From positions 1 to 35,526 of the forward strand of contig JAFAZW010000057.1 in NCBI GenBank assembly GCA_019239415.1: 35,526 nt of DNA. Reading direction: 5' to 3'. Source of the stretch: Alphaproteobacteria bacterium (GTDB taxonomy: Bacteria > Pseudomonadota > Alphaproteobacteria > Sphingomonadales > Sphingomonadaceae). The position numbers were made by a program, and so were the translations under genes. The notes under the pieces were generated by a model that was not told where the DNA came from, made no database searches, and saw only the letters and a list, made by a program, of their open reading frames with translations. Within the stretch, counting starts at the first letter, position 1. Each line of letters begins with the position of its first letter. Shown piece after piece: positions 1 through 35,526 of this stretch.

Positions 1-333
1 CTGGTCGCTGCGCCCGGCGATGAAGCCCGAAATTCCGACATGCCCGAAGGCCAGATACGGATAGCCGAGCAACGCAGCCGAGATCGACAGGCCGGCGAGG
101 GGTACGACGAGGCCGATCGCGAGCGCGTGCCTTGCCAAGGTGAGACGGCCTTCCGGGAAGGCGGGCAGTTCGCGCCAGGCGGCGAGGAGGCAACCGGCTG
201 CGAAGACAAGCGGCCTGTCATCCTCGATCGCGGTGTAGAGCTCGGCCTCCATCGCCTCCGACCAGACGCGGCGGCTCGGGCCGAGCGATCGTCCGGCCAG
301 AGCGACAAGCGCGCGGGACAGTTTCACGCTCAT
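1..333 (-). CDS. Partial membrane protein, partner of PadR regulator
   Basis: The first 111 codons of a minus-strand gene running off the left edge. It starts at ATG 333-331, and this ATG overlaps the TGA of the PadR gene (ATGA), so the two are probably translationally coupled. The visible part has a basic N-terminus (MSVKLSRALVAL), a conserved-looking acidic stretch (WSEAMEAELYTAIEDD) and at least one hydrophobic membrane segment around residues 72-95. I do not recognise the family with certainty. Membrane proteins downstream of and overlapping PadR genes are common, and the regulator typically controls them. The C-terminus is not visible. Confidence 0.7.
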   Translation of the reverse strand, partial: MSVKLSRALVALAGRSLGPSRRVWSEAMEAELYTAIEDDRPLVFAAGCLLAAWRELPAFPEGRLTLARHALAIGLVVPLAGLSISAALLGYPYLAFGHVGISGFIAGRSDQ

Positions 334-629
334 ACCGGAAGCATCCTTTGCCCCGCGGGTCGCTGGGCCGCGGACGCGGGCGCCAGGGCAAGCCCTTTCG
401 CCGTCAGCCGGTAGGCGTGCCGTGCCGGCCGTCCGGGCTGAGCCGGCGGGAGCCACTCGGCTTCGACCAGCCCTTGCTCGGACATACGCATCAGGAGCGG
501 GTACAGCGTGCCGGACAGCAGTCCGGCTTCCTTCATCAGATCGTAGCCGTGGCGCCATCGCGGGGCGCTCGCCCACATTACCTCCAACAGCTTGAGCATC
601 TGCTTTGAAGGTCGCCGATCGCGTGCCAT
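330..629 (-). CDS. PadR family transcriptional regulator
   Basis: A 99-residue protein with the PadR winged-helix pattern: an N-terminal helix-turn-helix (KQMLKLLEVMWASAPRWRHGYDLMKEAG), the typical SGTLYPLLMRMSEQGLVEAEW recognition-helix region around residues 39-59 (quoted in part), and a wing segment (PARHAYRLTAKG). PadR proteins act as dimeric repressors that bind near their own promoter and dissociate on ligand or stress. The gene overlaps the following membrane-protein gene by 4 nt, which suggests that gene is its target or sensor partner. It lacks the C-terminal dimerisation helix extension of long PadR members, so it belongs to the short subgroup. The ATG at 629 fits the usual length. 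Confidence 0.85.
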   Translation of the reverse strand: MARDRRPSKQMLKLLEVMWASAPRWRHGYDLMKEAGLLSGTLYPLLMRMSEQGLVEAEWLPPAQPGRPARHAYRLTAKGLALAPASAAQRPAGQRMLPV

Positions 630-641
630 TCGCTTTTCAAA

Positions 642-649
642 ACATATGT
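642..649. promoter_or_regulatory. ACATATGT palindrome, candidate PadR operator
   Basis: A perfect 8-bp palindrome ACATATGT lies 12 bp upstream of the PadR start codon, in the only AT-rich patch of the region. Known PadR operators contain ATGT/ACAT half-sites, so autorepression here is plausible. This is inference from motif and position only. Confidence 0.35.
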
Positions 650-993
650 AGATTTATGAGTCAAGGAGGGCGTATCTTGGGGAAGGTAACGGCATCGAAT
701 GACCGCTTTCCACCCCATCACCCTTGGCGGACATTCATCCCGCGCAAGTCAGCGCCAATGGCGGTCGATACAGTCGGATGGCACGACCCGGCGCCGTGGG
801 GGCGGATGGAGCGGGCCCGCGACGCCCTCCTCGACACGCTCGACTTGAGGACTCGCGCGGACCGGCACCGGTCCTCCCAGGCGCCGAGGGCGGGACCTGT
901 CGCACGTGTAACTGGCGGAGCTGCGCCGATCGAAGTTAAGGGCGCTTCTGCCTTCCCTCCCGCCCGCAGGCGGCCGGCGGGCGCGAGGTAGGA
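650..993. other. Gene-free stretch between divergent PadR and NRAMP genes
   Basis: About 340 bases with no convincing gene. One open frame covers it but lacks family features and a ribosome-binding site. It holds two hairpins: GGACCGG-CA-CCGGTCC at 859-874, and CGCCCGC paired with GCGGGCG at 961-983, which ends two bases before the GAGG ribosome-binding site of the NRAMP-like gene. The leader could carry post-transcriptional control, but I do not recognise a known metal riboswitch. Confidence 0.4.
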
Positions 994-2298
994 GTGAAGC
1001 TGCTGCGCGAGCCGTTCAACCAGACCCGCCTCGGCCGCCGCTTCCGCTCCATCGCCCTCGTCGAGCAGCTCGGGCCGGGGCTCGTCACCGGCGCGGCGGA
1101 CGACGATCCGAGCGGCATCGCCACTTACTCGCAGGCGGGGGCGCAGTTCGGCTACGGGATATTGTGGACGGCGGTGCTCACCTATCCGCTAATGTCGTCG
1201 ATCCAGCTGGTCAGCGCCCAGATCGGCCGGGTCACCGGCTGCGGCCTCGCCAAGAACATGGGCGAGACCCTGTGGCGGCCGGCGGTGCTGGCGCTGGTCG
1301 CCCTGCTCTTCGTCGCCAACACGATCAACATCGGCGCGGATCTTTCCGCCATGGCCGCCGCGGCGGAGCTGGTCGCGGGGCGGAGCGACGCGCATCACCT
1401 CTTGCTGATCGGCTTCGCGCTCGTCAGCCTCCTCCTCCAGCTCTTCGTCCCCTACCGCCGCTATGCCCGCTACCTGAAATGGCTGACGCTCAGCCTGTTC
1501 AGCTACGTCGCCGTGCTGCTCGTCGTGAACGTGCCGTGGGGTGAGGCGCTCGCCGGCATGGTCTGGCCGAACCTGCCGTGGCAGGCGGCGGTCACCACGA
1601 TCGTCGCGGTGTTCGGCACGACGATCAGCCCCTATCTCTTCTTCTGGCAGAGCGCGCAGGAGGTGGAGGAGGTCGCCGCCAAGGGTGAGCGGCCGCTCGC
1701 CCGGGCGCCGCGGGAGGCGCCGCACGAGTTGAGGCGGATGCGCCTCGACACCTTCACCGGCATGGCCTTTTCGAACCTCATCGCGCTGGCGATCATGATC
1801 GCGACCGCCGCCACGCTCCACGCCCACGGCAAGACGGACATCGCCACCGCCGCCGAAGCGGCCGAGGCGCTGCGGCCGGTGGCGGGCGACTTCGCCTTCC
1901 TGCTGTTCGCCCTCGGCATCGTCGGGACGGGGCTGCTCGCCGTGCCGGTCCTCGCCGGCTCCGCGGCCTTCGCGATCGGCGAGGCGAACGGCTGGAAGTG
2001 CGGCCTGGAATACAAGCCGTGGGAAGCGGCCGGCTTCTACGCCGTGATCGGGGTCGCCACCCTGCTCGGCATCGCCTTCCACTGGGCCGGGATCAGCGCG
2101 GTCAAAGCACTCTACTGGAGCGCCGTTCTCAACGGCGTCGTCGCGGTGCCGATCATGGCGGCGATGATGGTCGTCGTCTCGCGCCATCGCGTCATGGGCC
2201 GCTTCGCCGGCAAGGGCGCCCTCCTCGCCTTCGGATGGACCGCAACCGCCGTCATGGCCGCCGCGACGCTGGCAATGTTCGCGACATGGGGAAGCTGA
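994..2298 (+). CDS. NRAMP-like divalent metal transporter (non-canonical)
   Basis: A 434-residue inner-membrane protein of the SLC11/NRAMP fold with about 11-12 hydrophobic segments. The N-terminal LGPGLVTGAADDDPSGIA (residues 26-43) aligns with the first discontinuous helix, where canonical manganese/iron transporters carry DPGN; here the motif is DDPSG (37-41). The sixth helix, normally with the Met-Pro-His metal site, reads FGTTISPYLFFWQ (207-219), so the soft-metal methionine is absent. Divergent NRAMP clades lacking that Met are known to carry other ions such as magnesium or aluminium, so manganese specificity should not be assumed. The start is GTG at 994 with GAGG five bases upstream. 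The gene overlaps the next one by 13 nt, implying coupled expression with the porin. Confidence 0.85.
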   Translation: MKLLREPFNQTRLGRRFRSIALVEQLGPGLVTGAADDDPSGIATYSQAGAQFGYGILWTAVLTYPLMSSIQLVSAQIGRVTGCGLAKNMGETLWRPAVLALVALLFVANTINIGADLSAMAAAAELVAGRSDAHHLLLIGFALVSLLLQLFVPYRRYARYLKWLTLSLFSYVAVLLVVNVPWGEALAGMVWPNLPWQAAVTTIVAVFGTTISPYLFFWQSAQEVEEVAAKGERPLARAPREAPHELRRMRLDTFTGMAFSNLIALAIMIATAATLHAHGKTDIATAAEAAEALRPVAGDFAFLLFALGIVGTGLLAVPVLAGSAAFAIGEANGWKCGLEYKPWEAAGFYAVIGVATLLGIAFHWAGISAVKALYWSAVLNGVVAVPIMAAMMVVVSRHRVMGRFAGKGALLAFGWTATAVMAAATLAMFATWGS

Positions 2299-3602
2299 GC
2301 CTCCCGTTCGTCGCGACGGCGGCCGTCGTCGCGGCGCCGGCGCACGCGCAGGAGACGCCGGCGAAGGACGAGGCCTATGCCGTCCACGTCCAGTCGACCT
2401 TCACCCTCCAGTCCGTCCTCCCGTTCCACGCGGCCTACGCAGGGCCGAACAGCCTGCCCTCGCGCGGCCAGACCCGCGAGACGTTCGACCTCACCCTCTA
2501 CGGCGGCGTGCGGCCCTGGCGTGGGGCGGAGCTCTGGGCGAACGGCGAGATCGACCAGGGCTTCGGCATCGGCAACACGCTCGGCGCCGCGGGCTTCCCC
2601 TCCGGCGAGGCCTATAAGGTCGGCAAGGCCGAGCCCTATGCGCGGCTCCAGCGCCTGCTCCTGCGCCAGACGATCGGGCTCGGCGGCGGCGACGAGGCGG
2701 TCGCGCCGGACCAGAACCAGCTCGGCGGCCGCCGCGCCGCCGACCGGCTCGTCGTCACGCTCGGCAAGATCAGCGTCGTCGACATCTTCGACGCCAATGG
2801 TTTCGCGCATGACCCGCGCGGCGACTTCCTCAACTGGGCGCTCGTCGATACGGCCGCCTTCGACTATGCCGCCGAAGCCTGGGGCTACACGCTCGGCGGC
2901 GCCGCCGAGCTGTGGAAGGGCCCGTGGACCGGCCGGGCCGGCTTCTTCAACCTGTCCAAGGTTCCCAACGGCGAGGTGCCGGGCCGCGACTTCAGCCAGT
3001 ATCAGGCGATCGGCGAGATCGAGCACCGCCACAGCCTCGGCGGCCATCCGGGCGCGGTCCGCCTCGGGGCCTGGCGCAACCGCGGCCGGTTCAGCAGCTT
3101 CGCCGACGCCCTCGCCCGCGCCGCCGCGACCGGCGCCCCGCCGGACCCCGGGCCGACGCGCCGCATGCGCAGCCGCAGCGGATTCTACGTCAACGCCGAG
3201 CAGGAGGCGAGCCGGGACCTCGGCCTGTTCCTTCGCGCCGGCGTCGCCGACGGCGCGATCGAACCCTATGACTTCACCGACGTCGACCGCGGCCTCTCCT
3301 TGGGGGGCAGCCTCAAGGGTCGGGGCTGGGGCCGCCGCGGCGACCGCGTCGGCATCGGCCTGGCCGTCAACGGCATCTCCGCCGTCCACCGCCGCTACCT
3401 CGCCGCCGGCGGCCTCGGCATCCTGGTCGGCGACGGGCGGCTCGACCGGTACGGCACCGAGCAGGTCGCCGAGGCCTGGTACGATCTCGGCCTCGGCAAG
3501 GCGCATCTGACGCTCGACGGCCAGCTGCTGCGCCACCCGGCCTACAACCGGGACCGAGGCCCCGCCGCCGTCGTCGCGCTCCGGGCGCACGCCGGCTTCT
3601 GA
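2286..3602 (+). CDS. OprB-like carbohydrate porin, outer membrane
   Basis: A 438-residue protein starting at ATG 2286, inside the end of the transporter gene. The frame is open further upstream, but this start gives a clean signal peptide (MGKLSLPFVATAAVVAAPAHA, cleaved before QETPAKDEAY). The mature part shows alternating beta-strand character and OprB-type segments such as DRLVVTLGKISVVDIFD, a motif around GDFLNWALVDTAAFDYAAE, and RAGFFNLSKVPN, and it ends in Phe (AHAGF), as expected for BAM-assembled outer-membrane barrels. OprB-family proteins are 16-stranded sugar porins. The overlap with an NRAMP-like transporter suggests the barrel may instead admit the transporter's ion or its chelate; that link is inferred from gene order alone. 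Confidence 0.8.
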   Translation: MGKLSLPFVATAAVVAAPAHAQETPAKDEAYAVHVQSTFTLQSVLPFHAAYAGPNSLPSRGQTRETFDLTLYGGVRPWRGAELWANGEIDQGFGIGNTLGAAGFPSGEAYKVGKAEPYARLQRLLLRQTIGLGGGDEAVAPDQNQLGGRRAADRLVVTLGKISVVDIFDANGFAHDPRGDFLNWALVDTAAFDYAAEAWGYTLGGAAELWKGPWTGRAGFFNLSKVPNGEVPGRDFSQYQAIGEIEHRHSLGGHPGAVRLGAWRNRGRFSSFADALARAAATGAPPDPGPTRRMRSRSGFYVNAEQEASRDLGLFLRAGVADGAIEPYDFTDVDRGLSLGGSLKGRGWGRRGDRVGIGLAVNGISAVHRRYLAAGGLGILVGDGRLDRYGTEQVAEAWYDLGLGKAHLTLDGQLLRHPAYNRDRGPAAVVALRAHAGF

Positions 3603-3621
3603 CGGCGGGAAACACACGGTG

Positions 3622-3658
3622 GGGACACGTACTTTTCCCGCGAAAAAGTACGTGTCCC
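3622..3658. terminator. Long hairpin, bidirectional terminator / dispersed repeat
   Basis: GGGACACGTACTTTTC (3622-3637) pairs with GAAAAAGTACGTGTCCC (3642-3658) across a CCGC loop, with a single bulged A. It sits between convergent genes (porin ending at 3602, pgl ending at 3667), and the A/T tracts in the stem fit termination in both directions. The sequence resembles a repeat type I associate with sphingomonad genomes. Confidence 0.7.
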
Positions 3659-3666
3659 TGTTCCCC

Positions 3667-4368
3667 CTACGCCTCGTCGGGGCTCCAGAAGATGTCGACC
3701 GGGGACTCGATCGAGGCGAGGAGCCGGCCGATGGGCAAGGGGGAGAGCGGGCCGTCCTTGATCGCCCGTTCCAGCACCGCCCGCTTCTTCGCGCCGGCGA
3801 TGACGATCATGACGGTGCGCGCCTCGGTGAGCGTCGGCGCGGTCAGGGTGACGAGATCGCCTTCGGGCGTCTTCACGCCGACGGCGCGGCGACCGCGGGG
3901 GGCGTCGAGGATGCGCTGGAGGTCGGCGCCGGCGACGAGACCGGCGGTGCCGCCCGCCTCGTCCATGCCGAGGCAGACGAAGTCGAGCGGCCAGCGCAGC
4001 AGCGACAGGCGGGCGTCGGCGAGACGGGCCGCTTCCACCGGGTTGCCGAGGGCGCTTTCATCGACCAGCGAGAGGATCTCCGCGCCCTGGGCCGCGAACC
4101 AGCCTTCGAGCATCCGGTAGCGGCTGTCGGGCGCGGCGAGCGGCACGAGGCGGTCGGCCGTCGGGAGCAGCGACACCTTGCTCCAGTCGAAGCCCTTCGA
4201 CTTCGCCAGCGCCGAGAAGAGCGCGTCGAGCCCCGTCTCCCCCGGCAGCGCGAGGCGGGCGCCGCCATGCGCCTCGATCGCGCTTTCGACGACGAAGCCG
4301 ATGTCGCCGGCCGCCTGTTCGGCCAGCTCCGCCGCCGTGTCGAATTCCCACCATTCCAGCTCGTCCAT
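3667..4368 (-). CDS. pgl: 6-phosphogluconolactonase
   Basis: A 233-residue NagB/DevB-type lactonase that hydrolyses 6-phosphoglucono-1,5-lactone to 6-phosphogluconate in the Entner-Doudoroff/pentose-phosphate route. Supporting segments are the N-terminal LALPGETGLDALFSALA (a GGxTP-like phosphate loop in degenerate form), the DWSKVSLLPTADRLVP stretch that corresponds to the family's W..V.....DER region, DFVCLGMDEAGGTAGLVAG (the GMG.DGH region, here GMDEAGGTA) and the C-terminal RTVMIVIAGAKKRAVLERA. The canonical DER and GDGH motifs are both relaxed, so this is a divergent member. The frame extends upstream to 4644, but the ATG at 4368 gives the family length and the expected N-terminus. It faces the porin and shares its terminator. 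Confidence 0.8.
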   Translation of the reverse strand: MDELEWWEFDTAAELAEQAAGDIGFVVESAIEAHGGARLALPGETGLDALFSALAKSKGFDWSKVSLLPTADRLVPLAAPDSRYRMLEGWFAAQGAEILSLVDESALGNPVEAARLADARLSLLRWPLDFVCLGMDEAGGTAGLVAGADLQRILDAPRGRRAVGVKTPEGDLVTLTAPTLTEARTVMIVIAGAKKRAVLERAIKDGPLSPLPIGRLLASIESPVDIFWSPDEA

Positions 4369-4446
4369 CTCTCGCCCTTCGTTTCGGAACCGCTCCCAGC
4401 GGACGCGGGTTCGTGGCCTTTGCGGGGGCGTTAGAGGAGTTGAGCC

Positions 4447-4632
4447 ATGCCTGCCAAATCGAAAGCGCAGCAAAAGGCCGCGGGGGCCGCCCTTTCGGCC
4501 AAGCGCGGCGACACGCCGAAGAGCAAGCTGAAGGGCGCGTCCAAGTCGATGGCCGAGTCGATGAGCGAGAAGGAGCTCGAGAAGATGGCGTCGACGAAGC
4601 GCAAGGGAAAGCCGGAGCACGTCGGGGATTGA
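4447..4632 (+). CDS. DUF3008 small basic protein
   Basis: A 61-residue Lys/Ala-rich protein (MPAKSKAQQKAAGAALSAKR...) matching the DUF3008 family, which has no established function. It is very hydrophilic, with repeated KSK/KGAS motifs and a SEKELEKMASTKRKGKPEH tail typical of the family. A good ribosome-binding site (GAGGAG, 4433-4438) precedes the ATG. It is followed by a strong hairpin at 4660-4694 that probably terminates the transcript. Confidence 0.85.
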   Translation: MPAKSKAQQKAAGAALSAKRGDTPKSKLKGASKSMAESMSEKELEKMASTKRKGKPEHVGD

Positions 4633-4659
4633 GCGGCGCCCCAACGCAGGCTGCGGCCC

Positions 4660-4694
4660 CGGCGGGTGAAGAACGCCAAACCCTTCACCCGCCG
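4660..4694. terminator. Hairpin downstream of DUF3008 gene
   Basis: CGGCGGGTGAAG (4660-4671) and CTTCACCCGCCG (4683-4694) form a perfect 12-bp stem with an 11-nt loop. No T-run follows. It lies directly upstream of the dispersed palindrome at 4696-4720. Confidence 0.55.
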
Positions 4695-4695
4695 A

Positions 4696-4720
4696 GATCC
4701 CAGCCTGCGCTGGGATGACG
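4696..4720. repeat. Dispersed palindromic repeat, CGTCATCCC family
   Basis: ATCCCAGC-CTGC-GCTGGGAT (4697-4716) followed by GACG. Read on the minus strand it begins CGTCATCCCAGC, the same layout as the element at 16368-16392, which begins CGTCATTCCGGC. Stem bases differ between the two copies but pairing is kept. Confidence 0.7.
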
Positions 4721-4721
4721 G

Positions 4722-5795
4722 GTGGCGAATCGCGCCACGCGGCCTATCTTCGCCCCCGTGGACATCGCAGAGCATGAGCGGCGCCTCGCGCGCGGCCTCG
4801 TCGAGGCGCTGCCGGAGCCGATCCTGATCGTCGCCGACGGGCGCATCGTCGTCAGCAACGACGCGGCCCGGGCGGTGCTGGCGGGCGCCACCGAAGGTGC
4901 CGATGTGCGGCTGGCGATCCGTCACCCGGCGGCGCTGGAGCGGCTGCTCGGCGAGGATACGGCGGCGGACGAGGTGGCGCTGGTCGGCGTCGGCGGGCCG
5001 GAGCGGCGCTGGGCGTTGCGGGTAAGCCCGCTTTCCGGCGGTTTGCGCCTGGTCCGCCTCGCCGACCGCAGCGACGCGCATGCCGCCGAGCAGATGCGGG
5101 TCGATTTCGTCGCCAATGCCAGCCACGAGCTGCGCACGCCCCTCGCCACCCTGGTGGGTTATGCCGAGACGCTGCGCGAGGCCGGCGACGAGGTCGATGC
5201 CGCGACGCGCGCGCGCTTCACGGCGATCATCCACGACGAGGCGCGGCGGATGCAGCGGCTGGTCGAGGATCTCATCTCGCTGTCGCGGATCGAGGGGGAG
5301 AAGTTCAGCCCGCCGGGCGACGCGGTCGATCTCGCCGCCTTGCTGGAGGAAACGGGGCGCGCCGCGGCCAACGCCGCCGCCCAGCGTGGGTGCCGCATCG
5401 CGATCGAGGCGCCGGCCGGCCTGCCGCCGGTCGCCGGGGACCGGGCGCAGCTGCTCCAGCTCTACGACAACCTCGTCGCCAACGCCCTGCGCTACGGCCG
5501 GAGCGGCGGCACGGTGCGGATCAGCGCGGCGGCGCATGGCGAGGAGGTGCGCACCGCCGTCGCCGACGACGGCGAGGGCATCGCCAAGGAGCATATTCCG
5601 CGCCTCACCGAGCGCTTCTACCGCGTCGACGCGACCCGCAGCCGCTCCGCCGGCGGCACCGGTCTCGGCCTCGCCATCGTCAAGCATATCGTCGAACGCC
5701 ACCGCGGCCGCCTCGTCATCGAAAGCGAGCCGGGCCGGGGAACGATCGTCACCGTCACCCTCCCCGCCGCCGCCGCGGCCGGGGCGCCGTCATGA
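4722..5795 (+). CDS. phoR: Phosphate-response sensor histidine kinase PhoR-like, soluble
   Basis: A 357-residue kinase. A PAS-like N-terminal part (EALPEPILIVADGRIVVSND, residues 28-47) is followed by a HisKA domain with phospho-acceptor His135 in FVANASHELRTPL, then a HATPase domain with N box (DNLVANALRYG, Asn250), G1 (ADDGEGIA), F box (RFYRVD) and G2 (GGTGLGLAIVKH). No membrane segment is visible, unlike classical PhoR, so it would act in the cytoplasm or through PhoU. Its place beside phoU and phoB supports the phosphate role. The GTG at 4722 lies just past the edge of the upstream repeat; GTG 4758 (VDIAEHERR) is an alternative start about 12 residues later. Confidence 0.85.
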   Translation: MANRATRPIFAPVDIAEHERRLARGLVEALPEPILIVADGRIVVSNDAARAVLAGATEGADVRLAIRHPAALERLLGEDTAADEVALVGVGGPERRWALRVSPLSGGLRLVRLADRSDAHAAEQMRVDFVANASHELRTPLATLVGYAETLREAGDEVDAATRARFTAIIHDEARRMQRLVEDLISLSRIEGEKFSPPGDAVDLAALLEETGRAAANAAAQRGCRIAIEAPAGLPPVAGDRAQLLQLYDNLVANALRYGRSGGTVRISAAAHGEEVRTAVADDGEGIAKEHIPRLTERFYRVDATRSRSAGGTGLGLAIVKHIVERHRGRLVIESEPGRGTIVTVTLPAAAAAGAPS

Positions 5796-5878
5796 AGCTG
5801 TAACAGCCGTGTCGCAAAGCGGGCAGCGGGTCCCCTCGGGGACGCAGCGGCCTCGCCCTCGCGAGGCGGAGGACGGAT

Positions 5879-6607
5879 GTGAGAGCAGCCCTGAGGTCCC
5901 TCGCCGTGGCTGAGGAGGCGCACCGCCCCGCCGGTTTCGGCGCCGAGCGCGACGAGCTGCGCGCGCTGATCAGCCAGATGGGCGGCCTCGCCGAGCACGC
6001 GATCCGCGAATCGATGCGCTGCCTGATGCACCGCGACAGCGCCGGCGCCCGCGCGGTCGTCGAGGCCGATGCCCGGCTCGACGCGCTCGAGGCCGAGGCG
6101 GAAGCGCGCATCGTCGCCTTCATCGCCCGCCACCCGCCGAGCGACGAGGATTTGCGCGAGGCGGTGGCGGCGCTGAAGATCGTCGGCGTCGTCGAACGGA
6201 TCGGCGACTATGCCAAGAACATCGCCAAGCGGGTGCCGCAGGTGGATGCGGGACGCAGCGACATCGAGCCGCTCTCGCTGCTCCCCGCCATGGCGCGCAT
6301 CGCCGCCGAGATGGTCGGCGATGTGCTCGACGCCTTCGTCGCGCGCGACGCCGCGGCCGCCGAGCAGGTCTGCGCCCGCGACCGCAGCGTCGACGATTTC
6401 TACGATTCGATCTTCCGGGCCCTGCTCACCTTCATGATCGAGGATCCGGCGAGCGTCGGCCGCGCCGCCCACCTGCTCTTCGTCGCCAAGAATCTCGAGC
6501 GGATCGGCGACCATGCCACCAACATCGCCGAGATGGTCTATTTCGCCGCGACCGGCGCGCGCATGCCCGAGCGGCAGCGCGGCGACGACGGGATCGGCGG
6601 CCGGTGA
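5879..6607 (+). CDS. phoU: Phosphate signalling regulator PhoU
   Basis: A 242-residue all-helical protein with two PhoU repeats, each carrying the E-R-x-G-D metal-binding signature: ERIGDYAKNIAKRV around residues 107-120 and ERIGDHATNIAEMV around 209-222. PhoU normally bridges the PstB ATPase and PhoR and represses PhoB phosphorylation when phosphate is plentiful. The GTG start at 5879 follows a GGCGGAGGA ribosome-binding site. The 3' end overlaps phoB by 4 nt (GTGA), so the two are coupled. The expected pstSCAB genes are absent between phoR and this gene. Confidence 0.93.
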   Translation: MRAALRSLAVAEEAHRPAGFGAERDELRALISQMGGLAEHAIRESMRCLMHRDSAGARAVVEADARLDALEAEAEARIVAFIARHPPSDEDLREAVAALKIVGVVERIGDYAKNIAKRVPQVDAGRSDIEPLSLLPAMARIAAEMVGDVLDAFVARDAAAAEQVCARDRSVDDFYDSIFRALLTFMIEDPASVGRAAHLLFVAKNLERIGDHATNIAEMVYFAATGARMPERQRGDDGIGGR

Positions 6608-7299
6608 GCGTGCCGCGCATGCTGCTCGTCGAGGACGACCGGGTGCTCGCCGACCTCCTCGTCTGGCATTTCGAGCGCGAGCAGTTCGTCATCCGTCAGA
6701 CCGGCGACGGGGACGAGGCCCTGCTGCTGGCGGAGGAATTCGCCCCGGACATCGTCCTCCTCGACTGGATGATCGACGGCGTCTCGGGCATCGAAGTGTG
6801 TCGGAGGCTGCGCCGCAGCCCGGCGACCGCCAACGTGCCGATCATCATGCTCACCGCGCGCGGCGAGGAATCCGACCGGGTGCGAGGCCTCGAAACCGGC
6901 GCCGACGATTACCTCACCAAGCCGTTCAGCCCGCGCGAGCTGATCGCCCGGGTGGGCGCCGTGCTCCGCCGGGTGCGCCCGGCGCTGGCGGGAGAGGCGT
7001 TGCGCTATGCCGACGTGGAGATGGACGTCGTCGCGCACAAGGTACGGCGCGGCGGCAAGGCGGTGCCGCTCGGCCCGACGGAGTTCCGCCTGCTGCGCCA
7101 CCTGCTCGAGCATCCCGGCCGGGTCTTCTCGCGCGAGCGGCTGCTCGACGCGGTGTGGGCGCACGACGCCGAGATCGAGCTCAGGACCGTCGACGTCCAC
7201 GTCCGCCGGCTGCGCAAGGCCTTGAACGAAGGCGGCCGCGGCGACCTCATCCGCACCGTCCGGTCGGCCGGCTACGCGCTCGACGCCAACGCCGACTGA
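6604..7299 (+). CDS. phoB: Phosphate regulon response regulator PhoB
   Basis: A 231-residue OmpR/PhoB-class regulator. The receiver domain has the acidic pair (VEDD, residues 9-12), phospho-acceptor Asp54 (IVLLDWM), Thr84 (IIMLTARGEESD) and Lys in YLTKPFSPREL. The C-terminal winged helix contains LGPTEFRLLRHLLEHPGRVF, the recognition-helix region TVDVHVRRLRKAL and IRTVRSAGYAL. It activates the Pho regulon when phosphorylated by PhoR. It starts with GTG overlapping the phoU stop, so translation is coupled. Confidence 0.93.
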   Translation: MSVPRMLLVEDDRVLADLLVWHFEREQFVIRQTGDGDEALLLAEEFAPDIVLLDWMIDGVSGIEVCRRLRRSPATANVPIIMLTARGEESDRVRGLETGADDYLTKPFSPRELIARVGAVLRRVRPALAGEALRYADVEMDVVAHKVRRGGKAVPLGPTEFRLLRHLLEHPGRVFSRERLLDAVWAHDAEIELRTVDVHVRRLRKALNEGGRGDLIRTVRSAGYALDANAD

Positions 7300-7359
7300 C
7301 GGCGCGCTTGCCGGGCGGGGCGATATCGGTCATCCTCGGCGCCGTCAGGGAGACGAACC

Positions 7360-7644
7360 ATGCTCAGCCTCGTCGTTGCCGGCCTGCTCGCCGCGCCGTC
7401 CGCCGCCGCCGCCAAGCCGCCGAAGGACCCGAACAAGATCGTCTGCCAGTCGCGCGCGCCGGTCGGCTCGCGCCTCGCCACGGTCCGCGAATGCCACACC
7501 GCGCAGGAATGGGACGAGATGCGCCGCTCCGAACGGCTCGGCCTGCTGCGCAAGCAGGTCAACGGCGACCATGGCTGCAACGACGACCCGATGGGCCCGA
7601 CCTGCGGCGGCGGCCTGAAGGGCGGGCGCGACACGCCCTGGTAG
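7360..7644 (+). CDS. Small exported Cys-containing protein, unknown
   Basis: A 94-residue protein with a signal peptide (MLSLVVAGLLAAPSAAA) and a short mature part with four cysteines (IVCQS, RECHT, HGCND, PTCGG). The block RLATVRECHTAQEWDEMR resembles a recurrent small-protein motif I associate with sphingomonads, with no known function. The even Cys number suggests two disulphides in the periplasm. The AGGGAG ribosome-binding site overlaps the right arm of a 10-bp inverted repeat whose left arm covers the phoB stop codon, so its translation might be linked to upstream readthrough. Confidence 0.7.
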   Translation: MLSLVVAGLLAAPSAAAAKPPKDPNKIVCQSRAPVGSRLATVRECHTAQEWDEMRRSERLGLLRKQVNGDHGCNDDPMGPTCGGGLKGGRDTPW

Positions 7645-7681
7645 GCGCCGCGACGCTCTCGAAGCCGACCGATCGGGAGAA

Positions 7682-7758
7682 TGGCGCGCCCGGAAGGATT
7701 CGAACCTCCGGCCCTCAGATTCGTAGTCTGATGCTCTATCCAGCTGAGCTACGGGCGC
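7682..7758 (-). tRNA. tRNA-Arg(ACG)
   Basis: On the minus strand the sequence begins GCGCCCGTAGCTCAGCTGGA and ends with CGGGCGC, a G discriminator and encoded CCA. The 7-bp acceptor stem is perfect, the anticodon arm reads CAGACTACGAATCTG with anticodon ACG, and the T-arm is GGAGGTTCGAATCC. ACG would be converted to ICG by TadA and reads the CGU/CGC/CGA arginine codons. Confidence 0.97.
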
Positions 7759-7840
7759 GCGGGAGTGGGCGACATAGGGGCAAGATTCGGCGCGCGCAAC
7801 CCCGTTGCGGGGGCGCGGCGCTGCCGATAGGGCATCGGCG

Positions 7841-8350
7841 ATGATCCGCTTCCCGCTCCTTGCCGCGGCCCTGGCGCTGGGCGTCGCGGGCTGCGCGTCG
7901 AACGAGGGGGATTTCCCGTCGCTCGCGCAGCGCCCGGCGGAGCGCGAATTCGCCGCCGAGCAGACGGCGCCGCCGAAGGTGCGCCCGCCCCTCCCCGCCG
8001 ATGCGTCGGTCGCGGCCCGGTCCGACCGGTTCGTCGCCGAAGCGCGCGCCGCGGAGGGCGCCTTCGCGCGCGCCTATGAGGCGGCCGCGGCGGCGGTGGC
8101 GAAGGCCGGCCCCACCGGTTCCGACAGCTGGGTCGTGGCGCAGGAGGCGGTGTCGCGCGCGGTCGCCGCCCAGGCACCGCTGACGAAGATCGCCGGCGCG
8201 TTCGACGATTATGCCGCCGCCCGGGCCCGCGAGACGCCGCTCGCCCCCGCCGACGTGGCCCGGATCCGCGCCGCTACCGAAGCGGTCGAGCAGCTGGTGG
8301 CGGAGCAGACCGCGCGCATCCGGCGGCTCGAGGCCAGCCTCACCCGCTAG
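7841..8350 (+). CDS. Putative outer-membrane lipoprotein, unknown
   Basis: A 169-residue protein starting at ATG 7841 (MIRFPLLAAALALGVAGC). VAGC is a lipobox with Cys18 as the lipidated residue, followed by Ala-Ser, which favours outer-membrane sorting. The mature part is Ala-rich and predicted helical, with EAVEQLVAEQTARIRRLEASL at the C-terminus looking like a coiled coil. No family recognised. Its stop codon lies inside the palindromic element at 8347-8393. The frame is open 12 codons upstream, but only this start gives a lipoprotein signal. Confidence 0.8.
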   Translation: MIRFPLLAAALALGVAGCASNEGDFPSLAQRPAEREFAAEQTAPPKVRPPLPADASVAARSDRFVAEARAAEGAFARAYEAAAAAVAKAGPTGSDSWVVAQEAVSRAVAAQAPLTKIAGAFDDYAAARARETPLAPADVARIRAATEAVEQLVAEQTARIRRLEASLTR

Positions 8351-8393
8351 ACCAGGATCGTTTCAGCTGAATCAGCCTGAAATGTTGGTCTAG
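8347..8393. repeat. Nested palindromic element
   Basis: CTAGACCA (8347-8354) pairs perfectly with TGGTCTAG (8386-8393), and within it TTTCAG (8361-8366) pairs with CTGAAA (8377-8382). The element overlaps the lipoprotein stop codon, so a mobile or dispersed repeat may have supplied the stop. It may also help terminate transcription. Confidence 0.6.
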
Positions 8394-8426
8394 CTTATGA
8401 TCGGAAGCCTGAGTCACGCCGTCGGC

Positions 8427-8445
8427 CGAAGCGCGAAGCGCTTCG
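8427..8445. terminator. Hairpin between convergent genes
   Basis: CGAAGCGC-GAA-GCGCTTCG is a perfect 8-bp stem with a GAA triloop, placed between the lipoprotein gene (+) and the gamma-carbonic-anhydrase-like gene (-). No strong T-run is present. Confidence 0.45.
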
Positions 8446-8456
8446 ACCTCGGACGA

Positions 8457-9005
8457 TCAGGCTCCGAGCGCCGCGCGGTGCGCCCTGGCGAGCTCGACAT
8501 AGTGGAACACTCCGGCGAGGTTCGCCTCCCGCTCCGCCGGGGTCAGGTCGCGGACATATTTGGCGGGCCGACCCGCCCACAGCTGCCCCGCCGGGATACG
8601 CTTGCCGGGCGTCAGCAGCGCCCCGGCGGCGAGCATGCCGAAGCTCTCGATCTCGCACCCGTCCATGACGATCGCGCCGAGGCCGACGAAGGCGCGGTCG
8701 TGGAGGACGCAGCCGTGGACCATCGCGAGGTGGCCGATCAGCACCTCCTCGCCGATGAGGGTCGGGTGTCCCGCCGCGGCGCCGGGGTGGGGCGAGTCGA
8801 CGTGGAGGACGCTGCCGTCCTGGATGTTGGTGCGCGCACCGATGCGGATGCGGTTGACGTCGCCCCTCAGCACGCAATTGTACCAGACGCTCGCCTCGGC
8901 GCCGATCTCGATGTCGCCGATCAGCACCGCGCCGGGGGCGACGAACGCCTCGGCGTCGACGCGCGGCGCGCGGCCGCCGAACGGGATCAACGTCGCTCCA
9001 GCCAT
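8457..9005 (-). CDS. Gamma-carbonic-anhydrase-like hexapeptide-repeat protein
   Basis: A 182-residue left-handed beta-helix protein of the gamma-CA/YrdA/PaaY group. Hexapeptide repeats run from about residue 20 to 150 (APGAVLIGDIEIGAEASVWY, IGARTNIQDGSVLHVD, LIGEEVLIGHLAMVHG). The three metal-ligand histidines of the family are present (His68, His92, His97), as are the trimer-interface Arg47 and Asp49 in VLRGDV. Members bind zinc or iron, but many lack measurable carbonic-anhydrase activity. It is the last gene of the overlapping hemB operon; its start lies inside the GNAT gene. Confidence 0.88.
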   Translation of the reverse strand: MAGATLIPFGGRAPRVDAEAFVAPGAVLIGDIEIGAEASVWYNCVLRGDVNRIRIGARTNIQDGSVLHVDSPHPGAAAGHPTLIGEEVLIGHLAMVHGCVLHDRAFVGLGAIVMDGCEIESFGMLAAGALLTPGKRIPAGQLWAGRPAKYVRDLTPAEREANLAGVFHYVELARAHRAALGA

Positions 9006-9541
9006 GCCCGTGCCTCGATTTCGTAGACGATGGTGGGATTGAGCCCGGGCCCGAAGCGCGGATCCTCATAATCGAGATCCTCGCGGCGGCGCAGGCCGAG
9101 ACGGCGCATCAATCCCCAGCTTGCGCTGTTGCCGGGCACCGTGATCGCCACCACGCGCGGCGCGCCCAGCGTCTCGAACGCGAAATCGAGGCAGGCGCTC
9201 GCCGCCTCCTTCGCATAGCCGTGCCCCCAGGCGTCTTCGCGCAGGCGCCAGCCGATCTCGTGGACTCCCTCGATCGCGCCGCTGCCCGGTGCGTCGATGA
9301 GCTTGAGCCCGCAAAAGCCGAGGAGGTCGCCGTCGGCCTTGCGCTCCACCGCCCAGAAGGTGAAGCCGCGCGTCTCCTGCCAGACCATGACCCGTTCGCG
9401 CCAGCGCGCCTTCAATTCCTCGGGGTCCTGGACGCCGCCGAGCCAGCGCATCACGGCCGGCGTGTTGGTGTGGCGGACGAAGGGATCGAGATCCTCCTCG
9501 ACCCAGTCGCGGATGATGAGGCGTGGCGTCTCGATGGTCAT
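8987..9541 (-). CDS. GNAT N-acetyltransferase (RimJ/RimL-like)
   Basis: A 184-residue acetyltransferase starting with MTIETPRLIIRDWVEEDLDP, the classic start of the RimJ/RimL subgroup. The acetyl-CoA site is the segment EIGWRLREDAWGHGYAKEA around residues 95-113, and PGNSASWGLMRRLGLRR near 136-152 is the C-terminal beta-bulge region. These enzymes acetylate protein N-termini, amines or small molecules; the substrate is unknown. Its ATG overlaps the TGA of the spermidine-synthase-like gene, and its own 3' end overlaps the gamma-CA start by 19 nt. Confidence 0.88.
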   Translation of the reverse strand: MTIETPRLIIRDWVEEDLDPFVRHTNTPAVMRWLGGVQDPEELKARWRERVMVWQETRGFTFWAVERKADGDLLGFCGLKLIDAPGSGAIEGVHEIGWRLREDAWGHGYAKEAASACLDFAFETLGAPRVVAITVPGNSASWGLMRRLGLRRREDLDYEDPRFGPGLNPTIVYEIEARAWLERR

Positions 9542-11769
9542 CTCGGCACCCAGCTGCGCCAGCTCTCGAGCACGGGGAGGATGCTGGCATGGTCGTCGGT
9601 CCAGCCCTCGAAGCCGGGGCGGGGGCGCAGCGGCTCCCATTTCGCCCGGTCGGGGCCGCTCGCATCCTCGAGCCGCCGCAGCGCGGCCGGGTCCGGCGCC
9701 ATGGCGATCCAGATCGAGATGCTGAGATTGTGGGCGAAGCCCTCGATGCTCGGCGCGTAGCTGAGGCCCGCCGCCGCCCAGCGGTCCCTCTGGGCCGCGG
9801 CCGCGAGGACGGGCGCCAGGTTCAGATAGCGGTTCGAGATGTGAACGAGGAGCAGCCCGTTCGGCGCCAGGGCGCGGCGATAGACGGCGAGCGCCTCGCG
9901 TGTGAGGAGGTGCATCGGCACCGCGTCCGAGGAGAAGGCGTCGAGCGCGAGGATGTCGAGGCTGTGGGGCGCGGCCCGCGCCAGGCTCAGGCGCGCGTCG
10001 CCGAGGACGATCCTCGCCTGCGGCGCGCAGCGGCTGAGGAAGCTGAAGCGGGTGCGCGCGATCCGCACCATCGCCGGGTCGATCTCGAACACCCGCCAAT
10101 CCTGGCCCGGCAGCGCGTAGCAGGTGAGCGTCCCCGCGCCGAGGCCGACGACGCCGATCCGGGCATTCGGTCCGTAAAGCACCGGCGCGGATGCGAGCGC
10201 GTTCCCGACGCCGGAGCCGCGGGCATAATAAGAGGTCGGCACCAGCGCCTCGCCCGGCAGCAGGCTCTGGACGCCGTGGAGCGTTGTGCCGTGGGTGAGG
10301 ATCCGCGCCGGCGGCAGGCGGCGCGTCGTCACCGTGTAGATGCCGAAATAGGAGCGGGTGCGCAGGCCCTGCTCCGACTGGTAGAGCTTCTGCCAGCCGC
10401 CGAAACTCAGCATCAAGGCGAGGAAGGCGAGCGCGAAGAGGATGCGGCGGCCGACGAACAGCAGGGCAAGAAGCGCGATGGCGACGCTGAAGATCGCCGC
10501 CCAATGCCGGTCGATCCAATCGGCGATGCGCATGTCGCCGGCGTAGGAAAGGGCGAAGGCGACCACGAGGAGACCCCAGCCGAGCGCCTTCGGGATCGAC
10601 GCGGCCCAGCCGAACAGCGGCCGCTGCGCGAGGAGCAGGGCGGCCGCGAGCATCAGGATCGGGTGCTCGTACGCCCAATCGTAGATCAGCGGCGCGACGA
10701 TGGCGCAGAAGATGCCGCCCATCATCCCGCCCGCGGACATGGCGAGGTAGAAGCCGGTCAGCCGGTCCGGCGCCGGCCGCAGCCGATACAGGCAGGTGTG
10801 GAGCGCGACGGCGGTCACCAGCAGGACCAGCAGGCCGATGGTGGCATTGAACAGGGGCTGGGCGGCGCCTTCGGTGAAGGCGAAGCCGCCGCCGATCAGG
10901 AGGACGATCGGCGCCACGCGGGTGATGCCGTCGGCGAGGCGGCGGCGATCGGCGAACGCGATGACGAAGCTCAGCAGATAGAGACCAAGCGGCACGACCC
11001 ACAGCATCGGCACCGCGACGATATCGGTGGTGAGGTGGGTGGTCGTCGACAGCATGAGCCCGGACGGCACCGCCGCCACGGCCATCCACAGCAGCACGCG
11101 CCGGAGCGGCGCCGGCGGCGAGGCGGTCCTAGGCTTCTCCTCGACCACATCGGCGGGAATGGTGAGCGCGCAAAGGCCGACGAGCAGGACCAGCAGCGCG
11201 TAGCCCGCCGTCCACAGCAGGCTTTGCTGGCGCAGGGTCAGCAGCGGCTCGACCAGCAACGGGTAGGAGAGCAGGCCCGCGAAGCTGCCGAGGTTCGACG
11301 CGGCGTAGAGCGCCCAGGGTTCGCCGCGCCGGGTTTCCAGCGCGTACCAGCGCTGCATCAGCGGCGCCTGGGCGGACGTGATGAAGAAGAGCGGCCCGAT
11401 CGAGGCGAACAGGAACCAGGGCGCCCAGACGGCCGGCGAGGCACCGGCCGGCAGCGTCTCGTCGAGCAGGCCGATCGGCAGCCAGATCGCGGCCAGCGCG
11501 AACAGGCCGAGGTGAATACCGGCCTGGAGGCGCGGCCGGACCCGGATCACCAGATGCGCGTAGGCGTAGCCGGCGAGCAGCAGCGCCTGGAAGACGACCA
11601 TCGCGCTGTTCCACACCGCCGGCGCCCCCCCGAGCCGCGGCAGCGCCATGCGCGCCACCATCGGCTGGACGAGGAAGAGGAGAAACGAGCCGGTGACGAT
11701 CGTCAGGACGAAGAGAGGCTTGGCCAGGCGCTCCGAGACCAGGGGAGCCGAGACGGCAGCGCCCTCCAT
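9538..11769 (-). CDS. Membrane protein fused to spermidine-synthase-like domain
   Basis: A 743-residue two-part protein. Roughly residues 1-490 hold 12-14 hydrophobic membrane segments (for example LFVLTIVTGSFLLFLVQPMV, conserved in this fused family). The C-terminal part has a Rossmann methyltransferase/spermidine-synthase fold: ARIGVVGLGAGTLTCYALPG near 535-555, acidic FEIDP shortly after, GDARLSLA, and DILALDAFSSDAVPMHLLT in place of the aminopropyltransferase gatekeeper. Such proteins are commonly labelled fused MFS/spermidine synthase, but aminopropyl transfer is mostly unproven. It overlaps the decarboxylase upstream and the acetyltransferase downstream, hinting at an amine-related role. 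Confidence 0.85.
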   Translation of the reverse strand: MEGAAVSAPLVSERLAKPLFVLTIVTGSFLLFLVQPMVARMALPRLGGAPAVWNSAMVVFQALLLAGYAYAHLVIRVRPRLQAGIHLGLFALAAIWLPIGLLDETLPAGASPAVWAPWFLFASIGPLFFITSAQAPLMQRWYALETRRGEPWALYAASNLGSFAGLLSYPLLVEPLLTLRQQSLLWTAGYALLVLLVGLCALTIPADVVEEKPRTASPPAPLRRVLLWMAVAAVPSGLMLSTTTHLTTDIVAVPMLWVVPLGLYLLSFVIAFADRRRLADGITRVAPIVLLIGGGFAFTEGAAQPLFNATIGLLVLLVTAVALHTCLYRLRPAPDRLTGFYLAMSAGGMMGGIFCAIVAPLIYDWAYEHPILMLAAALLLAQRPLFGWAASIPKALGWGLLVVAFALSYAGDMRIADWIDRHWAAIFSVAIALLALLFVGRRILFALAFLALMLSFGGWQKLYQSEQGLRTRSYFGIYTVTTRRLPPARILTHGTTLHGVQSLLPGEALVPTSYYARGSGVGNALASAPVLYGPNARIGVVGLGAGTLTCYALPGQDWRVFEIDPAMVRIARTRFSFLSRCAPQARIVLGDARLSLARAAPHSLDILALDAFSSDAVPMHLLTREALAVYRRALAPNGLLLVHISNRYLNLAPVLAAAAQRDRWAAAGLSYAPSIEGFAHNLSISIWIAMAPDPAALRRLEDASGPDRAKWEPLRPRPGFEGWTDDHASILPVLESWRSWVPR

Positions 11770-13210
11770 CAGCCCTGCTCCGCCAGCAGCGCCTCTGCGT
11801 TACGCTGCAGCGCCTCGAGGGCGTCGTCGATGTGGGCGAGGTGGGTGCGGAACGAGAGCACCGCGCAGCGCAGATAGGAGGCGCCGCCGATGCGCGTGCC
11901 GCTGAGGAACACCCGCCCCTCTTCCTGGACGCGGCGGAGCAGCACGTCGTTGAACGCGTCGGCGTCGCCGCGCGGCGGCAGGTAGCGGAAGGCGACGACC
12001 GACAGGTCGGGCGGCGGGCCGGCATCCCAGCCCGCCATGTCCGACAGGCGGGCGTGGAAGTCGCGGGCGAGCGCGATCTTCTCCGACTGGGCGGCGCGGA
12101 AGGCACCGACGCCCGCCAGCTGCAGCGGCAGCCACAGCCTCAGGCCGCGGAAGTGCCGGGTCAGCTCCACCGACATGTCCGCCGGCTCGGGCCCCACCGA
12201 GCTCGGCCCGAGCGGTTCGAGATAGGCGGCGCTGGCGCTGAACGCGTCCTTCAGCCGCTGCCCGTCGCGCACCAGCGCGGCACCGGTGCCGTAGGGCAGG
12301 AACATGGTCTTGTGGGGATCGAGGGCGAGGCTGTCGGCGCGCTCGATCCCGGCGAGCTTCTCCCGCCCCTCCGGACACAGCATGAATAGGCCCCCATAGG
12401 CGCCGTCGACGTGGAGCCACGCGCCGTGACGGGCGCACAGGTCGGCGATCTCGGGAAGCGGATCGACGGCCCCGGTATCGACCGTGCCGGCGGAGGCGAC
12501 GACGAGCCAGGGCCGTACGCCGCCGGCCACGTCCCTGGCCAACGCCTCTGCCAGGGCGTCCGCGCACATGCGGTGGCGGTCGTCCGTGGCGATGCGCCGA
12601 TGCGGGGCCCCGCTCCTCCCGGCGATGTGCAGCGCCTTGTCGACGCAATGGTGGACGAACGGCGTCGTGTAGACCGCGCCGCCGCCTTGCGGATCGCGCG
12701 CGTCGCGGGCGGCGACGATCGCCGTGAGGTTGGCGAGGCTGCCACCCGAGGTGAGGGTGCCCGCCGCCGTGGCGGGGTAGCCGACGACTTCGCTCAGCCA
12801 CGCGACGAGCGCATTCTCCATCCGCACCGCCCCCGGCGCGGCGGAGGCGAAGCCGGCATATTTGTTGGCCGCCGCGGCAAGGAAGTCGCCGATCGCCGCG
12901 TGGACGAGCCCGCCGCCCGGTATGTAGCCCATGAAGCGCGGCGAGGCGGTGGCGATGCCGGGCGCGTCGACGCAGGCGGCGAGGTAGGCCAGCGCTTCCC
13001 CAGGCGCCCGTCCCGCCTCGGGGAATTCAGGGTCGAGGCGCTGGGCGAAGGCCTCGTCGCGGCCCCTGTAGGAGGGCCCGTTGGAAAGGCCGCTCCAGAA
13101 ATCCTCGGCGTGGGCGAATACCTGGTCGAGCAGATCGGCGCGCGCCTCCGGCCCCGGCTCGAGCGGCGCCGCCGCCGCCGCGAGGGCCTCCAGCGCCGCG
13201 CGCGCCTCCA

Positions 13211-13211
<1 letters not shown>
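11769..13211 (-). CDS. PLP-dependent group II amino-acid decarboxylase
   Basis: A 480-residue aromatic-L-amino-acid/glutamate decarboxylase-type enzyme. The PLP Schiff-base lysine is Lys301 in SLALDPHKTMFLPYGTG, Asp269 (HVDGAYGG) contacts the pyridine nitrogen, and the ring-stacking His is at 187-188 (PFVHHCVDKA). ASPRFMGYIPGG (residues 89-100) and TSGGSLANLTAI are family blocks near the substrate and phosphate sites. It would release CO2 from an amino acid to give an amine; residue-level substrate prediction is not possible here. The start ATG overlaps the hemB stop (TGATG), and the stop overlaps the next gene in the same way. Confidence 0.88.
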
Positions 13212-14833
<1,622 letters not shown>

Positions 14834-16354
14834 TCACCCCGCCGGGTTGAGCCGTCCGCCCGGTTCGGCGTCCGCGAGCGCTTCCTCGACGCACTCCGCC
14901 TCGCTCGCCGGCTGGGGCGCCGTCGGCGGGGCGCCGCCGATCTGCATGCGGCTCTTCCGCCAGCCGCCATGGAGGTAGAAGGCGATGGCCAGCGCCATGT
15001 TCGAGAAGGAGCTGACCGGGAAGCTGATCCACAGCGCGTCCGCCTTCAGCCACGGATAGGCGCCGAGCGCGAAGCCGAGCCGCACCGGGACGAGGCCGAC
15101 GAACAGGATGACCAGCGGGCCGATAACCGATCCGTTCGCCCGCACCGTCCCGAAGAGGACCAAGGTCACGCCGAACATCAGGAAGCTCCAGGTCGCGAGG
15201 ATCTGGATGTGGCGCGCGATCGGCAGTGCCGGGCTGTGGCCGCCGAGGAACAGCGCCAGCGCCGGCCGGTCGGCGAGCGCGAGCAGCACGACCAGGCCGG
15301 CGGTGATGGCAAGGGCGAAGGCGATGCCGGAGCGGGTGACGGCGCTCACCCGGTCCCACTTGCCGGCGCCGATATTCTGCGCGGCCATCGCGCTCACCGC
15401 CGCCCCCAGGGCCATGGCGGGCATCTGGAGGTAGGTCCACAGCTGCATGGCGACCCCGAACGCGGCGGTGGTGGCGACGCCCTCGCGGTTGACGAGGCCG
15501 ACCAGCGCGAGGGCGGAGGCGGAGATGACGATCATCTGCAGGCCCATCGGCAGCCCCTTGACGACGATCGTCCGGAGGATGGCCGGGTCGGGCCTCAGAT
15601 AGGCGAGCTCGCGCCCCCGCAGCCTGAGCGGCAGGTCGCGGGCGTACAGATAGACGAGCAAGGCCGCGAGGCTGACATAGTTGGCGATCACCGTCGCCGT
15701 CGCCGACCCGGCGATGCCGAGCTTCGGGGCCGGGCCGAGACCGAGGATCAGGACCGGGTTGAGGCCGCTGTCGAGGATCACCGCGAGGATCATGAACCAG
15801 AGCGGCGTCATGGCGTCCCCCGCTCCGCGCATCGCCATCATCAGCATGATGAGCACCAGCGAGGAGGGAATGGCGATGAAGATGACGCGCAGATAGGCGA
15901 GCGCGAGCGGCGCCGCGCCCGCCGGAGTCGCGAGCAGCTTCAGGAGGTTCGGCGCCCAGATCCAGCCGGCGACGCCGATCGCGGCGGCGACGAGGATGAA
16001 GCCGCCCATGGCGGTGCCCAGCACCCGCCGTGCCTGGTCGACGTCGCGGCGCCCGAAGGCCTGACCGATGAGGATGGTCGAGGCCATGCCGAAGCCGAAC
16101 ACGAAGGCCATCAGCAGGAACATGACGATGTTGGCGTTCGACGTGGCGGCGAGCGCGTCCTCGCCGAGGAAGCGCCCGACCCAGACGGCGTTGATCGAGC
16201 CGTTCAGCGACTGGAGGATCGATGAGCCCAGCGTCGGCAGCGCGAAGGCGAGCAAGGTCGGCGCGATCCGGCCCTGGGTAAGGTCGCGCCCGCCGTGGGC
16301 GCCGCGCGGGGGCGCTGGGCGCTGTGCTGCGGGTGGTGCGGAATCGTCGGCCAT
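14834..16354 (-). CDS. MATE family efflux transporter
   Basis: A 506-residue protein with about 12 membrane helices in two similar halves. The N-terminal half contains LTQGRIAPTLLAFALPTLGSSI and NGSINAVWVGRFLGEDALAA, both typical of the MATE/DinF group; the second half begins near VVKGLPMGLQMIVIS. MATE proteins export cationic or aromatic compounds using sodium or proton gradients; the substrate is unknown. The C-terminal 40 residues are hydrophilic and acidic (ASEAECVEEALADAE). It lies downstream of valS on the same strand, separated by a composite palindromic repeat that may stop valS transcription. Confidence 0.92.
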   Translation of the reverse strand: MADDSAPPAAQRPAPPRGAHGGRDLTQGRIAPTLLAFALPTLGSSILQSLNGSINAVWVGRFLGEDALAATSNANIVMFLLMAFVFGFGMASTILIGQAFGRRDVDQARRVLGTAMGGFILVAAAIGVAGWIWAPNLLKLLATPAGAAPLALAYLRVIFIAIPSSLVLIMLMMAMRGAGDAMTPLWFMILAVILDSGLNPVLILGLGPAPKLGIAGSATATVIANYVSLAALLVYLYARDLPLRLRGRELAYLRPDPAILRTIVVKGLPMGLQMIVISASALALVGLVNREGVATTAAFGVAMQLWTYLQMPAMALGAAVSAMAAQNIGAGKWDRVSAVTRSGIAFALAITAGLVVLLALADRPALALFLGGHSPALPIARHIQILATWSFLMFGVTLVLFGTVRANGSVIGPLVILFVGLVPVRLGFALGAYPWLKADALWISFPVSSFSNMALAIAFYLHGGWRKSRMQIGGAPPTAPQPASEAECVEEALADAEPGGRLNPAG

Positions 16355-16367
16355 GTACCCCCCTTAC

Positions 16368-16486
16368 CGTCATTCCGGCGAAAGCCGGAATCCACCTTCT
16401 TCCCGTCTTCGGCAGTGAGAAGGTGGATCCCGGATCGGGGCACCCATCAAAGTAGTACTTTGATGGGACCCCTGTCCGGGATGACG
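16368..16486. repeat. Composite palindromic repeat between valS and MATE gene
   Basis: The element opens with CGTCAT and closes with ATGACG as inverted ends. It contains three stems: ATTCCGGC-GAAA-GCCGGAAT (16372-16391), TCCACCTTCT paired with AGAAGGTGGA (16391-16400 and 16418-16427), and a long hairpin 16429-16480 whose core is CCCATCAAAGTA-G-TACTTTGATGGG (16443-16467) flanked by GGGG/CCCC and CCCGGA/TCCGGG. It belongs to the same repeat type as 4696-4720 and probably also terminates valS mRNA. Confidence 0.75.
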
Positions 16487-16488
16487 GC

Positions 16489-19209
16489 CTAGCCGAGCCG
16501 CGCCAAGGCCGCGCGGTACCGTTCCGCATCCCCTGCCTTCTCCGCATGATCCGCCCGCGCCTTGTCCACCGCCTCCGACTTCGCCCGCTCGACGAAGCTG
16601 GGATTGGCGAGGCGCGCCGCGAGCGCGTCCCGCTCCTTCTCCGCCGCCTGCGCCGCCTTCTCGAGCCGCGCCTTCTCGGCGGCGATGTCGATCACGCCGT
16701 CGAGCGGGAGGACGAAGGTGATCCCGTCCATCACGATCTGTGCGGCGTTGGCGTGGCGGGCACCCATCGCCGGCTCCACGCCCGACAAGCGCGCCAGGCG
16801 CGTCAGCGAGGCATAGTTGCGGTTGATCCTGTCGGCCGTCTCCGCGGGAAGCTCATCGTGGACGAAGCGAACCTTCGTCGCCGGCGGCACATTGAGTTCG
16901 ACCCGGGTGGCGCGAACCGCGTTGATCAATCGGATCAGCCAGCTGATCTCGTCGCCAGCGGCAGGGTCCAAGGCCCGGGCATCCGGCATCGGCCATTTGG
17001 CGACGATCAGGGGGTAGGGCCGCGGGTTCGCGTTCCACAGCTCCTCCGTGATGAAGGGCATGAAGGGGTGGAGCATCACGAGGATCTGGTCGAGCACCCA
17101 TGCGGCTACCGCCCGTGTCTCGGCCTTCGCGGCTTCGTCGCTGCGATACGCGATCCCGTCCGGAAGCGGCTGGAGCACCGGCTTGATCAGCTCCAGATAC
17201 CAGTCGCAGAAATTGTCCCAGACGAAGTGGTAGAGGGCGTTCGCGCTCTCGTCGTAGCGCAGCTCGGCGAGGCTGAGGTCGAGCGCCTGGACCGCTTTCA
17301 CCGTCTCGCCGACGATCCAGCGGTTGACCGGCAGCGCCGCCGGCGGCGGCTCGATGGAGGCGGAGGCGCCGATGCCGTTGGCCTGGCAGAAGCGGGCGGC
17401 GTTCCATAGCTTGGTGGCGAAGTTGCGATAGCCCTCGACCCGCTTCTCATCCAGTTTGATGTCGCGGCCCTGACTTTCCATCGCCGCGAGGGTGAAGCGG
17501 AGGGCATCGGCGCCGTAGCGGTCGATGAGACCGAGCGGATCCACCGTGTTGCCCTTGGACTTCGACATCTTCTGGCCCTTGGCGTCGCGGACGAGGCCGT
17601 GGAGGTAGAGCGTCTTCCACGGCTTCTCGCCGAGGAAATGCAGTCCCTGCATCGCCATCCGCGCGTCCCAGAAGAAGATGATGTCGAAGCCCGAGATGAG
17701 CACGTCGTTGGGGTAGTGGCGGGCGAGAGCCGTGCCGGGACGCGGCTTCCAAAGCCCCTCCCCTTCAGGGGAGGGGTGAAAGTCCGCATCGTCCGGCCAC
17801 CCCAACGTGGCGAAGGGCCAAAGCGCCGAGGAGAACCAGGTGTCGAGCACGTCCGCGTCCCGGCGCAGCGGGCGGTCGCCAGCCTCGCGCCGCGCCTCGA
17901 CCTCGGTCTCGGCGACGAAGACACGGCCTTGGTCGTCGTACCAGGCAGGGATCTGGTGGCCCCACCAGAGCTGGCGCGAGACGCACCAGGGCTGGATGTT
18001 CTCGAGCCAGTTGAACCAGGTCTTCTTCCACGTCTCGGGCACCACGCGGACGTCGCCGGAGCGCACCGCCTCGATCGCCGGCTTGGCGAGCGTCGCCGCG
18101 TCGACATACCATTGATCGGTGAGCCACGGCTCGATCACCGCGCCGGAGCGGTCGCCGTGCGGGACCTGGATCATGCGGTCCTCGACCCGCTCGAGAAAGC
18201 CCTCCGCCTCCAGCCGCTCGACCACCTGCTGGCGGGCGTCGAACCGGTCGAGGCCGAGCAGGTCGTCGGGGATCAGCCCGTCGCCGGTCTGGACGACGCG
18301 CGCCTCAGCGTCGAACATGTTGAGCATGTCCGCCGCCTTGAAGCCGGCGCGCCTGCCCACCTCGAAGTCGTTGAAGTCGTGGCCCGGCGTGATCTTGACC
18401 GCGCCGGAGCCGAGCTCGGGGTCGGCATGCTCGTCGGCGATGACGGGGATCAGGCGGCCGGTGATCGGGTGCATCAGGCGCTTGCCGACGGCCGCGCGAT
18501 AGCGGGCGTCGTCGGGATGCACGGCAACCGCCATGTCGGCGAGCATCGTCTCGGGCCGGGTCGTCGCGACCTGGATGAAGCCCGAGGCGTCCTCGAACGG
18601 ATAGCGAAGGTGCCAGAACTTGCCCTGCACCTCCCGCGTCTCGACCTCGAGATCGGAGATGGCGCTCTGGAACTTGGGATCCCAGTTGACGAGGCGCTTG
18701 TCGCGATAGAGCAGGCCCTCGCGGTAGAGCTGGACGAACACCTTGAGCACGGCGCGGCTGAAGCCTTCGTCCATCGTGAAGCGCTCGTTCGACCAGTCGC
18801 ACGAGGCGCCGAGGCGGCGCAGCTGGCGGGTGATGGCGCCGCCCGATTGCGCCTTCCACTCCCAGACATGCTCGACGAAGGCCTCGCGGCTCATGTCGGT
18901 GCGGCGGACGCCCTGGCCTGCCAGGTTCCTCTCCACGACCATCTGCGTCGCGATGCCGGCATGGTCGGTGCCGACCACCCACAGCGCGTCCTTCCCTTGC
19001 AGGCGCGCGTGGCGGATCAGCACGTCCTGCAGCGTCACGTCGAGGGCGTGGCCGATGTGGAGCGAGCCGGTGACGTTGGGCGGCGGGATGACGATCGTGA
19101 ACGGCTCCCGGTCCCCGCGCTCGGGACGGAAGAGGCCCTCCCCTTCCCAGCGCGCATACCAGCGCGCCTCGATCTCGGCAGGGTCGAAGGTCTTGGGAAG
19201 TTCGCTCAT
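16489..19209 (-). CDS. valS: Valyl-tRNA synthetase
   Basis: A 906-residue class I synthetase that charges tRNA-Val. Motifs: HIGH at residues 51-54 ([12 protein letters not shown]), the CP1 editing domain around 200-350 with [16 protein letters not shown], the signature KMSKS at 547-551, the anticodon-binding domain ([14 protein letters not shown] region) and a C-terminal coiled-coil arm ([22 protein letters not shown]). Between LGWPDD and the [16 protein letters not shown] block there is an extra stretch of roughly 17 residues ([14 protein letters not shown]...) relative to the E. coli enzyme as I recall it. It is encoded by a palindromic DNA element at 17755-17776. The stop codon abuts the downstream composite repeat. 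Confidence 0.96.
17755..17776. repeat. Palindromic element inside the valS coding sequence
   Basis: CCCCTCCCCT (17755-17764) and AGGGGAGGGG (17767-17776) form a perfect 10-bp stem with a TC loop, in frame within valS and encoding Pro-Ser-Pro-Glu-Gly-Glu-Gly. It falls in a loop where this ValS is longer than typical, consistent with insertion of a small repeat without breaking the frame. Confidence 0.75.
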
Positions 19210-19453
19210 GCGGGGCCGCTTAGACGAAGGCGGCCCGCGCCGCCAAGCCGCAGCTTCGCCGCAGGTGGGCCCTGGCGCATTTGCAATTCGGCCCTCCTGC
19301 TCCTACATCGCTGCTGCTGACGTCGGCTGCGACGGAATCTGACAGCCTGGCGCCGAACGGCGCCGCCTCTCACCTTCCCTTACCCCCCTCCTTGGCCACT
19401 CGCGGCGCGATCGTGCGGCCGCGAAACGGCGCGGCGACGCGCAAGGAGCCGGC

Positions 19454-19723
19454 TTGGCCAAGGAAGATTTGCTGACCCTCGAAGGGTTCATCGACGAGAT
19501 CTACCCCGACGGGCGCTTCGGCGTCCGCCTCGACAACGACCATCGCGTGATCGTCTACACCGCCGGCAAGATGCGGCGTTTCCGCATCCGCACCGTGGTG
19601 GGCGACCGCGTCCATGTCGAGATGACGCCCTACGACCTTACCAAGGGTCGCCTCGTCTACCGCGAGAAGACTCCCGGCGCCGCCCCCGGCGGCCCCCGCC
19701 GCGGCGGCTTCCGGCGGCGCTAG
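19454..19723 (+). CDS. infA: Translation initiation factor IF-1-like protein with Arg/Gly tail
   Basis: An 89-residue OB-fold protein. [40 protein letters not shown] and [14 protein letters not shown] align across the whole of IF-1, which is normally about 72 residues. The first half is divergent ([16 protein letters not shown] where IF-1 has NGHEVLAHISGKMRK), and a 17-residue Pro/Gly/Arg tail follows. It starts at TTG 19454 with AAGGAG five bases upstream. IF-1 occupies the ribosomal A site during initiation. This may be the only infA or a second, specialised copy; the window cannot decide. It is divergent from valS. Confidence 0.85.
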
Positions 19724-19789
19724 GCCCGCGCCAGCGCCCATTATCAACACGGGCGGCCGCCAGCAGGCGGCGCCGAAGGACTGAAGACC

Positions 19790-19942
19790 ATGACGATCGA
19801 TTCGAACCGGCCGCATCGGCGGCCCAAACTCTACCTCCCGCTCTTCCTGGAGCGGGAAATGCGCGATGCGCAACCCGCGGGAAGCCCTTTTCCGATGACC
19901 CCCGAGCAGCTCCGGCGCAGCGTCGCCGAGATGATCGGCTAA
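19790..19942 (+). CDS. Small 50-residue protein, unknown
   Basis: A 50-codon gene with AAGGA nine bases upstream of the ATG. The product begins MTIDSNRPHRRPKLYLPLF, has a central LEREMRDAQPAG and ends MTPEQLRRSVAEMIG. It is basic at the N-terminus with a helical C-terminus and no signal peptide. It has the same orientation and spacing style as its neighbours (66 bases after the IF-1-like gene, 21 before the next gene), suggesting an operon. The composition looks coding rather than accidental; function unknown. Confidence 0.6.
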   Translation: MTIDSNRPHRRPKLYLPLFLEREMRDAQPAGSPFPMTPEQLRRSVAEMIG

Positions 19943-19963
19943 AGCAGAGACAGGACAGAAAGC

Positions 19964-20191
19964 ATGAACGGAACTCCGGACCATAGCCGCGCCGCGGTGA
20001 AACCCTTTCTGCTGGAGAAGGAGGGTGACGGCGCCTTCCGGCTCACCGTGCGCGACACGCGCTACAACGGCCAGGGCTATCCGATCGTGACCGCGACGCG
20101 GCTCGACGAGGTTTTCCCCACCGCGACGGCGGCGCGGGCCCACGCCCAGGCGCAGTTCGGCGCCCAGGCCGGGCAATTCGCCACCAAGTAG
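19964..20191 (+). CDS. Small hydrophilic protein, unknown
   Basis: A 75-residue protein (MNGTPDHSRAAVKPFLLEKE...). The centre (GAFRLTVRDTRYNGQGYPIV) looks like two beta strands, and the C-terminal half is an Ala-rich helix (TATAARAHAQAQFGAQAGQF). No signal peptide, membrane segment or known motif was seen. It follows the 50-residue gene by 21 bases and ends at a hairpin shared with the convergent PopZ-like gene. Confidence 0.65.
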   Translation: MNGTPDHSRAAVKPFLLEKEGDGAFRLTVRDTRYNGQGYPIVTATRLDEVFPTATAARAHAQAQFGAQAGQFATK

Positions 20192-20210
20192 AGGCGTTGG
20201 GCAGTCGCAA

Positions 20211-20241
20211 GCGCCGCGCCTTGCCGGCGCCAGGGCGGCGC
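20211..20241. terminator. Hairpin between convergent genes
   Basis: GCGCCGC (20211-20217) pairs with GCGGCGC (20235-20241), with a smaller inner stem. It fills the gap between the 75-residue protein gene (+) and the PopZ-like gene (-), whose TAG stop starts right after it. Confidence 0.45.
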
Positions 20242-20676
20242 CTAGAAGCTCTTCCCCGTGATCCGCGCGATCTCGCGCGCGACGAGCTGCTCGATGATCT
20301 CGGGCAGGTTCGCGTCGAGCCATTCCTTGAGCATCGGCTTCAGCATCTCCCGCACGACCGCCTCGAGCGGGCCGTCGCCGACGGGGACCGTTTCGCTCTT
20401 CTCGGCGACAGCCGAAAGGGCGGCGAGCGCTTTCTGGCTGGCGGCGGCGGCGTCCTCCGAGACGAGCCCGTCGCCGTCGGTGACGGGATCGGAGAGCTCG
20501 AGCACGTCATCCTCGATCGACGGGGCGCGGGGCGCCTCGATCGGCCGCGAGCCGCGCGCGGGCCGCGCCGTCGCGGCACGGCCGTCCTCGGCGATGACGC
20601 GCTTGATGGAGGCGAGTATCTCCTCCATCGACGGCTCCTGGCGAATATCCCCCATGGCGAGAGACTTATCGCTCAT
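20242..20676 (-). CDS. DUF2497 / PopZ-like polar organising protein
   Basis: A 144-residue protein with the two conserved blocks of the DUF2497 (PopZ) family: an N-terminal helix EPSMEEILASIKRVIAED (residues 14-31) and a C-terminal oligomerisation region MLKEWLDANLPEIIEQLVAR with the following EIARITG. Between them is an acidic, Pro/Ala-rich disordered linker. In Caulobacter, PopZ forms a polar network that anchors the centromere through ParB; in sphingomonads the family is less studied. Its ATG overlaps the stop of the TolC-family gene (ATGA). MGDIRQ (residue 8) is a possible alternative start. Confidence 0.85.
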   Translation of the reverse strand: MSDKSLAMGDIRQEPSMEEILASIKRVIAEDGRAATARPARGSRPIEAPRAPSIEDDVLELSDPVTDGDGLVSEDAAAASQKALAALSAVAEKSETVPVGDGPLEAVVREMLKPMLKEWLDANLPEIIEQLVAREIARITGKSF

Positions 20677-22106
20677 TGCCGCGGCGGTGTCACGGGGGTG
20701 TTTGGCGGGCCGTAGGTACGGGTGGCGACCGGCCTGGGCGCAGGATCGTCCGACCAGTCGCTCGTCCGCCTGACCGCGCGCTGATAGTGGGGCAGCGGGT
20801 CGTAGAGCGGCCCGCCGTCGAGATTGAGGTCCTTGGCCTCCGCCTCGCCCATCGCGTTCAGCAGGTTGAAGCCGGCGACATAGGCGTCGCGCCGCGCCGT
20901 CACCAGCGCGACCTGGCTGTTCAAAAGCTCCTGCTCGGCATTGAGCACGTCGAGGACGTTGCGCGTGCCGACCGTCTGCTCGGCCCGCACGCCTTCGAGC
21001 GCCAGCGTGTTCGCCGCGACCGCCACCTCGTTCGACTGGATCGCCTGCTGGGCCGCCTGCCACGTCGCGAAGGCGGCGCGGGTGTTGGCGACGATCAGCC
21101 GCTCGGTCTCGACGCCACGCTCCAGCAGCTGGCTCTCGATCGCCTGGGCCTGCCGGACCTCGGCGCCGATCAGGCCGCCCTGATAGATGGGGATGCGCGC
21201 CTGCACGCCGACACCGCTGGACACCGTATTCTCGGGGGCCAGCGGGGAGCCGAACTGGCGCGCGGCGGTGCCGAGATAATTGGTCTCGCGGCCCGAGCCG
21301 ATCGCCGAGACGGTCGGCAGGCGGCCCGAGCGCGCGACGGCGACGTCGCGGCCGGCGGCGCGGATCTGGGCGGTGATCGAAGCGATGTCCGGATTGTTGG
21401 CGATGGCGATCTCCACCGCCTCGTCGGCCGTCTTCGGCAGCGCCGGCAGCGTCGGCGGCGGCGCGAGGTCCGCCGGCGACGCGCCGATGACCCGCCGGTA
21501 GGTCTCCTCGCTCGACTGCAGGCGGCCCTCCGCGGTGGACAGGCTGGACCGCGCCAGGGCGAGGCGCGCCTCGGACTGGGCGACGTCGGTGCGGGTGAGG
21601 TCCCCCACTTCGAAACGGTCGCGAGTCGCCTGGAGATTGGTCTCCAGCACCTTCACCTGGTTGCGGTTGAGGTCGACGATCGAACGGTCGCGTATCACGT
21701 CCATGTAGGCGCCGACGGCGGCGGTGAACACGTCCCCCTCGGTCGCGCGCAGCGCGGCGCGGCCGGCCGCGACGCGCTCGTTCGCGGCGCCGATCTGGTT
21801 GCGCACCCGGCCGCCGTTGAACAGCGGATAGCTGACATCGATGCCGGCCGACAGGTTGCGGCCGTTGCCGCCGCCGGTGCGGGTCAAGTCCTGGTTGACG
21901 CCGGCCGTGGCCGAGACCTGGGGCCGGTTGCCGGCCCGCGCGATCGCCACCGACTCGTCGAGCGAGCGCAACTGCGCGCGCTGCGCCATGATCGTCGGAT
22001 TGGTGCGGTAGGTCTCCGACAGCGCGTCGCGCAGCGTCTGGGCGTCCGCGGCCCCTCCCGCGATCAATGCCGCGGCCCCCGCCGCCGCCAGTAACCCACC
22101 CCGCAT
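20673..22106 (-). CDS. tolC: TolC family outer-membrane efflux protein
   Basis: A 477-residue outer-membrane protein with a signal peptide (MRGGLLAAAGAAALIAGGA, cleaved near ADA-QTLRDALSE). Two tandem OEP repeats follow: QTLRDALSETYRTNPTIMAQ opens the first, PYPLFNGG-like SYPLFNGGRVRNQI and the later RIPIYQGGLIGAEVRQA are the paired strand-to-helix turns, and VGTRNVLDVLNAEQELLNSQ is the hallmark near the end. TolC trimers form the exit duct for type I secretion and RND efflux. The tail is a Pro-rich extension (PPNTPVTPPRQ). The start chosen at 22106 gives the signal peptide. It lies 16 bases after the pcm-like gene. Confidence 0.92.
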   Translation of the reverse strand: MRGGLLAAAGAAALIAGGAADAQTLRDALSETYRTNPTIMAQRAQLRSLDESVAIARAGNRPQVSATAGVNQDLTRTGGGNGRNLSAGIDVSYPLFNGGRVRNQIGAANERVAAGRAALRATEGDVFTAAVGAYMDVIRDRSIVDLNRNQVKVLETNLQATRDRFEVGDLTRTDVAQSEARLALARSSLSTAEGRLQSSEETYRRVIGASPADLAPPPTLPALPKTADEAVEIAIANNPDIASITAQIRAAGRDVAVARSGRLPTVSAIGSGRETNYLGTAARQFGSPLAPENTVSSGVGVQARIPIYQGGLIGAEVRQAQAIESQLLERGVETERLIVANTRAAFATWQAAQQAIQSNEVAVAANTLALEGVRAEQTVGTRNVLDVLNAEQELLNSQVALVTARRDAYVAGFNLLNAMGEAEAKDLNLDGGPLYDPLPHYQRAVRRTSDWSDDPAPRPVATRTYGPPNTPVTPPRQ

Positions 22107-22122
22107 CAACTCTACTCCGAAA

Positions 22123-22773
22123 TTAGAAAGTAAACGTCTTCGGCTTCGCGAATTGCGGCAGGACCGCCGCCGCCGCATCGGCGAACGCGGCGATGCCGAA
22201 CCCCTCCCCCGCCTTGCGTCCGAGCGCGAGCCGGGTCACCCCGCTCTCGACGATCCCGGTCGCGATCTTGCCCTCGTCCTTCAGCTGGTCGATCAGCGCC
22301 TGCGGCACGAACTCGACGGCGCCGTCGATGAGGATGAGGTCGTAGGGTGCGCCGGCGGCGTGGCCCGCCGTCAACGGCCCTTCGACCAACGCCACGTTCG
22401 TGTCGGCGAGCGCCGCGCGCGCCGCCGCGACGAGCTCCGGATCCTCTTCCAGCGCGACGACGGAGGGGACCAGCTTCGCCACGACCGCGGCGGCATAGCC
22501 GGTGGCGGCGCCCACGACGAGCGCGCTCTCGGCATGCTCCGGCGCCGCCTCGGTCAGCAGGCGGCCGAGCGCCATCGGGTTGTTGAGGGCGCGGCCGGGC
22601 GTCAGTGGGACCAGCGCATCGGCATAAGCCACGGCGACTCGCGCCGGCGGGACGAACCGCTCGCGCGCCACTTCGCCCATCGCCGCGAGCACGGCGGGGT
22701 CGTTGGTTCCGGTGGTCCTGAGCTGGCTGGCGATCATCGCCCGGCGCATGTGCTCGAAATTATGCTCGGTCAT
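22123..22773 (-). CDS. pcm: Protein-L-isoaspartate O-methyltransferase-like protein
   Basis: A 216-residue Rossmann methyltransferase of the PCMT family. RRAMIASQLRTTGTNDPAVL and MGEVARERFVPP are the family N-terminus, and SALVVGAATGYAAAVVAKL (residues 83-101) is the AdoMet motif I. However, the substrate loop normally reading GQTISQP is GRALNNP here (residues 60-66), and motif I has Ala-Ala instead of the usual Thr-Gly-Ser. Isoaspartate repair activity is therefore uncertain. It heads the pcm-tolC-popZ unit, a gene order I recall as common in alphaproteobacteria. Confidence 0.8.
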   Translation of the reverse strand: MTEHNFEHMRRAMIASQLRTTGTNDPAVLAAMGEVARERFVPPARVAVAYADALVPLTPGRALNNPMALGRLLTEAAPEHAESALVVGAATGYAAAVVAKLVPSVVALEEDPELVAAARAALADTNVALVEGPLTAGHAAGAPYDLILIDGAVEFVPQALIDQLKDEGKIATGIVESGVTRLALGRKAGEGFGIAAFADAAAAVLPQFAKPKTFTF

Positions 22774-23105
22774 CGCCCCTCAATCGCACAACTGTCTTAC
22801 TAATGCAATACACCCGCTGGGGCGTCTCGCGCTTTTATCGGCATGGCCGTGGCCCGCCAAGCACTTAACGCCGCCCGCTTCGTCGACAGGCGTCGGAGCA
22901 AGCGGCGTGCCACCTCGCCCCGGCCTCCGCGCCCAAGGCGAAGGCCGCCCGCTCCTGTACGTATCCGAACACCGAGCTGTTCGAAAATGGACGATGCGGC
23001 AGCGAAGCAGTGCGCAACGATTTCGTCCCGCCGACGTAACAAAAGCTTTCATTTCGAAAAGACGAAGATTAGTAGCCGTTTCGACTCGTATCGAGGAGGA
23101 GTCAC
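22774..23105. promoter_or_regulatory. Divergent control region between pcm-like and mucR-like genes
   Basis: About 330 bases with no gene. The half nearest the mucR-like gene contains AT-rich patches unusual for this genome, notably AAAAGCTTTCATTTCGAAAA around 23040-23059 and TTCGAAAATGG near 22980. MucR/Ros proteins bind AT-rich, T-A-step DNA and often repress themselves, so these are candidate autoregulatory sites. A GAGGAGGAG ribosome-binding site stands just before 23106. Confidence 0.45.
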
Positions 23106-23591
23106 GTGGAACAAGATTCTCGCCTGCTCGAATTGACGGCCGATATCGTCGCCGCGCATGTCGCCAATAACAATGTCGCGGTCGGCGACGTGGCCGGGCT
23201 GGTGCAGCGGGTCCACGACGCGCTGGCCGCGCTCGGGACTGTCGAGGAGAAGCCGCAAGCCGAGGCGAAGCCGGCGGTGTCGGTGCGTTCGTCGGTCAAG
23301 CCGGATTACCTCGTCTGCCTCGTCTGCGGGAGCCGCCAGAAAACCCTGCGGCGCCACATCGGCGTTGCGCACGAGCTGACGCCGCAGGACTATCGCGCCC
23401 GCTTCAACTTGCCCGCGTCTTATCCGATGGTCGCGCCCGATTACACCAACCGGCGCCGCGAAATCGCGCATGCGCTCGGCCTCGGCCGCAGCCGCAAGGG
23501 CAGGGGCAAGGGCGGCTCGACCGCGCCGGCTGCCACCCCCGGCGGCGAGGCCGAGGCGCCCAAGCCGCGCCGCGGCCGCCGCAAGAGCTGA
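23106..23591 (+). CDS. MucR/Ros family zinc-finger transcriptional regulator
   Basis: A 161-residue protein starting at GTG 23106 behind GAGGAGGAG. The N-terminal half (LLELTADIVAAHVANNNVAV) is the MucR oligomerisation region. The zinc finger is Cys71-X2-Cys74-X9-His84-X4-His89 in CLVCGSRQKTLRRHIGVAH, followed by LTPQDYRARFNLPASYPMVA, the family signature. The C-terminus is extended and very basic (GRSRKGRGKGG and KPRRGRRKS), resembling AT-hook-like DNA contacts. MucR proteins act as H-NS-like silencers controlling surface polysaccharide, motility and symbiosis or virulence genes. The adhesin gene shortly downstream is a plausible target. Confidence 0.93.
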   Translation: MEQDSRLLELTADIVAAHVANNNVAVGDVAGLVQRVHDALAALGTVEEKPQAEAKPAVSVRSSVKPDYLVCLVCGSRQKTLRRHIGVAHELTPQDYRARFNLPASYPMVAPDYTNRRREIAHALGLGRSRKGRGKGGSTAPAATPGGEAEAPKPRRGRRKS

Positions 23592-23675
23592 GCCCCGCCG
23601 CCGGCCGGACTGCGGCCGGACTGCGCGTGCGCGCGGATTGACTTTCCCTGGCCGCCCCCGCATTTGCGCCGCGCG

Positions 23676-23749
23676 GGCCCGATGGCGGAGTGGTTACGCA
23701 GAGGACTGCAAATCCTTGCACGCCGGTTCGATTCCGGCTCGGGCCTCCA
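23676..23749 (+). tRNA. tRNA-Cys(GCA)
   Basis: It begins GGCCCGATGGCGGAGTGGTT; the acceptor GGCCCGA pairs with TCGGGCC at 23739-23745, followed by discriminator T and encoded CCA. The anticodon arm AGGACTGCAAATCCT has anticodon GCA, and the T-arm is CCGGTTCGATTCCGG. Confidence 0.97.
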
Positions 23750-23876
23750 CTCTCCCCTGAAACCAGCCGGAATGGCCGCGTCGCCGCCGCGCTTTTCGCG
23801 TTGCCATGGACGGCGTCCGCTCGGTAATAGAGCCTCAGACGCCTTCCAGAGCGTTGGTCAACAGGGAGACCTCCTT

Positions 23877-26543
23877 ATGTCATTCGAGAAGAGCCTCGTG
23901 CGCATCGGCGCGCTTGCCACGGTCGGCACGTTCGCGATGATCGCCAGCCAGGGCGCACAGGCGCAAGGCGCGACCTGCGGCACCTATAACGCCGGCACCA
24001 TCGTCAACCCCGCCCAGGGCACCGCCACCGGCACCAGGTCGACAGCCTGCGGCAATCTCGCCAGCGCGACCGCCACCTCCTCGACCGCCGTCGGCGACCG
24101 TGCCTTCGCCAGCGCCAACTTCTCGACCGCCCTCGGCGACTTCGCCGCCGCGACCGCCGTCTCCTCGACCGCCGTCGGCGACGCTGCCAGCGCCCTGGCG
24201 CAGAACGCGACAGCGACCGGCGCCAACGCCAATGCGACCGCCGTCGACGCGTCCGCCTACGGTGCCGGCTCCCAGGCCACCGGCATCGCCTCGACCGCGA
24301 TGGGCAGCAGCGGCGCCGTCGCCGGCGGCACCCGCCAGAACATCGCCGCGGGCGGCTACAGCACCGCTGTCGGCACCGGCAACCAGGTGGCGGTCGGCGC
24401 CACCGGCGGCACGGCCGTCGGCGATAACAATACGATCGCCGCCACCGGCACCTTCTCCTCCGCCTTCGGCCAGTTCAACACGGTGAGCGGCGCGAACTCG
24501 ATCGCGCTCGGCGTGAGCAACATCGCCAGCGGCGCCAACACCATGGCGGGCGGCAACCTCGCCCTCGCTTCCGGCGCGCAGGGCACGGCGCTCGGCTTCC
24601 GCACCACCGCGAGCGGCACCTCCTCGACCGCGCTCGGCGACCGCGCCTTCGCCTCGGGCAACTTCTCGACCGCGCTCGGCGATTTCGCCGCCGCCACCGC
24701 GACCTCGTCGACCGCCATCGGCGACGCGGCCAGCGCGCTTGCGACCAATGCCAGCGCCATCGGCCGCAACGCCAACGTGACGGTCGCCGGCACCAACGGC
24801 ACCGCGCTCGGCAACGCCTCGATCGTCTCCGCCGCCAACGGCACCGCGGTCGGCAACACCGCTCTCGCCTCGGGCGTCAACGGCACCGCGCTCGGCAACA
24901 CCACGACGGCGAGCGGCCAGTCCTCGACCGCGGTCGGCGACCGCGCCGTTGCGTCCGGCGCCTTCTCGACGGCGCTCGGCGACTTCGCGGCCGCGACCGC
25001 GACCTCGTCGACGGCGGTCGGCGATGCCGCGAGCGCGCTCGCGACCAACGCCAGCTCCTATGGACGCAACGCCAACGTCACCGCCGCCGGCACCAACGGC
25101 ACCGCGCTCGGCAATGCGTCGGTCGTCTCGGCCGCCAACGGCACCGCCGTCGGCAACACCGCCGTCGCCTCCGCCGCCAACGGCACGGCCGTCGGCAACA
25201 CGACGACGGCGAGCGGCACCTCGGCAACGGCGGTCGGCGACCGCGCCGTCGCCTCGGGCAATTTCGGCACCGCGCTGGGCGACTTCGCCGCGGCGACCGG
25301 CACCCAGTCGACCGCGACCGGCGATGCGGCGAGCGCTCTCTCGACCAATTCGTCGTCCTACGGCAGCAACGCCAACGTCGCGCTGGCGGCGACCAACGGC
25401 ACCGCGCTCGGCGCGCAGTCCGCCGTCACCGCGGTCAACGGCACCGCCGTCGGCTGGCGTACCGCCGCCACCGGCACCTCGTCGACCGCGCTCGGCGACC
25501 GCGCCGCGGCTTCCGGCGCCGGCGCGAATGCGATCGGCCTCACCGCCGTCGCGTCCGCGGCCAACGCCAATGCGATCGGCACGAACGCCCGGGCGACCGG
25601 CACCAACGCCATCGCGATCGGCACCAACGCCCTCGCCACCGGCTCGGTCGCGGTCGGCGCCAATTCGACGGCGTCGAACGGCGGCGCGGCCTATGGCGAC
25701 AACAGCACGGCGACCGGCGTCAACGCGACGGCGATCGGCCCGACGGCGTCGGCCACCGGGCAGTCGGCGAGCGCGTTCGGCGACCGCTCGGTCGCGTCCG
25801 CCAATTTCGCGACCGCGATCGGCGACTTCGCCGCCGCCACCGGCGTCCAGTCGACGGCGGTCGGCGACTCGTCGAGCGCCCTCGCCCAGAACGCCACCGC
25901 GCTCGGCCGCAACGCCAATGTCGGCGCGGCGGGCACCAATGCGACGGCGGTCGGCGCCAACTCGACGGCGAACTTCGCCAACTCGACGGCGATCGGCACC
26001 GGCGCCACGACGACGGCGGCCAACCAGGTGACGATCGGCGGCGCCGGCTCGTCGGTCCGCTTCGGCGGCTACACCACCGCCGGCGTGCTGGTGAACGACG
26101 TCAACGGCAACATCACCACCAACACGACCCTGCTGGGCCAGGTGGCGACCAACACGGCCAACATCACTACCCTCCAGGGCCAGGTCGGCACGCTCAACAC
26201 CAACGTGGCGGCGCTGCAGAGCACGGTGACCACCCAAGGCAGCGCCATCGCCGCGCTGCAGGGCCAGACCTCGACCCTGTTCAGCCTCACCGACGCCAAC
26301 CGGCGCGATATCCGCAAGGCCAATGAGGGCGTCGCCATGGCGCTCGCGATGGACACGCCTTTCATTCCGTCGGACGCCAGCTTCGCCGTGTCCGGCGGGG
26401 TCGGCTATTATCGCGACCGGCTCGCCGGCACGGCCGCGTTCGCGGCCCGGGTCGGACCGATGACGTCCTTCTCGGCCGGCGTCGGCGTCGGCTTCGACAG
26501 CGGCTCGGTCGGCGCCCGCGCGGGCTTCCAGCACGCGTGGTAA
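23877..26543 (+). CDS. YadA-like trimeric autotransporter adhesin
   Basis: An 888-residue surface protein (type Vc secretion). Signal peptide: residues 1-29, ending GAQA before QGATC. Head: about 55-750, made of around 45-50 imperfect 14-residue YadA/Hep-Hag units (pattern A-x-A-x-G-x-x-STAVGD-x-A), very rich in Ala, Thr, Gly, Ser and Asn. A left-handed coiled-coil stalk follows (ITTLQGQVGTLNTNVAALQS, about 752-805). The C-terminal YadA anchor, about 806-888, has RRDIRKANEGVAMALAMD, a beta-strand region with GGVGYYRDRLAG, and terminal Trp. Three chains form the pore that exports the head. ATG 23877 follows GGGAG; the frame is open upstream through tRNA-Cys, which rules out the longer start. 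Confidence 0.95.
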   Translation: MSFEKSLVRIGALATVGTFAMIASQGAQAQGATCGTYNAGTIVNPAQGTATGTRSTACGNLASATATSSTAVGDRAFASANFSTALGDFAAATAVSSTAVGDAASALAQNATATGANANATAVDASAYGAGSQATGIASTAMGSSGAVAGGTRQNIAAGGYSTAVGTGNQVAVGATGGTAVGDNNTIAATGTFSSAFGQFNTVSGANSIALGVSNIASGANTMAGGNLALASGAQGTALGFRTTASGTSSTALGDRAFASGNFSTALGDFAAATATSSTAIGDAASALATNASAIGRNANVTVAGTNGTALGNASIVSAANGTAVGNTALASGVNGTALGNTTTASGQSSTAVGDRAVASGAFSTALGDFAAATATSSTAVGDAASALATNASSYGRNANVTAAGTNGTALGNASVVSAANGTAVGNTAVASAANGTAVGNTTTASGTSATAVGDRAVASGNFGTALGDFAAATGTQSTATGDAASALSTNSSSYGSNANVALAATNGTALGAQSAVTAVNGTAVGWRTAATGTSSTALGDRAAASGAGANAIGLTAVASAANANAIGTNARATGTNAIAIGTNALATGSVAVGANSTASNGGAAYGDNSTATGVNATAIGPTASATGQSASAFGDRSVASANFATAIGDFAAATGVQSTAVGDSSSALAQNATALGRNANVGAAGTNATAVGANSTANFANSTAIGTGATTTAANQVTIGGAGSSVRFGGYTTAGVLVNDVNGNITTNTTLLGQVATNTANITTLQGQVGTLNTNVAALQSTVTTQGSAIAALQGQTSTLFSLTDANRRDIRKANEGVAMALAMDTPFIPSDASFAVSGGVGYYRDRLAGTAAFAARVGPMTSFSAGVGVGFDSGSVGARAGFQHAW
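24621..25520 (+). repeat. 300-bp tandem repeats inside the adhesin head
   Basis: The block beginning TCCTCGACCGCGCTCGGCGA recurs at 24621, 24921 and 25221, exactly 300 bp (100 residues) apart, and again at 25479 after 258 bp, which is one 14-residue unit shorter. Long stretches such as NVTAAGTNGTALGNAS and TALGDFAAATATSSTA are nearly identical between copies. Such units are prone to recombine and change adhesin length. Confidence 0.85.
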
Positions 26544-26560
26544 GACAGGGACCGATCGCG

Positions 26561-27079
26561 ATGGGAGGGCCGGGGCGCTTCGCTCCGGCCCGCCTTTTCG
26601 TCGCGGCCTGCCTCGCCGCCGCGCCGGCCGTCGCTGCGGCGCAGCCGGCGCCTGCGCCCGCCGCGCCGGCGCCGGCGCCCGGCGTTCCCGAAAGCCTCGT
26701 ACTCCACAAGCTGGTCTGGTCGGCGATGGCCGCCCTCGACCATGCCAACCAGACCGGCAATTATTCGGTGCTCCGGGACCTTGGCGCGCCGGCCTTCCAG
26801 GCTAACAATTCGGCAGCCACGCTGGGCGGGATCTTCGCCGCGATCCGCAGCCAGAATATCGACCTCGGCTTCACCCTGGTGACGACGCCGGTGTTCCAAT
26901 TCCCCCCGGCGATCGTCCAGGGCGGGCTGCTCCGCATCCGCGGTGTGTTCCCGCTGCGGCCGAACCCGATCGGATTTGACCTTTTGTTTCAGAATGTTGG
27001 CGGGCAGTGGCGGATCTTCGGCATGGCCGTGGTGCCGCTTGTTGCCCAGACGCAACAGTCTGCCCCTCCCAAGCGTTGA
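26561..27079 (+). CDS. Exported protein downstream of the adhesin, unknown
   Basis: A 172-residue protein starting at ATG 26561, 18 bases after the adhesin stop. It has a signal peptide (ARLFVAACLAAAPAVAAAQ) followed by a Pro/Ala linker, PAPAPAAPAPAPG. The folded part (LVWSAMAALDHANQTGNYSV, SAATLGGIFAAIRSQNIDL, GFDLLFQNVGGQWRIFGMAV) has the alpha-plus-beta layout of small NTF2-like or DUF4864-like periplasmic domains, but I cannot name it. The tight spacing suggests co-transcription with the adhesin. Some trimeric autotransporters need a dedicated periplasmic helper, so that role is possible but unproven. Confidence 0.75.
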   Translation: MGGPGRFAPARLFVAACLAAAPAVAAAQPAPAPAAPAPAPGVPESLVLHKLVWSAMAALDHANQTGNYSVLRDLGAPAFQANNSAATLGGIFAAIRSQNIDLGFTLVTTPVFQFPPAIVQGGLLRIRGVFPLRPNPIGFDLLFQNVGGQWRIFGMAVVPLVAQTQQSAPPKR

Positions 27080-27155
27080 GGCTTGGCAGTAATCGCGGGC
27101 AGGCTTGAATCTTTCGACGCTTTCGATAGAGACGCGACAGCAGGGAGAGTTTTTC

Positions 27156-27290
27156 ATGAAGGACCAGACGATGCAGAAGGCGGTCAAGCGCTCGTGGGAG
27201 CGCCCCGAATTCCGGCGTCTTCGCGCAGGGGCGGCGGAGAGCACGCACAATGCGAATTCCGACGGCGGCGGCGGCAACCAGGGTTCGTAA
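27156..27290 (+). CDS. RiPP precursor peptide, putative lasso/paeninodin-like
   Basis: A 44-residue peptide starting at ATG 27156 with GGAGAG seven bases upstream. The leader-like part has Trp14, Pro17, Phe19 and Leu22 in SWERPEFRRLRAG, matching the Tyr/Trp-x2-Pro-x-Leu pattern that RiPP-recognition domains bind in lasso leaders. The C-terminal part, AAESTHNANSDGGGGNQGS, is rich in Gly, Ser and Asn and ends in Ser44. Acidic residues available for ring closure are Glu28 and Asp36. Rings of 7, 8 or 9 residues closing on Asp36 would start at Thr30, Ser29 or Glu28, none being the usual Gly. An earlier in-frame ATG at 27105 has no ribosome-binding site. A terminator follows immediately, then the cyclase-like and kinase-like genes. 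Confidence 0.7.
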   Translation: MKDQTMQKAVKRSWERPEFRRLRAGAAESTHNANSDGGGGNQGS

Positions 27291-27315
27291 CGCGCCTCCG
27301 ATCGAGTTTGAAGGG

Positions 27316-27342
27316 CCCTCCGCCGTGAGGCGGGGGGTTTTT
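27316..27342 (+). terminator. Intrinsic terminator/attenuator between precursor and cyclase genes
   Basis: CCCTCCGCC (27316-27324), loop GTGA, GGCGGGGGG (27329-27337), then TTTTT (27338-27342): a GC-rich stem with one T-G wobble and a U-tract. It ends three bases before the ATG of the next gene, so the G-run that could act as its ribosome-binding site is inside the stem. It would give abundant precursor mRNA and little readthrough into the enzyme genes. Confidence 0.8.
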
Positions 27343-27344
27343 CT

Positions 27345-29267
27345 ATGAGCGCGATCGCGGGTTTGTGGACCTTCGGCGCGGACGCCGGCCCCGAGAGCGA
27401 GCGCGCCTGCGAGGCGATGCTCGCGGCGCAACGGGCGTTCGGCCCCGACGATACGGCGACGCTCGGGCACGGCGGCCTTCACCTGGGCCGCAACCTGTTC
27501 CGCCTCGTGCCCGAAGATCGGTTCGACCGCCAGCCACTCCTCTCCGCCGCCCGGACTACCGCTCTCGTCGCCGACCTGCGACTCGACAACCGGGAGGAGA
27601 TCGCGACCGCGCTCGGCCTCGGCGCCGGCGACAGCCGCGGCCTCGCCGATGCCGAGCTTCTCCTCGCGGCGCTCGAACGCTGGGACGTGGACGCCATCCC
27701 CCGCCTTCTCGGCGACTTCGCCTTCGCCTGGTTCGACGCGGCGCGGCAGCGGCTCGTGCTCGCCCGGGATCCGCTCGGGCAGCGGCCGCTCTTCTGGCAC
27801 CGCGGCAACGGCGCCCTCGCCTTCGCCTCGATGCCGGTCGGGCTGCACGCGCTCGACGCCGTCCCGCGCGACGCCGATGGCGACAGCCTCGCCCGCTACC
27901 TCGGCAGCCTGCCGCTCGCCGGCGCCGCCAGCTTCTACCGCGGCATCCACCGGGTCGAGCCCGGCCATGTCGTCGAGGCGACGCCGGGAGGGGTGACGGG
28001 CCGCCGCTGGTGGACGCCGTCTCCGCCGAAGCTGCGCCTCCGGCGCTTCGAAGACTATGTCGCGGCGTTCCGGGACGAGCTCGACGCGGCGGTGGGACGA
28101 CGTCTGCGCGGCGTCGAGACGGTGGTCGCGTCCCACCTCAGCGGCGGGTGGGACAGCAGCGCGGTGACCGCCACCGCCGCCCGCCTCGCCCCCGCCACGC
28201 GCATCGTCGCGCTCACCGCCGTCCCCCGCCGCCCGCAGCAGGCGCCGCCGAACCGCTTCGCCGACGAGGCGCCGCTCGCCGCCGCCACCGCGGCCCTCTA
28301 TCCCAACGTCGACCATATCGTGGTCCCGCACCCGGACCGCTCCCCCCTTGCCGACATGGACCGGAACCGGGCGGCATTCGACCGCCCGAGCTTCAACCCC
28401 TGCAACCACGTCTGGCTGGCCGCGCTGCGCGACCGCGCGCGCGAGGCGGGTGCGCGCGTGCTGCTGACCGGCGAAATCGGCAATTGGACGATGAGCGCTT
28501 CGCCCAATACGCTGCTGGCCGACTATCTGCGCGAGGGCCGGTGGCGCGACTGGCTGCGCGAGGCCGCGGCGATGAAACGGGCCCGGCGCGCAAGGCTGCG
28601 GGGGGTGCTCGCCAGCTCGTTCGGCCCCTGGGTCCCGGATGCGCTGTGGCGGCTGCTCCAGCCCTTCTCATCGGCGCCGGACCCGGCCGAGGTCACGGCG
28701 CTGCACCCGGCGTTGCGCGCCGCTCTGGCCGAGGAGCAGCGGTCGCTCGGGGTCGGCGCGGCGCGGCGGCCGAACGACTATTTCGCCTACGCGCGGCAGG
28801 CCTTCCTCACCGAAATGGACTTCGGCCAGTATCGCAAGGGCATCCTCGGCGGATGGGGCATCGACAAGCGCGACGCGACGGCCGATCGCAGGCTGGTCGA
28901 ATTCTGTCTGTCCCTGCCGCTCGAGATGCTGCTCAGCGACGGGCAGCGGCGCCCGCTCGCCCGCGTCGCCCTCGCCGACCGCCTGCCCGCCGCCGTGCTC
29001 GACGCCCGCGGCAAGGGCTACCAGGCGGCGGACTGGCACGAGGCGCTCACCCGCGACCGCCCGGCCATCGCCGCCCTGGTCGATGCGATCGCCGCGGACC
29101 CGAAGGCGTCTTCGATCGTCGACCTGGACTGGCTTCGCGCCGCCCTCGCCGCGTGGCCGGCGGGCGGCTGGGAGGACCGCGCGATCATCGTGCGCTACCG
29201 CATCGCCCTGCTGATGGCGCTGTCGGCGGGTCACTTCGCCTTGTCGGCGACCGCGCGCGACCGCTAA
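27345..29267 (+). CDS. Asparagine-synthetase-like enzyme, putative lasso cyclase
   Basis: A 640-residue protein with an N-terminal class II glutamine-amidotransferase fold and a C-terminal ATP-pyrophosphatase domain. The catalytic Cys2 of AsnB is missing (MSAIAGLW), so ammonia from glutamine is unlikely. The fold remnants DLRLDNREEI, FDAARQRLVLARDPLGQRPL and FYRGIHRVEPGHVV are kept. The PP-loop is intact, SGGWDSS at residues 266-272, so it can adenylate a carboxylate. Loss of Cys2 with a kept PP-loop is typical of lasso C proteins, which activate an Asp/Glu side chain for macrolactam formation. The gene lies directly after the precursor and ten bases before the kinase-like gene. An alternative is an amide-forming enzyme for another small molecule. 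Confidence 0.85.
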   Translation: MSAIAGLWTFGADAGPESERACEAMLAAQRAFGPDDTATLGHGGLHLGRNLFRLVPEDRFDRQPLLSAARTTALVADLRLDNREEIATALGLGAGDSRGLADAELLLAALERWDVDAIPRLLGDFAFAWFDAARQRLVLARDPLGQRPLFWHRGNGALAFASMPVGLHALDAVPRDADGDSLARYLGSLPLAGAASFYRGIHRVEPGHVVEATPGGVTGRRWWTPSPPKLRLRRFEDYVAAFRDELDAAVGRRLRGVETVVASHLSGGWDSSAVTATAARLAPATRIVALTAVPRRPQQAPPNRFADEAPLAAATAALYPNVDHIVVPHPDRSPLADMDRNRAAFDRPSFNPCNHVWLAALRDRAREAGARVLLTGEIGNWTMSASPNTLLADYLREGRWRDWLREAAAMKRARRARLRGVLASSFGPWVPDALWRLLQPFSSAPDPAEVTALHPALRAALAEEQRSLGVGAARRPNDYFAYARQAFLTEMDFGQYRKGILGGWGIDKRDATADRRLVEFCLSLPLEMLLSDGQRRPLARVALADRLPAAVLDARGKGYQAADWHEALTRDRPAIAALVDAIAADPKASSIVDLDWLRAALAAWPAGGWEDRAIIVRYRIALLMALSAGHFALSATARDR

Positions 29268-29277
29268 GGCGCCGGCG

Positions 29278-30207
29278 ATGACCTCCGCTGCCCCCGGCCA
29301 CATCTACGCGCTGTTCGGCCTCATCGTCCGCTCCCAGATCCCGCTGCCGATGGGGGAGGTCGCCGCCGCCGGGCCGGCCGACGTGGACGTCGCTTACGGC
29401 CGCATCGACCTGCCGGCGCAGCCGCGCTGGGGCTATGCCGAGGTCGACGGGGGGACCTTGCTCTCGGTCGAAGATGTCGGCCGGTTCCTGATCCGCGACG
29501 GCGCGCGCATCCTCGTCGATCCCGACCCGGCGGGGTCGGAGCGCAACATCCGGCTGTTTCTGCTCGGCTCGGCCTTCGGCGCACTGCTCCACCAGCGCGG
29601 GCTGATGCCGCTCCACGCCAACGCCGTGGTCCTGGGCGGCCGCGCCTTCGCCTTTTGCGGCCATTCGGGCGCCGGCAAGTCCACCATGGCGGCCTGGTTC
29701 CACGACCAGGGCCATCCGATTCTCGCCGACGACGTCTGCGTGCTCGGCTTCGACGCGGCCGGCGCCCCCCTCGCGTATCCCGGCGTTCCGCGTCTCAGGC
29801 TGTGGCGCGAGGCGCTGGAGGAATTCGGGCGCCGCGCCGACGACTATCAACGTTCGTTCGACGACATGGACAAATATGACGTGCCGATCGCCGGCGAAGG
29901 CGGCGCCGCCGAGCCCGTCCCGCTCGCCGCCGTCTACCTGCTCGCGAAGGCCGAGGAGGGCGCGGCGGCGGGAAGCATCCAGCGCCTGACGGGAATCGCC
30001 GCCGTCGACGCGCTCGTCGCCAACACCTATCGCGGCTTCTACCTGGAGGCGATCGGAGGGACCGGTCCGCACCTCGCCACCTGCGTGCGGCTCGCCAGGA
30101 CCGTCCCCGTCTTCCGGGCCGCGCGCGTCTGGGGGTTCGACTCCTTCGCCGCCGAGGCGGCGCGGCTCGACGCCCACGCGCGCGACCTCGGTCAGGGCGC
30201 GCGGTAG
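29278..30207 (+). CDS. HPr-kinase-like protein, putative precursor-peptide kinase
   Basis: A 309-residue protein whose core matches the HprK catalytic domain: [20 protein letters not shown] contains His113 (the HprK His position), the P-loop GHSGAGKST at 128-136 follows, and [11 protein letters not shown] (146-156) carries the Asp-Asp of the Walker-B-like region. The N-terminal 100 residues are not the HprK regulatory domain, and no HPr or phosphotransferase gene is nearby. Kinases of this type in paeninodin-like clusters phosphorylate the C-terminal serine of the lasso precursor, and the precursor here ends in Ser44. That substrate is inferred. Its 3' end overlaps the convergent amidohydrolase gene by 16 nt. 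Confidence 0.85.
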
Positions 30208-31445
30208 ACGGTCCCGCCCTTCATCACGAACCGCACCGCGCGTACGGCGGATATGGCGCGGGTCGGATCGCCGTCCACCGCGACGAGGTCGGCGAGCAGG
30301 CCGGGCTTCACCGCGCCGATCCGGTCGGCGAGGCCGAAAATGCGGGCATTGCCGGCGGTGGCGGCGATCAGCACGTCCGCCGGACGCATGCCGTAGGCCG
30401 CCATGAGCTCCATCTCGCGGGCATTGTCGCCGTGCGCGAAGACGCCGACGTCGCCGCCCATGCACATCGTCACGCCGGCGGCGAGGGCGGCGGCGAAGCT
30501 CTCCCGCTTTTCGCGAATTCCCGCCGGCTCGGGCCCCTGGCCGTTCCAGCCGCGATAGCGGGCGATGGCATCGCCCGCGGCCACCGTGGGGCACAGCGCC
30601 ACCCCCCGCTCCTTCATCAGCCGGAAGATCTCCGGCGTCCCGGCGTCGCCATGCTCGATCGTATCGACCCCGGCGAGGATGGCCCGCCGCATCCCCTCGG
30701 GCGTGCCGGCATGGACGGCGACCTTGCGGCCGGCGCCGTGCGCGGCTTCGACCGCCATCTTCATCTCGTCGAGGGTGAAGGTCGGGCGGCTCGCCTCGCC
30801 CGGCCGCCAGCGATAGTCGCCGTACAGCTTCACCCAGTCGGCGCCGGCGCCGATCTGGCGCCGCACCGCCGTCAGCAGGCCCGGGCCGTCCGCTTCCTCG
30901 GCGCCGCGCGCGACGAATTCAGGCTCGGCATTCTTGGGTCCGTAGGCGCCGGTGGCGACGATGGCGCGGGTCACGACCAGCATCCGCGGCCCGGGCACGA
31001 TGCCCTGCTCGATCGCCTGCTTCAGGCCCACATCGGCGTAGCCGGCGCCTTCGGTGCCGAGGTCGCGCGTGGTGGTGAACCCCGCCATCAGGGTCGCGCG
31101 GGCGTGGTTGACGGCGCGGGCGGTGCGCAGCGCCAGCGGCTCCTTCAGCACCTGATCGTCCCACGGCGTTTCGTCATAGGGGTGGAGGAAGAGGTGCGAA
31201 TGGCCTTCGATCATGCCGGGCATCAGCGTCGCCCCGGGCAGCTCGATGACCCGGGCACCGGCCGGCGCGGCGAGGTTGGGGCCGGCCGCCTCGATCCTGT
31301 CGCCGCGCACCAGCACCGACCAGCCTTCGTGCGGGCGCGGATCGACGCCGTCGAACACCCGCGCCGGCCTCAGCAACACGGCCGCCGGTTGGGCGGCCGC
31401 CGGCCAGGGCAGGAGCAGGAGCAGCAGGGCGAGGACGAGGCGCAT
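30192..31445 (-). CDS. Exported metal-dependent amidohydrolase
   Basis: A 417-residue protein with a signal peptide ([19 protein letters not shown]). It is an amidohydrolase-superfamily enzyme of the imidazolonepropionase/prolidase-like group: His-x-His in [17 protein letters not shown], a carboxylated-lysine candidate in [11 protein letters not shown], further His ligands in [11 protein letters not shown] and [11 protein letters not shown], and Asp in [12 protein letters not shown]. Members of this exported group cleave dipeptides with C-terminal residues such as Pro or Arg, or related amides. A peptide-hydrolase role next to the RiPP cassette is tempting but not shown. The start is 31445, not the open frame further upstream, because only this gives a signal peptide. 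Confidence 0.88.
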
Positions 31446-31504
31446 GCGAGTCTCCCGGGCAGCGGCGGGCGCACCATAAGCGGCACGATGCGCCGTGCAA
31501 CGGC

Positions 31505-32020
31505 TCACAGGCGGGGACGCCGCTCCAGGATCGCGCGCAGGCGGGTCTTGGCGCGCTGGCAACGCAGCATCACCGCATTGGCGGAAATGCCGAGGATCGC
31601 GGCCATCTCGCCATAGCTGAAGCCCTCGAAGCAGAGCACGATGGCCTCCCGCTGCGGCACCGGCAGGAGCTGGATCGAGGCGTCGAGCCGCCGCCTCTGG
31701 TCGTTCCTCAGCGCGAGCTCGTCGGGTGGCGGCGCCGCGCAGGCGAGGTCCGGCGGCAGCGCCACCTGCCGCGGCTCACGCGCCCGCCGCGCGACGTGGG
31801 ACAGGCAGCGCTTCTGCGCCACCGACGTCACGAACGTCTTGAGCGACGCGGAGCCCCGATAGGCGTCGAGCGCGATCCACAAGGCGAGCAGGATGTCCTG
31901 GACCAGCTCGCGCCGCAGCACCGGATCCGATTCATGCGTGAAGGCGATGCGGGTGATGACGCGCCGGCACGAGGCGCTCACCTCCTCGAACAGTTGCTCT
32001 TTGGCCGCGTTCGTGCCCAT
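31505..32020 (-). CDS. Sigma-70 family (ECF-type) RNA polymerase sigma factor
   Basis: A 171-residue two-domain sigma factor. Region 2 includes [20 protein letters not shown] and [17 protein letters not shown]; region 4 is [20 protein letters not shown] followed by [24 protein letters not shown], a clear helix-turn-helix. No anti-sigma factor or zinc-binding partner is encoded beside it. It lies 59 bases upstream of the amidohydrolase on the same strand, so the two may be co-transcribed, and it is divergent from the phosphotransferase-like gene. Confidence 0.9.
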
Positions 32021-32125
32021 CTGCCCTCAGCCGCCACCCTGCAAGCGACCCATCCCACGCGCCGAACCTGCCCCAGCCGATCCGCAAAAGCAATTCGTCC
32101 AGCGAAAAAGGAGCGACGTGAATCC

Positions 32126-33196
32126 ATGGAAAGGACGGAGCAGAACAGTGGAACCATGGATGTCCGCAGCAGCCATCGCTTCGACATTGCCGCCCTGGCA
32201 ATATGGATGGAGGAAAATGTCGCGGGATTTGGCGGGCCGCTTGGCGTCGAGCAGTTCCGAGGCGGCCAGTCCAACCCGACCTACAAGTTGAGCGCCGGCG
32301 GCCGTGCCTATGTGCTGCGGCGCAAGCCTCCCGGCAGGCTGCTCCCCGGCGCGCATGCCGTCGACCGGGAATATCGCGTTCTTGCCGCGCTCGGCGCCCA
32401 AGCTTTCCCGGTCCCGCGGGTTCACGGCCTTTGCCTTGACGAGACGGTGATCGGCACGCCCTTCTACGTCATGGACATGGTGGAAGGGCGCATCTTCTGG
32501 GACGCCGAGCTGCCGCAGGTGCCGCGCGCGGAACGGGCCGCCCATTTCGATGCCATGAACGCCACCATCGCCGCGCTCCACGCGATCGATCCGGACGCCG
32601 CGGGGCTGGGCGATTACGGCAAGCCGGGCAATTATTTCGAGCGCCAGATCAGCCGCTGGTCGAAGCAATATCTCGGCGACGTCGAAGCCGGGCGGGTGAA
32701 GGCGATGGACCGGCTGGTCGAATGGCTGCCCGCTCACATTCCCGCCGCGGCCGGCGACGAAAGCCGCGTCATCCACGGCGACTTCCGCTGCGACAACATG
32801 ATCTTCCACCCCACCGAGCCGCGAGTCGTCGCGGTGCTGGACTGGGAGCTGTCGACGCTCGGCCACCCGCTCGCCGACTTCACCTACCATCTGATGATGT
32901 ACCGGATGCCGGCCGGCGCGACGACGGGCCTGGCCGGGCTCGACCTCGCGGCCCTCGGCATCCCCTCCGAGGCGGACTATATCGCCGCTTATTGCCGCCG
33001 CACCGGGCGCGACGGCCTTGCCGACGTCGATTTCTACATGGCCTTCAACATGTTCCGGCTCGCGGCGATCGTCCACGGCATCAAGGGCCGGCTCGCCCGC
33101 GGCACCGCCAGCTCCGCCCATGCCGACCGTATGGCCGGGAGCCTCGAGCCGCTCGCCGAGCTCGCCTGGTCCCAGGCCGAGCGCGCCGGGGCCTGA
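32126..33196 (+). CDS. Aminoglycoside-phosphotransferase-like kinase (ACAD10/11 type)
   Basis: A 356-residue protein with the APH fold: an N-terminal nucleotide-binding part (EQFRGGQSNPTYKLSAGGRA, AYVLRRKPPGRLLPGAHAVDR), the catalytic loop HGDFRCDN at residues 217-224, and the DFG-equivalent LDWELSTLGHPLADF from 238. The RRKPPG.LLP.AH signature is typical of the family that phosphorylates hydroxy-acyl-CoA or hydroxy acids before beta-oxidation (human ACAD10/11), not antibiotics. The exact substrate is unknown. ATG 32126 is preceded by AAGGAG 12 bases upstream; Met11 at 32156 is an alternative start. Confidence 0.88.
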   Translation: MERTEQNSGTMDVRSSHRFDIAALAIWMEENVAGFGGPLGVEQFRGGQSNPTYKLSAGGRAYVLRRKPPGRLLPGAHAVDREYRVLAALGAQAFPVPRVHGLCLDETVIGTPFYVMDMVEGRIFWDAELPQVPRAERAAHFDAMNATIAALHAIDPDAAGLGDYGKPGNYFERQISRWSKQYLGDVEAGRVKAMDRLVEWLPAHIPAAAGDESRVIHGDFRCDNMIFHPTEPRVVAVLDWELSTLGHPLADFTYHLMMYRMPAGATTGLAGLDLAALGIPSEADYIAAYCRRTGRDGLADVDFYMAFNMFRLAAIVHGIKGRLARGTASSAHADRMAGSLEPLAELAWSQAERAGA

Positions 33197-33291
33197 GGCT
33201 CCTCCGTATCGGAGTTGACTTGGTCCATTCCGGAGTGTTTGCTTCGCCCCCGTGGAGAAGCACGAAACCGTGGCAGGCGCGGAGCGTCGGC

Positions 33292-34470
33292 ATGGCTGAG
33301 CGGCGGCGGATCGTGTCGATCGTCGGCACCCGCCCCGAGGCGATCAAGATGGCGCCGGTCGCGGCCGCGCTGGGCGAACGGCGCGACATCGATCATCGGC
33401 TGATCCTCACCGGCCAGCATGGCGGCCTCGCTTGCGTGCTCGGTCCGGTCGAGACCGAGCTGCCGCACGATCCGACCCCGCGCACGCCGGCGAGGCTGCG
33501 CGAGCGGCTGCACCGCCTCCTGGTGCCGCACCTCCGGCGCCTCGCTCCGCAGCTGGTGCTGGTCCACGGCGACACCAGCAGCGCGCTTGCCGGCGCGCTC
33601 GCCGCGCGCGACTGCGGAGCCGCGATCGCCCATGTCGAGGCCGGGCTGCGCTCCTTCGACCTGCGCCAGCCCTGGCCGGAAGAAGGCAACCGCATGGCGA
33701 TCGACGCCCTCGCGCAGCTGCTCTTCGCACCCACCGAACATGCCGCGCGCAACCTGGAGCGGGACTGGCGCGTGGGCGGGGAAATCCACGTCACCGGCAA
33801 TACCGGCATCGACGCGGTGCTCCGGGAAGCGGCACGAATCCCGCCGGAAGCCCGCGTGCGGCGGGACGGCGCGCCGCTGATCGTCGTCACCTGCCACAGG
33901 AAGGAAAATCAGGGACGCGAGACGGAGGCGGTCTGCCGCGCGGTGCGGCTGATCGTGCGCTGCCTGCCGGCCGAAATCGCCTTCGTGCTGCACTCGAACC
34001 CGCTGGTCCGCGCGCCCGTCGAGGCGATGCTGGCGGGGGAGCCGGGCGTCCGGCTGCTCGATCCGCTCGGTTATCCGGAGATGGTCCGGCTCATCGCCCG
34101 GTCGACCCTGCTCCTCACCGACAGCGGCGGACTGCAGGAGGAGGGCCCGGCGCTCGGCAAGCCGGTCCTCGTGCTGCGCAACGTCACCGAGCGGCCGGAG
34201 GCGCTCGGCGGCACCCATCTCGAGCTGGTCGGCACCGACCCGACGGCGATCTTCACCGCGGTCGCGGCCCTGCTCTCCGACCCGCAGCGACGCGCCCGGC
34301 TCGCGGTGCCGAGCGCGGCGTTCGGCGACGGTCGGGCGGCACCGCGGATCGCCGCCGCCATCGCGCACTGGTTCGACGCCCGCGAACGGCGCCCGTTCAT
34401 GCTGCGGCGCGTCGCAGCCGCTCCAGCAGCCGCTCGCGCGACGCCAGCACCTCGCCTTGCCGCTCGATGA
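33292..34470 (+). CDS. wecB: UDP-N-acetylglucosamine 2-epimerase (non-hydrolysing)
   Basis: A 392-residue GT-B-fold enzyme that interconverts UDP-GlcNAc and UDP-ManNAc for surface polysaccharide. Motifs: [14 protein letters not shown] (10-23), [14 protein letters not shown] (91-104), [10 protein letters not shown] (114-123), [10 protein letters not shown] (129-138; canonical PEE.NR), [11 protein letters not shown], and [22 protein letters not shown] near the UDP site. The segment after [16 protein letters not shown] is shorter than in E. coli WecB. The last 25 residues run past the family end and overlap the recO 3' end by 74 nt on the opposite strand; they are Ala/Arg-rich and may be a recent extension. 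No other polysaccharide genes lie nearby. Confidence 0.88.
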
Positions 34471-35128
34471 GCAGGTCGCGGGCGAGGAAGTGGCCGGTGA
34501 TCCGCAGCCCGTCGAACACCTCCGCCCAGCTCGCCGAGCCGCCTTCGAGGAGAAAGGGCGGCAGCGCCATCAGCCGGTCGGCATAGGCGCCGGCGCCCGC
34601 CCGGCTCACGGCGCGGCCGCTCCTGGGGCTGACGAAGGCGAGATCGTCCCGCGCGCCCGTCGCCGCGCATTCGGAGAGATCGAGGCCGTAGCCGAGCTCC
34701 GAGAGCAGCAGCAGCTCGTAGCGCACCAGCGCCGCCGCCCAGCCGCGCGCCGCCGGCGCCGCCGCGACCGCTTCGAGCAGGCCCCTGAGCGCTGCGTAGA
34801 GCCGCGGATAGGGCTGGCCCTCGGGCAGCGCCGTCGCCGTCAGCGCCGTCGCCCAGTCGATCGCCGCCGCCGCCAGCGGCTCGGACAGCAAGACGCCGCG
34901 GCTCTCGGCCAGCTCGACCGACAGCTGAGCGAGCTGCTCCTCGGTCCGCGACCGATATTCGGCCTGGACGAGGTTGCCCGGCACCAGCACCGGCCTGAGG
35001 CGCCGCGACCGCCCGCCGCGCACGAAGCCCGGCTGGACGCCGTCCGTCGGGGTCAGCGCGCGGACGATGGCGCCATGCTCGCCATGCGCCCTGACCGCGC
35101 AGACGATCGCTTCGGTGACGAGCCGCAT
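34397..35128 (-). CDS. recO: DNA repair protein RecO
   Basis: A 243-residue protein with the N-terminal OB fold ([40 protein letters not shown]) and the helical C-terminal part ([35 protein letters not shown] and a Cys region). RecO loads RecA with RecR during recombination repair. The usual four-Cys zinc site of some RecO proteins is not kept. It lies ten bases downstream of uvrC, forming a repair-gene pair. Its 3' end is antisense to the WecB-like gene tail. Confidence 0.93.
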
Positions 35129-35138
35129 CCTCTCCCCC

Positions 35139-35526
35139 TCAGGCCGAGGGGTGGAAATAATCGTAGATGCCGCGGGCCATCGCCTTCGAGATGCCGGGCG
35201 CCTTTTCGAGGTCCTCGAGCGCCGCGCCGCGCACCGCCTTGGCGGTGCCGAAGTGCATCAGCAGGGCCCGCTTGCGCGCCGGGCCGATGCCGGGGACGTC
35301 GTCGAGCGGGCTCTTGGTGAAATTGGCGGCGCGACGGGTGCGGTGGGCACCGATCGCGAAGCGGTGGGCCTCGTCGCGCAGGCGCTGGAGATGGAACAGC
35401 AAGGGCGAATTGAGCGGCAGCATCGACTCGCGACCACCGGGCAGATGGAAATGCTCGCGGCCGGCGTTGCGGTCCGGGCCCTTGGAGATGCCGACGACGG
35501 GAACGTCCTGAACGCCCATTTCCTCG
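35139..35526 (-). CDS. uvrC: UvrABC excinuclease subunit C, C-terminal part
   Basis: The final 128 codons of uvrC; the gene runs off the right edge. The visible part includes [40 protein letters not shown] with IGAHRTRRA (the end of the RNase-H-like 5' nuclease domain) and the helix-hairpin-helix [20 protein letters not shown] with [20 protein letters not shown]. UvrC makes the two incisions flanking DNA lesions. It lies directly upstream of recO. Confidence 0.95.

What the first reader, a model, noticed from the sequence alone, without database searches (positions are those of the whole stretch)
27156..30207. Compact RiPP cassette pairing a lasso-cyclase-like enzyme with an HPr-kinase-like peptide kinase
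Seen: a 44-residue peptide ending in Ser, an AsnB-like protein lacking Cys2 but with an intact SGGWDSS PP-loop, and an HprK-like protein with GHSGAGKST, all in one orientation and within 3.1 kb. Known: lasso C proteins share these AsnB features, and HprK-like kinases in paeninodin-type clusters phosphorylate a C-terminal Ser. Inferred: this locus makes a C-terminally phosphorylated, ring-closed peptide in a sphingomonad.
Basis: partly seen in the sequence, partly recalled or inferred. Interest (0 to 1): 0.85.

Follow-up and report, generated by a model that had tools for sequence, protein, structure and literature searches.

The report
Split lasso-peptide cassette with peptide kinase
A three-gene bacterial cassette very probably makes a small ring-closed peptide tagged with phosphate at its tail, but it lacks the two genes that normally trim such peptides, and another contig of the same genome carries recognisable copies of those two.

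Summary
27156-27290 encodes a 44-residue peptide ending in Ser; 27345-29267 an AsnB-like protein without Cys2 (SGGWDSS); 29278-30207 an HprK-like protein (GHSGAGKST). The peptide is not chance: profiles of relatives that exclude it find it at E 4.2e-7 to 2.1e-6 among 632 frames; the next frame scores 0.25-0.28. Cyclase and kinase are homologous to proteins in complete lasso-peptide clusters of Alphaproteobacteria. The kinase keeps the eight motif residues of the characterised lasso kinase BsfK at identical spacing. The genome's one Transglut_core3 (B2) match and one Pfam PqqD (B1) match lie on contig C35, with a second precursor whose leader shares RLRAGAAE, and no kinase match. Best reading: a satellite A-C-K cassette matured with B1/B2 in trans. 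All 15 related precursors collected have Ala where lasso leaders usually have Thr(-2), in the register I prefer, and end in Ser (partly selected for). Ring closure, threading, phosphorylation and trans-processing are inferred, not shown. New variant of a known kind.

The parts
27143..27149 (+). GGGAGAG, ribosome-binding-site-like stretch before the precursor gene
   Evidence: read directly
27156..27290 (+). A: 44-aa precursor peptide, WERPEF leader motif, terminal Ser
   Evidence: profiles that exclude it: E 4.2e-7, 5.6e-7 and 2.1e-6; alignment of 14
27240..27287 (+). predicted core STHNANSDGGGGNQGS (residues 29-44): ring Ser1-Asp8, tail GGGGNQGS, Ser16 as phosphorylation site; alternative core starts at Thr30 (ring Thr1-Asp7)
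   Evidence: inference from the invariant Ala at W+13 and the acidic residue that follows at core position 7-9
27310..27343 (+). 15-bp hairpin whose 3' arm ends in a T run, between A and C: likely leaky terminator
   Evidence: -28.8 kcal/mol, z -2.80, 3 of 200 shuffles as good; not among the 3 sites of the simple terminator scan
27345..29267 (+). C: AsnB-like lasso cyclase, 640 aa, no Cys2, SGGWDSS
   Evidence: NF033535 4.6e-75, below cut-off; 36-48% identical to the cyclases of the 10 fetched loci that hold both B1 and B2
29278..30207 (+). K: HprK/PEPCK-like peptide kinase, 309 aa, H113, G128-x2-G-x-G-K134-S135, D151-D152
   Evidence: AlphaFold2 pLDDT 87.2, the 50 Foldseek matches displayed are PEPCKs

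Best explanation
The locus is a lasso-peptide-type RiPP cassette reduced to precursor (A), ring-forming cyclase (C) and precursor kinase (K). A is translated; K phosphorylates the C-terminal Ser44 of the linear precursor. The leader motif WERPEF is bound by a PqqD-type B1 and the leader is cut after Glu28 by a B2 peptidase, both supplied in trans by the cluster on contig C35. C then activates Asp36 with ATP and joins it to the new N-terminus (Ser29), giving an 8-residue ring with an 8-residue Gly-rich, phosphorylated tail. Shown here: the genes, their homology, conserved motif residues, no recognised B1/B2 in the window and one match each on C35. Inferred: phosphorylation, cleavage site, ring closure, threading and use of the C35 B1/B2.
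For: C and K are homologous to proteins in complete lasso clusters: of the 23 fetched stretches with a C of 550 aa or more, 10 also carry both B1 and B2 and 13 carry K; the window is the only one with C and K but neither B1 nor B2 in the stretch held. In the genome Transglut_core3 and Pfam PqqD each match once, both on C35; the B2 passes the lasso B2 model NF033537 (76 bits, cut-off 33); a PqqD-like protein of another system, on C96, escapes Pfam. C35 also has a precursor sharing the leader stretch RLRAGAAE, a second C (48%) and a nucleotidyltransferase, but no K match at E<=0.001, so the two loci complement each other. Dispersal in the same genus: in G768 two precursor candidates (profile E 0.0017 and 0.0025; the second 4.6e-5) lie at 0.61 and 2.60 Mb, B1-C-B2 at 2.61 Mb, K at 2.90 Mb. 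K keeps H-G-G-G-K-S-D-D with exactly BsfK's spacing. A separate short HprK-like match exists (C76), so K need not be the housekeeping HPr kinase.
Against: No direct evidence of trans-processing; the window leader differs from the C35 leader at 5 of 15 positions. C does not group with the C35 cyclase (which pairs with Sphingomonas parva) and has no supported sister. The tail GGGGNQGS has no bulky residue to hold a thread. The characterised kinase BsfK modifies Ser3, not the last residue (PMC10368454, abstract and passages). G301 has a precursor-cyclase pair but no Transglut_core3 match at all, so B2 may not be needed everywhere. The assembly is in 103 contigs at 97.4% completeness with 3% contamination, so a further B1/B2 could be missing or C35 misbinned (its tetranucleotide correlation with the window is 0.968-0.980, but loci of other genomes reach 0.972, so this says little).
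Confidence: 0.62

Rival explanations
1. C works without B1 and B2: leader removal by a general protease, or ring closure without it, as reported for pseudomycoidin.
For: Pseudomycoidin synthesis in the absence of leader and leader peptidase is in print (title in the reference lists seen; the paper itself is not held). G301 has an A-C pair of this type and no Transglut_core3 match in a genome rated 100% complete.
Against: The leader motif is kept in all 14 aligned relatives (the motif was partly selected for), which suggests that something binds it; B1/B2 exist in this genome.
Confidence: 0.13
2. The product is an unthreaded macrolactam or stays linear, in the manner of the linear polyphosphorylated peptides (LPPs) of Bacillota.
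For: The tail GGGGNQGS, like GAGGHTGS of G238, lacks bulky plug residues; LPP clusters share enzymes with paeninodin clusters (PMC13381572, passages).
Against: LPP clusters lack a cyclase; here C is present with intact motifs, 10 bases before K, and an acidic residue sits at core position 7-9 in 14 of 14 aligned precursors.
Confidence: 0.15
3. A decaying cluster that has lost B1 and B2 and makes nothing.
For: No B1/B2 locally; parts of the pathway are scattered in some relatives too.
Against: A, C and K are intact with their motifs, in frame, third-position GC 0.84, 0.92 and 0.91.
Confidence: 0.08
4. Not a RiPP: an AsnB or beta-lactam-synthetase-like enzyme beside a regulatory HPr kinase, with an accidental short ORF.
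For: Solved relatives of C include a hydroxyamidotransferase (7ylz, best) and beta-lactam synthetase (1jgt); K's best solved sequence relatives are HprK, E 3.7e-4.
Against: The short ORF scores E 4.2e-7 to 2.1e-6 against profiles that exclude it; relatives of C and K lie with B1, B2 and precursors; a separate short HprK-like match is present.
Confidence: 0.02

Closest known systems
Paeninodin-type (phosphorylated class II) lasso peptide clusters, incl. SyanA/SyanK of Sphingobium yanoikuyae and PadeK/ThcoK
   Same: HprK-like K with His-Lys-Asp-Asp motif, C-terminal Ser in the precursor, AsnB-like C (PMC9266682 and PMC8498205, passages; I saw no SyanA or PadeA sequence)
   Different: B1, B2 and a transporter are not recognised in the cassette; Ala instead of Thr at leader position -2 (preferred register); Gly-rich tail with no evident plug
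bsf lasso cluster of Bradymonas sediminis (BsfK, Ile(-2))
   Same: K motif residues at identical spacing; non-Thr residue at -2 (PMC10368454, abstract, passages and two sections)
   Different: BsfK modifies Ser3; -2 is Ile/Val there, Ala here; bsf is a complete cluster
Pseudomycoidin (psm) cluster
   Same: A, C, K core; lasso formation reported without leader and leader peptidase (title only)
   Different: psm carries its nucleotidyltransferase and B2 (passages); here the nucleotidyltransferase and B2 are on C35
Linear polyphosphorylated peptides (LPPs)
   Same: RRE protein and phosphorylating enzymes acting on a short peptide (PMC13381572, passages)
   Different: LPPs lack the cyclase that is present here
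HPr-rel-A system (TIGR04352/TIGR04353)
   Same: HprK-like kinase with PqqD-like partner; the genome's C96 locus is one
   Different: window K scores 24.2 bits against a cut-off of 200

Membership tests
Lasso peptide biosynthesis | precursor leader with [Y/W]xxPx[L/V/I/A/F/Y] | tested here: met
   WERPEF; W and P invariant in 14 of 14 aligned precursors, which were partly picked by W..P; motif wording from a PMC13381572 passage
Lasso peptide biosynthesis | Thr at leader position -2 (usual, not universal: Ile/Val known) | tested here: not met
   Ala27 in the preferred register, Glu28 in the other; Ala at W+13 in all 14 aligned and in a 15th found later; T at W+13 in 5 of 7 Thr-bearing W-type precursors that I picked
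Lasso peptide biosynthesis | Asp/Glu at core position 7-9 | tested here: met
   Asp36 = core 8 (or 7)
Lasso peptide biosynthesis | AsnB-like cyclase without Cys2, intact PP-loop | tested here: met
   MSAIAG..., SGGWDSS; the relatives whose N-terminus aligns also lack Cys2; NF033535 253.5 bits, below cut-off 525 as are C of two complete clusters
Lasso peptide biosynthesis | B1 (RRE) and B2 (peptidase) in the cluster | tested here: not met
   none in the window; one match each in the genome, both on C35
Lasso peptide biosynthesis | threaded macrolactam product | not testable with these tools
   needs mass spectrometry and NMR or ion mobility
Paeninodin-type lasso kinase | His-Lys-Asp-Asp motif with P-loop | tested here: met
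   H113, G128, G131, G133, K134, S135, D151, D152: constant offset of 35 from BsfK
Paeninodin-type lasso kinase | C-terminal Ser of precursor as substrate | tested here: inconclusive
   terminal Ser present in 15 of 15 (searches partly selected for it); activity not tested
HPr kinase (HprK) | Hpr_kinase_C domain over cut-off | tested here: not met
   14.9 bits, cut-off 33.3
HPr-rel-A kinase TIGR04352 | curated score 200 | tested here: not met
   24.2 bits; C96 paralogue 243.8; the kinase of a complete lasso cluster, L028, also fails with 54.3
Asparagine synthetase B | N-terminal Cys2 nucleophile | tested here: not met
   Ser2; an AsnB-like frame on C70 has MCGIAG
LPP | absence of a macrolactam cyclase | tested here: not met
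   C present

The most novel reading that the evidence does not exclude
A modular lasso pathway: one shared B1/B2 pair processes precursors from several separately placed A-C or A-C-K cassettes carrying a distinct Ala(-2) leader class, and in Gly-tailed members such as this one the (poly)phosphate that K puts on the last Ser takes the place of a bulky plug residue that keeps the tail threaded.
Probability: 0.15. Interest if true: 0.72.

Novelty: new variant of a known kind. Interest (0 to 1): 0.47.

Why it matters
Cluster-based genome mining expects A, B and C together. If cassettes like this one borrow B1 and B2 from elsewhere, lasso-type peptides of this sort are easily overlooked, and the genome offers a clean test of how far one RRE/peptidase pair can serve several precursors. 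The kinase and Gly-rich tail also make it possible to ask what the unexplained C-terminal phosphate of lasso peptides is for.

Tried and rejected
Rejected: K as the housekeeping HPr kinase (a separate short HprK-like match on C76, 50.8 bits, itself below the model's cut-off). Rejected: K as an HPr-rel-A kinase. Rejected: the cassette as a recent copy of C35 (C 48% identical; tree gives the window C no supported sister). Considered and kept as the second choice: core start at Thr30, W at -16, Glu at -2; it gives several precursors Gly1 but leaves L026 a 6-residue ring, below the 7-9 range quoted in PMC11006600 (section read), and puts the invariant Ala at -3.

Led nowhere: simple promoter scan (0 sites); plasmid search gave only relatives under 60% identity; Pfam and NCBIfam name neither A nor the 180-aa protein upstream; literature searches for split or unclustered lasso genes gave no paper on unclustered B1/B2 among the titles and abstract starts listed, in the held open-access library only. 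I did not see Ala(-2) described in the passages read; I did not search for it by name.

Limits of counts: precursors were first picked by a W/Y/F..P pattern; the profiles were built from peptides ending in Ser and the filter required Ser, so the 15 of 15 is partly selected; searches had no Ser filter. Three of the ten relatives in the profile had been found with a profile containing the window peptide; one search repeats the test without them. Several genomes counted supplied rows of the profile used. Rows dropped: L084 and L085 (close relatives of L073) and one of two L120 frames left out of the tree, C frames under 550 aa or with E above 1e-30 were dropped, which leaves out the partial cyclase of L027, that of L079, and weak AsnB-like hits in L075, L076, L078 and L081. 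Stretches held are mostly 13-20 kb, so a gene called absent from a locus may lie just outside.
Full report
What is there. The window is contig C56 of a 3.49-Mb, 103-contig assembly, 97.4% complete, 3.0% contamination. At 27156-27290 lies a 44-codon gene for MKDQTMQKAVKRSWERPEFRRLRAGAAESTHNANSDGGGGNQGS; at 27345-29267 a 640-aa AsnB-like protein; at 29278-30207 a 309-aa HprK-like protein. The last two are separated by 10 bases. Upstream stand a 180-aa protein without a family match and a YadA-like protein; downstream an amidohydrolase gene runs the other way and overlaps the kinase gene's end by 16 bases.

Is the small gene real? A profile built from ten related precursors, leaving this one out, was run over 632 stop-to-stop frames of the window. 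The frame holding the peptide scored E 4.2e-7 and the next 0.27. Three of the ten had been found with a profile that contained the window peptide; without them the result is 5.6e-7 against 0.28, and without the C35 precursor as well 2.1e-6 against 0.25. The gene has a ribosome-binding-like GGGAGAG. A 15-pair hairpin whose 3' arm ends in a T run lies between it and the cyclase gene (27310-27343, -28.8 kcal/mol, z -2.80), though the simple terminator scan does not list it. Of nine other stretches following precursors that I folded, three show a strong stem close behind the gene (G301 with a T run, G768 without one, G205 weaker); six do not, and no shuffles were run. A leaky terminator after the precursor is my reading.

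What the two enzymes are. C scores best with the lasso cyclase model NF033535 (4.6e-75, below its strict cut-off), ahead of asparagine synthase. Cyclases of two complete lasso clusters score the same way, but the model also rings on ordinary AsnB-like proteins (6 of 14 control genomes), so the neighbourhoods of relatives are the stronger evidence. C lacks Cys2, like the relatives aligned with it, and keeps the PP-loop. K matches HprK-type models only weakly. Its AlphaFold2 model (pLDDT 87.2, from 5 sequences) finds PEPCK structures in all 50 matches displayed; HprK, not among those 50, is said to share that fold (recalled), and is the best solved relative by sequence (E 3.7e-4). H113, G128, G131, G133, K134, S135, D151 and D152 correspond to BsfK H148 to D187 with a constant offset of 35. 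BsfK is a demonstrated lasso-precursor kinase (PMC10368454, abstract and passages). The genome has a separate short HprK-like match (C76) and an HPr-rel-A kinase (C96).

Relatives. C at E<=1e-100 occurs in 6 of 298 genomes of the family and at E<=1e-90 in 6 of 385 of the class, the window's genome counted in each; K at E<=1e-15 in 98 of 397 of the family. A scan of named genomes gave six loci, one of them partial, labelled Sphingomonas parva, Caulobacteraceae (2), Pseudolabrys, Rhizobium and Alphaproteobacteria. Among the stretches fetched, 23 hold a C of 550 aa or more; 10 also hold B1 and B2, 13 hold K. Complete examples are K-precursor-B1-C-B2 (L023) and K-B1-C-B2-precursor (L028). The window is the only one of the 23 with C and K but neither B1 nor B2. 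Six hold C with none of B1, B2 and K (L031, L032, L071, L073, L084, L120), and in two stretches a kinase of this type stands without any of them (L069, L070).

Where B1 and B2 are. The genome has one Transglut_core3 match, at C35:3102-3422, which passes the lasso B2 model, and one Pfam PqqD match, at C35:20192-20392; a PqqD-like protein of the HPr-rel-A system on C96 is missed by Pfam. C35 thus holds, spread over about 20 kb, a nucleotidyltransferase, B2, a second precursor, B1 and a second C, with an outer-membrane efflux protein (Pfam), what look by eye like type I secretion partners, and a long repeat protein in between, but no K match. Its precursor reads WTKPAVARLRAGAAE-VGTRNIAADGPLSSKS against WERPEFRRLRAGAAE-STHNANSDGGGGNQGS here. 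So C56 has the kinase and C35 the processing enzymes. Scattered parts recur: in G768 (same genus, one contig) precursor candidates lie at 0.61 and 2.60 Mb (weak matches, E 0.0017 and 0.0025; the second 4.6e-5), B1-C-B2 at 2.61 Mb and K at 2.90 Mb; in G205 the precursor-cyclase pair at 2.52 Mb is at least 177 kb from every B1, B2 and strong K match.

The precursor family. Fourteen precursors were aligned. Trp and Pro of the leader motif and one Ala are invariant; in the preferred register an Asp or Glu stands at core position 7-9 in each; all end in Ser (partly selected for). A fifteenth, in G339, found afterwards (E 5.3e-4), reads WTRPSVKTFDPRQAQ-SGTGSHTD-GPISTPFS and fits every point. The invariant Ala is at W+13; in seven Thr-bearing W-type precursors that I picked from the fetched loci, Thr is at W+13 in five and at W+14 in the other two. 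I therefore place the cleavage after Glu28, with Ala at -2 in place of the usual Thr, and the ring between Ser29 and Asp36. A start at Thr30 is possible. Strong precursor matches are rare: E<1e-5 in 5 of 397 family genomes and in 2 of 385 class genomes, some of which supplied rows of the profiles.

Mechanism, with status. Kinase acts on the linear precursor at Ser44 (inferred; precedent PadeK, ThcoK and SyanK, reviewed in PMC9266682 and PMC8498205, passages). B1 of C35 binds WERPEF and B2 cuts (inferred). C forms the lactam (inferred from family). Whether the Gly-rich tail stays threaded is open; G238 has a comparable tail, GAGGHTGS, so it is not a freak. BsfK shows that such kinases may choose another Ser.

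Novelty. Phosphorylated lasso peptides with HprK-like kinases are known, also from a sphingomonad. New here are the A-C-K cassette without B1/B2 in a genome where a kinase-less cluster could supply them, and the Ala(-2) leader class. I found no description of either in the searches (listings; passages or sections of five papers, abstract and outline of a sixth), which cover open-access papers only and did not ask for Ala(-2) by name.

Noticed in passing
G000:C35, L014:1755-8036 and L010:318-8344: A lasso-type gene set (nucleotidyltransferase, B2, precursor, B1, C) is interleaved with what look like type I secretion genes and a long repeat protein.
   Followed up: partly
L015 (G000:C96) 1958-4525: An HPr-rel-A system: PqqD-like chaperone and HprK-related kinase A over their cut-offs, NTP_transf_5 protein and a small protein with a Tat-like signal (by eye).
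   Followed up: partly
window 23664-26543: YadA-head-repeat protein (13 matched stretches); the listed TTG start is probably too far upstream.
   Followed up: no
window 30192-31562, strand -: Amidohydrolase (Xaa-Pro dipeptidase-like, below model cut-off) converging on and overlapping the kinase gene by 16 bases.
   Followed up: no
L029 3122-3322 and 7351-7551; L118 7486-7641: G204 carries three near-identical precursors of this type within about 23 kb, only one right beside the kinase and cyclase genes.
   Followed up: partly
L071 7312-9516 (G301): Precursor-cyclase pair with a terminator-like hairpin after the precursor, in a genome rated 100% complete without any Transglut_core3 match.
   Followed up: partly
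L069 8577-9506, L070 8623-9585: The kinase stands alone (in L070 its listed start overlaps a guaA-like gene by ten bases; in L069 it follows an ArsC-like gene; both names by eye), with no C, B1, B2 or precursor recognised in the 17-18 kb held.
   Followed up: partly
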